A stretch of DNA of 64,000 nucleotides from Sphingomonas naasensis (GTDB lineage Bacteria > Pseudomonadota > Alphaproteobacteria > Sphingomonadales > Sphingomonadaceae). Made by a program: the position numbers and the translations under genes. A model generated the notes under the pieces. It saw only the letters and a list, made by a program, of their open reading frames with translations. It was not told where the DNA came from and searched no databases. Below, in pieces: positions 1-64,000 of the stretch. How positions within the stretch are numbered: the stretch's first letter is position 1; each line of letters starts with the position of its first letter. The DNA is taken from positions 1 through 64,000 of the forward strand of contig NZ_SRXU01000008.1 of NCBI RefSeq assembly GCF_004792695.1, read 5' to 3'.

Positions 1-2
1 CG

Positions 3-146
3 GCGCCCGCTCCGGCGGCCGCGCCCGCCGCAGCTGCGCCCGCACCCGAGCCGATGACGGCCGCCCCCCCGCCGCCCGCGCCGCAGAGCTACCCGCCCTG
101 CTCGAAGACGGTGAAGGACCAGTGCCGCCAGCGCGGCGGCAAGTAA
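3..146 (+). CDS. C-terminal part of a small Ala/Pro-rich protein with a CRQRGG tail (partial)
   Basis: The gene begins outside the window; only the last 47 residues are seen. They are a low-complexity Ala/Pro stretch followed by a compact tail (YPPCSKTVKDQCRQRGGK) and a TAA stop. The tail closely matches the end of the next gene (YPICKRGQFDNCRQRGG), so the two are tandem paralogues with two conserved cysteines spaced for a possible disulphide. By analogy with its neighbour it is probably exported. Function is unknown. Confidence rests on the shared tail and on the terminator just downstream. Confidence 0.7.
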   Translation, partial: APAPAAAPAAAAPAPEPMTAAPPPPAPQSYPPCSKTVKDQCRQRGGK

Positions 147-175
147 TTCGTCGAAACCCATAAGGGTCGTCGCGG

Positions 176-204
176 GGCGCTCCACCTTCGGGTGGGGCGC
201 CTTT
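176..204 (+). terminator. Rho-independent terminator after the first gene
   Basis: An 11-bp GC-rich stem closed by a stable TTCG tetraloop is followed by a short run of T. It lies 30 bp after the stop of the upstream gene and separates the two tandem paralogues. Confidence 0.7.
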
Positions 205-275
205 GCGCATGCGCGGCGGAAACCAGGCGGCCCTGCCGCGTTTGCTGCCCGGCGGGGAGACCATAGGAGAGCCTC

Positions 276-596
276 ATGAAGCTGATCATCCTCGCCGCCG
301 CACTCGCGGCAAGCGGAACCGCCATCGCGCAGGAGATGCCGCAGCAGTCCACCACCACGACCACCACCACGACCGAGACGCGCGGCACGACCGGCGCCGG
401 CATGGCCGCGGAAGATCCCAAAGGCGGCTATATGCCGAGCGCGCCGGCGCCGAGCGGCACGCCGATGCCGGGCCAGCCGGTGATCTTCGTGCCCTCGCCC
501 TCCCCGAGCGAGGCCTATCCCGCCCCCGCCCCGCTCGATCACTATCCGATCTGCAAGCGCGGCCAGTTCGACAATTGCCGCCAGCGCGGTGGCTGA
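276..596 (+). CDS. Small secreted Thr/Pro-rich protein with a CRQRGG tail
   Basis: This 106-residue protein starts with a clear Sec signal peptide (MKLIILAAALAASGTAIAQ, predicted cut after AIA). A run of eight threonines and a Pro/Ser/Ala-rich middle follow, then the tail YPICKRGQFDNCRQRGG with two cysteines. A GGAGA ribosome site lies just upstream of the ATG. The tail is shared with the gene before it, so this looks like a tandem duplication of a periplasmic or surface protein. No family with known function is recognised. Confidence 0.8.
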   Translation: MKLIILAAALAASGTAIAQEMPQQSTTTTTTTTETRGTTGAGMAAEDPKGGYMPSAPAPSGTPMPGQPVIFVPSPSPSEAYPAPAPLDHYPICKRGQFDNCRQRGG

Positions 597-648
597 CACG
601 CGCCGGTCACCCGTCTAGGAAGCGCTCCTCGACCTTGAGGAGCGCTCC

Positions 649-1536
649 ATGGCCATAAGTTTCGACAACCGCGTCGCGATCGTCACCGGTGCCGGCGGCG
701 GGCTGGGCCGCGCCTATGCGCTCGAGCTGGCGCGGCGCGGCGCGAGGGTGGTGGTCAACGATCTCGGCGGCGCGCGCGACGGCACCGGCCATTCGGACGC
801 GGCGCTCGCGGTGGTCGCCGAAATCGAGGCGGCAGGCGGCGAGGCGATGTCGAACGGCGGCAGCGTCACCGATTACGACCAGATGGTCGCGATGGTCGCG
901 GCGGCGAAGGCGCGCTGGGGCCGCATCGACATATTGATCAACAATGCCGGCGTGCTGCGCGACCGCAGCTTCGCCAAGATGGAGCCGGAGGATTTCCGCT
1001 TCGTCATCGACGTCCATCTCAACGGCTCGGCCAATTGCACCAAGGCGGTGTGGGACACGATGCGCGAGCAGAATTACGGCCGCATCCTGATGACCGCCTC
1101 GTCGACGGGGCTGTTCGGCAATTTCGGCCAGGCCAATTACGGCGCGGCCAAGCTCGGGCTCGCCGGGCTGACCAAGACGCTCCATCTCGAGGGCGCCAAA
1201 TACGGGATCAAGGTCAACACGATCGCGCCGGTGGCGGGGACGCGGATGACCGAGGACATCTTCCCCGAGGCCGCGTTCGCGGCGTTCGCGCCCGAGAATG
1301 TCGCCCCCGCCGCGCTGTTCCTCGTCTCCGAGGACGCGCCGACCAACATGATCGTCGGCGCCGGCGCGGGCGTGGTGCAGGCCGCCTATGTCACGCTCAC
1401 CCAGGGCGCGAGGCTGGTCGAGGCGACTCCCGAGAGCGTCGCGGCGCAGTGGAGCGAGATCATCGACCGCAAGGGCGAGATCGTCCCCAATTCGGGCGCC
1501 GAGCAGACGATGCTGATCATGTCGAAGCTGCAATAG
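649..1536 (+). CDS. SDR-family 3-hydroxyacyl-CoA dehydrogenase-like oxidoreductase
   Basis: This is a classical short-chain dehydrogenase/reductase of 295 residues. The Rossmann motif TGAGGGLGR is at residues 13-21, NNAG at 98-101, serines near 151-152, and the catalytic YxxxK at Tyr164/Lys168. The long segment after beta-2 (VVNDLGGARDGTG) and the extended C-terminus resemble the dehydrogenase unit of multifunctional beta-oxidation proteins, so a 3-hydroxyacyl-CoA or related substrate is likely, with NAD(P) as cofactor. It is probably cytoplasmic. There is no adjacent hydratase or thiolase, so the substrate is an inference from family resemblance. Confidence 0.85.
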   Translation: MAISFDNRVAIVTGAGGGLGRAYALELARRGARVVVNDLGGARDGTGHSDAALAVVAEIEAAGGEAMSNGGSVTDYDQMVAMVAAAKARWGRIDILINNAGVLRDRSFAKMEPEDFRFVIDVHLNGSANCTKAVWDTMREQNYGRILMTASSTGLFGNFGQANYGAAKLGLAGLTKTLHLEGAKYGIKVNTIAPVAGTRMTEDIFPEAAFAAFAPENVAPAALFLVSEDAPTNMIVGAGAGVVQAAYVTLTQGARLVEATPESVAAQWSEIIDRKGEIVPNSGAEQTMLIMSKLQ

Positions 1537-1588
1537 CGATTGCGCCCGGGCACATCGCGGCGCAGTCTCCGGCCCGGAGGCGCGGCGG

Positions 1589-1846
1589 ATGCTCTTGCTG
1601 TTGGCATTGGTACAGGTGGTCGATCCCGACGAGGTCGTCACGGCGCCGCGCCTGTTCGCCAAACCCGAATGCCGCCGTCAGCTTTCCGGCGACGAGATCC
1701 TCGTCTGCCGCACGCGCGACCCCGATCGCATCGGGCGGACCGAGCCGAAACCCGATCCGATGACCGTCGACCGGCGCCCGAAGATCAGGATTACCGAGGG
1801 ACTTTGCCTGCGGATCGGCTTCTCCTTCGGGCTCTCGGCCTGCTGA
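1589..1846 (+). CDS. Small hypothetical protein with a CRRQ...GDEILVC motif
   Basis: An 85-codon gene begins at an ATG with a GGAGG ribosome site about 8 bp upstream. The first ten residues are hydrophobic and may be a short export signal. The centre has two cysteines in the pattern PECRRQ-x2-GDEILVCR, a pattern I associate with small exported proteins of sphingomonads. The rest is rich in Arg, Pro and Asp. Function is unknown. It could be expressed with the SDR gene 52 bp upstream. Confidence 0.55.
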   Translation: MLLLLALVQVVDPDEVVTAPRLFAKPECRRQLSGDEILVCRTRDPDRIGRTEPKPDPMTVDRRPKIRITEGLCLRIGFSFGLSAC

Positions 1847-1913
1847 GGCGTCATGCCGTATTGTTTCACTAACACACCTGTGCTAGGCGTACCCCACAAC
1901 AGGAGGATTGCCG

Positions 1914-3035
1914 ATGTATAGCGAAAGCGACCTGGCAGGCGCTGTGGAGGCGGGAGCGATCTCCCCCGAAGCGGCGGCTGCGCTCAGAAACCATGTGGCG
2001 ACGATACGCGCGACGCCGACCGTCGACGAAGAGAGCTTCCGGCTGCTGACCGGCTTCAACGACATCTTCGTCAGCATCGCGGCGGCGTTGATCCTCGTCG
2101 CGGTCGGCTGGATCGGCTTCTATATCGGCGGCAAGATCATGAACATCGACGCGCATGCCGGCCCGCGCCAGGTTGGCGTGGCGGTGGCGTTCGGGGGCTT
2201 CGCGGTGTCGATCACGAGCTGGCTGCTCGCCGAATATTTCACCAAACAGCGCCGCATGGCGCTTCCCAGCATCCTGCTGCTGCTCGGCTTCGCCGGCGGC
2301 TTCTTCGCCGGCCTCGGCGCGATCTGGGGCGCCAACGCGCCGTGGCTCGCCGAGCAGTTCAACCTCACCACCGACCTGCAGGAACAGCAGCTCGCCGGCG
2401 TGATCGGGATCATCGTGGGCATCGCCACCGCGGCCGCGACCTGGGTGCATTGGCGCCGCTTCATGGTGCCGATCACCGTCGCGGTCGGCGCGCTCGCGCT
2501 CGTCGCGGTCGCGGTCGGCGCGATCACCGCGTTCTTCCCCGCCTCGAAGGACGCGCTCAATCCGATGCTGCTGATCGCCGGCGTGCTGGTCTTCGTGTTC
2601 GCGATGCGCTGGGACATGTCCGATCGCGAGCGCCGCACCCGCCGCTCGGACGTCGCCTTCTGGCTGCACCTCGCCGCCGCGCCGCTGATCGCGCACCCGG
2701 TCTTCCACATGCTCGGGGTGTTCGACCACCGGATCGGCGTGCCGATGGCCGGCGTGGTGATCGCGCTCTACGTGGCGTTCGCCGCGGTGGCGCTGGCGGT
2801 CGACCGCCGCGCGCTGCTCGTCTCGAGCCTCGTCTATGTGCTCTGGGCGATGTTCGAGCTGTTCGAGCAGAGCGGTGCCGTCGAGCTCGCCGCGGCGCTG
2901 ACCGCGCTGGTGATCGGCTCGGCGCTGCTGACCCTCTCGGCCTTCTGGCAACCGATGCGCCGCAGCGTGATCGGCCTGCTCGGCAAGGATCTCGAGGGGC
3001 GGCTGCCGCCGACGCAACAGGTGGCGATCGCCTGA
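1914..3035 (+). CDS. DUF2157-like multi-pass membrane protein
   Basis: This 373-residue protein has a soluble N-terminal segment (ESDLAGAVEAGAISPEAAAALRNH), then about ten hydrophobic segments over residues 45-355 separated by short charged loops. The start is the ATG 7 bp after a perfect AGGAGG; a TTG two codons upstream overlaps that site and is rejected. The N-terminal 'leaves/ages' helix followed by paired membrane helices resembles the DUF2157 family of inner membrane proteins of unknown function. A strong terminator follows, so it is transcribed alone or with what precedes it. Confidence 0.75.
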   Translation: MYSESDLAGAVEAGAISPEAAAALRNHVATIRATPTVDEESFRLLTGFNDIFVSIAAALILVAVGWIGFYIGGKIMNIDAHAGPRQVGVAVAFGGFAVSITSWLLAEYFTKQRRMALPSILLLLGFAGGFFAGLGAIWGANAPWLAEQFNLTTDLQEQQLAGVIGIIVGIATAAATWVHWRRFMVPITVAVGALALVAVAVGAITAFFPASKDALNPMLLIAGVLVFVFAMRWDMSDRERRTRRSDVAFWLHLAAAPLIAHPVFHMLGVFDHRIGVPMAGVVIALYVAFAAVALAVDRRALLVSSLVYVLWAMFELFEQSGAVELAAALTALVIGSALLTLSAFWQPMRRSVIGLLGKDLEGRLPPTQQVAIA

Positions 3036-3056
3036 GGCCGCGCCTATCCAATACCG

Positions 3057-3084
3057 GGCCCGGGAGGCGACTCCCGGGCCTTTT
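3057..3084 (+). terminator. Rho-independent terminator after the DUF2157-like gene
   Basis: A perfect 10-bp stem (GGCCCGGGAG / CTCCCGGGCC) with a GCGA loop is followed directly by TTTT. It sits 21 bp after the stop codon. Confidence 0.9.
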
Positions 3085-3108
3085 GCACGACTGAAGGGGA
3101 GAAGAGCA

Positions 3109-3606
3109 TTGGCTGGATATCGCGGGTTTTTCGCCCTGGGTACGACACTGGCGCTGGCAGCCATGGCGGCGCCGGCGGCGGCGCAAAGCGCCGAAGACGC
3201 GCCGCTGATCGCGTTGGTCAACAAGTTCGTCGAGGCCGAGCGCCAATACGACCAGAAGCAGATCGCCGCGCTGATCACCGATGACTATGCCGAGGTGTCG
3301 CCGCTCGGCGAGCTCGACCTGCACGACGCGTTCCTCGGCTTCTACGCCCCCGACAAGAAGCGCGAAGTCCCCGCGACGACGCTGAGCGCGCCGCTGGTGC
3401 GGCGCTATGGCGACAGCGCCTCGATCATCACGACGATTTCCTTCCAGCGCCCCGGCCCCGACGGCCAGCCGCGCACCGCCTCGATCCGGGTCGGCTTCCT
3501 CGCGGTGAAGACGAAGGACGGCTGGAAGCTCGCCTCGGCGCAATATACGCCCGAGCGGCCCAAGGCGCCGGCAGCACCGGCCGCGCCGGCGGCACCGGCG
3601 AAGTAA
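3109..3606 (+). CDS. Secreted NTF2-like / SnoaL-like domain protein
   Basis: The start is a TTG preceded by a purine-rich GAAGGGGAGAAG site. An N-terminal signal peptide ends at about AAAQ (residue 26). Residues 30-145 have the layout of the DUF4440/SnoaL-like NTF2 fold: an opening helix (LIALVNKFVEAERQYD), the 'ALITDDYAEVSP' strand, and closing strands ending WKLASAQYT. The last 20 residues are a Pro/Ala repeat. Such proteins are often small periplasmic binding or enzyme-like domains, but no catalytic residue can be assigned. A role is not inferred. Confidence 0.75.
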   Translation: MAGYRGFFALGTTLALAAMAAPAAAQSAEDAPLIALVNKFVEAERQYDQKQIAALITDDYAEVSPLGELDLHDAFLGFYAPDKKREVPATTLSAPLVRRYGDSASIITTISFQRPGPDGQPRTASIRVGFLAVKTKDGWKLASAQYTPERPKAPAAPAAPAAPAK

Positions 3607-3608
3607 CA

Positions 3609-3701
3609 CCCCCTCCTGCACGGGGGGCGCTTCGGCGCGCAAGGTCTCGTCGAGACATCCCCCACCCCACCGCCTCCCCTGAAGGGGAGGGGCCAGAGGG
3701 G
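3609..3701. repeat. GC-rich intergenic inverted-repeat segment
   Basis: The gap between the convergent NTF2-like and DUF2794 genes holds C-rich and G-rich arms (CCCCCTCC near 3610 and GAGGGGG near 3696) plus an internal CCTCCCCTGAAGGGGAGG hairpin. It resembles the intergenic repeats at 36199 and 42519 only in style. It may also work as a two-way terminator. Confidence 0.4.
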
Positions 3702-3704
3702 GTT

Positions 3705-4043
3705 CTAGTCGCCGACCAGCTTCATCAGCCGGCGCTCGACCGGCGCGAGCACCGGGCCGAGATCATGGCCGCGCTTGAGCACCATGCCGGCTTCGTGGAC
3801 CAGCGCCCACATGCCCTGACGGTTGCGCAGCGCGGGGCGCTTCTCGATCCGGTATTCGGGGTGCTCGGCAGCGCGGCGAAAGGCGGCGAACACCGCGGCG
3901 TCGTGATCGAACTGGATCGCATAATCGCGCCAATGCCCCGCGGCGACCATGCGGCCGTAGAGATCGAGGATGCGGGTCAATTCGAGACGCTCGAAGCCTA
4001 CCTGGCTGGGACGACCGATCGGGAGCGGCGTGACGATACCCAT
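3705..4043 (-). CDS. DUF2794 domain-containing protein
   Basis: This 112-residue protein matches the alphaproteobacterial DUF2794 family: an N-terminal 'FERLELTRILDLYGRMVAAGHWRDYAIQF' block, then the conserved tail with RIEKRPALRNRQGMWALV and a closing Lys/Arg-rich helix. It looks soluble and cytoplasmic. Its ATG overlaps the stop of cysE (TGATG), which implies translational coupling. The family has no established biochemical function, and nothing in the context settles it beyond the link to serine acetyltransferase. Confidence 0.85.
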   Translation of the reverse strand: MGIVTPLPIGRPSQVGFERLELTRILDLYGRMVAAGHWRDYAIQFDHDAAVFAAFRRAAEHPEYRIEKRPALRNRQGMWALVHEAGMVLKRGHDLGPVLAPVERRLMKLVGD

Positions 4044-4750
4044 CAGGCGCGATCGCGGCGCCCCGTGTCGCTTTGCGGCTCGCCACCCGCCTCGCGCGCC
4101 TCGATCATCGCGTCGAGCCGCTTGCGCAGCGTCTCGAGCTCGCAGCGCATGATCTCGAGCTTCTGGGTCGACGGATCGAACAGCTCGCTGCACGGCGTGC
4201 CATAGGGCACGAAGTCCTTCTGCCACGTCCGCGCCTCGACCAGCGTCGGCTTGGCCGGGATGCCGACCATCACCGCGCCTTCGGGGACCTCCCGCGTCAC
4301 CACCGCATTGGCGCCGATCCGCGCGCGCGCGCCGACGGTGATCGGGCCGAGCACCTGCGCGCCCGAGCCGATGATCACCCCGGTCTCGATCGTCGGGTGC
4401 CGCTTGCCCGCGACGCCATTGTCGGGGCTGGTGCCGCCGAGCGTGACGCATTGGTACATGGTGACGTCGTCGCCGATCTCGGCGGTCTCGCCGATCACCA
4501 CGAAGCCATGATCGATGAAGAAGTTGCGGCCGATCGTCGCGCCCGGGTGGATGTCGATCGCCGTCATCCAGCGCGACCAGTGATTTACCGCGCGGGCAAG
4601 GAAGAACCAGCCGCCCTTGTAGAGCCGGTGCGCGATCCGATGATAGAAAACCGCCCACACGCCCGGATAGAGCAGGATTTCGGCACGGCTGCGCGGCGCG
4701 GGATCGCGCGCGTGAATCGAATCGAGATAGGCCTTCAAGCGACGGAACAT
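4043..4750 (-). CDS. cysE: Serine O-acetyltransferase
   Basis: CysE transfers acetyl from acetyl-CoA to L-serine, the first committed step of cysteine synthesis. The protein is 235 residues, the short form without the long N-terminal helical domain of the enteric enzyme. Left-handed beta-helix hexapeptide repeats run from about residue 65 to 165 (IHPGATIGRNFFIDHGFVVIG... onward), with the family hallmarks DIHPGA, DHG, GVTLGGT-like YQCVTLGG and GIPAKP. The start is the ATG at 4750, preceded by GGGAACC; a longer upstream reading has no ribosome site. It is divergent from a TauE/SafE exporter, so the pair is plausibly a sulfur-linked unit. Confidence 0.92.
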   Translation of the reverse strand: MFRRLKAYLDSIHARDPAPRSRAEILLYPGVWAVFYHRIAHRLYKGGWFFLARAVNHWSRWMTAIDIHPGATIGRNFFIDHGFVVIGETAEIGDDVTMYQCVTLGGTSPDNGVAGKRHPTIETGVIIGSGAQVLGPITVGARARIGANAVVTREVPEGAVMVGIPAKPTLVEARTWQKDFVPYGTPCSELFDPSTQKLEIMRCELETLRKRLDAMIEAREAGGEPQSDTGRRDRA

Positions 4751-4834
4751 GGCCGGTTCCCCTTTGCCGCGCCCATTTAATGCACAAAGCGCCCGATTTC
4801 CAGAACGTCCCCTCTCCGGACTTGTCCCGGCTAA

Positions 4835-4850
4835 ACACGATGTATCTTGT
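4835..4850. promoter_or_regulatory. Candidate operator palindrome between cysE and the TSUP gene
   Basis: The 155-bp divergent gap contains ACACGATGTATCTTGT, an imperfect palindrome with six-base half-sites separated by TGTA. It lies 85 bp from cysE and 56 bp from the exporter start, a good position for a shared regulator. The regulator is not identified. Confidence 0.4.
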
Positions 4851-4905
4851 GGGAATTCGACCCGCACGGCATTCCTGCGCGTCCAACTACGGATGAAGGG
4901 CGCGG

Positions 4906-5664
4906 ATGATCTTCGGAATTGACCTCACGGCGCTTCTCCCGTTCATCGCCGTGGGCTTCGCCGCGCAGATGGTCGACGGGGCGCTGGGCATGGCGTTCGG
5001 CGTCATCTCGAACACGCTGCTGCTCAGCCTCGGCGTGCCGCCGGCAATGGCATCGGCCGGCGTCCATACCGTCGAGACCTTCACCACCGCGGTTTCGGGC
5101 ATCAGCCACGCGCTGCACAAGAACGTGAACTGGAAGCTGTTCCTGCGCATCGCCGTGCCCGGGGTGATCGGCGGCGCGCTGGGTGCCTATGTGCTCTCCA
5201 ACATCCACGCGGCGACCGCCAAGCCGTTCATTCTCGCCTATCTGACTGCGATAGGCCTGTACCTGCTCTGGCGCAGCCGCCATTATCCGCCGCACGAGCG
5301 CAGCCCCAAGATCGTCGAGCCGCTCGGGCTCGCCGGCGGCTTTCTCGACGCGGCGGGCGGCGGCGGCTGGGGCCCGGTGGTGACGAGCAACCTGCTCGTC
5401 CAGGGATCGAGCCCGCGCACCACGATCGGCACGGTCAACACCGCCGAATTCTTCGTCACCGCCACCATCTCGGCGACCTTCATCACCCAGCTCGGTCTCA
5501 AGGCGTTCACCGTCGCGACGATCGGGCTGCTGATCGGCGGGGTGATCGCGGCACCGCTCGGCGCGCGGCTCGCCAAGCGCGTCGAGCCCAAGACCTTGAT
5601 GCTGATGGTCGGCGTGGTGCTGACGCTCACCAGCGTCTACAATTTGTATCTCGCGCTGCGCTAA
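4906..5664 (+). CDS. TSUP family (TauE/SafE) sulfite or sulfur-compound exporter
   Basis: This is a 252-residue inner membrane protein with about eight hydrophobic helices arranged as two inverted repeats. The first half has the signature AAQMVDGALGMAFGVISN and the second has GGFLDAAGGGGWGPVVTSN, the paired Asp-Gly-Gly motifs typical of TauE/SafE permeases. Family members move sulfite, organosulfonates or other small anions across the inner membrane. Placement back to back with cysE supports a sulfur-related substrate, but the exact ligand cannot be read from sequence. Confidence 0.85.
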   Translation: MIFGIDLTALLPFIAVGFAAQMVDGALGMAFGVISNTLLLSLGVPPAMASAGVHTVETFTTAVSGISHALHKNVNWKLFLRIAVPGVIGGALGAYVLSNIHAATAKPFILAYLTAIGLYLLWRSRHYPPHERSPKIVEPLGLAGGFLDAAGGGGWGPVVTSNLLVQGSSPRTTIGTVNTAEFFVTATISATFITQLGLKAFTVATIGLLIGGVIAAPLGARLAKRVEPKTLMLMVGVVLTLTSVYNLYLALR

Positions 5665-5889
5665 GTCTTTTCGCTGCGTTGCAAAATGGCCTTGGCCGCC
5701 CCGAGGGGCGTCCGGGCCATTTTCATATCTGCGAAGTTCGGCAGGTAACGCATTGCGCGTTCAGTCGATCATTCCACCTAGATTGAGTGACGCAATCGAT
5801 CAGCGCAAGTGAGGCTTCCCATTTCAAACTGCGGTGCAGCGCGCCTATATGCCGCATCGCAACACCACGTCCATTGGAGGAAAATTCGC

Positions 5890-6453
5890 ATGGCGCTCAT
5901 CGGAAGCACGATTCTGCCGTTCACCGCACAGGCCTATAAGGAAGGCAAGTTCGTGCAGGTCACCGATGCCGACACCCGCGGCAAGTGGGCGGTGTTCTTC
6001 TTCTACCCGGCCGACTTCACCTTCGTCTGCCCGACCGAGCTCGAGGACCTCGCCGACATCTACCCGACGCTGCAGAAGATGGGCGTCGAGGTCTATTCGG
6101 TGTCGACCGACACGCATTTCAGCCACAAGGCATGGCACGACACCTCGCCGGCGATCGGCAAGATCAACTATTACATGCTCGGCGACCAGAACCATGTCCT
6201 CAGCACCAACTTCCAGGTGCTGCGTGAAGGCCAGGGCCTTGCCGACCGCGGCACCTTCGTCGTCGATCCCGAGGGTGTGATCCAGCTGGTCGAGATCACC
6301 AGCGAAGGCGTCGGCCGCAACGCCGCCGAGCTGCTGCGCAAGATCAAGGCTGCGCAGTATATCGCCGCACACCCCGGCGAAGTCTGCCCGGCCAAGTGGG
6401 AAGAGGGCGAAGAGACGCTCGCGCCTTCGCTCGACCTCGTCGGCAAGATCTAA
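5890..6453 (+). CDS. ahpC: Alkyl hydroperoxide reductase peroxidase subunit (peroxiredoxin)
   Basis: AhpC reduces hydrogen peroxide and organic hydroperoxides using electrons from AhpF. The 187-residue protein is the usual length. The peroxidatic cysteine is Cys47 in FTFVCPTE and the resolving cysteine is Cys166 in GEVCPAKW, so it is a typical 2-Cys peroxiredoxin. The start is the ATG at 5890 with GGAGGA 8 bp upstream; an in-frame extension to 5809 has no ribosome site. A terminator lies before ahpF, so AhpC can be made in excess of AhpF. OxyR, encoded 3 kb downstream, is the expected activator. Confidence 0.97.
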
Positions 6454-6497
6454 CCGTTAAGGCGCCCTCCCCTCCCCCCTTTGTGGGGGCGCCGATT

Positions 6498-6531
6498 CGG
6501 CCCGGGGTGGACCACCATCCCGGGCCGTTTT
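6498..6531 (+). terminator. Terminator between ahpC and ahpF
   Basis: A 9-bp CGGCCCGGG stem, extended inward by TGG/CCA pairs, is followed by GTTTTC. It is 45 bp after the ahpC stop. Partial read-through would set the AhpC:AhpF ratio. Confidence 0.75.
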
Positions 6532-6550
6532 CTTCTCGGCCCTGGCCATC

Positions 6551-6628
6551 GTGCTCCTGCGGAAGCAGGAGCCCAGAGCCACGGGCGGCGAATCTCGTAA
6601 CCCTGGGCTCCTGCTTTCGCGGGAGCAC
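6551..6628. repeat. REP-like inverted repeat with 28-bp arms
   Basis: Two 28-bp arms (6551-6578 and 6601-6628) are reverse complements with three mismatches. The arms start GTGCTCC and each holds its own small hairpin (CTCCTGC...GCAGGAG). The arm length equals that of the repeats at 33573 and 41418, so it belongs to the same general class of intergenic REP pair. Confidence 0.75.
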
Positions 6629-6654
6629 TGGCTGATCAAGTTTTGGAGTACCTC

Positions 6655-8235
6655 ATGCTCGACGCCAATCTGACGCAGCAGCTCAAGACCTATCTGGTCA
6701 ACATCCGGCAGCCGATCGAGCTCGTCGCCAGCCTGGGCGACGACGCCAAATCGGGCGAACTCGAGCGGCTGCTGGGCGACATCGCGGCGCTCTCCGACGA
6801 CATCAGCGTCGTCCGCAAGGACGATGCCCGCAAGCCCAGCTTCATGATCCGCCGCGCCGGCACCGATATCGGCGTGCGCTTCGCGGGCCTGCCGATGGGG
6901 CATGAATTCACGTCGCTGGTGCTCGCGTTGCTGCAGGTCGGCGGGCATCCCTCGCGCGCCGCGCAGGAGCTGATCGAGCAAGTGAAAAATCTCGACGGCG
7001 ATTTCGCATTCGAGACCTATTTCTCGCTGTCGTGCCAGAATTGCCCCGACGTGGTGCAGGCGCTCAACCTGATGGCGGTGCTCAATCCGCGCATCAAGCA
7101 CGTCGCGATCGACGGCGCGCTGTTCAAGAACGAAGTCGAAACCCGGAAAGTGATGGCCGTGCCGACGGTGTTCCTCAACGGCGAACCCTTCGGCCAGGGC
7201 CGGATGGAGCTCGAGCAGATCGTCGCCAGGCTTGACACCGGCGCCGAGGCGCGCGCGGCCGAGCGGATCAAGATCAAGGATGCGTTCGACGTGCTCGTCG
7301 TCGGCGGTGGTCCTGCCGGTGCGGCGGCGGCGATCTATGCGGCGCGCAAAGGCATCCGCGTCGGCGTGGCGGCCGAACGCTTCGGCGGGCAGGTGCTCGA
7401 CACGATGGCGATCGAGAATTTCATCTCGGTGCCGCACACCGAGGGGCCGAAGCTCGCGGCGCAGCTCGAGCAGCACGTCAAGGATTATGACGTCGACGTG
7501 ATGAACCTGCAGCGCGCCGAGAAGCTGATCCCGGCGCCGACCGAAGGCGGGCTGCACGAAGTGAAGCTCGCCAATGGCGCGAGCCTCAAGGCGCGGACGG
7601 TGATCCTTTCGACCGGGGCGCGCTGGCGGACGATGAACGTGCCCGGCGAGGACGCATATCGCAACAAGGGCGTGGCCTATTGCCCGCATTGCGACGGCCC
7701 GTTGTTCAAGGGCAAGCGCGTCGCGGTGATCGGCGGCGGCAACTCCGGCGTGGAAGCCGCGATCGACCTCGCCGGTATCGTCGCGCACGTCACGCTGATC
7801 GAATATGACGGCGATCTGCGCGCCGACGCGGTGCTTCAGCGCAAGCTGGCGACCCTGCCGAACGTCAAGGTGATCACCTCGGCGCTGACCACCGAGGTGC
7901 AGGGCGACGGCGAGAAGGTGACCGGGCTGGTCTATAAGGATCGCAACCACGGCACGTCGCACGAGATCGCGCTCGAAGGCATCTTCGTCCAGATCGGGCT
8001 GGTGCCGAACACCGAGTGGCTCAAGGATTCGGTCGCGCTGTCGAACCGCGGCGAGATCGAGATCGACGCGCGCGGCGAGACCTCGCAGCGAGGCATCTTC
8101 GCCGCGGGCGACGCGACGACGGTGCCGTACAAGCAGATCGTCATCGCGATGGGCGCAGGCTCGACCGCGGCGCTCTCGGCGTTCGACTATCTGATCCGGC
8201 TGCCGGCCGAGGAACTGGTCGAAGCGGCGGCGTGA
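6655..8235 (+). CDS. ahpF: Alkyl hydroperoxide reductase flavoprotein subunit
   Basis: AhpF passes electrons from NADH through FAD and two disulphide centres to AhpC. The 526-residue protein has the full architecture: an N-terminal tandem thioredoxin-fold domain with the redox pair Cys127/Cys130 (SCQNC), an FAD-binding GGGPAG near 217-222, the thioredoxin-reductase-like centre Cys343/Cys346 (YCPHCDG), a nucleotide-binding GGGNSG near 361-366, and the closing FAD motif GIFAAGDAT. The start is ATG 6655 with GGAG 6 bp upstream, not the TTG four codons earlier that overlaps that site. Confidence 0.97.
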
Positions 8236-8271
8236 TATCGCAGGGGCGTCCCGGTGACGCCCCTGCCCTCG

Positions 8272-9207
8272 TCAAGCGCGACTCGCATAGAGCTCGGCGA
8301 AGCGTTCCGCCGCGCCATCCATTTCAGTGGCGAGGTGCTGCAAGCCGGGATCGGTCTGCACGTCCTCGATAAACTTGGCCAGATCGACGCGCGCGATCGT
8401 GCGAAGCGCCGCTTGTCGGTTTTCCTCGAGCAGGAACGGGCTTTCCGCTACCGGCGGATCGAAATTGCCCGAATAGTTTCCTCTCAGCGCATGCGACCAG
8501 TTCCAGCTAACGGCGAAGGGCCACCCCTCCGGGAACTGTGCCGGCTGGGTGATGGCACCGCTGAGGATCGGGTGCGCGCCGATCAGCCAGAAGAGAATTT
8601 GCGCCATCCAGTAGCGATCCTCGATGGCGAACACAGACTCCAGCCATGGTTCGACCGCCCCGGCATCGAGATATTTCAGGCGGAAGAAGAGCGAGGCCGA
8701 CAACAGACAGTCGCAGTCGCTCAGGCCGCCACTTTCCGACGCAAACCTCGTTCCATTCCGCCAGAGGTGCGGCGACATGACGTAGCGCCCGAGCGTCGCG
8801 AGTGCGTCGACGCGGAAGAGCGGATACGGCCCCCGTCCGACCGGATCGGGATGCTCTGCCATGAAGCCTGTGATCAGCAGTTCGGCGAGCGAGCGGCTGT
8901 AGGGGCCCGGCGGGCGCTGGAGCAGGCGCGGCAGGAGATAATGATACCAGTCGGTCCACTCGTCGCGCGGGCCGAAGCAGCTCGCTCCGGTGGCAATCTC
9001 CACGAGCGGAGGCACGATCTGCGTATCGGTGAGTGCGGCGAGGTCTCCGAGCAGCTCTGGATAGGTCTCGCGCTGCTCGCTCATGAACCAGGCTTCTCCC
9101 ATCGGCTCCCTGGGTCTGGGAAATGCGGCGCACATCCGCTCCAGCGCGGCGGCATGGGGGCCTTGGCCCGGCTCCCAGTGGAAGATCGAAGGGTCGAAGG
9201 TGGTCAT
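8272..9207 (-). CDS. Hypothetical protein between ahpF and oxyR
   Basis: An intact 311-codon gene is transcribed toward ahpF. The product is Trp-, Leu- and Pro-rich, has no signal peptide and no obvious transmembrane helix, and starts MTTFDPSIFHWEPGQGPHA. Codon use is slightly less GC-extreme than its neighbours. Notable blocks are CFGPRDEWTDWYHYLLPRLL, a DCDCLL cysteine pair, and WMAQILFWLIGAHP. I do not recognise the family. Its position between the peroxide regulator and its targets is suggestive, but no functional link is shown. An upstream extension to 9333 overlaps the oxyR start region and is not used. Confidence 0.75.
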   Translation of the reverse strand: MTTFDPSIFHWEPGQGPHAAALERMCAAFPRPREPMGEAWFMSEQRETYPELLGDLAALTDTQIVPPLVEIATGASCFGPRDEWTDWYHYLLPRLLQRPPGPYSRSLAELLITGFMAEHPDPVGRGPYPLFRVDALATLGRYVMSPHLWRNGTRFASESGGLSDCDCLLSASLFFRLKYLDAGAVEPWLESVFAIEDRYWMAQILFWLIGAHPILSGAITQPAQFPEGWPFAVSWNWSHALRGNYSGNFDPPVAESPFLLEENRQAALRTIARVDLAKFIEDVQTDPGLQHLATEMDGAAERFAELYASRA

Positions 9208-9323
9208 GCAGCGCAGATAGCGCAGGTCGCCGACCCCAGCCAATCGCGGCGGCGGTCTGAGACAGGGTTGGATAGATCGTACGAAACGCTTACTTGAATG
9301 ATAATCATCGACAGGGACGATCA

Positions 9324-10223
9324 GTGGCCGCAACCTACCTCCCCACGCTCAAGCAGCTCCAGTATCTCGTCGCGCTGCACGATGCGGGGCATTTCGGGCG
9401 GGCGGCGGAGGCGTGCTTCGTCACGCAATCCACCCTCTCCGCCGGCATTCGCGAGCTCGAGACGCTGATCGGCGTAGTGCTGGTCGAACGGACGCGGCGG
9501 GTGGTGCGGTTCACGCCGCTCGGCGAGCGGATCGTCGACAAGGCGCGGCGGGTGCTGCGCGAGGCGGACGAGCTGGGCGATCTCGCCCGCGCCGCCGGGC
9601 GGCCGCTGTCGGGCGAGATGCGGATGAGCGTGATCCCGACGATCGCGCCCTTCCTGCTGCCGCGCATCCTGCCGCGGCTGCGGCGCGAATATCCCGACCT
9701 CAAGCTGTTCCTGCGCGAGGAGACCAGCGGCCAGGCCTGCGAGCAGCTCCACCATGGCCGCACCGATTGCGTGCTGCTCGCGCTCCCCTTCGCGTGCGGC
9801 GAGGTCGAGGCCGAGCGGCTGTTCGACGACCGGCTGTTCGTCGCCTTTCCCGAAGGCGAGATGGACCCGACCCCGACGATCCGCCCCGCCGATATCGACG
9901 CCAACCGGCTGCTGATGCTCGAGGACGGGCATTGCCTGAAGGACCATGCGCTCGCCGCATGCAACCGCCCCGAGCTGCGCGCCGAGGCGACGATGCTCGG
10001 CACGTCGCTCCACACCATGGTGCAGATGGTCGACAACGGGCTCGGCGTGACGATGCTGCCGCAAATGGCGGTCGATGCCGGCATCCTCGACCATACCCAT
10101 GTCACCGCGCGGCCGCTCGAGGCCGACAATGCCGCGCGGCACATCGCGCTGGTCTGGCGCAAGGCAAGCCCACGCGAACGCGATTTCCGGCTGCTCGCGA
10201 AAGTGCTGGCGGACGCCGCCTGA
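9324..10223 (+). CDS. oxyR: Hydrogen peroxide-sensing LysR-type regulator OxyR
   Basis: OxyR is a LysR-family activator that senses peroxide through a reversible disulphide and turns on genes such as ahpCF. The N-terminal winged helix (TLKQLQYLVALHDAGHFGRAAEAC) is followed by the substrate-like regulatory domain. The redox cysteines are Cys204 and Cys213 in GHCLKDHALAAC, with the nine-residue step of the E. coli Cys199/Cys208 pair. The chosen start is GTG 9324, with AGGGACGA upstream, giving 299 residues, the usual family length; a TTG at 9294 would add ten residues. It probably controls ahpC and ahpF upstream. Confidence 0.93.
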   Translation: MAATYLPTLKQLQYLVALHDAGHFGRAAEACFVTQSTLSAGIRELETLIGVVLVERTRRVVRFTPLGERIVDKARRVLREADELGDLARAAGRPLSGEMRMSVIPTIAPFLLPRILPRLRREYPDLKLFLREETSGQACEQLHHGRTDCVLLALPFACGEVEAERLFDDRLFVAFPEGEMDPTPTIRPADIDANRLLMLEDGHCLKDHALAACNRPELRAEATMLGTSLHTMVQMVDNGLGVTMLPQMAVDAGILDHTHVTARPLEADNAARHIALVWRKASPRERDFRLLAKVLADAA

Positions 10224-10244
10224 GCGCGCCACAGTCGCGCGCCT

Positions 10245-11255
10245 ATGACGCTCCCCACGCCGCGACCCGTCCGCGAATGGCACGATGTCGATCGCTCGCG
10301 CTTCCGCGACGAGATCATGCCGCTCGGCCAGCCGGCGCTGCTGCGCGGACTGGTGCGCGACTGGCCCGCGGTGCAGGCGGAATCGATCGCGGACTATCTG
10401 CGCGGCTTCGACCTGTCGTCCAATTGCGAGGTGCTGATCGGCGCGCCGTCAAGCGGCGGGCGCTTCTTCTATGGCGACGATTTCGGGGTGATGAACTTCC
10501 AGAAGCGCGAGGCCGCGCTCGGCGCGCTGGTCGACCGGCTCGAACAGGCGGCGGGCGAGGAATCGCCCCCCGCGCTGGCCGGGCAGGCGCTGATCATCCC
10601 ACAGATCCTGCCGGGCTTCGCCGCAGATAACCGGCTGGCGCTGGTCGACGACGGCGTCGCGCCGCGGATGTGGATCGGCAGCCGCGTGATCGTCGCCTGC
10701 CATTACGACACGCTGAGCAACATCGCCTGCGTCGTCGCGGGGCACCGGCGCTTCACGCTGTTTCCGCCCGAGCAAGTGCGCAACCTCTATGTCGGGCCGT
10801 ATGAATCGACCCCGGCCGGCGCGCCGGTCAGCCTCGTCGATTTCGATGCGCCCGATCTCGAACGCTTTCCGCGCTTCGCCGAGGCGATGGCGACCGCGCA
10901 GCACGCCGAGCTCGCACCCGGCGACGCGCTCTACATCCCCTATATGTGGTGGCACCACGTCCGCTCGCTCGACGCGTTCAACCTGCTGGTCAATTACTGG
11001 TGGAGCGAGGCCGAGGGCGCGGTGCTCGCGCCGCTCGACTGCTTCGTCCACGGGCTGCTGTCGCTGCGCGACCTGCCCGAGGAGCAGCGCGCGGCGTGGC
11101 GCGCGATGTTCGAGCATTTCGTTTTCCGCGCGGATGGCGATCCGATGGCGCATCTGCCCCCGGAGACACAGGGCGTGCTGGGCCATACCGCGCCCGAGCG
11201 CGCACGGGCGCTGCGCCAGCATCTGGCGCAGATGCTGGCGGCGCGGGCGGGATAA
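10245..11255 (+). CDS. Cupin-like (JmjC-type) Fe(II)/2-oxoglutarate dioxygenase family protein
   Basis: The 336-residue protein matches the cupin_8/JmjC-like family. Typical blocks are GQPALLRGLVRDWPA near the N-terminus, an H-x-D metal motif (CHYDTLSNI, around 152-156), the FTLFPPEQ strand, and the distal histidine in LYIPYMWWHHV near residue 238. These would ligate Fe(II). Family members hydroxylate proteins or small molecules. In sphingomonads similar proteins often sit beside TonB receptor or tryptophan halogenase genes, which is not the case here. It starts 22 bp after oxyR, so co-transcription is likely. Confidence 0.85.
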   Translation: MTLPTPRPVREWHDVDRSRFRDEIMPLGQPALLRGLVRDWPAVQAESIADYLRGFDLSSNCEVLIGAPSSGGRFFYGDDFGVMNFQKREAALGALVDRLEQAAGEESPPALAGQALIIPQILPGFAADNRLALVDDGVAPRMWIGSRVIVACHYDTLSNIACVVAGHRRFTLFPPEQVRNLYVGPYESTPAGAPVSLVDFDAPDLERFPRFAEAMATAQHAELAPGDALYIPYMWWHHVRSLDAFNLLVNYWWSEAEGAVLAPLDCFVHGLLSLRDLPEEQRAAWRAMFEHFVFRADGDPMAHLPPETQGVLGHTAPERARALRQHLAQMLAARAG

Positions 11256-11264
11256 GGCCGGCGT

Positions 11265-11337
11265 GCTCCGGCGAAGGCCGGAGCGCGGTGTGATCCAGCC
11301 GTTAGCTTTCCGCCACGGCTCCGGCCTTCGCCGGAGC
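11265..11337. repeat. Perfect 20-bp inverted repeat between convergent genes
   Basis: Two 20-bp arms (11265-11284 and 11318-11337, GCTCCGGCGAAGGCCGGAGC and its complement) are perfect inverted copies, and each arm is itself nearly palindromic. It lies between the cupin gene and moaE, which converge, so it may serve as a two-way terminator as well as a REP-like element. Confidence 0.7.
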
Positions 11338-11346
11338 AAAGCGAGG

Positions 11347-11793
11347 TTATTGGCCGGCTTCCCAGCGGGTCGCCGCATCCACGTCTCTGGCGCGCGCATC
11401 GACCCAGCGGGCGGCATCGCCCAACTGCTCGCGTTTCCAGAAGGGCGCGTCGGTCTTGAGCCGATCGATCAGGAAGCCGCAGGCGTCGAGCGCCTCGCGG
11501 CGATGCTGCGCCGCAGTGCCGACGAACACGATGCGATCGCCCGGCACCATCACCCCGACGCGGTGGACCATCGTGACCGCGAGCAGCGACCAGCGCGCGC
11601 AGGCGGTCTCGGCGAGCGCGATCAGCGCCTGCTCGGTCATGCCGGGATAATGCTCGAGCTCGAGCGCGGTGACGCCGTCGTCGCCGCGGACCACCCCGGT
11701 GAAGGTGGCGAGGCCGCCCGCGCCGCGCTCCTCGAGCGCGGCAAGCTCGATCGCGACCTCGATCGGCGCGGAGTCGATCGAGACGCGGATCAT
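11347..11793 (-). CDS. moaE: Molybdopterin synthase catalytic subunit
   Basis: MoaE makes molybdopterin from precursor Z using the sulfur carried on MoaD. The 148-residue protein has the family blocks GGLATFTGVVR near 27-37, LELEHYPGM near 43-51, the HRVG strand (77-80), and the active-site region KTDAPFWKRE with the conserved lysines. Its start overlaps the moaD stop by four bases (ATGA), so the two subunits are translated together, as expected for a 2:2 complex. No other moa genes are in the window. Confidence 0.95.
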   Translation of the reverse strand: MIRVSIDSAPIEVAIELAALEERGAGGLATFTGVVRGDDGVTALELEHYPGMTEQALIALAETACARWSLLAVTMVHRVGVMVPGDRIVFVGTAAQHRREALDACGFLIDRLKTDAPFWKREQLGDAARWVDARARDVDAATRWEAGQ

Positions 11794-12041
11794 CCGCCGG
11801 TGACCGGCGGGAACAGCGCCACTTCGCGCGCGGCGCCGAGCGGCGCATCGAGCGGCACGAACTTCTGATCGATCGCGGCGCGGAGCCGCTCGGGCGCGCG
11901 CATCGCCTCGGCATGGCCGGGGCTGCGCGTCGCGAGCCAGCCGATCAGATCGGCGACGCTGCGCACCTCCGCGGGCGGCTCGACCTGCTCCTGCCCCATG
12001 CCGATGCGCTCGCGCACCCAGGCGAAGTAGAGCAGGTCCAT
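11790..12041 (-). CDS. moaD: Molybdopterin synthase sulfur carrier subunit
   Basis: MoaD is a ubiquitin-fold protein whose C-terminal glycine carries the thiocarboxylate. The 83-residue product starts MDLLYFAWVRERIG and ends in FPPVTGG, the essential Gly-Gly tail exposed at the C-terminus. Its ATG shares a base with the pgsA stop (TGATG) and its stop overlaps moaE, so pgsA-moaD-moaE form a tightly coupled operon. Confidence 0.95.
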   Translation of the reverse strand: MDLLYFAWVRERIGMGQEQVEPPAEVRSVADLIGWLATRSPGHAEAMRAPERLRAAIDQKFVPLDAPLGAAREVALFPPVTGG

Positions 12042-12595
12042 CAGCTGTCCATGTGCTTGAGGCCGACGCGCAGATAGTCCCAGCCGGTGATCAGCGTGAG
12101 CGCGGCCGCGCCCCACAATCCGGCGACCGCGACCCGCTCGAGCCACCAGATGTCGGGCAGCGCGCCGGCGAGGATCAGCCCGCCGATCGCGACGAGCTGG
12201 AGCGTCGTCTTCCACTTCGCGAGCTGCGACACCGGCAGCGACACGCGGATCCCGCCGAGGAACTCGCGCAGCCCCGAGACGGCGATCTCGCGGACGAGGA
12301 TCACCAGCGCCGGAATCAAATGGACCTCCACGAGCACCCCGCGCCCGGCAAGGATCAGCAGCACCGCGGCGACCATGATCTTGTCGGCGATCGGATCGAG
12401 GAAGATGCCGAGCTTCGAGACCGCGCCCTGCGCCCGGGCGAGATAGCCGTCGAAATAATCGGTGATGCCCATCAGGCAGTAGATCGCGAAGGCGATGGCG
12501 TAGCCCGCGCGCCAGTCCGGCCACCAGAGAAAGGCCGCGAGCAGCGGGACCGTCACGATCCTCGACAGCGTCAGGATGTTGGGGAGCGTCAGCAT
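12041..12595 (-). CDS. pgsA: CDP-diacylglycerol--glycerol-3-phosphate 3-phosphatidyltransferase
   Basis: PgsA condenses CDP-diacylglycerol with glycerol-3-phosphate, the committed step to phosphatidylglycerol. The 184-residue inner membrane protein carries the CDP-alcohol phosphotransferase signature D-G-x2-A-R-x8-G-x3-D-x3-D in FDGYLARAQGAVSKLGIFLDPIAD at about residues 48-71, and several hydrophobic helices. The start (MLTLPNILTLSRI) is the family's usual N-terminus. It leads the pgsA-moaD-moaE operon; the link to molybdopterin genes is an arrangement rather than a shared pathway. Confidence 0.95.
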   Translation of the reverse strand: MLTLPNILTLSRIVTVPLLAAFLWWPDWRAGYAIAFAIYCLMGITDYFDGYLARAQGAVSKLGIFLDPIADKIMVAAVLLILAGRGVLVEVHLIPALVILVREIAVSGLREFLGGIRVSLPVSQLAKWKTTLQLVAIGGLILAGALPDIWWLERVAVAGLWGAAALTLITGWDYLRVGLKHMDS

Positions 12596-12748
12596 GCGCC
12601 CTGTCCTAGCACCGCTGGTGCGCCGGCCGAAACCATCTTCGTCATGGAGGAGGGACGCACATGGCGGTTGATACGTTCCGCATCGCTCGGCTATGCGGGC
12701 CCGTCATTTGGCGGGGCGGTGCCCCGCATTTCAAGGACGTGGCAGGAT

Positions 12749-14041
12749 ATGATCGGTGCGCTCGGGTTGATGAGGGAGCGCCGCTTCCTGCCTTTGTTCG
12801 TCACCCAGTTCCTCGGCGCCTTCAACGACAATCTGTTCAAGAACGCGATGATCTTCTTCGCGACCTATCAGATCTACAATTCGGTCGAGGCGGAGACGCA
12901 GTTCAGCGCGATCGCCACCGGGCTGTTCATCCTGCCCTTCTTCCTCTTCTCCGCGCTCGCCGGGCAGATCGCCGACAGCTACGACAAGGCGAAGATCATG
13001 CGGATCATCAAGGCCGCCGAAGTGCTGATCATGCTGATCGGCGCGCTCGGCATCTTTGTGAAGAGCCTGCCGCTGATGCTCGTCGCGCTGGTCGGCATGG
13101 GCATCCACTCGACCTTTTTCGGGCCGATCAAATATGCCGTGCTGCCGCAGCACCTCAACGAGGACGAGGTGCTGGGCGGCACCGGGCTCGTCGAGGCGGG
13201 CACCTATATCGCGATCCTGTGCGGCACGATCGCGGGCGGGCTGATCAGCCCGACCGTGGCCGCCTTCGCGGTGGTCGGCGTCGCGATCACCGGCTGGTTC
13301 GCCTCGCTCCGCATCCCGCCCGCGCCGCCGCTGACCAAATTGAAGCTCGACTTCAACATCTTCCGCGCATCGGCGCGGCTGATCGGCGCGACGATGCACA
13401 TCCCGCGGCTCTATCTGGCGATCGTCGCGATCAGCGTGTTCTGGACGATCGCGGCGGTGCTCGGCGTGCTGTTCCCGCCGCTCGTCAAGAACGTGTTCCA
13501 TGCCCAGAAGGACGTGGCGAGCGTGTTCCTCGCGATCTTCTCGGTCGGCATCGCGATCGGATCGGTGATCATCAACCGGCTGCTCAAGGGGCATGTCTCG
13601 GCGAAATACGCCACCGCCTCGGTGCTGGCGATGTCGGTGTTCGTCGTCGATTTCTTCTTCGCCGCGGCCTTCTTCCCCGGTGGCGACGGGCCGCTGCTCA
13701 AGACCGCGAACTTCCTCGCGCTGCCGCAGGCGTGGCGCGTGCTGTTCGATCTGGCGATGATCGCGATCACCGGCGGCATGTTCGTCGTGCCGCTCTACGC
13801 CTTCCTCACCACCACGGTCGACAAGTCGCAGACCTCGCGCACCGTGGCGGCGAACAACATCGTCAATTCGGGGGCAATGGTGGCGGGATCGGTGGGGATT
13901 CTCGGCTTCACCAACATCCCCGGCATCGACGTGGTCGATGCGATCTGGGTGGTCTTCCTGCTCTGCCTCGCCTCGGCATATTGCGCGTGGCGGCTCTACA
14001 AGGCCGAGGACCTGCCCCACGGGATCGATCCGATCCCCTGA
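12749..14041 (+). CDS. MFS transporter, lysophospholipid transporter (LplT)-like
   Basis: A major facilitator protein of about 430 residues with roughly twelve membrane helices. The N-terminal FLPLFVTQFLGAFNDNLFKNA and the following SALAGQIADSYDKAKIMR loop match the LplT family, which flips lysophospholipids across the inner membrane and in enteric bacteria is fused to or sits beside an acyltransferase. Here there is no acyltransferase domain or neighbour except pgsA, which is divergent. The start is uncertain: ATG 12749 with GGCAGG upstream fits the conserved N-terminus, while an in-frame ATG at 12645 would add an unconserved leader. Confidence 0.85.
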   Translation: MIGALGLMRERRFLPLFVTQFLGAFNDNLFKNAMIFFATYQIYNSVEAETQFSAIATGLFILPFFLFSALAGQIADSYDKAKIMRIIKAAEVLIMLIGALGIFVKSLPLMLVALVGMGIHSTFFGPIKYAVLPQHLNEDEVLGGTGLVEAGTYIAILCGTIAGGLISPTVAAFAVVGVAITGWFASLRIPPAPPLTKLKLDFNIFRASARLIGATMHIPRLYLAIVAISVFWTIAAVLGVLFPPLVKNVFHAQKDVASVFLAIFSVGIAIGSVIINRLLKGHVSAKYATASVLAMSVFVVDFFFAAAFFPGGDGPLLKTANFLALPQAWRVLFDLAMIAITGGMFVVPLYAFLTTTVDKSQTSRTVAANNIVNSGAMVAGSVGILGFTNIPGIDVVDAIWVVFLLCLASAYCAWRLYKAEDLPHGIDPIP

Positions 14042-14051
14042 GGCGCGCTCG

Positions 14052-14219
14052 CTACATGATGAAGGTGTAGAAGCAGACGAAAAACGCCGTGAAGCTCAGC
14101 CCGAACAGCTTCCAGTCGCTGTCGTCGCTGAGCTTGCGCTCGATCGCCGTGACGCGGCGCATCTGGCTGCGGAACGGGTGGCGGCGGGCAAGGCCCTCGG
14201 CGACGAGCTGAGTCTGCAT
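14052..14219 (-). CDS. 55-residue single-pass membrane protein
   Basis: A short gene read from the minus strand begins MQTQLVAEGLARRHPFRSQM and ends FGLSFTAFFVCFYTFIM. The N-terminal 35 residues are charged and soluble; the last 18 form one hydrophobic helix that ends at the C-terminus, so it looks like a tail-anchored inner membrane protein. GC-rich third positions support coding. The ribosome site is weak. It converges with the MFS gene, with 10 bp between the stops. Function is unknown. Confidence 0.6.
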   Translation of the reverse strand: MQTQLVAEGLARRHPFRSQMRRVTAIERKLSDDSDWKLFGLSFTAFFVCFYTFIM

Positions 14220-14323
14220 CGCACGAGTTAACGCTTCGTTTACTTTTATGACCAGCCCGGAAGAGGGTTAACGCGCGTCCTCGTGCGGGACACGCATGCC
14301 GCGGCAGCACTGCAATCCCATGG

Positions 14324-15328
14324 TTAACGTGGTGCCGGACCGGTGGTCGCGCGGACCATGAGCTTGTGCTCGAGCGTCACCTGCTGCCCGGTCTCGGGCG
14401 AGAGCATCAGATCCGCTGCCGCATAGGCGAGCTCGCGTACCGGCTGGCGCATCGTGGTGAGCGGCGGCCACACCGCCTTGGCCAGATCCGAATCGTCGAA
14501 CCCCGCGATCGAGAGCTGGCCGGGCACATCGATATCGCTCTCGTGCGCGGCCGCGAGCACGCCCGCCGCCATATCGTCATTGCCGGCGAAGATCGCCGTC
14601 GGACGCGGACGGCGCTCGAGCAGCTTGCGCGCCGCCTCGCCGCCCGAGGTGAAGCTGTTCTCGCCGGCGACGACGAGATCCTCGTCGAAGGCGATGCCGT
14701 GCGCGGCGAGCGCCTCGCGATAGCCCTGCAGCCGCTCCCAGGTGGAAACGTGGCTGTCGAGCCCGCGGATGAAGCCGATCGCGCGATGGCCGAGCCCGAT
14801 CAGATGCTCGGTCACCTCGCGCGCCGCGGCGACGTCGTCGATCGTCGCCGCCATGCCGGCTTCCTTGCGCGCGCCGGGCGCGATGCGGACATAGGGCAGC
14901 CCGCGACGATCGAGCTCGTCGAGCAATGCCGGGATCTCGGTGACCGGCGGCGACAGGATCACGCCGTCGAGATGCGCCTCGTCGATCAGCGCCATGACGT
15001 TCGAGACCAGATCGGGCGACTGGCTGTCGACCGGCTGGAGCAGAAGGCGATAGCCGAGCTCGCTGCAGCGCTGCTGCGCGCCGGTCTGGACGTGATAGAC
15101 ATAATAGGGGCTGGGATTGTCGTAGAGCAACGCCACCTGGAACGAGCGCCGCCCCGCCAGCGTGCGCGCGGCATGGCTCGGGCGGAAATTGAGACGCGCG
15201 ACGACCTCCTCGACGCGCCGCCTCGTCTCCTCGCTGACGTGCTTCTCGTTGTTGAGAACGCGGCTGACGGTCTTGAACGACACGCCTGCGATCTTCGACA
15301 CTTCCTTGATCGTCGGACGGCTGGACAT
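14324..15328 (-). CDS. LacI-family transcriptional regulator
   Basis: A 334-residue LacI/GalR regulator. The N-terminal helix-turn-helix (TIKEVSKIAGVSFKTVSRVLNN) and hinge helix (HAARTLAGRRS) are complete, followed by a periplasmic-binding-protein-like sensor domain with SPPVTEIP, GHRAIGFIRG and AIFAGNDDMAAG blocks. The ligand is expected to be a sugar or sugar derivative. A palindromic LacI-type site lies 50 bp upstream, in the divergent gap with the glycerate kinase gene, so it probably regulates itself and perhaps that gene. Confidence 0.92.
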   Translation of the reverse strand: MSSRPTIKEVSKIAGVSFKTVSRVLNNEKHVSEETRRRVEEVVARLNFRPSHAARTLAGRRSFQVALLYDNPSPYYVYHVQTGAQQRCSELGYRLLLQPVDSQSPDLVSNVMALIDEAHLDGVILSPPVTEIPALLDELDRRGLPYVRIAPGARKEAGMAATIDDVAAAREVTEHLIGLGHRAIGFIRGLDSHVSTWERLQGYREALAAHGIAFDEDLVVAGENSFTSGGEAARKLLERRPRPTAIFAGNDDMAAGVLAAAHESDIDVPGQLSIAGFDDSDLAKAVWPPLTTMRQPVRELAYAAADLMLSPETGQQVTLEHKLMVRATTGPAPR

Positions 15329-15377
15329 TGCACACCCCCGGCCGAGGCGAAGGGCGCCGGCCCTGCACGGGCATATT

Positions 15378-15391
15378 TGACAGCGCTGGCA
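15378..15391. promoter_or_regulatory. LacI-type operator in the lacI-kinase divergent region
   Basis: TGACAGCGCTGGCA is a near-perfect palindrome centred on AGCGCT, with the central CG step typical of LacI-family operators. It overlaps a TTGACA hexamer (15377-15382) that could be a -35 box for the kinase gene. The regulator next door is the obvious ligand; this is an inference. Confidence 0.6.
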
Positions 15392-15467
15392 CCGCGCAAG
15401 CACTGATATGTGCACAAAGTGCAAGCGAGGGACTTTCCGATGCGCGGCGGCGCGCCACGATCCGGCG

Positions 15468-16286
15468 ATGGGTGAAGTAGCGGACGCGATCGCGGCGATG
15501 CTGCCGGCACGGTTCGGCGCCGGTGCGCGGGCGCCGTACGTGCTCGGCATCGCCGGCGCGCAGGGCAGCGGCAAATCGACCGTCGCGGCGCAGCTGGCGG
15601 AGCGGCTCGCTGCCCGCGGGCTCCGCTGCGCGCTGCTTTCGCTCGACGATCTCTATCTCGACGGCGTCCGCCGGGCAGCGCTGGCGGCGCAGGTCCACCC
15701 GCTGCTGCGCACCCGCGGGGTGCCGGGCACGCACGATGTCGCGCTCGGGCTGGCGATCCTCGAACGGCTCGGCGCGGCCGGACCGGTGGCGTTGCCGCGC
15801 TTCGACAAGGCGCGCGACGAGCCGGTGCCGCGCGCGCAATGGCCGCGGTTCGAAGCGCCGGCCGATGTGCTGATCCTCGAAGGCTGGTGCCTCGGCGCGC
15901 GCCCGCAATCGCCGGGGATGCTGGCCGTGCCGGTCAACGCGCTCGAGCGCGAGGCCGATGCCAGCGGCGCATGGCGGGGCTATGTCAACGACCAGCTGAC
16001 CGGGCCCTATGCACGGCTGTTCGATCGCATCGACGGGCTGGCGCTGCTCGCGGCGCCCGATTTCGCCACGGTCGCCACATGGCGGATCGAGCAGGAGCAC
16101 GGCTTGCGGGCGCGCTGCGCGGCCGAGGGGCGATCAACCGAAGCGGTGATGTCGGACGCGGAAGTACGGAGCTTCGTCGCCTATTTCCAGCGGATCACCG
16201 AGCAGATGCTCCTCGACGCCTCGGCCGATCGCGTGATCCGCCTCGATCGGCAGCGGCAGATTCTGGCGATCAGCCCTGCGCGGTGA
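15468..16286 (+). CDS. P-loop kinase, probable D-glycerate 3-kinase
   Basis: A 272-residue P-loop kinase with a Walker A motif GAQGSGKST at residues 30-38 and the downstream blocks LSLDDLYLDG, RGVPGTHDV, LPRFDKARDEP and LILEGWCLGARPQ. This order matches the plant/fungal-type D-glycerate 3-kinase (GLYK) family, distant from phosphoribulokinase and uridine kinase, which would feed glycerate into glycolysis as 3-phosphoglycerate. The start is ATG 15468; an upstream reading from 15408 lacks a ribosome site. The 3' end overlaps hutC, on the opposite strand, by 17 bp. Confidence 0.8.
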   Translation: MGEVADAIAAMLPARFGAGARAPYVLGIAGAQGSGKSTVAAQLAERLAARGLRCALLSLDDLYLDGVRRAALAAQVHPLLRTRGVPGTHDVALGLAILERLGAAGPVALPRFDKARDEPVPRAQWPRFEAPADVLILEGWCLGARPQSPGMLAVPVNALEREADASGAWRGYVNDQLTGPYARLFDRIDGLALLAAPDFATVATWRIEQEHGLRARCAAEGRSTEAVMSDAEVRSFVAYFQRITEQMLLDASADRVIRLDRQRQILAISPAR

Positions 16287-16980
16287 AATGCGCGGTGAGA
16301 TCGAAATTATCGCCGTGGAACACGGTGCGCACCCAAGTGATCGATTCGGTCTCGCGCCACGTCCAGCGCTCGAGCGCGAGGCACGGCTTGTCGGCGGGCA
16401 CCGCGAGCAGCGCGGCCGCATCGCCGGCGGCGACCGCAGTGATGCGGTGCTCGGCCTCGGTCCAGGGCACATGCGCGAGCAGCCAGCTGCCGGGCGGGGT
16501 TTCGGCGAAGTCCGCATCGGCGGCGGCGGGTACCGAGGCGAGGCTGATCAGCCGATCCTCGACAGCATAGGGCCGGCCGTCGGCGAGATGGACGCAGCGC
16601 AGCGCCAGCAGCTTGCCGCGCGGCGCCGGGCGCAGCACCGCGCCGCGTGCACTGCCGAGATCGAGCGTCTCGCGCGCGATCAGCCGCAGCGCATAGGCAT
16701 GGCCGCGCTTCTCGATCTCCTCGCGGATATCGGGGATCTGCAGCGCCGCCATGTGGATGCGCGGCTGGGTGACGAACGAGCCGCGGCGGCGCTGGCGGGC
16801 GATCAGCCCGGCGCTCGCCAGCGCCGAGAGCGCCTTGTTCACGGTCATCCGCGAGCAGCCATATCGGGCCATCAGTTCATGCTCGGCCGGAATGCGATCG
16901 CCGGGATGCAGCTCGCCTGCCATGATCCGGCCTTCGATCGCGCTGCGGATGATCTGGTAGAGCGGGCGCGCCGCGCTCAT
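16270..16980 (-). CDS. hutC: Histidine utilisation repressor, GntR/HutC family
   Basis: HutC represses the hut genes and is released by urocanate. The 236-residue protein has an N-terminal winged helix (YQIIRSAIEGRIMAGELHPGDRIP, then RYGCSRMTVNKALSALASAGLI) and a C-terminal UTRA ligand domain ending FTAQG. Its ATG overlaps the hutF stop (ATGA), so it is translated with hutF. The matching palindromic operator lies between hutF and hutI, so the repressor controls both transcripts and its own synthesis. Confidence 0.95.
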   Translation of the reverse strand: MSAARPLYQIIRSAIEGRIMAGELHPGDRIPAEHELMARYGCSRMTVNKALSALASAGLIARQRRRGSFVTQPRIHMAALQIPDIREEIEKRGHAYALRLIARETLDLGSARGAVLRPAPRGKLLALRCVHLADGRPYAVEDRLISLASVPAAADADFAETPPGSWLLAHVPWTEAEHRITAVAAGDAAALLAVPADKPCLALERWTWRETESITWVRTVFHGDNFDLTAHFTAQG

Positions 16981-18344
16981 CGCGCCGCGATTCCGAGCGC
17001 GGCGAGCGTCGTCGCATAGCGCCGCACCACCGCGTCGCGCGCGACATGCCGCCCGCCCCGCACCCATTGCTTGCCGCCGCGCCAGACACCGTCGATCATG
17101 CCGCCGCCATTGGCGAAGACGAAGGCATCGAGCAATGCGTCGCCCGCGCGCCCGGCCAGCGTCGGATGCGCGCGATCGAGCGTGACGAAATCGGCGCGCG
17201 CGCCCGGCGCCAGCTCCGCCTCCGCGACGCCCAGCGCCTGCGCGCCGCCGCGCCGCGCCGCATCGAACAGCGTGCGCCCGGTCGACGGGCAATCGGGGCG
17301 CGACAGCAGGTTGCGCGCGCGCTGGAGCAGCCGCTGCGAATATTCGAGGCTGCGCAGCTCCTGCGCGCAATCGATTAGTACGTTCGAATCCGAGCCGACT
17401 CCGAAGCTGCCGCCGGCTTCGAGCAGCGCGGCGGCGGGGAAGATGCCGTCGCCGAGATTGGCCTCGGTGATCGGGCACAGCCCGACCACCGCGCCGCTGC
17501 GCACGATGCCTGCCAGCTCCTCGGGCGTGACATGCGTGGCGTGGACGAGGCACCAGCGCGAGTCGACCGGCGCATGATCGAGCAGCCAGGCGACCGGGCG
17601 CTGGCCCGAATGGCGCAGGCAATCCTCGACCTCGTCGGTTTGCTCGGCGATGTGGATATGGATCGGGCGCTCGCCGGCGATCGCCACCGCCGCGGCGAGC
17701 CCTTCCGGCGTCACCGCGCGCAGGCTGTGCGGCGCGACGCCGACCCGGGCGTCGGCGAGGCTTGCGACCGCTCCGCGTGACGCCTCGATCAGCCCGGCGT
17801 AACCGTCGATGTCATGGACGAAGCGACGCTGCTCGGGCCTGGGCGCAGCGCCACCGAACCCTGAGGTCATATAGAGCACCGGTAAGAGCGTAAGCCCGAT
17901 CCCGGTCTCGGCCGCCGCGGCGGCGAGGCGCGCGCCCATCTCGGCGGGATTGGCGAAGGGCGTGCCGTCGCGATCGTGGTGGACGTAATGGAACTCGCCG
18001 GTGCGCACGAAGCCGGCCTCGAGCATCTCGACAAAGGCGAGCGCCGCGATCGCCTCGAGCGCGTCGGGGCCGATCGCGTTGGCGAAGCGGTACATCAGAT
18101 CGCGCCACGTCCAGAAGCTGTCCGCGCCCGGCCCGCGCCGTTCGGCCATCCCGGCCATGCCGCGCTGAAAGGCATGGCTGTGGAGATTGGCGACTCCGGG
18201 CAGCGCGACACCGGCGCGCGCGTCGCCGGGCTCGGGCGCCGCGTCAACCGCGAGCGTGGCGATCCGGCCGCTCTCGACCGTCATGCGCACCCGCTCGGCC
18301 CACCCCTCCGCCAGCAGCGCTGCCTCGAACCACCAGCCTTGCAT
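16977..18344 (-). CDS. hutF: Formimidoylglutamate deiminase
   Basis: HutF hydrolyses N-formimino-L-glutamate to N-formyl-L-glutamate and ammonia, the fourth step of the five-step Hut pathway. The 455-residue amidohydrolase has the metal site NLHSHAFQR, the HIHIAEQ block with ligand histidines, VHATHV, and GSDSN near the C-terminal side. The start is ATG 18344 with GGAGAG upstream; an in-frame extension to 18383 runs through the HutC operator and is rejected. With hutG on the other side of the operator it defines the pathway through formylglutamate. Confidence 0.95.
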   Translation of the reverse strand: MQGWWFEAALLAEGWAERVRMTVESGRIATLAVDAAPEPGDARAGVALPGVANLHSHAFQRGMAGMAERRGPGADSFWTWRDLMYRFANAIGPDALEAIAALAFVEMLEAGFVRTGEFHYVHHDRDGTPFANPAEMGARLAAAAAETGIGLTLLPVLYMTSGFGGAAPRPEQRRFVHDIDGYAGLIEASRGAVASLADARVGVAPHSLRAVTPEGLAAAVAIAGERPIHIHIAEQTDEVEDCLRHSGQRPVAWLLDHAPVDSRWCLVHATHVTPEELAGIVRSGAVVGLCPITEANLGDGIFPAAALLEAGGSFGVGSDSNVLIDCAQELRSLEYSQRLLQRARNLLSRPDCPSTGRTLFDAARRGGAQALGVAEAELAPGARADFVTLDRAHPTLAGRAGDALLDAFVFANGGGMIDGVWRGGKQWVRGGRHVARDAVVRRYATTLAALGIAAR

Positions 18345-18369
18345 CGCTCTCTCCGCGCCGTTCGCCGAC

Positions 18370-18385
18370 AAATGTATAGACATTT
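18370..18385. promoter_or_regulatory. HutC operator
   Basis: AAATGTATAGACATTT is a palindrome with perfect 6-bp half-sites (AAATGT/ACATTT). It resembles the TGTATA-type sites bound by GntR/HutC regulators. It lies in the 91-bp gap between the divergent hutF and hutI starts, the expected place to control both arms of the locus. Confidence 0.75.
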
Positions 18386-18435
18386 AAACCGACATCCTAG
18401 AGACTCGTTGGAGTCGCTTGAAGGAGAGAGAAGGC

Positions 18436-19638
18436 GTGCGCGTCGAGCAGCTGTGGAGCAATGCCAGGCTGGCCACGCTGCGCGCCGACCTGCCCGGACT
18501 CGGCGTGGTCGAGGACGCGCTGGTGGCGATGCGCGACGGCGAGATCGTCTATGCCGGGCCGCGTGGCGACGCGCCGGCGTTCGACGCCGCGATCGCGCAT
18601 AATTGCGACGGCCGCTGGATCACGCCCGGACTGATCGACTGCCACACCCATCTCATCCATGCCGGCAACCGCGCACGCGAATTCGAGCTGCGGCTCGAAG
18701 GCGCGAGCTACGAGGCGATCGTCCGCGCCGGCGGCGGCATCGTCTCGACGATGCAGGCGACGCGGGCCGCCAGCCGCGAGGCGCTGGTCGCCGAGGCGCT
18801 GCCGCGGCTCGACGCGATGCTGGCGGAGGGCGTCACCACGATCGAGATCAAGTCGGGCTATGGCCTGTCGCTGCCCGATGAGCGCAAGATGCTCGAGGCG
18901 GCCCGCGCGCTCGGCGAAGCGCGGCCGGTGGGCATCGCCGCGACCTTCCTCGGCGCACACGCGCTGCCCCCCGAATTCGCCGGCGATGCCGATGGCTATG
19001 TCGAGACGGTGTGCAGCGAGATGATTCCCGCCATCGCCGGGCTCGCCGACGCGGTCGACGCCTTTTGCGAGGGGATCGGGTTCAGCGCCGATCAGGTCCG
19101 CCGCGTGTTCGAGACTGCGCGCGCGCACGACCTGCCGGTCAAGCTGCACGCCGAGCAGCTCTCCAACCTGCACGGTGCCGCGCTCGCTGCCGAATATGGC
19201 GCGCTCTCGGCCGACCATCTCGAGCATCTCGATCAGGCGGGCGTCGAAGCGATGGCCCGCGCGGGCACCGCCGCGGTGCTCCTCCCCGGCGCCTTTTACT
19301 TCACCCGCGAGACGCGCCTGCCACCGATTGACGCGCTGCGCGCCGCCGGCGTGCCGATCGCCGTGGCGACCGATTGCAATCCGGGGACGTCGCCGCTCAC
19401 TTCGCCTTTGCTCGCGATGAACATGGCGGCGACCTTGTTCCGCCTCACCGTCGAGGAATGCATCGCCGGGATGACGCGCGAGGCGGCGCGGGCACTCGGC
19501 CGGCTCGACACCATCGGCACGCTCGAGGCGGGCAAGCGCTGCGACCTCGCGATCTGGGACATCAGCGAGCCCGCCGCGCTCGTCTATCGCATGGGCTTCA
19601 ATCCGCTCCATGCGCGTATCTGGGGAGGACAGGCATGA
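18436..19638 (+). CDS. hutI: Imidazolonepropionase
   Basis: HutI opens the ring of 4-imidazolone-5-propanoate to give formiminoglutamate, the third step of histidine breakdown. The 400-residue amidohydrolase has the metal motif [12 protein letters not shown] near 74-85, the conserved [18 protein letters not shown], and [10 protein letters not shown] blocks. The start is GTG 18436, 8 bp after AAGGAGA; a TTG at 18418 overlaps that site. It is the first gene of hutI-hutH-hutG-hutU and its stop overlaps the hutH start (ATGA). Confidence 0.96.
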
Positions 19639-21173
19639 TCACGCTCGAACCCGGCGCCGTGCCGCTCGAGCAATGGCGCGCGATCTATCGCGGCGCCGGT
19701 GCGCGGTTGAATACGACCTGCCGGGCCGTGGTGCAGTGCGGCGCCGACACGATCGCGCGGATCGCGGCGCGCGATCAAGCGGTCTACGGCGTCAACACGG
19801 GCTTCGGGCTGCTCGCCAGCATCCGCATCGCCCCCGCCGATCTCGACACGCTCCAGCGCAACCTCGTCGTCTCGCACGCCGCCGGCGTCGGCGAGGCGAT
19901 GCCACGCCCGGTGCTGCGGCTGATGCTCGCGCTCAAGCTCGCCAGCCTCGCACGCGGCGCATCGGGGGTGCGCCCCGAGACGCTCGACCTGCTCGAGGCG
20001 ATGCTCGCGCGCGACCTGCTGCCGGTGGTGCCGGCGCAGGGTTCGGTGGGCGCGTCGGGCGACCTCGCTCCGCTCGCGCACATGGCCGCGGCGATGATCG
20101 GGGTGGGCGAGATCGACACCCCGCGCGGACGGTTCCCCGCCGAGCAGGCGTTGCGCGCCGCCGGCCTCGCGCCGGTCCGGCTCGGCCCCAAGGAGGGGCT
20201 CGCGCTGCTCAACGGCACCCAATTTTCTTGCGGCTATGCGCTCGCCGGGCTGTTCGAGGCCGAGGCGCTGTTCGCCGCCGCGCTCGCCGCCGGCGCGCTC
20301 TCGACCGAGGCGGCCAAGGGTTCGGACACGCCCTTCGACCCGCGCATCCACGAACTGCGCGGGCATCGCGGCCAGATCGAGGTCGCGGCGATGCTGCGCG
20401 CGATGATGCATGAATCGCCGCTCCGCGCCTCGCACCGCGAGGACGACAAGCGCGTCCAGGACCCCTATTGCCTGCGCTGCCAGCCGCAGGTGATGGGCGC
20501 CGCGCTCGATCTGCTGCGCCAGGCCGGCGCAACGCTCGCCACCGAGGCGAACAGCGTCTCGGACAACCCGCTCGTCTTCGCCGACACCGACGAAGTGCTT
20601 TCGGGCGGCAATTTCCACGCCGAACCCGTCGCCTTCGCCGCCGATATGATCGCGATGGCCCTGTGCGAGATCGGCTCGCTCTCCGAGCGCCGGCTGGCGA
20701 TGTTGGTCGATCCGGCGCTGTCGGGACTTCCCGCCTTTCTCACCCCGCGCCCGGGACTCAATTCGGGCTTCATGATCCCGCAGGTCACCGCCGCCGCGCT
20801 CGTCTCCGAGAACAAGCAGCGCGCCTATCCGGCCAGCGTCGATTCGATTCCGACCTCGGCCAACCAGGAGGATCATGTCTCGATGGCGGCGCACGGCGCC
20901 CGCCGGCTGATGGCGATGGCCGACAATGCCGGCCATGTCATCGCGATCGAGCTGCTCGCCGCGGCGCAGGGCTATGATCTGCATGCGCCGCTGCGGAGCA
21001 GCGATGCGATCCACGCGGTGCACGACGAGGTCCGCGCCGTGGTCGCGCATCTCGAGGACGATCGCTACTTCCACCCCGATATCGCCGCGGCGACACGGAT
21101 CGTCCGCTCGGGCCGGCTGCACGACATCGCGACGGTGCACGGGATCGCGGTTCCGGCGGTGGCGCATGGCTGA
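19635..21173 (+). CDS. hutH: Histidine ammonia-lyase (histidase)
   Basis: HutH removes ammonia from L-histidine to give urocanate, the first step of the pathway. The 512-residue protein has the Ala140-Ser141-Gly142 triad ([11 protein letters not shown]) that cyclises into the MIO electrophile, plus the YGVNTGFG motif at 51-58, [12 protein letters not shown]-like ([13 protein letters not shown]) and the [14 protein letters not shown] block. It is coupled to hutI through ATGA and overlaps hutG by 8 bp. Confidence 0.97.
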
Positions 21174-21979
21174 TCCCGACTGGCTGATCGTCCGGCGCGG
21201 CGAGGCACCGCTGGTGCTCGGCATGCCGCATACCGGCACCGACATCCCGGAAGACCTCGCGCCGCGCTACGTCTCGCTCTGGCGCGCGCGCAAGGATGCC
21301 GATTGGTGGATCGACCGGCTCTACGGCTTCGCCGCCGAGCTCGACGCGACGATCGTCCGCACCACGCTCTCGCGCAGCGTGATCGACGTCAATCGCGATC
21401 CCGGCGGCGTCTCGCTCTACCCCGGCCAGACCACCACCGAACTCTGCCCCACGAGCACCTTCGACGGCGAGCCGCTCTATCTACCGGGGCAAGAGCCCGA
21501 CGATGCCGAGATCGGCCGGCGCAGCGCCCGTTGGCTCGCCCCCTATCACGCCGCGCTCGCCGCCGAACTCGCCCGTCTGCGCGACGTGCACGGCTCTGCG
21601 GTGCTATACGATTGCCATTCGATCCGCAGCCACATGCCGCGCCTGTTCGACGGCGAGCTGCCCCAGTTCAATATCGGCACCAACAACGGCGCGACCTGCG
21701 ATGCGGGGCTCGAGCGGGCAGTCGAGCAGGCCTGCGCCGCCACCGGCCGCTCGCTGGTGGTCAATGGCCGCTTCCGCGGCGGCTGGACCACCCGCCATCA
21801 CGGCCGACCCGAGACCGGCGTGCACGCGATCCAGATGGAGCTCGCCTGCCGCGGCTATATCGACGAGCCCGACACTCCCGACGCGACCAACTGGCCGACG
21901 CCGTGGGACCCCGCCCGCGCCGCGCCGCTCGCCGCCGAGCTCCGCGCCATCCTCACCGCCTGCCTCGACTGGACCCAAA

Positions 21980-22002
<23 letters not shown>
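21166..22002 (+). CDS. hutG: N-formylglutamate deformylase
   Basis: HutG hydrolyses N-formyl-L-glutamate to glutamate and formate, the last step of the five-step pathway. The 278-residue protein belongs to the N-formylglutamate amidohydrolase family, with [12 protein letters not shown] near the N-terminus, the DVNRDPGG motif, [11 protein letters not shown] with metal-binding residues, and [13 protein letters not shown]. It overlaps hutH by 8 bp and hutU by 23 bp, which is tight even for this operon. Confidence 0.95.
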
Positions 22003-23650
<1,648 letters not shown>

Positions 23651-23661
23651 GATCGGGCAAG

Positions 23662-23689
23662 AAAAAAGCCCCGGCCGATGGCTGGGGCT
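23662..23689 (-). terminator. Terminator downstream of tRNA-Ala
   Basis: Read on the minus strand, a 10-bp stem (AGCCCCAGCC/GGCCGGGGCT, one G-T pair) is followed by six T. Its orientation fits the tRNA-Ala transcript rather than hutU, which has no T run on its side. Confidence 0.8.
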
Positions 23690-23743
23690 GTTCGGAAGCT
23701 AGCGGTTTCGCAAGCCCGCGCCGGTCTGGCGCGAGAGGGGGAA

Positions 23744-23819
23744 TGGTGGAGCCGAGGGGGATCGAACCCCTGACCTCTGCAATGCCATTGCAGCGCTCTC
23801 CCAGCTGAGCTACGGCCCC
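23744..23819 (-). tRNA. tRNA-Ala (anticodon GGC)
   Basis: A 76-nt cloverleaf on the minus strand begins GGGGCCGTAGCTCAGC and ends with an encoded CCA. The acceptor stem GGGGCCG/CGGCTCC, D arm, T arm (GGGGTTCGATCCCC) and the anticodon stem CTGCA/TGCAG all form. The anticodon loop ATGGCAT gives GGC, reading the alanine codon GCC, a major codon in this GC-rich genome. Confidence 0.97.
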
Positions 23820-23907
23820 ATTTCCCCGGGAGGAGGGCCCATTAGAAGGGCCCCGCGGGTTTGGCAAGGACGCTTTTTGCGATAGCGCCCCTGCCCCCGA
23901 TTTTTTC

Positions 23908-24228
23908 TTACTGTTCGTCCTCGTCGCCGCCGGTCTCGACACCGAGATCGTCGTCGCCGCCCAGATCGACATCGTCATCGGGCGAGGGCTCTTCGTCCTC
24001 GGCGATGTCCAGATCTTCATCGCCCAGATCGGAGTCGGCCGCCTCCGGCTTGTCGGCATTGGTCTTGACCGCCTCGAAGGGCAGCGGCTGCTTGGACTTG
24101 AGGATCGGCTCCGGCTCCCAGCTGAACGAGCAGTTGATGCACGTGACCGGCTCGTCCTTGGTCAGATCGTAAAAGCGGGTCCCGCACTTCGGGCACGCGC
24201 GCTTGGTGCCCCATTCCGGCTTCACCAT
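23908..24228 (-). CDS. FYDLN acid family protein (TIGR02300)
   Basis: The 106-residue protein has an N-terminal zinc ribbon (CPKC near 13-16, CINC near 32-35) around the diagnostic FYDLTKDEP segment, then a highly acidic, disordered tail of about 50 residues rich in Asp and Glu. This is the alphaproteobacterial FYDLN family of unknown function. The start is the ATG at 24228; a longer reading to 24336 crosses the divergent aroA promoter and is rejected. The acidic tail could contact basic proteins or nucleic-acid-binding partners. Confidence 0.9.
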
Positions 24229-24329
24229 GTGTTGCCTCTTGCCTTTCAAAATATCTCGGATTTCGGGTGTGTCCCGGAAAGTGGGGCGCGCCTTGCCATG
24301 ACGCAAGGCGGCTGTCAAAGCCGCGCGCG

Positions 24330-25655
24330 ATGTCACACGCCGAGCCCCGCCCCCTCACCGTCTCCGCGCGCGGTCCGCTGCGCGGCACCGTCACCGTTCC
24401 CGGCGACAAGTCGATCAGCCATCGCGCGCTGATGTTCTCGGCGCTGGCGGTCGGCGAAAGCCGGATCGAGGGGCTGCTCGAAGGCGAGGACGTGCTCGCC
24501 ACCGCCGCGGCGATGCGCGCGATGGGCGCGCAGATCCTGCGCGACGACGACGGCGTCTGGCGCGTCCACGGCGTCGGCGTCGGCGGGCTGCTCCAGCCGC
24601 AGGCGGCGCTCGACATGGGCAATTCGGGCACCTCGACCCGGCTGCTGATGGGCCTCGTCGCGAGTCACCCGATCACCGCCACCTTCACCGGCGACGCCTC
24701 GCTCTCGGGCCGGCCGATGGGCCGGGTGATCGAGCCGCTGGCGCGGATGGGCGCCGAGATCACCGCCTCGCCCGGCGGCCGGCTGCCGCTGATGGTCCGC
24801 GGGATCAACCCCGCAGTGCCGATCGCATACACGCTTCCGGTCGCCTCGGCGCAGGTCAAGTCGGCAGTGCTGCTCGCCGGGCTCAACACCCCCGGGATCA
24901 CCCGGGTGATCGAGCCGGTGCCGACGCGCGACCATAGCGAGCGCATGCTGCGCGGCTTCGGCGCCGAATTGACCGTCGAGGACGGCCCCGAGGGCAAGAT
25001 CATCTCGATCACCGGCGAGGCCGAGCTCAGCCCGCAGCACATCCGCGTCCCGGGCGACCCCTCCTCGGCCGGCTTCTGGATGGTCGCGGCGTCGATCGTC
25101 CCCGGTTCCGAGATCGTCATCCGCAACGTCTGCATGAACCCGACGCGCACCGGGCTGATCACCGCGCTCAAGCTGATGGGCGCCGACATCGCCGAGATCG
25201 ACGCGCGCGAGGTCGGCGGCGAGGCAGTGGCCGATCTGCGCGTGCGCCACGCGCCGCTCAAGGCGATCGCGGTGCCGCCCGCGCTCGCGCCGAGCATGAT
25301 CGACGAATATCCGATCCTCTTCGTCGCCGCGGCCTTTGCCGAGGGCCGCACCGTGGCGCGCGGCGCGCACGAGCTGCGCGTCAAGGAATCGGACCGGATC
25401 GCGACGATGCGCACCGCGCTCGAGGCGATCGGGGTGCGCACCGAGGAGCATGAGGACGGGCTGACGATCGAAGGCTCGGGCGGCGATCCGCTGCCGGGCG
25501 GCGGGCATGTCGCCTCGAAGCTCGATCACCGCATCGCGATGAGCATGACCGTCGCCGGGCTCGGCGCGCGCGATCCGGTGACGATCGACGACGTCGCGCC
25601 GGTGGCGACCAGCTATCCCGATTTCTTCCAGACGCTTGACGCGCTCGGCCAGTAA
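24330..25655 (+). CDS. aroA: 3-phosphoshikimate 1-carboxyvinyltransferase (EPSP synthase)
   Basis: AroA joins phosphoenolpyruvate to shikimate-3-phosphate, the sixth step of the shikimate pathway. The 441-residue protein has the substrate-binding [11 protein letters not shown] near 24-34, the [10 protein letters not shown] motif near 97-106 (a class II-like variant of the PEP loop with Thr-Ser-Thr), and RVKESDR (355-361). The start is ATG 24330, inside the region divergent from the FYDLN gene. It is followed after 15 bp by cmk, so they share a transcript. Confidence 0.96.
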
Positions 25656-25670
25656 GAGAGTTTGCGTTCG

Positions 25671-26300
25671 ATGATCATCGCCGTCGATGGACCCGCCGCA
25701 TCGGGCAAGGGCACGATCGCCCGCGCGCTGGCGCGGCATTATGCGCTGCCGCATCTCGACACCGGGCTGCTCTATCGCGCGGTCGCGGCCAGCGTGCTGC
25801 GCGCGCAGGGGGATCCCGCATCCGAGGCGGACGCCGTCGCCGCCTGCGAGTTCGACGACGCGCTGCTGAACGATCCGTGGCTGCGCACCGACGAGGTCGG
25901 CAAGCTCGCCTCGGTGGTGTCCGCCCATCCGCTGGTGCGCGCCGCGCTGCTCGAGCGGCAGCGCAGCTTCGCCCGCCAGCCCGGCGGCGCGGTGCTCGAC
26001 GGACGCGACATCGGCACGGTGATCGCCCCCGACGCCGATGTGAAGCTGTTCGTCAAGGCGACCCCGACGATCCGCGCGCAGCGCCGCCATCTCGAGCTGC
26101 GCAAGAACGGCGCGACGATCAGCCTCGACAAGGTTCTCGCCGATATCCGCGCCCGCGACGAGCGCGACGCGCACCGTTCCGAGGCGCCGATGCGGCAGGC
26201 GGCCGACGCCGTGGTGCTCGATACCAGCTTCCTGTCGATCGACGCCGCGATCCAGCGCGCGATCGCGCTGGTCGAGGAGCGGTCGAAGGCGGCGGGCTGA
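25671..26300 (+). CDS. cmk: Cytidylate kinase
   Basis: Cmk phosphorylates CMP and dCMP. The 209-residue protein has the P-loop GPAASGKGT at residues 7-15, the [10 protein letters not shown] block, the [10 protein letters not shown] motif and the [13 protein letters not shown] lid segment with its RxxRDxxR arginines. The start is ATG 25671; a TTG three codons earlier is not preferred. The aroA-cmk-rpsA order is a common arrangement in proteobacteria. Confidence 0.96.
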
Positions 26301-26302
26301 GC

Positions 26303-26581
26303 TCAGCCGACCGGCAGGGTCACCTCGCCGCCGGCACCCGGCTCGGTGAAGCCGCGCAGAATGGTGAGCATGCCCTCGGTGCCGAACAGCTGGTAGAGGG
26401 TGAACAGCCCGCGCGCGAGATCGCCGTCGAACTGGAACGCGAAGCGGTCCATCGCGCAGTTGCTCATCTCGAGCGGCCCGCCGGCATAGACGAAGGTGAC
26501 CTCGCGGAAGGTGCAGTCGGTATAGCTGTTGCCGTCGAGCGTGACGGTGGTCGATTCGAAGGTCTGGTTGACATGGTCCAT
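26303..26581 (-). CDS. Hypothetical 92-residue protein
   Basis: A small gene converges with cmk, leaving 2 bp between the stops. The product begins MDHVNQTFESTTVTLDGNSYTDCTF and then reads as alternating strands (REVTFVYAGGPLEMSNCAMDRFAFQFDGDL) rich in Asn, Thr, Cys and Phe, which suggests a pentapeptide-like or right-handed beta-helix fold. A Gly/Pro-rich tail ends it. An alternative ATG at 26617 would add 12 residues without better ribosome support. No function is assigned. Confidence 0.65.
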   Translation of the reverse strand: MDHVNQTFESTTVTLDGNSYTDCTFREVTFVYAGGPLEMSNCAMDRFAFQFDGDLARGLFTLYQLFGTEGMLTILRGFTEPGAGGEVTLPVG

Positions 26582-26896
26582 GGCGCGTTCTTCTCCTGGG
26601 TCGCGCGCCCCTGACATGACCGGCAGTTCGCGGCAATGGCCGGCGCGCCGACCTTGCCTCCGCGCGCCAGTTCGGCTAAGGGGCGCGCGTCCTGCGGGCA
26701 GAGGCTCGCGGAGGTATGGCGCGGTGGAGCAGTCCCGCGCGCCCTTTTCGCACTAGTCCGCGTCTGGTCCTCCGCACTGTTTCCGTCCGCGCGGATGCCG
26801 CGACCGGCGTTCGGCCGCCGCGGCAATTTCGGCCTTTCAAGACCGCCGGATTCAACCGGCCGGCCGGAAAAAACGTTAGACAGGAACTGATCCTCT
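26582..26896 (+). promoter_or_regulatory. Long rpsA upstream region, no gene seen
   Basis: These 315 bp hold the promoter and leader of rpsA and the back of the small hypothetical gene. Short open frames on both strands have no ribosome site or recognisable product. The final 40 bp contain a GGCCGGCCGG palindrome near 26860 and a GGAAAAAACG stretch. Autoregulation of S1 through its leader is known in E. coli; whether it occurs here is not shown. Confidence 0.35.
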
Positions 26897-28609
26897 ATGG
26901 CCACTTCGGCAAACCCCAGCCGCGACGATTTCGCGGCGCTCCTCGAACAGACTCTCGGTCAGGCGGACGGCTTCGAAGGCCGCGTCGTGATCGGCACCGT
27001 GACCGGCATCGAGAACGACCTCGCGGTCATCGACGTCGGCCTCAAGTCCGAAGGCCGCGTGCCGCTGCGTGAATTCGCCGCGCCGGGCCAGAAGGCCGAG
27101 CTCAAGGTCGGCGACGAAGTCGAAGTCTATGTCGACCGCGTCGAGAACGCGAACGGCGAAGCGATGCTCAGCCGCGACCGCGCCCGCCGCGAAGCCGCGT
27201 GGGACAAGCTCGAGGCCGAGTTCGCCAAGACCGCGCGCGTCGAGGGCGTCATCTTCGGCCGCGTCAAGGGCGGCTTCACCGTCGACCTTTCGGGCGCGGT
27301 GGCCTTCCTCCCCGGCTCGCAGGTCGATATCCGCCCGGTGCGCGACGTCACGCCGCTGATGGACATCCCCCAGCCCTTCCAGATCCTCAAGATGGACCGC
27401 AAGCGCGGCAACATCGTCGTGTCGCGTCGCGCCGTTCTCGAAGAGACCCGCGCCGAGCAGCGTTCGGGCCTGATCCAGTCGCTGGCCGAGGGCCAGGTGA
27501 TCGACGGCGTCGTCAAGAACATCACCGATTACGGTGCGTTTGTGGATCTCGGCGGCATCGACGGCCTGCTCCACGTCACCGACCTCAGCTACAAGCGCGT
27601 CAACCATCCGAGCGAAGTGCTCAACATCGGTGACACGGTGAAGGTGCAGATCATCCGCATCAACCGCGACACGCAGCGCATCAGCCTCGGCATGAAGCAG
27701 CTCGAGAGCGATCCGTGGGATGGCGCCGCCGCCAAGTATCCGGTCGGCGCGAAGCTCACCGGCCGCGTGACCAACATCACCGAATACGGTGCGTTCGTCG
27801 AGCTCGAGCCGGGCATCGAAGGCCTCGTCCACGTCTCGGAGATGAGCTGGACCAAGAAGAACGTCCACCCGGGCAAGATCGTCTCGACCTCGCAGGAAGT
27901 CGATGTCGTCGTCCTCGAGGTCGACGCCGAGAAGCGCCGCATCTCGCTCGGCCTCAAGCAGGCCCAGGCCAATCCGTGGGAGGCCTTCGCGGCTGCCCAT
28001 CCGGTCGGCACCGAAGTCGAGGGCGAAGTCAAGAACGCCACCGAGTTCGGCCTGTTCATCGGCCTCGACAACGACGTCGACGGCATGGTCCACATGTCGG
28101 ACATCGCCTGGGGCATCTCGGGCGAGGACGCGCTCAACCTGCATCGCAAGGGCGAGACCGTTAAGGCGATCGTGCTCGCGATCGAGCCCGACAAGGAGCG
28201 CATCAGCCTCGGCATGAAGCAGCTCGAGCGCGGCGGTCCGTCGGCAGCGGTTGCGGCCGGCGCGGGCGACAAGCTCAACAAGAACCAGGTCGTCACCGTC
28301 TCGGTTCTCGAAGTTCGCGACGCGGGCCTCGAGGTGCAGGTTGGCGAGGACGGCGCGACCGGCTTCATCAAGCGCACCGATCTCGGCCGCGACCGCGACG
28401 AGCAGCGTCCGGAGCGTTTCCAGGTCGGCCAGAAGTTCGACGCGATGGTCACCGGCTTCGATCGCTCGAAGAAGCCGACCTTCTCGGTCAAGGCGATGCA
28501 GATCGCCGAAGAGAAGCAGGCGGTGGCCCAGTATGGCTCGTCCGATTCGGGCGCGTCGCTCGGCGACATCCTCGGCGAGGCCCTCAAGGCTCGCAACGAG
28601 AAGAACTGA
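26897..28609 (+). CDS. rpsA: 30S ribosomal protein S1
   Basis: S1 binds mRNA and helps the 30S subunit start translation. The 570-residue protein has six S1 (OB-fold) repeats; the third to sixth are easiest to see from phrases such as VIDGVVKNITDYGAFVDLGGIDGLLH, LTGRVTNITEYGAFVELEPGIEGLVH and VEGEVKNATEFGLFIGLDNDVDGMVH. The N-terminal MATSANPSRDDFAALLEQ is the alphaproteobacterial form. Frequent highly preferred codons fit strong expression. A strong terminator follows. Confidence 0.98.
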   Translation: MATSANPSRDDFAALLEQTLGQADGFEGRVVIGTVTGIENDLAVIDVGLKSEGRVPLREFAAPGQKAELKVGDEVEVYVDRVENANGEAMLSRDRARREAAWDKLEAEFAKTARVEGVIFGRVKGGFTVDLSGAVAFLPGSQVDIRPVRDVTPLMDIPQPFQILKMDRKRGNIVVSRRAVLEETRAEQRSGLIQSLAEGQVIDGVVKNITDYGAFVDLGGIDGLLHVTDLSYKRVNHPSEVLNIGDTVKVQIIRINRDTQRISLGMKQLESDPWDGAAAKYPVGAKLTGRVTNITEYGAFVELEPGIEGLVHVSEMSWTKKNVHPGKIVSTSQEVDVVVLEVDAEKRRISLGLKQAQANPWEAFAAAHPVGTEVEGEVKNATEFGLFIGLDNDVDGMVHMSDIAWGISGEDALNLHRKGETVKAIVLAIEPDKERISLGMKQLERGGPSAAVAAGAGDKLNKNQVVTVSVLEVRDAGLEVQVGEDGATGFIKRTDLGRDRDEQRPERFQVGQKFDAMVTGFDRSKKPTFSVKAMQIAEEKQAVAQYGSSDSGASLGDILGEALKARNEKN

Positions 28610-28618
28610 TCCAGGGGC

Positions 28619-28653
28619 ACGGGAAGCGGTTCCGGCCGCTTCCCGTCGCTTTT
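28619..28653 (+). terminator. Terminator after rpsA
   Basis: An 11-bp perfect stem (ACGGGAAGCGG/CCGCTTCCCGT) with a six-base loop is followed by CGCTTTT. It is 9 bp after the rpsA stop. Confidence 0.85.
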
Positions 28654-28784
28654 GACTCAAATTAATCCCGTAACCTGTTAATCTTCGGGTTGATGCAGGT
28701 TGGGAAACGGCGCTAAAGCGTTCCCGAGTTGGGGATTTTTGCGCCGGACGAATTACGGTCCAGGTGCGCCAAGGGAGGGTGCGG

Positions 28785-29063
28785 ATGATCCGTTCGGAAC
28801 TCGTGCAACGGCTGGTCGATGAGAATCCCGGTCTGTCCGCACGCGAGGTCGAGAAGATCGTCTCGGTCTTCTTCGACGAGATCGTCGCCCGCCTCACCGA
28901 GGACGGCCGCGTCGAGCTGCGCGGCTTCGGCGCCTTCTCCACCCGCGCCCGCGACGGGCGCACCGGCCGCAACCCGCGTACCGGCGAGACCGTCGACGTC
29001 GCGGCCAAGCGCGTCCCCTATTTCAAGCCCGGCAAGGAAATGCGCGTCCGTCTCAACGTTTGA
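28785..29063 (+). CDS. ihfB: Integration host factor subunit beta
   Basis: IHF-beta pairs with IHF-alpha to bend DNA at specific sites, acting in recombination, replication and transcription. The 92-residue protein has the HU/IHF fold, with [26 protein letters not shown], then [27 protein letters not shown] and the [11 protein letters not shown] end; the Pro in NPRTGE is the intercalating residue of the beta arm. The start is ATG 28785 after AGGGAGG. The position after rpsA is the usual one. Confidence 0.97.
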
Positions 29064-29092
29064 GCGATCCGAGGGCTCTTGCCAGCACGCGA

Positions 29093-29127
29093 ATGAGGCC
29101 GGGACCGCTTGACGGTTCCGGCCTCAT
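29093..29127. terminator. Strong hairpin between ihfB and tRNA-Leu
   Basis: A 15-bp stem (one G-T pair) encloses a five-base loop (CTTGA), starting 30 bp after the ihfB stop. There is no long T run, so it may stabilise the mRNA end or terminate weakly. Confidence 0.6.
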
Positions 29128-29148
29128 GCGCTTGGCAGGCGGCGACGT

Positions 29149-29235
29149 GCGGACGTGGCGGAACCGGTAGACGCCGGAGACTTAAAATCTTCTGCCCCTC
29201 GGGGCGTGCGGGTTCGAGTCCCGCCGTCCGCACCA
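29149..29235 (+). tRNA. tRNA-Leu (anticodon TAA)
   Basis: An 87-nt class II tRNA with a long variable arm (CTGCCCCTCGGGGCG). The acceptor stem GCGGACG/CGTCCGC, T arm (CGGGTTCGAGTCCCG) and encoded CCA are intact. The anticodon loop CTTAAAA gives TAA, which reads the rare leucine codon TTA. Its 3' end is duplicated at 30162-30178, showing that a mobile element used it as a target and that the tRNA was regenerated. Confidence 0.97.
29219..29235 (+). repeat. Attachment site copy, tRNA side (attL)
   Basis: TCCCGCCGTCCGCACCA, the last 17 bases of tRNA-Leu, is repeated exactly and in the same direction at 30162-30178. Duplication of a tRNA 3' end is the mark left by tyrosine-integrase insertion. 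Confidence 0.8.
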
Positions 29236-29328
29236 AAATCGACCCAAGGGCTTGATTTCCCGAGAAAACGGCTGATTTCTGCGGCTTGCACTCCCGCCAA
29301 CGTACAAGGCGGAGGTACAAACGCGGCC

Positions 29329-29658
29329 ATGGGAATAATCGTGAAGCACATCCAATCGCATCCCAAAACAGGGCGGCTGAGCTTCCGCCGAGCGTATCCG
29401 CCGGAACTGCAATCCTTCATTCCCGGACAGCCGACGCAACTCCGCCGCTCGCTCCAAGCCACGCACATCGGAGCCCCCGGCGCCTTGACCATCTACGAGG
29501 CGGCCCTAGCGGAATACGAGGAAACGACGTCAAGGGCCCGCCGGCTGGCAACCGGCGATTTCGATGTACTCGACCCGCCGATGATCGCTCGCCTCGGTAA
29601 GATCTTCGAGATCGAATGGCTTGAAGCCGTCTCCAATGTCCTCCAGCGCTCGGTCCCC
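29329..29658 (+). pseudogene. Truncated tyrosine-type integrase, N-terminal fragment
   Basis: The reading frame from ATG 29329 (GGAGGT upstream) encodes HIQSHPKTGRLSFRRAYPPE and continues through LQSFIPGQPTQLRRSLQA, the conserved N-terminal DNA-binding region of phage-like integrases found beside tRNA genes in sphingomonads. Similarity appears to stop near residue 110 (around EIEWLEAVSN). The frame stays open to 29910, but that part crosses a minus-strand terminator and gene and looks non-coding. The catalytic core with its Arg-His-Arg-Tyr residues is missing, so the fragment cannot act as a recombinase. Confidence 0.7.
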
Positions 29659-29678
29659 AGTCACAACCCCTCCCAAAG

Positions 29679-29709
29679 AAAAAGGGGCCCGAACTCAGCC
29701 GGACCCCCT
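29679..29709 (-). terminator. Terminator of the island gene
   Basis: On the minus strand GGGGTCCG and CGGGCCCC pair around an eight-base loop and are followed by TTTTTC. It is 29 bp after the stop of the 91-residue gene and inside what would be the integrase frame, supporting the idea that the integrase ends before it. Confidence 0.75.
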
Positions 29710-29737
29710 TCTGGCTTCGCGCCGGGATCGTCTCGGG

Positions 29738-30013
29738 TCAGCCGATCCAAGTCAATAGCTTCTCAAGGTCTTCCCTCGTCAACACCACGCGCTGGAGGGT
29801 CTGAGTGTCGCGGTCGACTTGATCGACGACGACGACGCCGCAGCCCATATTGTCAGCGAACGTGTTCCCGTCGCCGAGGTCCAGCTCCATCGGGTTTTCG
29901 TCGGATGTGACGGGCCCGGGGCGGCCCACCATTGCCCGACAGGCTGCTCCATAGCGCTTCGCGGCCACCGCAAGCGGGCTCTGTGCCACTAGCGCTCCAG
30001 CATAGACCGTCAT
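29738..30013 (-). CDS. Hypothetical 91-residue protein in the island remnant
   Basis: The gene starts MTVYAGALVAQSPLAVAAKRYG at ATG 30013, a few bases after AAGGGGACAAG, and has its own terminator. The product has a conserved-looking middle (ELDLGDGNTFADNMGCGVVVVDQVDRDTQTLQRVVLTREDLEKLLTWIG) with a valine-rich strand and a C-terminal helix. No signal peptide or membrane helix is evident. It reads as a small cytoplasmic cargo protein of the element; family unknown. Confidence 0.65.
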   Translation of the reverse strand: MTVYAGALVAQSPLAVAAKRYGAACRAMVGRPGPVTSDENPMELDLGDGNTFADNMGCGVVVVDQVDRDTQTLQRVVLTREDLEKLLTWIG

Positions 30014-30161
30014 TACTTGTCCCCTTCCCGTGTACACGCCCTCATCGGCATGCGGCTTGATCGCACACCCGAATCGAGGGTACAAGAGGGAGGTCAAAGC
30101 AAAGTTGGCTCCGGGAGAAAACTCACGGATTTCTGCCGTTTCTCAAGTGCCGGTGGCAGAC

Positions 30162-30178
30162 TCCCGCCGTCCGCACCA
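30162..30178 (+). repeat. Attachment site copy, distal side (attR)
   Basis: An exact direct copy of the last 17 bases of tRNA-Leu marks the far end of the remnant. The stop codon of the next gene begins three bases beyond it. Confidence 0.8.
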
Positions 30179-30180
30179 GC

Positions 30181-30417
30181 CTATGGGCTGTCGGGATCGT
30201 CATTGCCTTCGGTCGCGATGATGATGCCGCCGGCAACGATCGCAACGAGGCCGATGATCGCGATGATCGGAGCGCCGCCGAGCTCGGATGCGTTCTCGGC
30301 CTCGGTCGAGGAACGCAACGAGAGTTGGGAAGCAGCGCCTTGCGCGGCGAGCGCCGGCGTCGCGGCCAGCGAGAGCGCGGCCAATGCGGTCGCGGCTTGT
30401 CCCAGAATACGCGCCAT
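30181..30417 (-). CDS. Small exported membrane-anchored protein, 78 residues
   Basis: The product has an N-terminal signal peptide (ATALAALSLAATPALAAQ), a short Ser/Glu/Asn-rich stretch, and a single hydrophobic helix (APIIAIIGLVAIVAGGIIIATE) followed by an acidic tail, NDDPDSP. Small proteins of this layout are frequent in sphingomonads, but I know of no function. A GGAAC-N16-GGTT element lies upstream, suggesting control by the EcfG general stress sigma factor. The gene ends three bases past the island boundary. Confidence 0.75.
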   Translation of the reverse strand: MARILGQAATALAALSLAATPALAAQGAASQLSLRSSTEAENASELGGAPIIAIIGLVAIVAGGIIIATEGNDDPDSP

Positions 30418-30455
30418 CGAATTACTCCTCGACTGGGGGATTGGGGCAACCCCAC

Positions 30456-30480
30456 AACCTTCGACTCGGACGCAGGTTCC
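30456..30480 (-). promoter_or_regulatory. Candidate EcfG-type stress promoter for the 78-residue gene
   Basis: On the minus strand GGAAC (30480-30476) and GGTT (30459-30456) are separated by 16 bp, matching the alphaproteobacterial EcfG pattern GGAAC-N16/17-cGTT except for the weakly conserved first base of the -10 box. The start codon is about 40 bp downstream. Confidence 0.5.
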
Positions 30481-30591
30481 CAAAATTGCGCTGCGATGCG
30501 GCGCGCAGCGGCCAAGGAGGTTCGGAGAGGGGTTGGCAGCATGCGGCCCGGGCCATAGACCCACGGCTGTCCGCCATCGCTGGAAGCCCGC

Positions 30592-32049
30592 ATGAACCGC
30601 TCGATCCTGCCTGTGCTGCTCGCCTTGGGGCTGGCGACGGGCGGGTGCGGCAACGGGCAGCGCAAGGACGATGCTCCGGTCGTGGTCAGCGCGATCGGCG
30701 GCGAGGCGCGTGCCGCCGATCCGAGCGCCGGCCCGCTCGACCCCGCCGAACGCGTGCTGATGGGGGCGACCGCGCAGGGACTGGTGCGTTTCGACGCCAC
30801 CGGCCAGATCGAACCCGGCCTCGCCGAGCGCTGGATCGTCATCGATGACGGGCGCAGCTACATCTTCCGCCTGCGCGAGGCCTATTGGCCCGACGGCACC
30901 CCGGTGACCGCGGCGCAAGTGGTGCGGGTGCTGCGCCGCGCCGCCGCCCCCGCCAGCCGCAACGCGCTGGCCCCCTTCCTCGCGGTGATCGACGAGATCG
31001 TCGAGATGACTCCGACGGTGATCGAGGTGCGGCTCAAGCGCCCGCGCCCGGATCTGCTCAAGCTCTTCGCCCAGCCCGAGCTCGCGGTGTTCCGCACCGG
31101 CACGCTCGACGGCAGCGGCCCCTTCCTCGCCCGGGCGATGGCCGGCGGACCGTTGCTCATCCCCGCCCGCGATCCGCAGCGGCAGGACAATGCGACGCCC
31201 GAGCCCGAGGAGACGGTGCGGCTCCACGGCGAGCGCGCCGCGCTGGCGATCGCGCGCTTCAAGGCCGGCGAATCGGACCTCGTCCTCGGCGGGACCTTTG
31301 CCGACTGGCCGATCGTCGACCCGGCGAAGCTGGCCCCGGCCAATGTCCGGCTCGACCAGCCCAACGGGCTGTTCGGGCTGGCGGTGATGCTGCGCGAGGG
31401 GTTCCTCGCCGATCCCGCCAACCGCGCCGCGATCGCGATGGCGATCGACCGCGCCGCGCTCACCCGCGAAGTCCAGCCCCACTGGGCGCCGGTGGAGACG
31501 ATCCTCCCCGGCAAGCTCGATTCGGCCGCCCTGCCCGCCCAACCCGGCTGGGCGACGCTGCCGATCGCGGCGCGGCGCGATGCGGCGCGCGCGCAGGTCG
31601 CGGCGTGGCGGCGCCAGCATCCCGAGCCGCTCGTCGTCCGCATCGCGCTGCCCGCGGGCCCCGGCGCCACTTTGGTCTGGGCGCATCTCGCCGAGGCGCT
31701 GGTTGCGATCGGCATCGAGCCGCGCCGCGTCGGGCCCGGCGCGACCGCCGAGCTGAAGCTGATCGATGCCGTCGCGCCCTATGACAGCGGCCGCTGGTTC
31801 GTGCAGACCGCCTGCGTCGCCTGCCCCGACACGCTAGAGGCGCTGATCCTCGCCGGGCGCGAGGCGCCCGACCTGGCGGCGCGGGCGCAGCGAATTGCCG
31901 AGGCCGATGCCGCGCTCACCGGGGATTCCTCTTATATTCCAATCGCTCAGCCCCTACGTTGGTCTCTGGTCGCATTGCGGCTGGATGGATGGCAGCGGAA
32001 CGCGCGTGCGTGGCACCCGTTGAACCATCTGCGAAACGAGACGGAGTGA
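30592..32049 (+). CDS. Periplasmic solute-binding lipoprotein, SBP family 5-like
   Basis: The 485-residue protein has a lipobox at LATGGC with Cys19 and then the two-lobed fold of oligopeptide/dipeptide-binding proteins (SBP_bac_5): GATAQGLVRFDATGQIEPGLAERW, LREAYWPDGTPVTAAQVV near 100-117, and IAMAIDRAALTREV near 281. It would bind peptides or related ligands in the periplasm for an ABC importer, but no permease or ATPase gene is nearby, so it is an orphan or works with a distant transporter. The final 17 codons contain a promoter-like element for the next gene. Confidence 0.85.
   Translation: MNRSILPVLLALGLATGGCGNGQRKDDAPVVVSAIGGEARAADPSAGPLDPAERVLMGATAQGLVRFDATGQIEPGLAERWIVIDDGRSYIFRLREAYWPDGTPVTAAQVVRVLRRAAAPASRNALAPFLAVIDEIVEMTPTVIEVRLKRPRPDLLKLFAQPELAVFRTGTLDGSGPFLARAMAGGPLLIPARDPQRQDNATPEPEETVRLHGERAALAIARFKAGESDLVLGGTFADWPIVDPAKLAPANVRLDQPNGLFGLAVMLREGFLADPANRAAIAMAIDRAALTREVQPHWAPVETILPGKLDSAALPAQPGWATLPIAARRDAARAQVAAWRRQHPEPLVVRIALPAGPGATLVWAHLAEALVAIGIEPRRVGPGATAELKLIDAVAPYDSGRWFVQTACVACPDTLEALILAGREAPDLAARAQRIAEADAALTGDSSYIPIAQPLRWSLVALRLDGWQRNARAWHPLNHLRNETE
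31997..32022 (+). promoter_or_regulatory. Candidate EcfG-type promoter inside the end of the SBP gene
   Basis: GGAAC (31997-32001), 16 bp, then CGTTG (32018-32022) matches the EcfG consensus exactly. It lies in coding sequence 31 bp before the DUF4112 start codon, which leaves a leader of about 25 bases. Confidence 0.55.
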
Positions 32050-32052
32050 CGT

Positions 32053-32496
32053 GTGGCGAGACCCGAACAGATGGCGATGGGATGGACCGCGGCGGCGAAG
32101 AACCTGCCGCTCGGCAAGGATCCGGCATCGGTGCGGCGGCGCATCGAGGCGATGGAGCATCTGCTCGAGCGCAGCCTGACGCTGCCGGGCACGCGCTTCC
32201 CGATCGGACTCGACGTGGTGCTCGACTTTGTCCCCGGCATCGGCACCACCGTCGCCGCGGCGATGGGTGCTTGGATGGCATGGGAGGCACGCAACCTCGG
32301 CATGTCGAAGACGCAGGTCGCGCGGATGGCGGGCAATGTCGGGTTCGACTGGGTGCTGGGGCTGATCCCGTGGATCGGCGCGATCCCCGACCTGTTCTTC
32401 CGATCGAACTCGCGCAACCTCAAGCTGATCAAGAAGCATCTCGACAAACATCACCCGTCGACCGCGACGTTGGATCAGCCGGCGAGTCGGAAATAG
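32053..32496 (+). CDS. DUF4112 family membrane protein
   Basis: The 147-residue protein begins with GTG (two overlapping GTG codons at 32051 and 32053; the in-frame one is used). It has the DUF4112 hallmark LPGTRFPIGLDVVLDFVPGIG followed by AAAMGAWMAWEAR and WVLGLIPWIGAIPDLFF, forming two hydrophobic hairpins, and ends with a positively charged tail. It is an inner membrane protein of unknown role. A stress-type promoter lies just upstream. Confidence 0.88.
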   Translation: MARPEQMAMGWTAAAKNLPLGKDPASVRRRIEAMEHLLERSLTLPGTRFPIGLDVVLDFVPGIGTTVAAAMGAWMAWEARNLGMSKTQVARMAGNVGFDWVLGLIPWIGAIPDLFFRSNSRNLKLIKKHLDKHHPSTATLDQPASRK

Positions 32497-32667
32497 GATT
32501 TCGCGGGTCAAGAGTCGCAAGAGTCGCAGTAGAACGACTCTTGCGTTGCGCGCGGTTGAAACAAAATTGCGCAAACCTGTAGGCGAATTCGACGGTTCAA
32601 AGAGCCTGCGCGCATGGCGGCGCGCCGCGCCAGCCCAACAGACCAAATCCTACATTGCAAGCCCGGT

Positions 32668-33513
32668 TCAGGCGGCGGCGAAATCGAGCCCGATATCGGC
32701 CGCCGGAGCCGACTGGGTCAGCCGGCCGACGCTGACATAGGTCACCCCGCTCGCGGCGATCGCGCGGATCGTATCGAGGCGGACGCCGCCCGAGGCCTCG
32801 GTCGGCACCCTGCCCGCGACGAGCGCCACCGCCGCGCCCAGCGTCGGCGGGTCCATATTGTCGAGCAGCAGATGCGTCGCGCCGGCATCGAGCGCGGGGG
32901 CGATCTGATCGAGCCGGTCGACCTCGACGATGACGCGCGCGATCCCCGCCGCGACGGCGCGGCGCACCGCCTCGCCGATCGAGCCGGCAACGCCGACATG
33001 ATTGTCCTTGATCATCGCCGCGTCCCACAGCCCCATGCGATGATTCTGCGCGCCGCCCATGCGGGTGGCGTATTTCTCGAGCACGCGCAGGCCGGGGATG
33101 GTCTTGCGGGTATCGAGCAAGGTGGCGCCGGTGCCCGCGATCGCATCGACATAGGCGCGGGTCAGAGTGGCGATGCCCGAGAGATGCTGGACGGTGTTGA
33201 GCGCCGAACGCTCGGCGGTGAGCATCGCGCGGGCGCGCCCGCGCAGCCGCAGCAGATCGGTGCCCGGTGCGACGCGCTGGCCGTCCTCGACCAGCCGCTC
33301 GATCGCCACCTCGGGATCGAGCGCGCGGAAGAACGCCTCGGCGATCGGGAGGCCGGCGACGGTGATCGCGTCGCGGCTGTCCATCACGCCGTCGAAGATC
33401 GCGTCCTCGGGGATCACCGCGGCGGAGGTGATGTCGCCGGCGGTGCCGAGATCCTCGGCGAGCGTGGCGCGGACAAAGGCGGCGAGGTCGAAATGGTCGA
33501 GGGTGAAGGGCAT
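32668..33513 (-). CDS. nadC: Nicotinate-nucleotide pyrophosphorylase (quinolinate phosphoribosyltransferase)
   Basis: NadC converts quinolinate and PRPP to nicotinate mononucleotide in de novo NAD synthesis. The 281-residue protein shows LAEDLGTAGDITSAAVIP near the N-terminus, the ERSALNTVQHLSGIAT helix, DTRKTIPGLRVLEKYA with the catalytic lysine and arginine residues, and the KDNHV motif. nadA is encoded 3 kb away on the same strand, but genes unrelated to NAD lie between, so they form a loose cluster; nadB is not in the window. Confidence 0.96.
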   Translation of the reverse strand: MPFTLDHFDLAAFVRATLAEDLGTAGDITSAAVIPEDAIFDGVMDSRDAITVAGLPIAEAFFRALDPEVAIERLVEDGQRVAPGTDLLRLRGRARAMLTAERSALNTVQHLSGIATLTRAYVDAIAGTGATLLDTRKTIPGLRVLEKYATRMGGAQNHRMGLWDAAMIKDNHVGVAGSIGEAVRRAVAAGIARVIVEVDRLDQIAPALDAGATHLLLDNMDPPTLGAAVALVAGRVPTEASGGVRLDTIRAIAASGVTYVSVGRLTQSAPAADIGLDFAAA

Positions 33514-33572
33514 GAATGGGCTGTAGCTTCGCCGCCATTCCGGCGAAAGCCCGGGGATTCGCTTCCCTTCCA

Positions 33573-33675
33573 TCACCGCCGCGAAAGCGGGGGCCCATCG
33601 CCGATGCTCGCCGCGAGCGCAACGGTCGTGCCTGCGGGTATCGTGGACGATGGGCCCCCGCTTTCGCGGGGGTGA
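33573..33675. repeat. REP-like inverted repeat with 28-bp arms
   Basis: Arms at 33573-33600 and 33648-33675 are reverse complements with one mismatch and share the core GCGAAAGCGGGGGCCCATCG. It lies in the divergent gap between nadC and dinB, upstream of the dinB LexA box. Confidence 0.8.
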
Positions 33676-33726
33676 CGATGGGTGTCCATGCCCTCTTCCC
33701 TTGCGGGAAGGAGTTGAACGCCGACC

Positions 33727-33741
33727 GTTCCCCACTTGTTC
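33727..33741 (+). promoter_or_regulatory. LexA (SOS) box of dinB
   Basis: GTTCCCCACTTGTTC is an exact fit to the alphaproteobacterial LexA site GTTC-N7-GTTC. It ends 21 bp before the chosen dinB start codon, as expected for a repressor site over the promoter. Confidence 0.85.
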
Positions 33742-33762
33742 GATCGGCGCTACACCGCGGGC

Positions 33763-34851
33763 GTGACCGGCACCGTCCGCAAAATCCTCCATATCGACAT
33801 GGACGCCTTCTACGCGTCGGTCGAGCAGCGCGACGCGCCCGAATTGCGCGGGCGGCCGGTGGCGGTGGGCTATGCCGCGGCGCGCGGGGTGGTGGCGGCG
33901 GCGAGCTATGAGGCGCGGACCTTCGGGGTGCGATCGGCGCTGCCTTCGGTGACCGCGCTGCGGCGCTGCCCCGAGCTGGTCTTCGTGGCGCCGCGCTTCG
34001 ACGTCTACAAGGCCGTGTCGCAGCAGATCCACGCGATCTTCGCCGACTATACCGAGCTGATCCAGCCGCTGTCGCTCGACGAGGCCTATCTCGACGTCAC
34101 CGCCAATCGCCGCGGGATCGCGACCGCCTGGGCGACCGCGAAGGAAATCCGCGCACGCATCCTCGCGGAGACCGGGCTGACCGCCTCGGCGGGCGTTTCG
34201 TACAACAAGTTCCTCGCCAAGCTCGCCTCGGACCAGCGCAAGCCCAATGGGCAGTTCGCGGTGACGCCCGAAATGGGCGCGGCCTGGGTGGAGACGCTGC
34301 CGGTCAAGCGCTTCCACGGCGTCGGGCCGGTGACCGCGGCCAAGATGAAACGGCTCGGGATCGAGACCGGGGCGGACCTGCGCGCCAAATCGCTCGATTT
34401 CCTGCGGATGCATTTCGGCAGCTCGGCCGAATGGTATCACGCGATCGCGCGCGGCGAGGACGACCGGCCGGTCAATCCGTCGCGCGAACGCAAGTCCTCC
34501 GGCTCCGAGACGACCTTCGACCGCGACCTGACCGAGCCTGTCGAGATCGAGGCGGGCGTGCTGCGCATGGCCGACGAGGTCTGGGACTGGTGCGACAAGG
34601 CGCAGGCATTCGGGCGCACGGTGACGGTGAAGGTCAAGTTCGCCGATTTCCGGCAGATCACCCGGAGCAAGAGCTTCGCAGGCGTGGTGCGGACGCAGGA
34701 TTTGCTGCGGACCGCGAGCCGCGAGCTGATCGGGCTGGTGCTGCCGCCCGAAAAGGGCATCCGACTGGTGGGGGTTACGGTTTCGAACTTCGCGGACGCG
34801 GGCGAAGCGGGCGAGGCGCTGCCGTTGTTCGGAACTGGCGAAACAGCCTAG
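33763..34851 (+). CDS. dinB: DNA polymerase IV
   Basis: DinB is an error-prone Y-family polymerase that copies past lesions during the SOS response. The 362-residue protein has the catalytic motif HIDMDAFYASVEQ, SYEARTFGVRSALPS, the second metal-binding LSLDEAYLDVT, VSYNKFLAKLASDQ, and the helix-hairpin-helix GVGPVTAAKMKRLGI. The little-finger domain follows. The start is placed at GTG 33763; a TTG at 33736 would lie inside the LexA box. The C-terminus (PLFGTGE) may include a beta-clamp binding motif. Confidence 0.95.
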   Translation: MTGTVRKILHIDMDAFYASVEQRDAPELRGRPVAVGYAAARGVVAAASYEARTFGVRSALPSVTALRRCPELVFVAPRFDVYKAVSQQIHAIFADYTELIQPLSLDEAYLDVTANRRGIATAWATAKEIRARILAETGLTASAGVSYNKFLAKLASDQRKPNGQFAVTPEMGAAWVETLPVKRFHGVGPVTAAKMKRLGIETGADLRAKSLDFLRMHFGSSAEWYHAIARGEDDRPVNPSRERKSSGSETTFDRDLTEPVEIEAGVLRMADEVWDWCDKAQAFGRTVTVKVKFADFRQITRSKSFAGVVRTQDLLRTASRELIGLVLPPEKGIRLVGVTVSNFADAGEAGEALPLFGTGETA

Positions 34852-34881
34852 ATCGTCCCCGCGCTGACGATGGGGAGGGTA

Positions 34882-35694
34882 ATGCGGTATTCGGGATTTA
34901 CAGCCTTGCGCGCTGCCGGTGGCGCGGGGGCGGCTTTGTTGATCGTGAGTCTGATCGCAGGCTGCGATCGGCAGGACGATCCCGCCGGCGAGGACGAACC
35001 GCAGATTGCACTGAACTGCCCGACGCTACCGAAGGCGGAAGCGGACGCGCTGCGTTCGGTGAAGATTCTCGATTTCGACGGCACCCGCCTGTTCATACCA
35101 AATGGATGGATCAAAGGATATTTCGACGACGGGCGCAGCAAAGCCGAGGCCGGCTTTCGCGCGATCGTCTCCAGCGCGATCGCGCCGGCTATCAACAGCA
35201 ACGAATGCCCCGGGCTGGTCCACCATTTCGCGGTCGGCGCGCGCGCGACCCGACACGGGTCGATGTCGCTCAGCCACAAAGGCCCGGTTCCGCTCACACC
35301 AGAAGAACGAAAGGCGGCCGCAGGATCGATCGTGCAGATAGCCGTGCTCTCGCGGGGTTCGTGGAATTCGGGTCCGATCCCGGAGGAATATCGTGTCGCA
35401 AAGCCCGCGGACGGAACCGTGTGGGCTGGGGGTCGCGGCCCTTCAAGCTACATTCTCAATGACGTTGCGCTGAACCGCGGCGACAGATGCACGATAACAT
35501 ATGATGATATCGATGACGCGTGGTATCTCTCCCGATGGGTCCACCCGACGCTCGGCTTCAAACTGACCATCCAGAGCGAGGCCCCCGAGCCGGACCCCAA
35601 CTGGGGAAAGCACTGCGCGCGGATCGAGCCGTTGCTGAAATGGCTGACCACTTCGCCGCAACAGCGCAGCACTTCCTTCCACTTCACCACATGA
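34882..35694 (+). CDS. Hypothetical lipoprotein
   Basis: The 270-residue protein starts at ATG 34882, four bases after GGGGAGG; an ATG four codons earlier overlaps that site. An N-terminal hydrophobic segment ends in a lipobox-like SLIAGC. The mature part is polar, with conserved-looking cysteines (NCP, NECP, DRC, KHC) and the blocks LFIPNGWIKGYFDD and VHPTLGFKL. Base composition is less GC-rich than the neighbours (many A/T-ending codons), which hints at foreign origin. Family and function unknown. Confidence 0.65.
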   Translation: MRYSGFTALRAAGGAGAALLIVSLIAGCDRQDDPAGEDEPQIALNCPTLPKAEADALRSVKILDFDGTRLFIPNGWIKGYFDDGRSKAEAGFRAIVSSAIAPAINSNECPGLVHHFAVGARATRHGSMSLSHKGPVPLTPEERKAAAGSIVQIAVLSRGSWNSGPIPEEYRVAKPADGTVWAGGRGPSSYILNDVALNRGDRCTITYDDIDDAWYLSRWVHPTLGFKLTIQSEAPEPDPNWGKHCARIEPLLKWLTTSPQQRSTSFHFTT

Positions 35695-35785
35695 GAGGCA
35701 CGACCTTGACCCACGTCATGCGGCGAAGACATATCAGGCACTACACGGCCCGAACCGGGCCGCCCGGGAAGGAAGCAATGACAAG

Positions 35786-36190
35786 ATGCCAGTCAATCGC
35801 AGGGATGTCGTGAAGGGTGTCACACTGGGCGCCGCGGCGATGACGGGGGCGGCGCCGGCTTCGGCTGCCGCGGCGACCGCGGGCAAGATCGTCCATCACG
35901 TGTTCTTCTGGCTGAAGAATCCCGGATCGGCCGCCGATCGCGACGCGCTGATCGCCGGGGTGCGCGGGCTGGGCAAGATCGCGGTGGTGCGCGGCATCGA
36001 AGTCGGCGTGCCGGCGTCGACCGAGGCGCGCGACGTGGTCGATGCCAGCTTCCACGTCTCCGAGATGCTGGTGTTCGATAATGTCGCCGACCAGAAGACC
36101 TATCAGGACCATCCGCTGCACAAGGAGTTCATCGCCCAGTGCGGGCACCTTTGGACGAAGGTGGTCGTGTACGACATGGTGACGGTCTGA
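35786..36190 (+). CDS. Dabb family (stress-responsive A/B barrel) protein with a Tat-like leader
   Basis: The 134-residue protein begins MPVNRRDVVKGVTLGAAAM, a twin-arginine-like export signal ending near ASAAA. The mature part is a dimeric alpha/beta barrel (Dabb) domain: KIVHHVFFWLKNPGSAADRDALIAGVRGLGKI, then VSEMLVFDNVADQKTYQDHPLHKEFI with the conserved YQxHP motif, ending VVVYDMVTV. Members are often small ligand-binding or stress-induced proteins; the substrate is unknown. Export of a Dabb protein is common in this group. Confidence 0.85.
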   Translation: MPVNRRDVVKGVTLGAAAMTGAAPASAAAATAGKIVHHVFFWLKNPGSAADRDALIAGVRGLGKIAVVRGIEVGVPASTEARDVVDASFHVSEMLVFDNVADQKTYQDHPLHKEFIAQCGHLWTKVVVYDMVTV

Positions 36191-36198
36191 AGTTCCCC

Positions 36199-36320
36199 CC
36201 TCGCGTAGCGGGGGAGGTGGCGCCGAAGGCGACGGAGGAGGTGTAGCCGCGAGCAAGTCGATCGCGGAGAGGCCCCCTCCACCACTTCGTGGTCCCCCTC
36301 CCCCGCTTCGCGAGGGAGGA
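36199..36320. repeat. 122-bp dispersed intergenic repeat, copy 1
   Basis: The segment is nearly identical in its two ends, and in length, to 42519-42640. Each copy starts CCTCGCG, has a GGTGGCGCCGAAGGCGACGG block, a variable centre of about 25 bp, then a CCCCCTCCACC...GGTCCCCCTCCCCCGC block, and ends CGAGGGAGGA, so the whole can fold as a long hairpin. It lies between the convergent Dabb and nadA genes. Confidence 0.8.
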
Positions 36321-36328
36321 ATTAGAGA

Positions 36329-37357
36329 TCAGTCGCCCTTTTTCGGGTCGCCACCGACCGCGGGGACCGGGCCGAGATCGCCCTGCCCGACGCTGGCGCT
36401 CGCCATCTCGAGCATGCGATCGAGGCTCTTCTTCGCCTTGAGGCGCATGCCCTCCTCGATCTCGATGCGCGGCGCGAGATCGCGGAGCGCGAGGTAGAGC
36501 TTCTCCATGTTGTTGAGCGCCATGTACGGGCAGATATTGCAGTTGCAGTTGCCGTCGGCGCCCGGCGCGCCGATGAAATTCTTCTCGGGCAGCGCCTTTT
36601 CCATCTGGTGGATGATGTGCGGCTCGGTGGCGACGATCAGCGTGTCGCCCGGGAAGCTCTTGGCGAAATCGAGGATGCCGCGGGTCGAGCCGACATAATC
36701 GGCATGATCGAGGATGTGCGGCGGGCATTCGGGGTGCGCGGCGATCGGCGCGTTCGGATATTGCGCCTCGAGCTTGAGCAACTCGGTCTCCGAGAATGCC
36801 TCATGGACGATGCACACTCCCGGCCAGAGCAGCATCTCGCGGCCGAGCGTGCGGGTGAGATAGCCGCCGAGATTGCGATCGGGGCCGAAGATGATCTTCT
36901 GCTCGGGCGGGATCTGGCTGAGGATCTTCTCGGCCGAGGAGCTGGTGACGATGATGTCGCTCAGCGCTTTCACTTCGACCGAGCAATTGATGTAGGTCAG
37001 CGCGATGTGATCGGGGTGCTGCGCGCGGAAGGCGGCGAACTGCTCGGGCGGGCAGCTGTCTTCGAGCGAGCAGCCCGCGTTCATGTCGGGGAGGACGACG
37101 ATCTTGTCGGGCGAGAGGATCTTGGCGGTCTCGGCCATGAAGCGGACGCCGCAAAAGGCGATGACATCGGCATCGGTCTCGGCCGCCTTGCGCGAGAGAT
37201 CGAGGCTGTCGCCGACGAAATCGGCGAGATCCTGCAGCTCGGGCTTCTGATAATAATGCGCAAGGATGACGGCGTTGCGCTCCTTGCGCAGACGATCGAT
37301 CTCGGCGCGAAGGTCGAGGCCCGACAGGCTTCCGCCCATTCCATTGCGTGCGTCCAT
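36329..37357 (-). CDS. nadA: Quinolinate synthase NadA
   Basis: NadA condenses iminoaspartate with dihydroxyacetone phosphate to quinolinate using a 4Fe-4S cluster. The 342-residue protein has LAHYYQKPELQDLADFVGDSL near the start, the cysteine-bearing MNAGCSLEDSC, HPECPPHILDHADYVGSTRGI, and the C-terminal CNCNICPYMALN with a cluster cysteine. The start is ATG 37357. It would make the substrate for nadC upstream in the window. Confidence 0.96.
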   Translation of the reverse strand: MDARNGMGGSLSGLDLRAEIDRLRKERNAVILAHYYQKPELQDLADFVGDSLDLSRKAAETDADVIAFCGVRFMAETAKILSPDKIVVLPDMNAGCSLEDSCPPEQFAAFRAQHPDHIALTYINCSVEVKALSDIIVTSSSAEKILSQIPPEQKIIFGPDRNLGGYLTRTLGREMLLWPGVCIVHEAFSETELLKLEAQYPNAPIAAHPECPPHILDHADYVGSTRGILDFAKSFPGDTLIVATEPHIIHQMEKALPEKNFIGAPGADGNCNCNICPYMALNNMEKLYLALRDLAPRIEIEEGMRLKAKKSLDRMLEMASASVGQGDLGPVPAVGGDPKKGD

Positions 37358-37398
37358 GCGAGGCAGATGGCCCGTGGGGAAGCGCGGATCAAGTATGA

Positions 37399-38082
37399 TT
37401 AGTAGCGGTTCGCGACGACGTCCTCGGGGCCGCGCGAGCGGTCCCAATCCTCGCTCGGCCGCTCGTCGGGGAAATAGACCGCGACCTTCGCGTCGATCCC
37501 CGCGGCCTTGAGCGGCATCGCGAAGCTGCGCTCGATCGCGCGGCGGGTGGCGTCTCTCGCCAGCTTGACCGGGGTGGGGTCGCGCGCCTGGCGGATCAGC
37601 TCCTGCTGGCCGGCCTTGCGATTGGCGGCGTCGAGCTGGGCCTCGACATCGGTGAAGCGCATCAGCAGCCCGCCCTGCGAATATTCGCGGATGCCGTCGA
37701 GATCGACATCGGGGCCGATCACCTCGAGCGGCGGCAGCAGGATGGTGAGGCGGTTGTTCGCCGCGTCCCACGACAGGCTCTTCTGCTGGAGCTTCGCCAG
37801 ATCGACTTCGTAGCGGACCATCCCGGGCATGATCAGCGTCTTCTCGGCGCCGAGCCCGAGCCGGCTCTGGCGCGAGGTGACCACCGCGACATAGCGCGCC
37901 GCGAAGGTGGAGAGGCGGTTCTGCTCGCGCAGCCCCTGCAGGCTCGCCTGCGCGACGGTGACCGGATCGGGGCCGCGGAAGTGATCCTTGACGGTGGCGC
38001 CGAGGAACCAGAAGCCCGCGCCGAGCGTGGCGACCAGCGCGAGCAGCAGCAGCGCGAACCGGGCGATTCCCCAGCGCCTCAT
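37399..38082 (-). CDS. DUF4230 domain-containing membrane-anchored protein
   Basis: The 227-residue protein has one N-terminal transmembrane helix (IARFALLLLALVATLGAGFWFLG) and a soluble extracytoplasmic domain matching DUF4230: SLQGLREQNRLSTFAARYVAVVTS, then LIMPGMVRYEVDLAKLQQKSLSWD and the PPLEVIGPDVDLD block. The function of the family is unknown. The start overlaps the stop of the MBL-fold gene (ATGA), so the two are coupled. Confidence 0.85.
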   Translation of the reverse strand: MRRWGIARFALLLLALVATLGAGFWFLGATVKDHFRGPDPVTVAQASLQGLREQNRLSTFAARYVAVVTSRQSRLGLGAEKTLIMPGMVRYEVDLAKLQQKSLSWDAANNRLTILLPPLEVIGPDVDLDGIREYSQGGLLMRFTDVEAQLDAANRKAGQQELIRQARDPTPVKLARDATRRAIERSFAMPLKAAGIDAKVAVYFPDERPSEDWDRSRGPEDVVANRY

Positions 38083-38936
38083 GCGGCGAGCTTCCACATA
38101 TAGCCATCGCCCTGGACGAGCCCGCGCGCGCGCAAATCGAGCAGGTGGGCGAGCACCGAGCGGCCGGCGGCGCCGGTGAGCCGCGGATCGAGGCCGACAT
38201 ACATGCGCGCCACCATCGCGGGGATCGCGCCGACATCCTCGCGGAGCAGGCGGAGGATCTGGCCCTCGCGCTGCTTGCGATGCCCGATCAGCCCGCGGAC
38301 GAAGCGCTGCGGCTTCTCGATCGGATCGCCATGCGCGGGATAATAGATGCGGTCCGCGCGGGCCATCAGCTTGTCGAGGCTGGCCATATAGGCGGCCATG
38401 TCGCCATCGGGCGGCGCGACCACGGTGGTCGACCAGCCCATGACATGATCGCCGGTGAACAGCGCCCCAGCCTCCGGCAATTCGAAGGCGAGATGGTTCG
38501 AGGTATGGCCGGGCGTGGCGATCGCGGTGAGCGTCCAGTCGGGGCCGGACACGCTCTCGCCGTCCGCCAGCACGCGATCGGGGGCGTAGCCGGTGTCGAA
38601 CGCCGCGTCGGCGCGCGGTCCGGCGTCTTCGAGGGTGAGCGGGGCGCAGCCGATGATCGGCGCGCCGGTGGCGGCCTTGAGCGGCGCCGCGGCGGGGCTG
38701 TGATCGCGGTGCGTATGCGTGCACAGGATCGCCGCCACCGGGCGGCCGGCGATCGCGGCGAGCAGCGCGTCGAGATGCGCGGGCTCGTCGGGCCCGGGAT
38801 CGATCACCGCGAGCGTGGTGGTGCCGATCAGATAGGTCTGGGTGCCGGTATAGGTGAAGGGCGACGGGTTGGGCGCGAGGACGCGCGTGACCAGCGGCTC
38901 GACCGCGAGCGCGACGCCAGTGGGAGCCTCGATCAT
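38079..38936 (-). CDS. MBL-fold metallohydrolase (LACTB2-like) with C-terminal winged helix
   Basis: The 285-residue protein carries the metallo-beta-lactamase fold motif THTHRDHS near 75-82, IATPGHTSNHLAF and FTGDHVMG, all needed for a two-zinc site. The C-terminal third (EGQILRLLREDVGAIPAMVARMY) is the winged-helix-like BLACT_WH domain of the LACTB2 group, whose members are endoribonucleases or thioesterase-like hydrolases. It is therefore not expected to be an antibiotic resistance enzyme, even though a BlaI/BlaR1 pair lies next door. Confidence 0.85.
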   Translation of the reverse strand: MIEAPTGVALAVEPLVTRVLAPNPSPFTYTGTQTYLIGTTTLAVIDPGPDEPAHLDALLAAIAGRPVAAILCTHTHRDHSPAAAPLKAATGAPIIGCAPLTLEDAGPRADAAFDTGYAPDRVLADGESVSGPDWTLTAIATPGHTSNHLAFELPEAGALFTGDHVMGWSTTVVAPPDGDMAAYMASLDKLMARADRIYYPAHGDPIEKPQRFVRGLIGHRKQREGQILRLLREDVGAIPAMVARMYVGLDPRLTGAAGRSVLAHLLDLRARGLVQGDGYMWKLAA

Positions 38937-39060
38937 CGCTGCGATGTGGCGGGTAGGAGCCGCAATGACAAGACCGCCGCCCCTCCCGGCCGAGCCCGGA
39001 GCCCTGGGCGGCCAACGCTCCGGCCTTCGCCCGAGCGCGGAATGCCCGCTACCTCCGCAA

Positions 39061-39101
39061 ATGAAACGGGGCCGGCTGCGAAGGAGTTCAGCCGGCCCCG
39101 T
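39061..39101 (-). terminator. Terminator after the BlaR1-like gene
   Basis: A 13-bp perfect stem (39066-39078 with 39089-39101) encloses a 10-base loop. Read on the minus strand it is followed by TTTCATTTG. It ends the blaI-blaR transcript about 50 bp past the stop codon. Confidence 0.7.
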
Positions 39102-39151
39102 GTGAAGGGTGTTCGCGGAACGAGGGTGCCGCGAACACCCCTCCCCTCTCG

Positions 39152-40690
39152 TCAATCGTCGTCGCGCTGCTTCTCGAGCTCGGCCATCGCCTCGTCGATG
39201 CCCTTGAGCGCCTTGGCGCGCTCGTCGGCGGTCATGTTGGTCTCGTTCTCGAGCGAGCGGCGCGCCATGCGCAGCCCCATGCGGGCGCTGTCGAGGCCGA
39301 AGCGCTTGCTGCGCATCGCGATGCGCTCGGCATCGGCCGCGGCCATCTCGATGCGATCGGTGCAGATGATCATGATCTTCCGGCCGCCGTCCTGACGGTG
39401 CTCGACCGTCGGCTTGCCCTCGCCCTTGCCGCACTTGCCGTCGCGGACATCGGGGATCGAGGCGCGGATCGCCTCGGGATCTGGCATGTCGATCTCGTCG
39501 CGGGTGCCGTCGGCGCGGACGATGACCATCTTGCGGACCTGCTTGCCGGCATGCTTGTCGTCGCTCGAATAGCGATAGACGTGGCGCTCGACCCGCGGCG
39601 CGGCCGCGGCGGCGGGTGCCTCGGGCGCTTCCGGAGCCTCGGGGGCTTCGGCGGCCTCGGGCGCTTCCGGCGGCGCGCCGGGCGCCGGCGGCGCGGGAAC
39701 TTCCTGGCCGAGGCTGACGCCGGTGACGGTCTCGACCCTGCTCTTGAGCGTCTCGGCGGCCTGGCTGCCCGAGACAGTGAAGCCGAGCGCGGCGACCGAG
39801 AGCGCGCCGACGCCAATCAGTCCCGTGGCGACGCGGGTGGGGGAAAATGGCCGGTTCCTCGAAAGCATGCGTAACCTCCCTTTGACTTCGTTGATCGTGT
39901 GCAAGTGACATGCCGCCGAGACCGCACCCCCATGCGCGGACTTGACGATCGCACGGCCATAGGCATGGCGCAGTGCCTGGGCGCGGCCGGCGAGCACAAG
40001 GGCGTCGCAGGCCATTTCCTGATCGGCGCGGAAGGCGCGGAACGCCCGCCATGCGACCGGATTGAACCAGTGGAGCGCGAGCACGATCAGCGCGACCCAG
40101 TTCGCGATCAGATCGCCGCGGACATGATGGCCGAGCTCATGCGCGAGCGCGAGATCGCGCTCCTGCTCGTCGTAGCGCTCCGAGAAATCGCGCGGGAACG
40201 CGACATATTTGCGGAAGACGCCGAAGGCCAAAGGCCCGTGCGCGGCGTCGGTCTCGATCACCCGCACCTTGCCCTGCGCGATCGTGCGGTCGACGCGGGC
40301 GGCGCGCAGCAAAGTCGCGGTGTAGCGGCTGTGCGAGACCAGATGCCAGGCGAGGAACAGCGCCGCGCCCGCCGCCCAGAGCAGCAGCACCACCATCCAC
40401 AGCCCGAAGCTGCCCTCCGCCCCGGCCGCCGGCGCGGCGCCGAGCGGCTCGACGATATAGACCGCGACGATGTCGCTCGCCGCGGCGACCGGCGCCGCCG
40501 CCTGCTCGCGCCAGCTCTCGGGCAGCGGCGGCAGCAGCAGCCGGACGACCGGCAACAGCCACAGCGCATAGGCCATGTGCGGCCCGAAGGCCTTGCGGAC
40601 GGGTCCGCGCAGCGCCAGCACGAGCAGCATCAGCAGCGTGGTGGCGACGAAGGTCTCGAGTGCGAAGCCGATGAAAGCAGGGGCGATCAT
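39152..40690 (-). CDS. BlaR1/MecR1-like M56 family sensor peptidase
   Basis: The 512-residue membrane protein has hydrophobic helices near residues 1-26, 38-55, 96-117 and 195-213, with the gluzincin motif HELGHH at 184-189 between the third and fourth. A fifth helix lies near 288-306. After it comes an Ala/Pro/Glu repeat (about 330-362) and a soluble domain ending in a Lys/Glu-rich helix. The classical penicillin-binding sensor domain, with SxxK and KTG motifs, is absent, so the signal is probably not a beta-lactam. It likely cleaves or inactivates the BlaI-type repressor encoded just upstream. Confidence 0.88.
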   Translation of the reverse strand: MIAPAFIGFALETFVATTLLMLLVLALRGPVRKAFGPHMAYALWLLPVVRLLLPPLPESWREQAAAPVAAASDIVAVYIVEPLGAAPAAGAEGSFGLWMVVLLLWAAGAALFLAWHLVSHSRYTATLLRAARVDRTIAQGKVRVIETDAAHGPLAFGVFRKYVAFPRDFSERYDEQERDLALAHELGHHVRGDLIANWVALIVLALHWFNPVAWRAFRAFRADQEMACDALVLAGRAQALRHAYGRAIVKSAHGGAVSAACHLHTINEVKGRLRMLSRNRPFSPTRVATGLIGVGALSVAALGFTVSGSQAAETLKSRVETVTGVSLGQEVPAPPAPGAPPEAPEAAEAPEAPEAPEAPAAAAAPRVERHVYRYSSDDKHAGKQVRKMVIVRADGTRDEIDMPDPEAIRASIPDVRDGKCGKGEGKPTVEHRQDGGRKIMIICTDRIEMAAADAERIAMRSKRFGLDSARMGLRMARRSLENETNMTADERAKALKGIDEAMAELEKQRDDD

Positions 40691-41055
40691 GACTTGAGCT
40701 CCTTCAGCAGCGCTTCGATCTCGGCGATGTCCTGATCGGTGATCGCGTCGCGCTCGGCGAGGTGCGCGACCAACGGCGTGAGCTTGCCGCCGAACAGCCG
40801 ATCCATGAAGCGGCGCGACTCGCCGCCGACATAGTCGGCGCGATCGACCAGCGGCCGATAGCGATAGCGCCGGCCGTCTTCCTCGTGCGCGATCACGCTC
40901 TTGGCGAGCAACCGGCCGAGCAGGGTCTTGACGGTGTTGGCGCTCCAGTCGCGCTCGGCGGGAACCCGCTCGGCGACTTCCTGCGCCGTGAGCGGCGACT
41001 CTTCCCAGAGCACCTCCATCACCGCATGTTCGGCGTCGCTGATCCGTTCGGTCAT
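40687..41055 (-). CDS. BlaI/MecI/CopY family transcriptional repressor
   Basis: The 122-residue winged-helix repressor has the family blocks ISDAEHAVMEVLWEESPLTAQEVAERV, WSANTVKTLLGRLLAKSVI and a C-terminal dimerisation helix (DIAEIEALLKELKS). Its stop overlaps the start of the M56 peptidase gene (ATGA). A 37-bp palindrome sits 14 bp upstream of the start codon, the expected autoregulatory operator. Such pairs are proteolytic switches: the sensor destroys the repressor. The target genes beyond the pair itself are not evident here. Confidence 0.92.
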   Translation of the reverse strand: MTERISDAEHAVMEVLWEESPLTAQEVAERVPAERDWSANTVKTLLGRLLAKSVIAHEEDGRRYRYRPLVDRADYVGGESRRFMDRLFGGKLTPLVAHLAERDAITDQDIAEIEALLKELKS

Positions 41056-41068
41056 GGGTTCCCTCTTT

Positions 41069-41105
41069 GACTACTTGTGTAATCGTTACGATTACGTCTG
41101 TAGTC
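41069..41105. promoter_or_regulatory. 37-bp palindromic operator of blaI
   Basis: A perfect inner palindrome GTAATCGTTACGATTAC (41079-41095) is flanked by perfect outer half-sites GACTAC (41069-41074) and GTAGTC (41100-41105). The TAC/GTA ends match the kind of half-site used by BlaI-type repressors. It suits two dimers binding side by side. Confidence 0.75.
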
Positions 41106-41545
41106 AAGTCACTGAATGGCCGATGAACGGATTCTGACAGCAACGTGACGGAAACGCCGCACGGCCACGGGCTGTCGGGAAAATTTACAGAGGCGGCTTG
41201 GTGGATCGAGCCGTTAACCACTGAAAGTGCTGGAAAAGCGCGGTTCGGGCAAACTGGCACGCGGGGTGCAAAGCTGAGGATACCCCGAGCGTTTTGACGC
41301 TTCATTCCAGGGTGGGTCGACCGCTTACTTACCGGTCTCGCGTCGACCCACCCGACCCGGGGTTTCCCAGATCGAGATGCGACTCGGACGCAAGTCGCCT
41401 GCGCCTGCCTCAAATGCGTCACCCCGGCCTTGTGCCGGGGTCCACCAAGAGGCCGGGCGAGCAGCAAGACCCTCCTGCTTCTCCGTCGCGGCACAGTGGA
41501 CCCCGGCACAAGGCCGGGGTGACGATGTTTTCGGGAATCAGGCGC
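41106..41545. other. Non-coding gap upstream of blaI and after grxD
   Basis: No gene is seen in these 440 bp. They hold a 12-bp inverted repeat (41310-41321 GGGTGGGTCGAC and its complement at 41342-41353, 20-bp loop) and the REP-like repeat at 41418-41523. The first 150 bp are relatively A+T-rich and may carry the blaI promoter region. Confidence 0.6.
41418..41523. repeat. REP-like inverted repeat with perfect 28-bp arms
   Basis: Arms at 41418-41445 and 41496-41523 are exact reverse complements, and each contains an internal hairpin (CCCCGGC...GCCGGGG). Same arm length as the repeats at 6551 and 33573. It lies just after grxD and may end that transcript. Confidence 0.85.
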
Positions 41546-41887
41546 TCAGGCCCCTGCCGTCACGCCCTTGTCGCCGAGCAGCTGGGCGAGCTCGCCGCTT
41601 TCGTACATCTCCATCATGATGTCCGAGCCGCCGACGAATTCGCCGCCGACATAGAGCTGCGGGATCGTCGGCCAGTCCGAAAAGGCCTTGATGCCCTGGC
41701 GGACGCCCTGATCCTGGAGCACGTCGACGCTCTCGAACTCGGCGCCGAGATGGTTGAGGATCGCCACGGCACGGCTCGAAAAGCCGCATTGCGGGAAGAG
41801 CGGGCTGCCCTTCATGAACAGCAGCACGGGATTGGCGTCGACCAGCCCCTGGATGCGCGCCTGAACGTCGTCGGTCACTTCACTCAC
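41546..41887 (-). CDS. grxD: Monothiol glutaredoxin (Grx4/GrxD type)
   Basis: The 113-residue protein has the CGFS active site in FPQCGFSSRAVAIL near 34-37 and the WPTIPQLYVGGEFVGGSDIMMEM glutathione-binding block. CGFS glutaredoxins carry 2Fe-2S clusters and help iron-sulfur delivery. The start codon is GTG, overlapping the bolA stop (GTGA). BolA-like proteins are the known partners of CGFS glutaredoxins and form a shared cluster complex, so the coupling makes functional sense. Confidence 0.96.
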   Translation of the reverse strand: MSEVTDDVQARIQGLVDANPVLLFMKGSPLFPQCGFSSRAVAILNHLGAEFESVDVLQDQGVRQGIKAFSDWPTIPQLYVGGEFVGGSDIMMEMYESGELAQLLGDKGVTAGA

Positions 41888-42120
41888 TCCTCTGGCGCTT
41901 CGGTGGTCAGCTGGAGCGCGTGGAGCACGCCGCCCATGCGCCCGCCGAGCGCTGCATAAACCGCCTGGTGCTGGCGCACGCGCGGCATCCCCCGGAACAT
42001 GGGGGCGACGACGCGCGCTGCATAGTGGTCGCCGTCGCCGGCGAGATCGGTGATCTCGACCCGGGCATCGGGAATGCCGGCGCGGATCAGCTCCTCGATC
42101 TCGGACGCGGCCATCGGCAT
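41884..42120 (-). CDS. BolA family protein
   Basis: The 78-residue protein has the BolA fold with IEELIRAGIPDARVEITDLAGDGDHYAARVVAP and the histidine-bearing RQHQAVYAALGGRMG motif. BolA proteins bind 2Fe-2S clusters together with CGFS glutaredoxins, whose gene follows directly. An alternative start two codons later is equally possible. Its ATG shares a base with the stop of the upstream gene (TGATG), so three genes are coupled. Confidence 0.94.
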   Translation of the reverse strand: MPMAASEIEELIRAGIPDARVEITDLAGDGDHYAARVVAPMFRGMPRVRQHQAVYAALGGRMGGVLHALQLTTEAPEE

Positions 42121-42443
42121 CAGGCTTCGCCCATCAGCTGGCGGCGCGCCTCGACGCTCTTTTCCTCGAGCGCGCGGCGCACGCTGGCGTCGTCGATCTC
42201 GACACCCGCGGCGAGCAGATCACCGAGCAGCTTGCGGATCACGTCCTCGTCGCCGGCTTCCTCGAAATCGGCCTGGACCACCGCCTTGGCATAGGCGTCG
42301 GTTTCCTCGGGGGTGAGGTTGAGCCTGGCAGCGGCCCATTGGCCGAGCAGCCGGTTGCGCCGCGCGGTGACGCGGAAGGCCATGTCCTCGTCGCGGGCGA
42401 ACTTCGCCTCGAATGCGCGCTCGCGATCGTCGAATGTGGTCAT
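42120..42443 (-). CDS. DUF1476 family protein, ATP synthase inhibitor zeta-type
   Basis: The 107-residue protein matches DUF1476: MTTFDDRERAFEAKFARDEDMAFRVTARRNRLLGQWAA, then LTPEETDAYAKAVV and a helical tail. In Paracoccus the member of this family (zeta subunit) is a natural inhibitor of F1-ATPase, acting through its N-terminal segment. Here it is expected to limit ATP hydrolysis by F1Fo under low energy. It is first in an operon with bolA and grxD. Confidence 0.93.
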   Translation of the reverse strand: MTTFDDRERAFEAKFARDEDMAFRVTARRNRLLGQWAAARLNLTPEETDAYAKAVVQADFEEAGDEDVIRKLLGDLLAAGVEIDDASVRRALEEKSVEARRQLMGEA

Positions 42444-42518
42444 GTGCTGCTGCCCTTTGGTATCCGGTTCGGGCCGAGATAGGTCGGCGGGCGGCGGGAG
42501 GCAACATGCTCAATCCTC

Positions 42519-42640
42519 CCTCGCGCAGCGGGGGAGGTGGCGCCGAAGGCGACGGAGGGGGCGCTTCCGCAAATACGACGCTCGGGGAGAGGCCCCCTCC
42601 ACCGCTTCGCGGTCCCCCTCCCCCGCTGCGCGAGGGAGGA
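42519..42640. repeat. 122-bp dispersed intergenic repeat, copy 2
   Basis: Same length, ends and internal blocks as 36199-36320; the two differ mainly in a roughly 25-bp centre. It lies between the DUF1476 start and the quinone oxidoreductase stop, both on the minus strand, and can fold as a long hairpin followed by TTTTT on the plus side. Confidence 0.8.
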
Positions 42641-42643
42641 TTT

Positions 42644-43639
42644 TTAGACGGTCACCACCAGCTTCCCGATCGCTTCGCGCGCCGCCATTTTGGCGATCGC
42701 CTTGCCGCCGTCCTCCAGCGAAAACGTCTCGGTGACCCGCGGCGCGATCTCGCCCGCTGCCCAGAGCCGGAACAGCTCGGCGACATGCGCCTGATTGGCC
42801 TGCGGATCGCGGGCTGCGAAGGCACCCCAGAACACGCCGCAGACGTCGCAGCTCTTGAGCAAGGTGAGGTTGAGCGGCAGCCTGGGGATGCCGGCGGGGA
42901 AGCCGACGACGAGATAGCGCCCTTCCCAGCCGATCGCGCGCAAGGCAGGCTCGGCATAGTCGCCACCGACCGGATCGTAGATCACATCGGCACCTTGCGG
43001 GCCGACCGCGGCCTTGAAGGCTTCGCTGAGCGCCTTCGATTGCTCCTTGTCGAACGGCGCGCGCGGATAGACCAGCGTCTCGTCGGCACCCGCCGCGCGC
43101 GCGGCCTCGGCCTTCGCCTCCGAAGAGACCGCGGCGACGACGCGCGCGCCGAACGCCTTGCCGAGCTCGATCGCGGCAAGGCCGACGCCGCCCGCGGCAC
43201 CGAGGATCAGCAGCGTCTGACCCGACTCGAGATGCCCGCGATCGCGCAGCGCGTGGATCGTGGTGGCATAAGTGAGCAGCAGCGCGGCGCCCTCGGCGAA
43301 GCTGCGCCCCTCGGGCAGCCAGTAGAGCCGGGCGACGTCGACCACGACCTTCTCGGCCAGCCCGCCATGGCCGATCACCCCGAGCACGCGATCGCCGATC
43401 GCGAACTGGGTGACGCCCTCGCCCAGCGCCTCGACCACGCCGGCGATCTCGCCGCCCGGGGCGAAGGGCCGCGGCGGCTTGAACTGATATTTATCCTCGA
43501 TGATCAGGACGTCGGGATAGTTGATCGCGCAGGCCTTGACCGCGACCAGCACCTGCCCCTTGCCCGGTACGGGATCGGCCAGCTCCGCGACGCTTAGAGT
43601 TTCAGGTCCGCCCGGCGCCTGTGACAATAGTGCCTTCAT
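42644..43639 (-). CDS. NADPH:quinone oxidoreductase-like zinc-independent MDR protein
   Basis: The 331-residue medium-chain reductase starts [19 protein letters not shown] and has [30 protein letters not shown], the NADPH-binding [23 protein letters not shown], and [19 protein letters not shown]. The zinc-binding cysteines of alcohol dehydrogenases are missing. It probably reduces quinones or enoyl-type carbonyls with NADPH. Its start lies 38 bp inside the end of leuD on the same strand. Confidence 0.9.
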
Positions 43640-44231
43640 TGCCCGCTCCCACTGCGATCCAGGGACGCGAGGATGCGACACCGGATTCGTATTTCGAAAT
43701 CTCGGTATCTTTTGCCAGCGTCATGCCGATCTCGTCCAGCCCCTCCAGCAGGCACTGGCGGCGGAACGGATCGAGCGCGAACGGAAAGCGATCCTGAAAG
43801 GGCGTGGTGACGGTCATCGTCTCGAGATCGACGGTGACTTCGCTGTCGCGGGCGACCTCGACCAGCCGATCGATCGCCTCTTGCGGCAACACGACGGGGA
43901 CGATGCCGTTCTTGAAGGCATTGCCCGAGAAGATGTCCGAGAAGCTCGGCGCGATCACCGCCCTGACGCCGAGATCGGCGAGCGCCCAGGCGGCATGCTC
44001 GCGGCTCGACCCGCAGCCGAAATTGTCGCCGGCGATCAGCACCGGCGCGCCGGCATAGCGCGGATCGTCGAAGACGTTGCCGGGCTGGGCGCGGACGGTC
44101 TCGAACGCGCCCTTGCCGAGGCCCTCGCGCGTGGTGGTCTTGAGCCAATGCGCGGGAATGATGATGTCGGTGTCGATATTCTTGGCGCCCCACGGATAGG
44201 CGCGCCCTTCGACCTGGCGAACGGGTTCCAT
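43602..44231 (-). CDS. leuD: 3-isopropylmalate dehydratase small subunit
   Basis: LeuD pairs with LeuC to isomerise 2-isopropylmalate in leucine synthesis. The 209-residue protein has [22 protein letters not shown], the swivelling-domain motif [17 protein letters not shown], and [11 protein letters not shown]. The start ATG overlaps the stop of the MBL-fold gene (TGATG). The C-terminal extension ([24 protein letters not shown]) overlaps the start of the quinone oxidoreductase. Confidence 0.95.
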
Positions 44232-45208
44232 CAGCGGGCACTCCGGGGGAAGAGGGGCAATTTTGCGACGTCGGCGGGTTCGTGCTGGATCACGACCTTC
44301 GCCTTGAGATTGGCGGCGATCTGCTTGAAGCGAACGATCGACGCGAGCGTGTCGGCGCGATCGGTGTTGAAGACGGGCACCTGATCGTGCTCGAAGCTCT
44401 CGGTGGCGTGGAATTGATCGCCCGAGAGCAGCACCGGCCCTGCGCCCTTCAGCCGGACGAGCAGCGCATGATGCCCCGGCGTATGGCCGGGCATGGCGAG
44501 CATGACGACGCTGCCGTCGCCGAACACGTCCTTGTCGCCTGCCACCGCCTCGACCTTCGACGTTCCGTCGAGCCACGGCTTGAACAATCCGGCCGCTTTT
44601 GGATTGTCCGCCTTGATCGCGGCGAAGTCGCCCGCCCCGATCAGCAGCGTCGCCCGGGGGAAGTCGCCGAGCTGGCCGATATGATCGAAATGGCGATGGC
44701 TGATCCCGACGAAGCGCACCTGCCCCGGCTTGACGCCAATCTGCGCGAGCTGCGGGACGAGCCGGGACTTGAGCGTGAGCGTGAAGACACCGTCGACGAC
44801 CTGTTGGCCGAGGATGTCGCCGCCGAGGCCGGTGTCCCACAGCAAATAGTCGCTGCCGTGGCGGATCAGATAGCAGCTGTCGACGAGCTTGTAGGGCTTG
44901 CCGTCATAGCGATGCGTGTCGCTGAATTCGGCGAAGTCGGAGACGTCGAGGTCCCCGCAATCGAGCCGCCAGAGCTCGACCTCGGGCGCCGTCTGGGCGT
45001 GCGCGGCGAGCGGCGCGGCGAACAGGGCCAGCGCGGCTGCGGCAATCGCCCGCCAACCGCGACGGACGCGCCTCAGTTCGGGTCGGGGGATTGCGCCGAG
45101 GACGGCTGCTTGCTGTGCGCCGAGGCATAGGCCGCGGCGAGGCCGCTCAGCACGGTTCCGACGATCAACACGATCAGCGCCCGCTTCATACACACTCCCC
45201 TCACGCAT
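44231..45208 (-). CDS. Secreted MBL-fold hydrolase, N-acyl homoserine lactonase-like
   Basis: The well-supported part is an exported metallo-beta-lactamase-fold protein: signal peptide [17 protein letters not shown], then [16 protein letters not shown], the metal motif [23 protein letters not shown] and [10 protein letters not shown]. This order suits AHL lactonases and related lactonase-like hydrolases. The start is uncertain: ATG 45208 lies inside leuC and adds 50 unconserved residues, while no ATG, GTG or TTG occurs close to the signal peptide. A CTG at 45076, overlapping the stop of a 38-residue gene, is a possible coupled start. It sits between leuC and leuD. Confidence 0.75.
45073..45189 (-). 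CDS. 38-residue single-helix peptide between leuC and the MBL gene
   Basis: A short frame starts at ATG 45189, 5 bp after a good AGGGGAG site and 11 bp past the leuC stop. It encodes [20 protein letters not shown], then [18 protein letters not shown]. That is a classic signal peptide or single membrane helix with a short polar tail, like entericidin-size peptides. It overlaps the 5' part of the long MBL frame in another phase, so both cannot be fully coding there. The ribosome site favours this small frame. Confidence 0.5.
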   Translation of the reverse strand: MKRALIVLIVGTVLSGLAAAYASAHSKQPSSAQSPDPN

Positions 45209-46643
45209 CCGCCGACATCAGCTCCCTGACATCGGTGAGGCGCCCCGTGACTGCCGCCGCCGCCGCCATGGCGGGGGAAAGCAGATGGGTTCGCGCGCCC
45301 GGACCCTGCCTTCCTACGAAGTTTCGATTCGAGGTGGAAGCACAACGTTCGCCGGCGGGCACCTTGTCCGGATTCATCGCGAGGCACATCGAGCAGCCGG
45401 GCTCGCGCCATTCGAAGCCGGCCTCGGTAAAGATGCGGTCGAGCCCCTCCTTCTCCGCCTGCAGCTTGACCAGCCCCGAGCCGGGGACGACCAGCGCCTG
45501 GCGGATGCGATCGGCGACATGACGGCCCTTCACCACCGCGGCGGCGGCGCGCAGATCCTCGATGCGGCTGTTGGTGCAGCTGCCGATGAAGACATGCTCG
45601 ATCGCGATATCCTGCATCGCGGTGCCGGCGGCGAGACCCATATAGTCGAGCGACTTCTGCGCGGCGACGCGCTTCGAGGCGTCGGCGAAGCTCTCCGGAT
45701 CGGGGATCGCGCCGGTGATCGCAACGACGTCCTCGGGGCTGGTGCCCCAGGTGAGCGACGGGGCGATGTCGGTGGCGTGGAGGACGACCGACTTGTCATA
45801 GACGGCGCCGGCATCGGTGGGGAGCGTGCGCCAATAGGCCACGGCCCTGTCCCACGCTTCGCCGGCGGGGGCGAGCGGACGGCCCTTGATATAGTCGAAC
45901 GTCGTCTCGTCGGGCGCGATCAGCCCCGAGCGCGCGCCACCCTCGATCGACATGTTCGAGACGGTGAGGCGTCCCTCGATCGACATCGCGCGGATCACCT
46001 CCCCGGTGAATTCGATGACATAGCCGGTGCCGCCCGCGGCGCCGATCCTGCCGATGATCGCGAGGACGACGTCCTTGGGGCTGACCCCGAAACCCAAACT
46101 ACCGTCGACGCGGATCTCGAGCGTCTTCGACGGGGCGAGCAGCAAGGTCTGCGTGGCGAGGACGTGCTCGACCTCGGAGGTGCCGATGCCGAACGCCAGC
46201 GCGCCGAGCGCGCCGTGCGCCGAGGTATGGCTGTCGCCGCAGACGAGCGTGGTGCCCGGAAGCGTGAAGCCCTGTTCGGGGCCGACGACATGGACGATCC
46301 CCTGCCGCGCATCGAGCGCGTCGATATAGGGCACGCCGAACTCGGCGACATTGGCGCGCAGCGCGGCGAGCTGGCCGGCGCTGGCCGGATCGGCGATCGG
46401 CAGCGCGTGGCCGGCGGCGTCGACGCGCGCGGTGGTCGGCAGGTTATGGTCGGGCACCGCAAGGGTGAGATCGGGCCGGCGCACCGGGCGCCCCGCGGCG
46501 CGAAGCCCGGCGAACGCCTGCGGGCTGGTGACTTCGTGGACGAGGTGACGATCGATATAGATCAGGCAGGTGCCGTCGGCGCGGCGCTCGACGACATGGT
46601 CCGCCCAGATCTTCTCGTACAGGGTGCGCGGTTTGCTGGCCAT
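45201..46643 (-). CDS. leuC: 3-isopropylmalate dehydratase large subunit
   Basis: LeuC is the aconitase-like catalytic subunit in leucine synthesis. The 480-residue protein has KIWADHVV at the start, [32 protein letters not shown], the cluster ligands in [13 protein letters not shown] and [27 protein letters not shown]. These cysteines hold the 4Fe-4S cluster. leuD lies two genes downstream, with an exported hydrolase and a tiny frame between them. Confidence 0.97.
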
Positions 46644-46709
46644 GCAGGCGATCTAGTCCGATCGTGCGCCGGGGCAACCCGCTACGCAATTTTCCGACAG
46701 CAAGCAGAG

Positions 46710-47549
46710 CTATTGCGGCGGGGCCTTGATCGCCTCGGCCTTGAGATAGGCCTGGATCGCGGCGATCTCGCCATCGGTGAGCACCGAGAAGCTCTCGCGC
46801 GCCACCACGCTCATGATCCCGTGATCCGGCCTGGTGCCGACGCCGGTGCGGAGCAGCTTCCTGAGCCGGGCCGGATCATAGGCCGCGACGACCGGCGCGA
46901 GCGCGGGAACCCTGGTGCTGCCGTCCTCCATCGTGCCGGCCTGATGGAGCTTGTGGCAGGCGGTGCAGGCGAAATCGACGACATAGCGGCCCATGTCGGC
47001 GGGGCGCCGCGGCTGCGACACCGTCGACGCGGTGGCCATCGCGGGAAGCTTGCCGGCGAGGATCAGCGCGCGGCCGATCGGGCCGTAGGACATCGTCGCC
47101 TGCGTATCCTTGGGGCCGGGCCTGAGCGTGCGGATCCACGCGATGACGCGGCCGACATCCTCGTCCGAGAGATGGCCGATCGCGTGGATCGGCATGATGA
47201 ACAGCGAGGATCCGTCCTTCTTGACGCCGTGGCGGATCGCGCGGGCGAGCTCGGCATCGGTCATCGTCGCGGCGGCACGGGCGAGCGACGGCGGGGCGAT
47301 GCGGCCGAGCATCGGATCCTCGAACAGCACCTTGCCCTCGCCGTTCGGGCCGTGACAGTCGCGGCAGCTGGCGAGACGCGCGACGCGCGCGCCCTCGGCG
47401 AGCGACGCGGCGTCCTTCGGCACCGCGATGTCGACGGTCGGGACGGCATGGCCCTGACGGATCACCCATTCGGAGCCGGCATAGACGACCACCACGACGA
47501 GCAGCAGCAATGCAGCGAGGGCAGTCAGCCCGCGGACGATCCAGCGCAT
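46710..47549 (-). CDS. Membrane-anchored di-heme cytochrome c
   Basis: The 279-residue protein has one N-terminal transmembrane helix (LTALAALLLLVVVVVYAG) and two c-type heme sites: CRDCH at 62-66 and CTACH at 195-199. Each is followed by a methionine-containing stretch that could supply the sixth ligand. The two heme domains are similar in length, suggesting duplication. It would carry electrons in the periplasm, as in cytochrome subunits of alcohol or gluconate dehydrogenases. No dehydrogenase partner gene is adjacent. Confidence 0.92.
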   Translation of the reverse strand: MRWIVRGLTALAALLLLVVVVVYAGSEWVIRQGHAVPTVDIAVPKDAASLAEGARVARLASCRDCHGPNGEGKVLFEDPMLGRIAPPSLARAAATMTDAELARAIRHGVKKDGSSLFIMPIHAIGHLSDEDVGRVIAWIRTLRPGPKDTQATMSYGPIGRALILAGKLPAMATASTVSQPRRPADMGRYVVDFACTACHKLHQAGTMEDGSTRVPALAPVVAAYDPARLRKLLRTGVGTRPDHGIMSVVARESFSVLTDGEIAAIQAYLKAEAIKAPPQ

Positions 47550-47607
47550 TTCGAAATTCCCCGAAGCTCTTGTGTCGTAACATCAAACACAAGGCGCGGA
47601 GGACCCG

Positions 47608-48570
47608 TTATCCCACGCCCGCAATTTCTTTCGGCGAAACGTAATCCGGATCATGCGCGAACGGTAACGGCTTGTTTTGCCGAATAGAATCGAGCACGCT
47701 CGCGAAATCGGTCTCGCAGCGAAAACCGAGCAGTTTCTCGGCAAGCGCCGCGTCATAGACGCGACCGATGCTCTGCGGCAGTTCCCAGCCTTTGCTGGCG
47801 TATAACTTGGCTGCATCGGGGAAATGCCGGGCGATTACTGTCGCGGCATCGCGTTTGAGTTCGCCGCATTCGCCGCGATCGAACGGCGTCGGCGCGGAGA
47901 GGATGAAGGTGCCGAAGCCGATCTGCGGCGCGCGATCCAGCGCGACGAGATGGCCGCGCGCGGCATCCTCGACGGTCAGGCGGCGGTGGAGCAGCTCGTT
48001 CGCCTTCATATTCTCGCCCGACAGCGCGCGGTGGGTGTCGTCCTCCTCGGGGAAGAAGCGGCTGGTGCGCAGCACGACGCAGTTGAGCCCCTGCTCGCGA
48101 TGCGCGAGGCGGCAGAGCTGCTCGGCGGCGCGCTTGGTGACGCCGTAAATGTTGCGCGGCGCGAGCGGGCCGCTGGTCTCGTCGAGCCAGACCGCGTGAT
48201 CGGCGCGCTCGGCGCGGATCGCCTCGCTGATCATCAGCGAGGTCGTCGAGGTGAACACGAAGCGATCATGCCCCGCCGCCACCGCGGCTTCGAGCAGATT
48301 GAGGGTGCCGGTGATATTGACGTCGATGAACGCCTGCGCCGGATAGCGGGCGATGTCGGGCTTGTGGAGCGCGCCGCCATGGATCACCGCTTCGATGCCA
48401 TGGTCGGCGAAAACACGGTCGACCAGGCCGCGATCGGCGACCGAGCCGAGGATGTCGGTGTCGGCGCCCGGCGCGATATCGAGCCCGATCACGACATCGC
48501 CGCGCGCGCGCAGCATCGGCGCGAGGAAGCGGCCGAGCCAGCCGGACGAGCCTGTCAGAAGGATACGCAT
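47608..48570 (-). CDS. NAD-dependent epimerase/dehydratase (extended SDR)
   Basis: The 320-residue protein has the N-terminal nucleotide motif TGSSGWLG at 6-13, the NVTGT-like NITGTLNLLEAAV helix, a serine-rich FTSTTSLM strand and the catalytic YGVTK. It is a typical extended SDR acting on nucleotide sugars or related substrates. The C-terminal half includes LSAPTPFDRGECGELKRDA and FRCETDFASVLDSI. The substrate cannot be deduced, and no sugar pathway genes lie nearby. Confidence 0.88.
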   Translation of the reverse strand: MRILLTGSSGWLGRFLAPMLRARGDVVIGLDIAPGADTDILGSVADRGLVDRVFADHGIEAVIHGGALHKPDIARYPAQAFIDVNITGTLNLLEAAVAAGHDRFVFTSTTSLMISEAIRAERADHAVWLDETSGPLAPRNIYGVTKRAAEQLCRLAHREQGLNCVVLRTSRFFPEEDDTHRALSGENMKANELLHRRLTVEDAARGHLVALDRAPQIGFGTFILSAPTPFDRGECGELKRDAATVIARHFPDAAKLYASKGWELPQSIGRVYDAALAEKLLGFRCETDFASVLDSIRQNKPLPFAHDPDYVSPKEIAGVG

Positions 48571-48801
48571 GCGCGCCCGATAGCCGAGCGGCCGGCATTC
48601 TGAAAATAGGCGGGGTGCTTTACAAACGCGCCGCTCCGCAGCAGATGGTCTCCAACCCTCACAGGAGATCGCCTTTGCTCACCCCCGTCGCCTCCGACCG
48701 CTTGCGCGGCCGAGCGTCGACGTGCGTGGGCACGATGCGGCGCTGACGGCGCGCGAAGCGACATCGGCCGGACCACCGGCACCTGTTTCTTCCGAGGTAT
48801 C

Positions 48802-49269
48802 ATGATCATCGAAACCACCGCGGCCGACTATGCCGCGCTTCTCGCCAATCTCGGCCCGCGCGGGCACGCGCTCGCCGACTCGCCGATCGCCCCGCCCGAA
48901 ATCCTGATGATGCTCGCCGACGTAGCGGCGCGGATCGCGGCGGACTTCTCCCCCGCATCGTGGCTGATCGTCGAGGCGGATACCGTCGTCGGGCTCTGCT
49001 CGATCACCCGGCCGCCACAGGCGGGCAGCATCGACATCGGCTACGGGATCGCGCCCGCGCACCGGCGCCGCGGCGTGGCGACGCGCGCGATCGGCGCGAT
49101 CGTGACATGGGCGCGCGCCGCGCCGCACCTCAGCGCGATCACCGCCGAGACCGCGATCGACAACATCGCCTCGCAACGCGTGCTCGAACGCGCCGGCTTC
49201 GTCCGGGTGGGCGAGCGGCTGGATGCGGAGGACGGCCAGCTGATCTGCTGGCGCTGCGCGGTCGCATGA
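48802..49269 (+). CDS. GNAT family N-acetyltransferase
   Basis: The 155-residue protein has the GNAT fold: a central SIDIGYGIAPAHRRRGVATRAIGAIV segment containing the acetyl-CoA pyrophosphate loop (RRRGVA), and DNIASQRVLERAGFVRVGE near the end. It resembles RimJ/RimL-type acetyltransferases that modify ribosomal protein or small-molecule amines. The start is ATG 48802. The target is unknown. Confidence 0.9.
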   Translation: MIIETTAADYAALLANLGPRGHALADSPIAPPEILMMLADVAARIAADFSPASWLIVEADTVVGLCSITRPPQAGSIDIGYGIAPAHRRRGVATRAIGAIVTWARAAPHLSAITAETAIDNIASQRVLERAGFVRVGERLDAEDGQLICWRCAVA

Positions 49270-49302
49270 CCGGCCCGGGGCGGGCCTCGGCTCGCCCCGG
49301 CG

Positions 49303-49986
49303 CTACAGCCCCGCCGGCAGCGGCGTCGCCAGCCGGTGCGCGGGATCGTGCATATCGGCCCAGTCGGTGCGGCGCTTCACGAACGGGTTGAGGAACAGCA
49401 CCGGCAGCTTGAGGAAGAGCAACTCGGAATGGATGAAGGTGTCGATCGCGCGCTCCCACCATTTCGGATCGCGCTTGCCGTTCGCCCTGAGCCAGCCGTC
49501 ATAGGGCGCCCAATGGCTCGGCTCGTCCTTCTCGATGATGCGGAAGATCTTCATCAGCACCTTGTCGCCGGTGACCAGCGGGTGGCGGAGCAGGATGTCG
49601 ACCTGCTTGTAGCCGCGCTGCTCGGTGAGCGAGATCACCCGGCAGAGCTTCTCGAACTCGGCGTCGCTGGCGATCACCGCATTGGTGTCGAGCTCGTCGA
49701 TCGTGCGGTGGAACATGATCTCGACGAAGCGATCGATATGGCCACAGGTGCGATCGACCGCGAGCGGCATCTTGCCCTGCAGCTCGAACCAGCGCTTGAA
49801 CATGAGATAATGTTTGCGCTCGTCGCCGCGGTGCTTCTCGATCGCGGCGATCAGCGCATGATCGTCGGGGGAACGCGCGCGCACCGCCTCGAGCACACGA
49901 TCGATGCTCGTGTAGCCGCGATGCTCGTTGTAGATGTAGATCGAGCCCAGAAGGTCGAGATAACGGCGGCGGAACCAGCCTGACAT
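49303..49986 (-). CDS. Ferritin-like domain protein
   Basis: The 227-residue protein appears all-helical. The segment EKHRGDERKHYLMFKRWF has the E-x2-H spacing of ferritin-like di-iron proteins, and a second acidic/histidine stretch IEKDEPSHWAPYDGWL follows about 100 residues later. These could form a di-iron site for oxidation or hydroxylation. The hydrophobic SELLFLKLPVLFLNPF near the C-terminus may bind membrane. The precise reaction is not known. Confidence 0.75.
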   Translation of the reverse strand: MSGWFRRRYLDLLGSIYIYNEHRGYTSIDRVLEAVRARSPDDHALIAAIEKHRGDERKHYLMFKRWFELQGKMPLAVDRTCGHIDRFVEIMFHRTIDELDTNAVIASDAEFEKLCRVISLTEQRGYKQVDILLRHPLVTGDKVLMKIFRIIEKDEPSHWAPYDGWLRANGKRDPKWWERAIDTFIHSELLFLKLPVLFLNPFVKRRTDWADMHDPAHRLATPLPAGL

Positions 49987-50046
49987 TTGCCGACGCTACG
50001 CCTCGCCCGGCATAGCGTCAATTCGGGCGATGCGCCCCCGCGCGCC

Positions 50047-50634
50047 TCAGGGCAGATGCGTCTTGAACGCCGCGATGCTGGCGACCCGCCGCGGCCAGCG
50101 CGACACGATGTTGCGACCGCCGAGCCAGGCGAACAGCGCGAGCAACGGGACCGTGGCGAGCCACCACCATGCGCTGTCCCAGATCGACAAGGCGAGCAGC
50201 AGCCCAAAAAGCAACAGGCAGGGCGGCACGACGATCAGCAGATTGACGATCGCAGTGGTATAGCCCGGCCCGACCATCAGCCGATCGATTCCGCGCCACG
50301 CCGCGACGCGCTCGGCGAAGCCGCCGATCACCGCGCCATAGGCCTTGTGATCGGCGAAGGGGGTGAGGAACACCGGCGCGCGCCGGCCGCCCCACCAGAT
50401 CTTCACTTCGAACGTCGGCGGAATGTTCTCCGGAAGCTCGTGCACCAGCTCGGTGCCGAAATGCCGCAGCCGATCGACCGCCGCCGCCGGGATGGCGAGC
50501 GTCCCGCCGTCGGCGCCGGTCAGCACCAGCTGATCGCCGTCGAGCCGGACGACGACCTCGTCGCCGATCAGGCCGAGCCGCGCCAGCTTTCTCGAGCCGA
50601 GGCTGCGGAACCCGCCGCGCGGCCTCGCCGTCAA
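50047..50634 (-). CDS. Hypothetical membrane protein with two helices
   Basis: The 195-residue protein starts at TTG 50634, overlapping the scoB stop (TTGA). A soluble, strand-rich N-terminal part ([23 protein letters not shown], then [19 protein letters not shown]) is followed by two hydrophobic helices ([21 protein letters not shown] and [20 protein letters not shown]). It appears to be an inner membrane protein co-translated with the CoA transferase. An earlier frame from 50796 lies entirely inside scoB and is rejected. No family recognised. Confidence 0.65.
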
Positions 50635-51266
50635 CGCGTGTACCGTGCCGTGGTCTTCGCCGCGACTTCGTCCTCGCCCACGCCCGGCGCGACTTCGATC
50701 AGCCTGAACGGGCTGTCGTGATCGGGCCGCTGGAACACCGCGAGATCGGTGATGATCATGTCGACGACGTTCCTGCCGGTGAGCGGCAGCGTGCATTCGG
50801 GGATGAACTTGGGATCGCCCGCCTTGGAATTGTGCTCCATCACCACGATGATCTTCTTGACCCCGGCGACGAGGTCCATCGCCCCGCCCATGCCCTTGAT
50901 CATCTTGCCGGGAATCATCCAGTTGGCGATGTCGCCCTTCTCGCTGACTTCCATCGCGCCGAGCACGGTCAGATCGATATGCCCGCCGCGGATCATCGCG
51001 AAGCTGTCCGACGACGAGAAATAGACCGAGCTCGGCAGCTCCGAGATCGTCTGCTTGCCCGCGTTGATCAGATCCGGATCGACTTCGTCGTCATAGGGAA
51101 ACGGACCGATGCCGAGCATGCCGTTCTCCGACTGGAGCGTGACCTCGACGCCTTCGGGGATGTGATTGGCGACGAGCGTGGGAATGCCGATGCCGAGATT
51201 GACGTAGAAGCCGTCCCGCAGCTCCTTCGCCGCGCGCGCGGCCATTTCGTCACGGGTCCAGGGCAT
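50631..51266 (-). CDS. scoB: 3-oxoacid CoA-transferase subunit B
   Basis: ScoB and ScoA form a succinyl-CoA:3-ketoacid CoA transferase that activates acetoacetate. The 211-residue B subunit has [17 protein letters not shown], the catalytic glutamate Glu47 in [36 protein letters not shown] and [16 protein letters not shown]. Its partner scoA is upstream on the same strand, but an acid phosphatase gene is inserted between the two subunits. Confidence 0.95.
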
Positions 51267-52340
51267 CTACTTCTTCTCCTGCGGGTCCGCCCAGTGGCTT
51301 TCAGGCGGGAATATCTCGTCGACGCCGCCCTTGAGGCCGGTGCCGTAGACGGGGTTGGGCAGCATGAACCAGCCGGCGCCCCAGAGCGGCGCGAGCAAGG
51401 TGCCGCCGACGCTGTTGCGCCGCGCGGCCACCGCGGCGTCGGGCGCGTTGAACAGATCGCTGAAATCGCCGAGCTGATCGCCCGCCATCGCGACGATGCA
51501 ATAGCGCTGGGCGATCTTCGCGCGGCGCGCGTCCTTGCCGCCCGGCTCGCCTTCGCCGCGCAGCCACAAAGTGTCGAACAGATCGGCAGGGCCGAGCCCG
51601 GCATGGTCGAGCGCGGCGGCGGTCTGCGCGGCGGTGGCGACCGAGCGGTTCGAATTGAAGATCACGGTGAAGCCTTCGCGCCGCGCCGCGGCGAGCGCCT
51701 CGGCCGCGCCGGGGACGGCGGCGACCTTGTCGGCGCCGGTCGCTTCCCAGCGGCTCCAGCGCGCCGCGTCATAGCCGCCCGCACCGCGCATCGCCTCGTC
51801 GCGCTCATAGCCGAGGTTGAGCAGCACGGTCTCGTCGATGTCGAGCACCACCGCCATCGGGCGCTTGCCGCAAGCCTCGAAGCGCGGATTGTCGAGCGTC
51901 GAGCCGGGTGCGAGCGCCACCGAGCGCACCCCGGACTTGTCGCGGCGATAGCCGATCTCGTTCCTGAGATAGGTCCACAGCGCCTGCCACGCCTGGATGC
52001 TGAGCGCGGCCGCCTCACCCGAGCCGTAGAGATATTGCATCCCCGCGGGTGCAGCGGCCGTTGGCGCGGCGGGCGCGCGGGTGCCGTCGGGCGGCGGCAA
52101 TGCCGTGAGGCCGGTGACCTGGAGCTTTCTGCCGTCGGGCGCGGTGATGATCTGCCCCGGCCTCGGCGCGGCCTGCTGCGCGCGCTTGCGCTCCCGCTTC
52201 GCCGGGCCGTTCTGCGCCGATCGGGCGACGCCCGCCCCCGCGGCGAGCGGCGCGGCGACCACCGCGGCGACGCAGCCCGAGAGCAGCAGCGCGCCCGCCC
52301 CGGCGACGCCGAGGCCGGCAGGAAGCCGCGCGAGGATCAC
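51267..52340 (-). CDS. Acid phosphatase lipoprotein, HAD class IIIB (e(P4)-like)
   Basis: The 357-residue lipoprotein has a lipobox LLSGC with Cys23, a Pro/Ala-rich linker, then a HAD-type phosphatase with the nucleophile motif DIDETVL at 167-173 and the FIFNSNRS-like VIFNSNRSVATAAQT second motif; the C-terminal VAMAGDQLGDFSD supplies the acidic metal ligands. It matches the lipoprotein e(P4)/class B-C acid phosphatases that release phosphate from nucleotides outside the inner membrane. The start is GTG, overlapping the scoA stop (GTGA); its stop abuts the scoB start codon. It thus separates the two CoA-transferase subunits. Confidence 0.9.
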   Translation of the reverse strand: MILARLPAGLGVAGAGALLLSGCVAAVVAAPLAAGAGVARSAQNGPAKRERKRAQQAAPRPGQIITAPDGRKLQVTGLTALPPPDGTRAPAAPTAAAPAGMQYLYGSGEAAALSIQAWQALWTYLRNEIGYRRDKSGVRSVALAPGSTLDNPRFEACGKRPMAVVLDIDETVLLNLGYERDEAMRGAGGYDAARWSRWEATGADKVAAVPGAAEALAAARREGFTVIFNSNRSVATAAQTAAALDHAGLGPADLFDTLWLRGEGEPGGKDARRAKIAQRYCIVAMAGDQLGDFSDLFNAPDAAVAARRNSVGGTLLAPLWGAGWFMLPNPVYGTGLKGGVDEIFPPESHWADPQEKK

Positions 52341-53053
52341 GCCGCCTCCGCCTCCGGGCGCGGACGCGTGGTGCGGAACTCGATCTTCTTGTCGTACGGC
52401 GCGCCGACGATCAGCCGCTTCACATAGATGCCCGGCAGATGGATCTGATCGGGATCGAGGCTGCCGACCGGCACGACTTCCTCGACCTCGGCGACGCAGA
52501 CCTTGCCCGCGGTGGCCATCGGCTGGTTGAAGTTGCGCGCGGTCTTGCGGAAGATCAGGTTGCCGCTCTCATCGGCCTTCCAGCCCTTGATGATCGACAG
52601 ATCGGCGCGGATGCCGCGTTCGAGGATATAGTCCTCGCCGTCGAACGTCTTGACCTCCTTGCCCTCGGCGACCTGCGTGCCGACGCCGGTCCTGGTGTAG
52701 AAGCCGGGAATGCCCGCGCCGCCCGCGCGGCAGCGCTCGGCCAGCGTGCCCTGCGGGCAGAACTCGACCTCGAGCTCGCCGCTCAGATACTGCCGCTCGA
52801 ACTCCTTGTTCTCGCCGACATAGGAGGAGATCATCTTCCTGACCTGACGGCTGCGCAGCAGCTTGCCGAGGCCTTCATTGTCGATCCCGGCATTGTTCGA
52901 GGCGATGGTGAGATCCCGGACGCCCGCGGCCTGGACCGCATCGATCAGCCGTTCGGGGATGCCGCACAGGCCGAAGCCGCCAGCGCACAACGTCATGCCG
53001 TCGAATAGCAGCCCTTCCAGCGCTGCCTCGGCGTTGGGATAGAGCTTCTTCAT
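52337..53053 (-). CDS. scoA: 3-oxoacid CoA-transferase subunit A
   Basis: The 238-residue A subunit has LLFDGMTLCAGGFGLCGIPE near the N-terminus with the GGFGLCG CoA-binding loop, SNNAGIDNEGLGKLL, ISSYVGENKEFERQYLSGELEVEFCPQGTLAERCRAGGAGIPGFYT and the RADLSIIKGWKAD block. The start is ATG 53053. It is the first gene of a unit scoA - phosphatase - scoB - membrane protein, all coupled by overlaps or abutting codons. Confidence 0.95.
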   Translation of the reverse strand: MKKLYPNAEAALEGLLFDGMTLCAGGFGLCGIPERLIDAVQAAGVRDLTIASNNAGIDNEGLGKLLRSRQVRKMISSYVGENKEFERQYLSGELEVEFCPQGTLAERCRAGGAGIPGFYTRTGVGTQVAEGKEVKTFDGEDYILERGIRADLSIIKGWKADESGNLIFRKTARNFNQPMATAGKVCVAEVEEVVPVGSLDPDQIHLPGIYVKRLIVGAPYDKKIEFRTTRPRPEAEAA

Positions 53054-53278
53054 GCGCGATTCTCTCCTGACCTCGCGCGGCGATAATCCCGCGCCCGCCA
53101 GCCGGTCAAGCGAACCTGAACCGACTTTCAACTTTTGTACGAATCTGACCCTGTGGCAGAAGAGTCACACCGATAACCGTAATTAAATTGCCATATTGCA
53201 CCTGCGAAATGGAAGCCTATCTCGGCGCTCGGATGGCCATCCGAACCTGAAGTACCAAATCTAAAAGTAGGAATCACA

Positions 53279-53791
53279 ATGCGTATTCTCGCAACGACGG
53301 CGCTCGCCCTGGTGGCAGCGACGGCAACCCCCGCTTTCGCTCAGGATGGCAGCTTCACCGGCCCGCGCGCCGAAGTCGTGGCCGGCTGGGACCATGTCGG
53401 TGGCCTTGGCGACGGTGAGTCGGGCTTCGCCTATGGCGGCGCGATCGGCTATGACCAGCAGCTGGGCAATGTGGTGATCGGCGCGGACGCCGAGATCACC
53501 GGCTCGACCACCGAGCGCGCGGACGTCAGCGCCGGCCGTGACCTTTATGCCGGCGTGCGCGCGGGCTTCGTCGTTCCCGGCGCGATCCTCGTCTACGGCA
53601 AGGGCGGCTACACCAATGCCCGCGTCAGCTTTGCCGGCACCGGCGAGAATTTCGACGGCTACCGCCTCGGCGCGGGCGTCGAGCGCAGCTTCGGCAAGTT
53701 CTACGGCAAGGTCGAGTATCGCTATTCGCGCTACGACGACGCCGAGCTGAACCGCGACCAGGTCGTCGCCGGGATCGGCTTCCGCTTCTAA
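53279..53791 (+). CDS. Outer membrane beta-barrel protein
   Basis: The 170-residue protein has a cleavable signal peptide (ATTALALVAATATPAFAQ) and then alternating amphipathic strands ending in phenylalanine (VAGIGFRF), the C-terminal signature recognised by the Bam machinery. The strand pattern (AEVVAGWDHVGG, FAYGGAIGYDQQLG, AGVRAGFVV, GKVEYRYSRY) fits an eight-stranded OmpA/opacity-type barrel. The upstream 225 bp are A+T-rich for this genome and probably hold a strong promoter; a very strong terminator follows, suggesting a well-expressed single-gene transcript. Confidence 0.9.
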   Translation: MRILATTALALVAATATPAFAQDGSFTGPRAEVVAGWDHVGGLGDGESGFAYGGAIGYDQQLGNVVIGADAEITGSTTERADVSAGRDLYAGVRAGFVVPGAILVYGKGGYTNARVSFAGTGENFDGYRLGAGVERSFGKFYGKVEYRYSRYDDAELNRDQVVAGIGFRF

Positions 53792-53807
53792 TCCGGCGGA
53801 CGATGCG

Positions 53808-53845
53808 AAGGGGCCGTGCGGCATTGCCGCGCGGCCCCTTTTTTT
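53808..53845 (+). terminator. Terminator after the outer membrane gene
   Basis: A 15-bp stem with one G-T pair and an ATT loop is followed by seven T (counting the two in the stem). It is the strongest terminator in the window. Confidence 0.95.
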
Positions 53846-53967
53846 GTGCCGCGAAGCCGGCATCGGCATCGCGCCACCGCACGGATGCAAGAACATCGCT
53901 TGCATTCCCGCGCATCTATGCAATCCTCCCAAGTAGAGACTCGACAGTCGGCAGAGGGGGCTGAACT

Positions 53968-54432
53968 GTGCAAACGACACTCGACGCAACAACCTGGATG
54001 CAGCTTCTTGGCCTCGGCGCGATGATCGGCGCGCTGGGCCAGGCTATTCGCGCGATCGTCGGCCTCAAAAAGGTCAACGACGCGGTTAGCAATACCAGCA
54101 CCTCGGTATCGCAGGCGATCGACCCGAGCCGGATGGTGACCTCGCTAGTGATCGGCGCGATCGCGGGATCGCTGGCGAGCGTGAGCCTGATCACCGACAT
54201 CCACGCGATCGCATCGGCGCAGATCGTCGCGCTGCTCGGCGCCGGCTATTCGGGCGCGGATTTCATCGAAGGCTTTATGAGCCGGGTGAACGCCGCGCCG
54301 GGAACACCGGCCGGTCAGGAGGCGATCGGCGTGGCGACGCCCGCCGCCGCCACGCCCGCGCTGCCCGATCCCAACGCGGCGGCGGCAGCGCCCGCGGTGA
54401 CCGGCCCGACCTCCGACGACGCGGTGGGTTGA
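53968..54432 (+). CDS. Holin-like small membrane protein upstream of a GH25 lysozyme
   Basis: The 154-residue protein starts at GTG and has two hydrophobic helices (LLGLGAMIGALGQAIRAIVG and VTSLVIGAIAGSLASVSLI), a third weaker one (AQIVALLGAGYSGADFI), and a disordered Ala/Pro tail. Small size, paired helices and position three bases before a muralytic enzyme gene resemble phage holin/lysin modules. It might form a membrane path or anchor for the lysozyme. No holin family is firmly recognised and no phage genes surround it. Confidence 0.6.
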   Translation: MQTTLDATTWMQLLGLGAMIGALGQAIRAIVGLKKVNDAVSNTSTSVSQAIDPSRMVTSLVIGAIAGSLASVSLITDIHAIASAQIVALLGAGYSGADFIEGFMSRVNAAPGTPAGQEAIGVATPAAATPALPDPNAAAAAPAVTGPTSDDAVG

Positions 54433-54435
54433 GCC

Positions 54436-55404
54436 ATGCCGCAGCACCCGCAAATCCTGATCTCGGGTCAGGTCACCACCACCGCCAAGGTCAATCTGCG
54501 CCAGGGCGCCGCGACCACCGACGCGCCGGTGCTCCGCAAGCTGCTCGCCGGCACGACGATCAACGTCCAGGCGATCGTCGCGGGGCTCTCGGTCGACGGC
54601 AATCCTTTGTGGTACAAACTCGACGAGAATGCCTATGTCTGGGCGGGCGGCGTCGGGCCGCTGACGCCCTTCGCCGCCGGCACGGCACCGCTGCCGACAC
54701 CCCTGCCCACGCCGTTGCCGGCGCCGTTGCCGGCCCCCGCCCCCCCCCCCGCCGCACCGCGGACGCCGATCGCGACCTCGGCCGAGGCGCCGCGCATCCC
54801 GGTGGTGATCGACATCTATCACGCCAATGTCGTCAACAGCTTCGCCGAGGCGCGCGCCGCGGGCGTGCGCGGGATCATCCACAAGGCGACCACCGGCCAG
54901 ACCGGCAAGGACAAGGCCTATAGCGACCGCCGCGGCGTCGCCGAGGCCGCGGGGCTGCTCTGGGGCGCCTATCACTGGGGCACCAACGCGCCGGTCGCGG
55001 CGCAGGTCGACAATTTCCTGATGAAGGCGCAGCCCGACGAGAACACGCTCGTCGCGCTCGATTACGAGATCGACGCCAAGTTCCAGATGAGCTTCGATCA
55101 GGCGCGCGAGTTTCTCGAGCGGATCCACGAGAAGCTCGGGCGGCGCGCGGTGCTCTACAGCGGGCATCTGATCAAGGAGAAGCTCGGCGATCGCATCGAC
55201 CCCTTCTGGGGCGCGCACCGGCTGTGGCTCGCCGAATACAATCCCAGCGCGCACGTCCAGAAGAGCTGGCCGAGCTATTGGCTGTGGCAATATGCCGAGA
55301 AGAAATCGACCGTGCCGGGCATCCCCGGCAACACCGGCGGCGCGATCGACTATAATCATTTCAACGGCAGCGAGGACCAGCTCCGCGCCGAGTGGGCGAG
55401 CTGA
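54436..55404 (+). CDS. GH25 lysozyme with N-terminal SH3b domain
   Basis: The 322-residue protein has an SH3b-like cell-wall binding domain (residues about 8-72, TTTAKVNLRQGAATTDAPVLRKLLAGT), a Pro-rich linker (81-120), and a glycoside hydrolase 25 domain from about 121. The latter shows VVIDIYHANVV with the Asp126 start, GIIHKATTGQ, AYHWGTNAPV, ALDYEID with Asp209/Glu211, LYSGHLIKEKL and LWQYAEK, as in N,O-diacetylmuramidases. There is no signal peptide, so export may depend on the holin-like protein encoded before it. The linker contains an 11-base C run. Confidence 0.9.
   Translation: MPQHPQILISGQVTTTAKVNLRQGAATTDAPVLRKLLAGTTINVQAIVAGLSVDGNPLWYKLDENAYVWAGGVGPLTPFAAGTAPLPTPLPTPLPAPLPAPAPPPAAPRTPIATSAEAPRIPVVIDIYHANVVNSFAEARAAGVRGIIHKATTGQTGKDKAYSDRRGVAEAAGLLWGAYHWGTNAPVAAQVDNFLMKAQPDENTLVALDYEIDAKFQMSFDQAREFLERIHEKLGRRAVLYSGHLIKEKLGDRIDPFWGAHRLWLAEYNPSAHVQKSWPSYWLWQYAEKKSTVPGIPGNTGGAIDYNHFNGSEDQLRAEWAS
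54740..54750 (+). repeat. Homopolymer tract of 11 C in the lysozyme linker
   Basis: Eleven consecutive C residues encode part of the proline linker between the SH3b and GH25 domains. Slippage by one or two bases would shift the frame and remove the catalytic domain while leaving the binding domain. Confidence 0.8.
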
Positions 55405-55482
55405 GCCGCCATTCCGGCGCGGCATGACCGAAGCGCGCACGGGGGGTTACGCCGGGCGCGGACCTCGGGCTAGACAGGCGGC

Positions 55483-57135
55483 ATGACCGCGAAACGAACC
55501 GGGGGCCGGATCCTCGTCGACAATCTGGTCGCGCAAGGCTGCGACCGCATCTTCCACGTGCCGGGCGAGAGCTTCCTCGCCGTGCTCGACGCGCTGCACG
55601 ACACGCCCGAGATCGACCTCGTCACGTGCCGGCAGGAGGGCGGCGTCGGCTTCATGGCCTGCGCCGACGGGGCGATGACCGGGCGGCCGGGCGTCGCCTT
55701 CGTCACGCGCGGGCCGGGGGCGACCAACGCCTCGATCGGCGTCCATGTCGCGATGCAGGATTCGCAGCCGATGCTGCTGTTCATCGGCGATGTCGACCGC
55801 GGCATGCGCGACCGCGAAGGCTTTCAGGAGGTCGATTTCCCGGCGATGTTCGCCCCGCTCGCCAAATGGGCGACGCGGATCGAGGATGCGGCGCGGATCC
55901 CCGAATATGTCGCGCGGGCGTGGAATGTCGCGACCAGCGGCCGGCCGGGACCGGTGGTGATCGCGCTGCCCGAGGACATGCTGTGCGACGAGGTCGAGGC
56001 GCTCGACCGGCCGCCGCTGCCACGAATCGCGCAGGCGCCCGACCGCCGCGCGATGCAGGCGCTGGCCGAGATGGTCGGCGACGCCGAGCGCCCGATCGCG
56101 ATCGTCGGCGGCGCCGGCTGGACGCCCGCGGCGGGCGCGGCGTTCGCGACCTTCGCGGCGCGCGTCGGGCTGCCGGTGGCGAGCGCCTTTCGGCGGCAGG
56201 ACGCGCTTCCCCAGGAGTGCCCCGTGTTCGCGGGCAATCTCGGCTATGGCCCCAATCCGCGGCTGGTGGCGCGGATCAAGAACGCCGACCTGATCATCGC
56301 GGTCGGCGCGCGGCTCGGCGAGGCGACCACCGACGGCTATGCGCTGATCACCCCCGACCATCCGGGGCAGACGCTGGTCCATGTCCACCCCGACCCGAAC
56401 GAGCTCGAGCGCGTCTTCCGCACCGATCTGGCGATCTGCGCCGACATGCAGGGTTTCGCCAACGCGACCTCGCGGATCGACTGGACCGTCGCGCCGCGCT
56501 GCGCCGGCGCCGAAGCCCATGCCGAATGGCTCGACTGGTCGACCCCGGCACCGCGCGACGGCGTCGCGCTCGATCTCGGCCAATGCGTCGCGGCGATGCG
56601 CGAGGCGATGCCGGCGGATACGATCATCTGCAACGGCGCGGGCAATTTCTCGGCGTGGTGGCACCGCTATTGGCGCTACGGCCCCCAGCCCTCGCAGCTC
56701 GCACCGACCGCCGGCGCGATGGGCTATGGCGTCCCCGCGGCGATTGCGGCCAAGCTGCGCGCGCCGGAGCGGCAAGTGGTCGCGCTCGCCGGCGACGGCG
56801 ATTTCATGATGAACGGGCAGGAGCTGGCCACCGCCGTGCAGCACGGCGCCGACATCGTCGTGCTGATCATCGACAATGGCGCATACGGCACGATCCGCAT
56901 GCATCAGGAGCGCGAATATCCCGCGCGGCTATCGGGCACCAAGCTGCACAATCCGGATTTCGCCGCGCTCGGCCGGGCCTATGGCTGCTGGGCCGAGACG
57001 GTGGAGCGGACCGCGGACTTCGCCCCCGCATTGGCGCGTGCGCTGGCCGAGACCGGCGTGCGGCTGCTCCATCTCAGGACCGATGTCGAATTCATCACCC
57101 CGGGCACGACAATCAGCGCGATCCGCGACCGCTGA
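55483..57135 (+). CDS. ThDP-dependent enzyme, acetolactate synthase-like
   Basis: The 550-residue protein has the three-domain layout of ThDP decarboxylases/ligases. The activating glutamate lies in TCRQEGGVGFMACADG near residue 52, followed by GRPGVAFVTRGPGATNASIGVHVA, a central NAD/FAD-like domain (IAIVGGAGWTP), and the ThDP/Mg motif GDGDFMMNGQELATAV with IDNGAYG. It resembles acetolactate synthase large subunits, but there is no small subunit gene and no ilvC nearby, so a catabolic decarboxylase or ligase role is equally possible. Confidence 0.88.
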   Translation: MTAKRTGGRILVDNLVAQGCDRIFHVPGESFLAVLDALHDTPEIDLVTCRQEGGVGFMACADGAMTGRPGVAFVTRGPGATNASIGVHVAMQDSQPMLLFIGDVDRGMRDREGFQEVDFPAMFAPLAKWATRIEDAARIPEYVARAWNVATSGRPGPVVIALPEDMLCDEVEALDRPPLPRIAQAPDRRAMQALAEMVGDAERPIAIVGGAGWTPAAGAAFATFAARVGLPVASAFRRQDALPQECPVFAGNLGYGPNPRLVARIKNADLIIAVGARLGEATTDGYALITPDHPGQTLVHVHPDPNELERVFRTDLAICADMQGFANATSRIDWTVAPRCAGAEAHAEWLDWSTPAPRDGVALDLGQCVAAMREAMPADTIICNGAGNFSAWWHRYWRYGPQPSQLAPTAGAMGYGVPAAIAAKLRAPERQVVALAGDGDFMMNGQELATAVQHGADIVVLIIDNGAYGTIRMHQEREYPARLSGTKLHNPDFAALGRAYGCWAETVERTADFAPALARALAETGVRLLHLRTDVEFITPGTTISAIRDR

Positions 57136-57174
57136 CCCGCCTCGGACCTCTATAATGAGGGCGAGGAGAATGAC

Positions 57175-57414
57175 ATGGGTTGGAAGACGGCACACATCGG
57201 CAGGGAAGGCGATCAGCTCGCGATTTCCGGCGTGAAGGTGTGGCAGCAGCAATGGCGCTGGCTGGGCAGCAAGACGGTGAACCTGCCCAACCCGCTCGAG
57301 CCGGTGCAGATGCAATCCTATATGGTCTGCGAGATCGGCGGATCGCACCGCCCGGTGCGCTTCGCGGCGAGCAAGCTGCCGAGCGGCCTCTGGTCGTTCT
57401 ACGTCCCCGATTGA
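57175..57414 (+). CDS. Hypothetical 79-residue protein
   Basis: The gene starts at ATG 57175 after GAGGAGAA, with a TATAAT sequence 20 bp upstream. The product (MGWKTAHIGREGDQLAISGV, then WQQQWRWLGSKTVNLP and FAASKLPSGLWSFYVPD) is Trp- and Gln-rich, has no signal peptide, and reads as a small beta-strand protein. No family known to me. Confidence 0.65.
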   Translation: MGWKTAHIGREGDQLAISGVKVWQQQWRWLGSKTVNLPNPLEPVQMQSYMVCEIGGSHRPVRFAASKLPSGLWSFYVPD

Positions 57415-57439
57415 TGCGAAACGGGCCCGATTGACGCGA

Positions 57440-57471
57440 AACGGGGCGGCCTCGCGTGAGACCGCCCCGTT
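57440..57471. terminator. Bidirectional hairpin between convergent genes
   Basis: A 10-bp AACGGGGCGG/CCGCCCCGTT stem is extended by inner CTC/GAG pairs. It sits between the 79-residue gene and csbD, which converge, and probably terminates both. Confidence 0.7.
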
Positions 57472-57495
57472 CCTCCTCTAGCGATCCGGGCGACG

Positions 57496-57666
57496 TCAGA
57501 TATCGTCGCCGAGCGCGCCCTTGACCTTGCCGGCGAACTGCTGGCCCTTGCCCTTGAGCTCCTGCGCGGCACCCTCGTCGCGGGTGTCCGGGTTGTCGCT
57601 CTCCTGCTTGATCTTGCCTGCCGCCTCGTTGAGGTTGCCCTTGATCTTGTCGACGAGTTCACCCAT
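57496..57666 (-). CDS. CsbD family stress protein
   Basis: The 56-residue protein is short, charged and helical (MGELVDKIKGNLNEAAGKIK, then DEGAAQELKGKGQQFAGKVKGALGDDI), the CsbD family pattern of GK-A repeats. CsbD proteins are strongly induced by general stress in many bacteria, but their action is unknown. An excellent EcfG-type promoter is found 64-88 bp upstream. The gene is divergent from a methyltransferase. Confidence 0.92.
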   Translation of the reverse strand: MGELVDKIKGNLNEAAGKIKQESDNPDTRDEGAAQELKGKGQQFAGKVKGALGDDI

Positions 57667-57729
57667 GATTTCAAACTCCTGGCCGCGAACCGGCGCGTAG
57701 TTGCGCCCTGTACTAGCGTGCATCCCAAC

Positions 57730-57754
57730 AACGGTTCGCAGCCGGCGGGGTTCC
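57730..57754 (-). promoter_or_regulatory. EcfG-type stress promoter of csbD
   Basis: On the minus strand GGAAC (57754-57750), 16 bp, then CGTT (57733-57730) followed by G. This is an exact match to the GGAAC-N16-CGTT consensus of the alphaproteobacterial general stress sigma factor. Confidence 0.75.
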
Positions 57755-57758
57755 TGCA

Positions 57759-58355
57759 ATGCCCGACCGGATTGCCGAGCATTATGAGCGCAATGCCCAC
57801 GCGTTCGACGAAGCGCGCCGCCAGAATTTCGTCGAGAAGGGCTGGCTCGATCGCTTTCTGCTCGGCGTGCCCAAAGGCGGCAATGTCCTCGATCTCGGCT
57901 GCGGCGCGGGCGAGCCGATCGCGCGCTATCTGATCGACCGCGAGCGCCAGCTGACCGGCGTTGACGTCTCCGAGCGGATGATCGCGCTTGCGCGCACCCG
58001 CTTCGCCCGCCACCACTGGATCCGCGCCGATATGCGTAGTCTGGAACTCGAGACGCGCTTCCACGGCGTGATCGCATGGGACAGCCTGTTCCATCTGCGC
58101 CCCGAGGAGCAGGCCGCGCTGCTGATCAAGGCCGCCGACTGGCTCGAGCCCGGCGGCGCCCTGCTGTTCAACAGCGGCTCGGCGCTTGACGAGAGCATCG
58201 GCTGCCAGTTCGGCGAGGAACTCTATCATGCCAGCCTCGCCCCGGCGGACTATCGTGCGCTGTTCGCCGAGCACGGGCTGATCGAAATGGCGTTCGCGCC
58301 GCACGACGAGGCGGCCGGCGGACGGGCGATCTGGCTGGCGCGCAAGCGCGGTTGA
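57759..58355 (+). CDS. SAM-dependent class I methyltransferase
   Basis: The 198-residue protein has the Rossmann-type motif I VLDLGCGAGEP near 44-54, motif II GVDVSERMIALAR, a motif IV-like VIAWDSLFHL and motif VI LEPGGALLFNSG. It is a small soluble methyltransferase of unknown substrate. It starts 5 bp from the -35 box of the divergent csbD promoter, so its own promoter must overlap that region. Confidence 0.88.
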   Translation: MPDRIAEHYERNAHAFDEARRQNFVEKGWLDRFLLGVPKGGNVLDLGCGAGEPIARYLIDRERQLTGVDVSERMIALARTRFARHHWIRADMRSLELETRFHGVIAWDSLFHLRPEEQAALLIKAADWLEPGGALLFNSGSALDESIGCQFGEELYHASLAPADYRALFAEHGLIEMAFAPHDEAAGGRAIWLARKRG

Positions 58356-58361
58356 GCGCGC

Positions 58362-59138
58362 TCAGCCCTTGGTGACGCCCGCGAGAAACGCCATCACGGC
58401 CTTCCACGCCGGTTCGGCGCCTTCGGGGTTCCTGGCGCGGAGCAAAGTCGAGGACCCATGGACACCGCCAAGCTTGGGCACGAATTGCTGCTTGTCCGAA
58501 GACGGCACCGCATCGAGGATCGCGCGGGCCGCATCGATCTCATGGCCGTCCTGCGCCGAAGTGACGAACACCGGCGCCTTCACCTTCGCCGCCGCTTTCG
58601 CCACCAGCGTCTTGTCGTCGAAATATTCGCCGGGCGAGAAGGCCATCACTGCGCGCACCGCATCAGGGTGATCGGCGGCGACGAGGAAGGCGAGCGACGC
58701 CGAATAGCTGCTGCCCCACAGGACGACCGGCAATTTCTTGTCCTTTGCCCAGGCGAGCGCCGCTTCGAGGTCCGGCCGCGCCTCGAGATAACCCGTCGCA
58801 TGGCCGAGCGCCTGCACCGTCGCATTGGCGCCGAACATCGCCCCGCCGGCGCGCTGATCGATCCGCAGCGACGAATAGCCCGCCTGTGCGAGCCGCGGCG
58901 CGATCAGGGCATATTCGTCCTTGCCCGACTCGGCCTGATGGAACAGCAGGATCAGCGCCTTAGGGTTGGTCGCTCTAGTATAGACGCCGGTGACCTTGAC
59001 CCCGTCGGCCGCGGTAAGCGTCGCGGGTTCGGCGGAGATCGGCCCGGCATTGACCGGCGCCGAAGCCTGAGGCGACGGATTGCATCCGGCGACCGCAAAC
59101 GCCGCCATCAATGCGGCTATACGATTAGCGGCCCGCAT
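58362..59138 (-). CDS. Alpha/beta hydrolase lipoprotein (dienelactone hydrolase-like)
   Basis: The 258-residue protein has a lipobox AVAGC with Cys19 and an alpha/beta hydrolase fold: LILLFHQAESGKDEYALIAPRLA, the nucleophile elbow GSSYSAS near 142-148, and a catalytic-histidine region GGVHGSSTLL near 221-230. It is likely an outer or inner membrane-anchored esterase. Its start overlaps the end of a 42-residue lipoprotein gene by 14 bp, and both follow thiSG. Confidence 0.85.
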   Translation of the reverse strand: MRAANRIAALMAAFAVAGCNPSPQASAPVNAGPISAEPATLTAADGVKVTGVYTRATNPKALILLFHQAESGKDEYALIAPRLAQAGYSSLRIDQRAGGAMFGANATVQALGHATGYLEARPDLEAALAWAKDKKLPVVLWGSSYSASLAFLVAADHPDAVRAVMAFSPGEYFDDKTLVAKAAAKVKAPVFVTSAQDGHEIDAARAILDAVPSSDKQQFVPKLGGVHGSSTLLRARNPEGAEPAWKAVMAFLAGVTKG

Positions 59139-59253
59139 CGGTTTCGGCCGTGTTGTTGACGTGCTCGGGCACCGTGGTCGAATTTTCGAACACGACCTTC
59201 GGTCCGCCGCAACCGGTCAGCGTCAGGGCCGCCAGAACCAGCAACCGGCGCAT
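59125..59253 (-). CDS. 42-residue lipoprotein
   Basis: A tiny frame begins one base after the thiSG stop codon. It encodes MRRLLVLAALTLTGCGGPKV, with a lipobox LTGC (Cys15), then VFENSTTVPEHVNNTAETDAGR. The mature peptide would be only 28 residues. The position, tightly fitted between thiSG and the hydrolase and overlapping the latter by 14 bp, supports a real, translationally linked gene. Function unknown. Confidence 0.6.
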   Translation of the reverse strand: MRRLLVLAALTLTGCGGPKVVFENSTTVPEHVNNTAETDAGR

Positions 59254-60261
59254 TCAGATCAGCCCCGCCAGCGGGCTCGACGGATCGGCATAGCGGCGCT
59301 TGCCCATGCGCCCGGCGCGATAGGAGAGCCTGCCCGCCTCGACCGCCGCCTTCATCGCCGCGGCCATCAGGATCGGATCCTTCGCCTCGGCGATCGCCGT
59401 GTTCATCAGCACGCCGTCGCAGCCCAGCTCCATCGCCACCGCCGCATCGGAGGCCGAGCCGACTCCGGCATCGACCAGCACCGGCACGCTGGCGCCCTCG
59501 ACGATCAGCCGGATCGTCACCTGGTTCTGGATGCCGAGCCCAGAGCCGATCGGCGCGCCGAGCGGCATGATCGCCACCGCGCCGACATCCTCGAGCCGCT
59601 TCGCCGCGATCGGATCGTCGACGCAATAGACCATCGGCTTGAAGCCCTCTTTGGCGAGGACCTCGGTCGCCCGCAGCGTCTCGACCATGTCGGGATACAG
59701 CGTCCGCGCCTCGCCGAGCACCTCGAGCTTGACCAGCTCCCAGCCCCCCGCCTCGCGCGCCAGCCGCAAGGTGCGGATCGCCGACTCGGCATCGAAGCAA
59801 CCCGCGGTGTTGGGCAGATACGTGATCTTCTTCGGATCGATATAGTCGGTGAGCATCGGCGCGTTCGGATCGGACACGTTCACCCGGCGCACCGCGACGG
59901 TGACGATCTCGGCGCCCGACGCCTCGACCGCGGCGGCGTTCTGCGCGAAATCCTTGTACTTGCCGGTGCCGACGATGAGGCGCGAGCGGAAGGTCTTGCC
60001 GGCGACGCTCCAGCTGTCGTCGCCGAGCGGCCGGGCATGATCGCCGCCGCCGACGAAATGGACGATCTCGAGCTCGTCGCCATCGTCGACGATCACCTGC
60101 CCGAGCGTCGAGCGCGGCACCACTTCGAGGTTGCGCTCGACCGCGATCTTCTCGGGCACGAGGCCGAGCTCCCCGGCGAGCTGGAGCAGCGTGAGCCCCG
60201 CGGTGATCCGCTTGTGCTCGCCATTGACAATTATGCTGACCGTTCCGTCCGTGTGCGCCAT
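59254..60261 (-). CDS. thiG: Bifunctional sulfur carrier ThiS / thiazole synthase ThiG fusion
   Basis: The 335-residue protein joins two thiamine-synthesis activities. Residues 1-67 are a ThiS ubiquitin-like fold ([21 protein letters not shown]...) that ends in VHFVGGG, the Gly-Gly normally found at the free C-terminus. From about residue 75 it is Thi[19 protein letters not shown], the lysine in [11 protein letters not shown] that forms the imine with deoxyxylulose phosphate, and [15 protein letters not shown]. Fused ThiS-ThiG proteins are known in alphaproteobacteria. The start is ATG 60261; a longer reading to 60363 lacks support. Confidence 0.94.
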
Positions 60262-60395
60262 CAAATTCTCCGTCGCGGCCCATTTAGGCGCCGCGGCGGC
60301 GATGTCCAACGTTGGTGTGGCCATCGCCGTTTTGCGCTCGGCGCCCCGACCCGCTATGGCCATGCCGCCAGCGTAACTATCATCGGACCCGAGTC

Positions 60396-60830
60396 TTGAC
60401 CGATACGATCTTCGTCCTCAACGGCCCCAACCTCAACCTGCTGGGGCTGCGCGAGCCGGAGATCTATGGCTCGGACACGCTCGACGATATCGCCGGGCAG
60501 CTCGAGGATCGCGCGCAGGCGCTCGACCTCGCAATCGACATGCGCCAATCGAACCATGAGGGGCATCTGATCGACTGGCTGCACGAGGCGCAGGCCCGGG
60601 GCGCGAAAGCCGTGATCCTCAATCCGGGCGGGTACACGCACACCTCGATCGCGTTGCACGATGCCGTGAAGAGCATCACGACGCCGGTGATCGAGGTCCA
60701 CCTTTCCAACCCGCATGCGCGCGAGGAATTCCGGCATCGTTCCTATGTCGGTCGCGCCGCACGCGGAACCATCGCGGGCTTCGGAGCGCTGTCGTACATG
60801 CTTGCGCTTGAAGCCGCGGCGCGACTCTGA
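60396..60830 (+). CDS. aroQ: Type II 3-dehydroquinate dehydratase
   Basis: AroQ is the third step of the shikimate pathway. The 144-residue protein starts at TTG and has the family blocks [72 protein letters not shown] with the catalytic residues, and AAKG-like [13 protein letters not shown]. Type II enzymes form dodecamers. It sits upstream of accB-accC, a common proteobacterial arrangement. Confidence 0.95.
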
Positions 60831-60865
60831 CATGAGCCCGCGCTTTCATCGGATAAAGGGTCGCA

Positions 60866-61342
60866 ATGGCCGAAGATAAGAAACAAGGGGCAATGCACGT
60901 GGACATCGAGCTGGTGCGCCAGCTCGCCGCAGTGCTCGACGATACCCAGCTCACCGAGATCGAGGTCGAGGACGGCGAACGCCGCGTGCGCGTCGCGCGC
61001 ACCGTCACCGCCGCGCCCGCCGTGCAATATGCGGCCCCTGCCGCAGCCGCCGCGGCGGCCCCCGTCGCCGCGCCTGCCGCCGCCGAAGCCGGCGCGCCCG
61101 CGATCGCCGCGAACGCCGTCAAATCGCCGATGGTCGGCACCGCCTATCTCAAGCCCAATCCCGAGGCGAAGGTGTTCGTCGCGGTCGGCGACAAGGTCGC
61201 CGCGGGCGACACGCTGCTGATCATCGAGGCGATGAAGGTGATGAACCCGATCCAGGCGCCCGCCGCCGGAACGGTCAAGGCGGTGCTCGTCGAGAACGGC
61301 CAGCCGGTGGAGTTCGATCAGCCGCTCGTGGTCGTCGAGTAA
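60866..61342 (+). CDS. accB: Biotin carboxyl carrier protein of acetyl-CoA carboxylase
   Basis: AccB carries biotin between the carboxylase and transferase of acetyl-CoA carboxylase. The 158-residue protein has an N-terminal association segment ([27 protein letters not shown]), an Ala/Pro linker, and the biotinyl domain with the lysine in [11 protein letters not shown]. It is followed by accC with a strong hairpin between. Confidence 0.96.
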
Positions 61343-61361
61343 GCACTTTTGATTTGGAGCC

Positions 61362-61437
61362 GCACCAGCCCGCTCCCCCACCCGGCCACCCACAGGATAT
61401 CGGCGCTGGGTGGCCGGATGGGGGAGTGGGCTGGTGC
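61362..61437. repeat. Long inverted repeat between accB and accC
   Basis: Arms of 31 bp (61362-61392 and 61407-61437) are reverse complements with two mismatches and a 14-base loop. It fills the 112-bp gap between the two genes. As RNA it would be extremely stable, so it may terminate part of the transcription, or block decay, and so set the AccB:AccC ratio. Confidence 0.8.
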
Positions 61438-61454
61438 CGCCTAGGAAAACAGAC

Positions 61455-62813
61455 ATGCCCGAGATCAAGAAGCTGCTGATCGCCAATCGCGGCGAGATCG
61501 CGCTCCGCATCCACCGTGCCTGCCACGAGATGGGGATCAAGACCGTCGCGGTGCATTCCACCGCCGACGCCGACGCGATGCATGTGCGGCTCGCCGACGA
61601 GGCGATCTGCATCGGGCCGCCCGCCGCGGCGGAGAGCTATCTAAACATCCCCCGGATCATCTCGGCTGCCGAGATCTCGGGCGCCGACGCGATCCATCCG
61701 GGCTATGGCTTCCTTTCGGAGAACGCCCAGTTCGCCGAGATCGTCGAGGCGCACGGGCTGCTCTTCGTCGGGCCCAAGCCCGAGCATATCCGCACGATGG
61801 GCGACAAGATCGAGGCGAAGCGCACCGCGGGCGCGCTCGGCCTGCCGCTCGTCCCCGGCTCGGACGGCGCGATCAGCGATATCGACGAAGCCAAGCGCAT
61901 CGCCGAGAAGGCCGGCTATCCGGTGATCATCAAGGCTGCATCGGGCGGCGGCGGGCGCGGCATGAAGGTCGTGCACAACCCGGCCGATCTCGAAGCGCAG
62001 ATGCTGCAGGCGGGCAGCGAGGCCAAGGCTGCGTTCGGCGACGCCACCGTCTATCTCGAAAAATATCTCGGCAATCCGCGCCACATCGAATTCCAGGTGT
62101 TCGGCGACGGCGAGGGCAATGCGATCCATCTCGGCGAGCGCGACTGCTCGCTCCAGCGCCGCCACCAGAAAGTGCTCGAGGAAGCGCTCTCGCCGGTGAT
62201 CACGCCCGAGGAGCGCGCACGGATGGGCGGCATCGTCGCCAAGGCGATGGCCGATATGGGCTATCGCGGCGCCGGCACGATCGAGTTCCTGTGGGAAGAC
62301 GGCGAATTCTACTTCATCGAGATGAACACCCGGCTGCAGGTCGAGCATCCGGTGACCGAGATGATCACCGGGCTCGATCTCGTCCGCGAGCAGATCCGGG
62401 TCGCAGAGGGCCATGGCCTGTCGGTGAAGCAGGACGACATCGAGTTTCGCGGCCACGCGATCGAATGCCGGATCAACGCCGAAGACCCGCGGACCTTCGC
62501 GCCCTCGCCGGGCAAGATCGTGCATTTCCACGCCCCGGGCGGGATGCACGTCCGCGTCGATAGCGGCATCTATTCGGGCTACAAGATCCCGCCTTACTAT
62601 GACTCGATGATCGCCAAGCTGATCGTCTATGGCCGCACCCGGCAGGGCTGCATCATGCGGCTGCGGCGCGCACTCGAGGAGTTCGTGATCGAAGGCGTCA
62701 AGACGACGATCCCGCTGCACCAGGCGCTGCTCGACGACCCCGAGTTCCAGAAGGGCGACTATACGATCAAGTGGCTGGAAGAATGGCTGGCGAAGCAGGA
62801 CGCAGCGGGCTGA
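61455..62813 (+). CDS. accC: Biotin carboxylase subunit of acetyl-CoA carboxylase
   Basis: AccC carboxylates biotin on AccB with ATP and bicarbonate, the first step of fatty acid synthesis. The 452-residue ATP-grasp protein has [19 protein letters not shown], the glycine-rich ATP loop [46 protein letters not shown], the [17 protein letters not shown] metal site and the ECRINAEDP block. The start is ATG 61455. Its stop overlaps the next start (TGATG). Confidence 0.98.
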
Positions 62814-63325
62814 TGGGGCTTGGCCGGCTGTTGCCGGGAATCGCGGCGGGCGCGACGACGATCGCCGCCGCCCCGCTCGATCCCGTCAAGACGCTGGCCG
62901 GCCGCTACAGCACCCATTTCGAGAACGCGACGGTCGAGGGCGACAAATATTGGAGCGACGACGTGGTCGAGATCGTGCCGGTCGATGCGCGCCACGCCTA
63001 TTTCAACCTGCGCCTGAACTTCGCCAACGGCCATAGCTGCGGGCTTTCCGGCATCGCGCGGGCAAAAGGCGACGCGCTCGATTATGTCGCGCCGGCAGGA
63101 AGCCGTGTCGAAGGCTGCCATATGACGCTGTCCCGCAACGGCCGGTGGCTCCACCTCGACGATCATGACGGGAGCTGCCAATCGACCTGCGGCTCGCGGG
63201 GCGGTTATGGCGGCGAGGGTCAGCCCTGGAAGAGCAAGCGGCCGATCACTTATCTCTCCCGGATCAGGGGTTCGGAAGAATATCGCGCCGCGCTCGCCGA
63301 GTGGCGCAAGGAGGAGGCGAAGTGA
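62813..63325 (+). CDS. Hypothetical exported protein coupled to accC
   Basis: The 170-residue protein starts at ATG 62813, sharing a base with the accC stop. The first 25 residues (LGRLLPGIAAGATTIAAAPL) look like a signal peptide. The mature part has conserved-looking cysteines (GHSCGLSG, VEGCHM, GSCQSTCGSRGGYGG) and the phrase SDDVVEIVPVDARHAYFNLRLNF, so it may be a small periplasmic disulphide-containing protein. Family unknown. It is coupled at both ends (accC and arsC). Confidence 0.75.
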   Translation: MGLGRLLPGIAAGATTIAAAPLDPVKTLAGRYSTHFENATVEGDKYWSDDVVEIVPVDARHAYFNLRLNFANGHSCGLSGIARAKGDALDYVAPAGSRVEGCHMTLSRNGRWLHLDDHDGSCQSTCGSRGGYGGEGQPWKSKRPITYLSRIRGSEEYRAALAEWRKEEAK

Positions 63326-63660
63326 AGGCGACGATCTACCACAACCCTCGCTGCTCCAAGTCGCGCGAGGCACTGGCGATCCTCAACGAGACGTCGGGCG
63401 TCGAGGTCGAGATCGTCGAATATCTCAAGACTCCGCCATCGCGCGAGACGCTCAAGGACCTGTATCAGCGCGCCGGCATGACCGCGCGCGAGGGGCTGCG
63501 CATCGCCGAGGACGCCGCCAAGCCGCTCAAGGGCGCCGACGACGACGCGATCCTCGACGCGATGGCGGCGAACCCGATCCTGATCGAACGGCCACTGGTG
63601 GTGACCGAGAAGGGCGTGCGGCTGGGGCGCCCGCCGGAGAAGGTGCGCGAAATTTTGTGA
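63322..63660 (+). CDS. arsC: ArsC family arsenate reductase (glutaredoxin-coupled type)
   Basis: The 112-residue protein has the ArsC signature IYHNPRCSKSREALAIL with the catalytic cysteine at CSKSR, then VEIVEYLKTPPSRETLKDL and the arginine-bearing LIERPLVVTEKGVRLGRPPEKV. It reduces arsenate with glutathione and glutaredoxin, or is a Spx/ArsC-like relative. The start is GTG 63322, overlapping the previous stop (GTGA) after a GGAGGAGG site. There are no other ars genes here, so housekeeping rather than resistance is possible. Confidence 0.9.
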   Translation: MKATIYHNPRCSKSREALAILNETSGVEVEIVEYLKTPPSRETLKDLYQRAGMTAREGLRIAEDAAKPLKGADDDAILDAMAANPILIERPLVVTEKGVRLGRPPEKVREIL

Positions 63661-63936
63661 GGCCCTTGGCCTCCCCGGCAAGGGGAGGTGTCAGGCGCAG
63701 CCCGATGGAGGGACTGGAAGACGGCCGGCGACTCGCTCACTTTCGTCGTCACCTCCCGGAAAGATCGGTCAGGCGCTGCACCGCGTCCGCCACACCACCG
63801 CACCTAACCGCCGACGGGATGCGCGCGACGACCGAGCCCGAGAACCACGCGGCCGCCGATATCTTCCCGCCGCTGGCGTGACTTCGGGTATCGGCCCACT
63901 AGCCGTGCCGCGCCCCCGCCGCTAAGGGCTGCGCGC
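63661..63936. other. Intergenic region before purL
   Basis: No convincing gene is seen in these 276 bp. There is a CCTCCCC...GGGGAGG hairpin at the start, probably the arsC terminator and similar in style to the repeats elsewhere, then GC-rich sequence with short frames that have no ribosome site. The purL promoter must lie in the last part. Confidence 0.5.
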
Positions 63937-64000
63937 ATGACCGGAATCACGCCCGAGATCGTCGCCGAGCACGGCCTGTCCCCCGAGGAATATGATCGCG
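63937..64000 (+). CDS. purL: Phosphoribosylformylglycinamidine synthase II, N-terminus (partial)
   Basis: The window ends 21 codons into this gene. The visible residues, MTGITPEIVAEHGLSPEEYDR, match the start of the small-type PurL of alphaproteobacteria, which makes formylglycinamidine ribonucleotide in purine synthesis together with PurQ and PurS. The call rests on this short but distinctive N-terminus. Confidence 0.75.
   Translation, partial: MTGITPEIVAEHGLSPEEYDR

Follow-up and report, generated by a model that had tools for sequence, protein, structure and literature searches.

When a BlaI/M56 pair has no penicillin sensor, its usual annotation is that of a beta-lactam regulator, or else the pair goes unexplained. 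The closest described systems are BlaR1-BlaI and MecR1-MecI of Staphylococcus and Bacillus, in which a Penicillinase_R repressor is encoded beside an M56 protease in an autoregulated operon with TACA/TGTA-type dyads. According to excerpts of the published reports, BlaR1 of Staphylococcus aureus cleaves BlaI directly (PMC9834060), this cleavage follows the acylation of the BlaR1 sensor (PMC9834060, PMC7593790), and BlaI can be loosened from DNA by a peptidoglycan dipeptide (PMC3305447). A sensor-less BlaR is already in print for mycobacteria: in the excerpted description of the pair Rv1846c-Rv1845c (BlaI-BlaR), BlaR has no extracellular beta-lactam sensor (PMC5473688, citing Sala et al. 2009), the BlaI targets include blaC, ATP synthase and cytochrome bd, and the sensing of the signal is stated to be unknown (PMC5473688). 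The CopY/CopR copper repressors belong to the same superfamily, and two operators with 21-base repeats and a refined 16-base operator, RNYKACANNYGTMRNY, are described for CopY in the excerpts of PMC7253601.

The window, which is the whole 64,000-nucleotide stretch of Sphingomonas naasensis DNA analysed here, holds a pair of this kind. It shares with BlaR1-BlaI and MecR1-MecI the repressor beside the protease, the type of dyad and the dyads at its own promoter; unlike BlaR1, its M56 protein appears to have no class-D-like penicillin sensor and carries a small cysteine-paired domain in its place, and the set of predicted target genes is different. Compared by description, the mycobacterial pair is similar in its sensor-less BlaR and in having targets beyond beta-lactamase, and differs in the targets named (PMC5473688, excerpts). 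We propose that the Sphingomonas pair is probably a repressor-protease switch for the cell envelope that follows the plan of BlaR1-BlaI but receives its input through another domain. No description of this system was found among the literature matches listed, which does not prove that there is none; the whole words BlaI, BlaR and M56 do not occur in PMC12864828 and PMC10754441, and the excerpts of PMC12565901 and PMC8265638 hold nothing bearing on the sensor question. As far as the searches show, three elements described below are new: the domain with its conserved cysteine pair, a regulon that can be read from the sequence, and the folA module.

Layout of the blaI-M56 locus and its operator

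The features of the locus are as follows (positions in the window).

38079-38939, minus strand: LACTB2-type MBL-fold hydrolase, downstream of the pair (Lactamase_B 1.1e-23, BLACT_WH 1.4e-9)
39152-40690, minus strand: M56 membrane metalloprotease gene, P0002, 512 aa (Peptidase_M56)
39155-39595, minus strand: C-terminal domain of P0002, residues 366-512, beta strands followed by a two-helix hairpin, with Cys420 and Cys443
39863-40663, minus strand: M56 peptidase domain of P0002, residues 10-276 (Peptidase_M56, 9.2e-51)
40687-41055, minus strand: blaI-type repressor, P0001, 122 aa (Penicillinase_R)
41069-41084: blaI-proximal dyad GACTAC-N4-GTAATC, exact match to the pattern
41090-41105: dyad GATTAC-N4-GTAGTC, exact match, its minus-strand start within a -35-like hexamer, TTGACT
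41113-41127, minus strand: direct repeat TTCA-N7-TTCA, candidate site of an activator, 7 bp from the operator on its upstream side
41546-41887: glutaredoxin-like gene, upstream of blaI

P0001 matched the Pfam family Penicillinase_R over the full length of the profile (positions 1-115 of 115; 6e-36; 123.7 bits, cut-off 22.6), and its best solved relative is MecI (5.4e-17). Its scores were below the cut-offs of every named BlaI, MecI and CopY equivalog listed. The full-length domain and the dyads at its own promoter point to a repressor of the BlaI/MecI family, with predicted DNA binding. The coupling of repressor and protease described in the earlier note is borne out, since blaI and the M56 gene overlap by 4 bp (ATGA). 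A tblastn search found BlaI at all 80 related loci, with 74-97% identity; this set comprises the best 80 of the relatives listed, mostly from Sphingomonas and some from Stakelama. Among the matches listed, the named relatives reach at most 81% identity across the whole M56 protein. A Sphingomonas-type blaI-M56 locus (L252) also appears in a record titled Arthrobacter sp. TPD3018, an assembly that is probably mislabelled or contaminated.

The 37-bp operator proposed in the earlier note lies at 41069-41105 and can be refined to two 16-bp dyads of the BlaI/CopY type, GAYTAC-N4-GTARTC, with centres 21 bp apart. The window has a single place with the 17-bp core given in that note; this place is read on both strands, the second with 1 mismatch, and 0.00 occurrences are expected by chance at up to 3 mismatches (100 shuffles). 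A strict promoter and terminator scan of positions 38900-41400 found no sigma-70 promoter over the operator and no terminator, and therefore lends no backing to the reading of TTGACT as a -35 element or to the view that the MBL gene stands outside the operon. Three of the four exact dyads of the source genome also match the 16-base CopY-family operator (consensus from the excerpts of PMC7253601) and the fourth has 1 mismatch to it; for off-locus dyads in relatives, the match is exact in 32 of 35 and has one mismatch in the other 3. The repressor itself differs from CopY/CopR: P0001 scored 86.1 bits against a CopY_TcrY cut-off of 121.95, is paired with a protease and, having no cysteine in its sequence, lacks the CXC copper motif.

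The direct repeat TTCA-N7-TTCA was found up to 60 bp upstream in 35 of 72 blaI promoters (those named loci for which the search stretch contained an exact dyad). Its distance to the first dyad is exactly 7 bp in 25 loci and 28 bp (7+21) in 7, the latter being loci whose first dyad is degenerate. The chance rate was 0.16% in shuffled 45-bp upstream pieces, a slightly generous control because the real search extended to 60 bp, while 0.38 occurrences of the bare pattern are expected by chance in a scan of the whole window. The repeat is not general: the same element with the same spacing is found in a clade of blaI promoters. It may represent a site of the type bound by OmpR-type response regulators, which it resembles; no literature on this repeat was found. 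Between blaI and the glutaredoxin-like gene, a long repeat in inverted orientation (tcaccccggccttgtgccggggtcca ... paired with its complement) occupies positions 41418-41525 of the window and resembles a REP-type element.

The winged-helix BLACT_WH domain is a feature of LACTB2-type proteins, and its presence in the downstream MBL-fold gene agrees with the assignment to that type made before. This gene is conserved downstream in 60 of the 66 related loci compared over 9 kb, so that a functional link with the pair is conceivable; it could also be co-transcribed with blaI-M56.

P0002 presents membrane helices and the HExxH motif HELGH, the latter in an invariant region of an alignment of 62 sequences (A2; 16 of the 80 named loci were left out). 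The model of the full protein has a mean pLDDT of 78, and its top PDB matches are structures of S. aureus BlaR1 (from 1.7e-5), which match the M56 part. The score against the BlaR1 equivalog, 98.3 bits, is far below the cut-off of 400. The M56 protein contains a single SxxK, S376DDK, which falls within the linker region, and has no KTG or KSG, in agreement with the earlier claim that a sensor domain with SxxK and KTG is missing; the long Ala/Pro/Glu linker reported together with it is also present.

Dyad-bearing genes in the source genome and in the genus

The length and specificity of the operator allow a regulon to be read off the sequence. In the source genome (4.34 Mb, 19 contigs), exact GAYTAC-N4-GTARTC was found at 4 places, against 0 for the reversed control. 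Two of them are the blaI operator, and the others precede two genes elsewhere:

P0004, secreted-looking PF00144 serine hydrolase with DUF3471: dyad 7 bp before the start
P0003, secreted-looking acetamidase/formamidase-family protein: dyad 18 bp before the start

The regulon, which had been considered open, is thus no longer wholly so. Looser scans of the same genome brought no gain, either with up to 1 mismatch (7 places, 4 in the control) or with a stricter pattern and up to 2 mismatches (7 places, 8 in the control).

P0004 is assigned to the S12/PF00144 serine hydrolases by its domain (S12, the 'Beta-lactamase' family; 3.3e-59) and its motifs S80LSK (SxxK), Y174SN (YxN) and H305SG ((H/K)xG). 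Its best solved relatives are the ClbP peptidase and other S12 enzymes, including DD-peptidases and class C enzymes. The pair could then belong to a true beta-lactam response, in which the signal is beta-lactams or the cell-wall damage that they cause and P0004 is a beta-lactamase or a drug-insensitive peptidase. Further S12 hydrolases preceded by dyads in four other genomes (G006, G046, G051 and G054) would suit this explanation, as would the direct action of a peptidoglycan dipeptide on BlaI/MecI described in the excerpts of PMC3305447. However, P0004 scored 80 bits against the NCBIfam class C beta-lactamase equivalog, for which 415 are needed; the other 21 of the 22 PF00144 matches in the genome have no exact dyad; most of the recurring targets described below (acetamidase, TonB-receptor-like proteins, the small ORF with folA) are not beta-lactam genes; and the M56 protein has no penicillin-sensor motif. 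We consider this explanation unlikely. The same scores qualify the statement of the earlier note that no beta-lactamase accompanies the switch: a gene of the broad 'Beta-lactamase' family does carry the operator elsewhere in the genome, and in the strict sense of a class C enzyme the statement appears to stand.

Sixty-one genomes of the same genus, evenly drawn from a larger group, were compared. P0002 had a match in 57 of them, and 118 dyads were found in 56, against 8 in the reversed control. The four genomes without an M56 match are all free of dyads, and at least one dyad is present in 56 of the 57 genomes with a match, the exception being G050. Eighty-one of the dyads are at M56 loci and 37 elsewhere, and 24 of these 37 precede four recurring groups of genes:

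small ORF with folA: 7
acetamidase: 6
TonB-receptor-like proteins: 6
S12 hydrolases: 5

The TonB-receptor-like targets have about 700 aa, and their Plug domain is below the cut-off in both proteins tested. Acetamidase homologues occur in 8 of the 61 genomes, with a dyad before 6 of them; it is lacking in G054 (66% identity) and G046 (49%). The 30-bp flanks of the six acetamidase dyads are just 28-32% identical, so these sites do not reflect simple sequence inheritance. For S12, there were 13 matches in 10 of the 61 genomes (E ≤ 1e-60), with a dyad within 20 bp in 3 (65-100% identity), about 340 bp upstream in one (48%) and none in the rest. Several results stand against the reading of the pair as a switch: 9 of the 57 M56-bearing genomes, including G050, lack an exact dyad at their M56 locus, two acetamidase genes and most S12 homologues are free of dyads, and the strict scan detected no promoter over the operator.

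Among the remaining 13 off-locus dyads are a doubled site (G047) and a site that precedes a different DHFR (G019), and the ten leftover singletons are about at the chance level (8 in the control). In G047, a second copy of the blaI promoter, complete with TTCA repeat and a pair of dyads spaced by 21 bp, precedes a stand-alone winged-helix-like ORF that is not blaI (L134:3037-3600). In G023, a lone dyad is found in the intergenic space that separates a PspF-like activator gene from its divergent neighbours (L145:3050).

The folA module is present in seven genomes (loci L138, L139, L147, L150, L151, L156 and L158), where a small ORF (MRDYLITIITATLAAWLLQ...; MRDYL...TATLAAWLLQ...) starts 15-23 bp after the dyad and is directly followed by folA. 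The ORF is conserved and unannotated, has about 40-50 aa and presents a hydrophobic start. A folA match was found in 60 of the 61 genomes, the sole genome without it being G019. Thirty folA upstream regions were examined and 29 were readable by pattern: seven have an exact dyad and the small ORF, six of which also have the TTCA repeat, and 21 have no dyad, no small ORF and no repeat. In the last one (L272), two 1-mismatch dyads are accompanied by the TTCA repeat, and the small ORF is absent by pattern. The source genome has none of these elements before folA. Since the small ORF and the dyad are jointly present in 7 and jointly absent in 21 regions, they appear to be gained or lost together. 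In G019, the place of the usual folA is taken by a different DHFR-like gene, which is preceded by a dyad of the BlaI type and by a small ORF that looks secreted (L148:3088-3900).

The C-terminal domain and the proposed switch

The C-terminal domain of the M56 protein had been described as novel-looking, and the Pfam comparison agrees with this: no family matched more than 1 of the 73 members, and the isolated matches, to one member each, were set aside. Cys420 and Cys443 are invariant both in alignment A2 and in the alignment of 73 C-terminal domains (A3), where column identity averages 26%. Two cysteines separated by 21-29 residues are present in 78 of the 80 related proteins, and the remaining 2 proteins are truncated by contig ends.

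Modelled alone, the domain (147 aa; mean pLDDT 82, pTM 0.46) consists of strands followed by a helical hairpin, and Foldseek returned no PDB match for it at E ≤ 0.001. In a further fold comparison, the top Z score was 8.5 over 48 residues (PhnD-like helices), and the best rows cover the helical part only; this match may be merely that of a common helix pair. EssB, found by a profile search of PDB sequences (0.0029 over 36 residues), was rejected as a relative and taken as a helix coincidence. No penicillin-binding protein is among the listed matches of the domain, although the lack of a match does not prove that such a fold is absent. In G045, a secreted target of 140 aa (L142), with two cysteines followed by helices, suggested a free copy of the sensor domain; BLASTP (E 0.27 over 31 residues) and profile comparison (probability 0.2%) gave this no support.

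The invariance of the two cysteines, though the domain around them is so variable, would be expected of a redox or disulfide sensor, in which the pair opens and closes with the periplasmic redox state and so switches the protease. A glutaredoxin-like gene is located upstream in 45 of the 66 related loci compared over 9 kb, which would also suit such a sensor. However, a conserved periplasmic cysteine pair is mostly a plain structural disulfide, and the glutaredoxin appears from its sequence to be cytoplasmic, with no signal peptide seen, and is possibly unrelated. A redox sensor is, in our view, quite unlikely.

In the envelope switch that we prefer, dimers of BlaI would occupy both dyads ahead of the blaI-M56 operon, as well as the single dyads of a few further promoters, and so keep the genes behind them off. 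The M56 protein would be an inner-membrane protein whose zinc protease is on the cytoplasmic side and whose small cysteine-paired domain is in the periplasm, a placement suggested by the layout of BlaR1. A periplasmic signal acting on this putative input domain would activate the protease; active M56 would cut BlaI, and the operon itself, the secreted S12 hydrolase and the secreted acetamidase-family protein would be induced. Our guess is that the signal is peptidoglycan or envelope damage.

An extended form of this proposal is put forward tentatively and with distinctly less confidence. It would be a genus-wide envelope-stress switch, with the M56 protease driven by a new disulfide-bearing periplasmic input domain and BlaI running a regulon that is small and evolves fast, made up of exported hydrolases and TonB-receptor-like proteins and joined in some species by a module of a small membrane peptide and folA that has been inserted. 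A fixed activator repeat, carried in one clade by the blaI promoter and the folA module, would bring two inputs to one promoter.

The bacteria are harmless and convenient in the laboratory, and further work can start from specific target genes, a candidate for the input domain and a pair of cysteines suited to mutation. If the proposal is true, the layout of BlaR1 serves generally as a chassis for envelope sensing whose outer domains can be exchanged, and BlaI/M56 pairs of this kind should not be named resistance genes.

A second BlaI/M56 pair in the source genome

The same genome has a second BlaI/M56 pair, on contig C14, whose operator (L034:4577-4606) consists of two GCTACAAATGTAGC sites 16 bp apart. 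The BlaI of this pair might also bind the dyads described above, and its operator is likewise of the TACA/TGTA type; nevertheless, the assignment of the off-locus dyads to this second repressor, or to both, is highly improbable, given that the flanks of its sites are unlike GAY...RTC, that its operator has 2 mismatches to the CopY-type consensus against 0 for the off-locus dyads, and that, in a comparison of 61 genomes mapping the M56 gene of the window only, the dyad tracks this gene. The M56 protein of the second pair has a different, Ala/Pro-rich C-terminal part.
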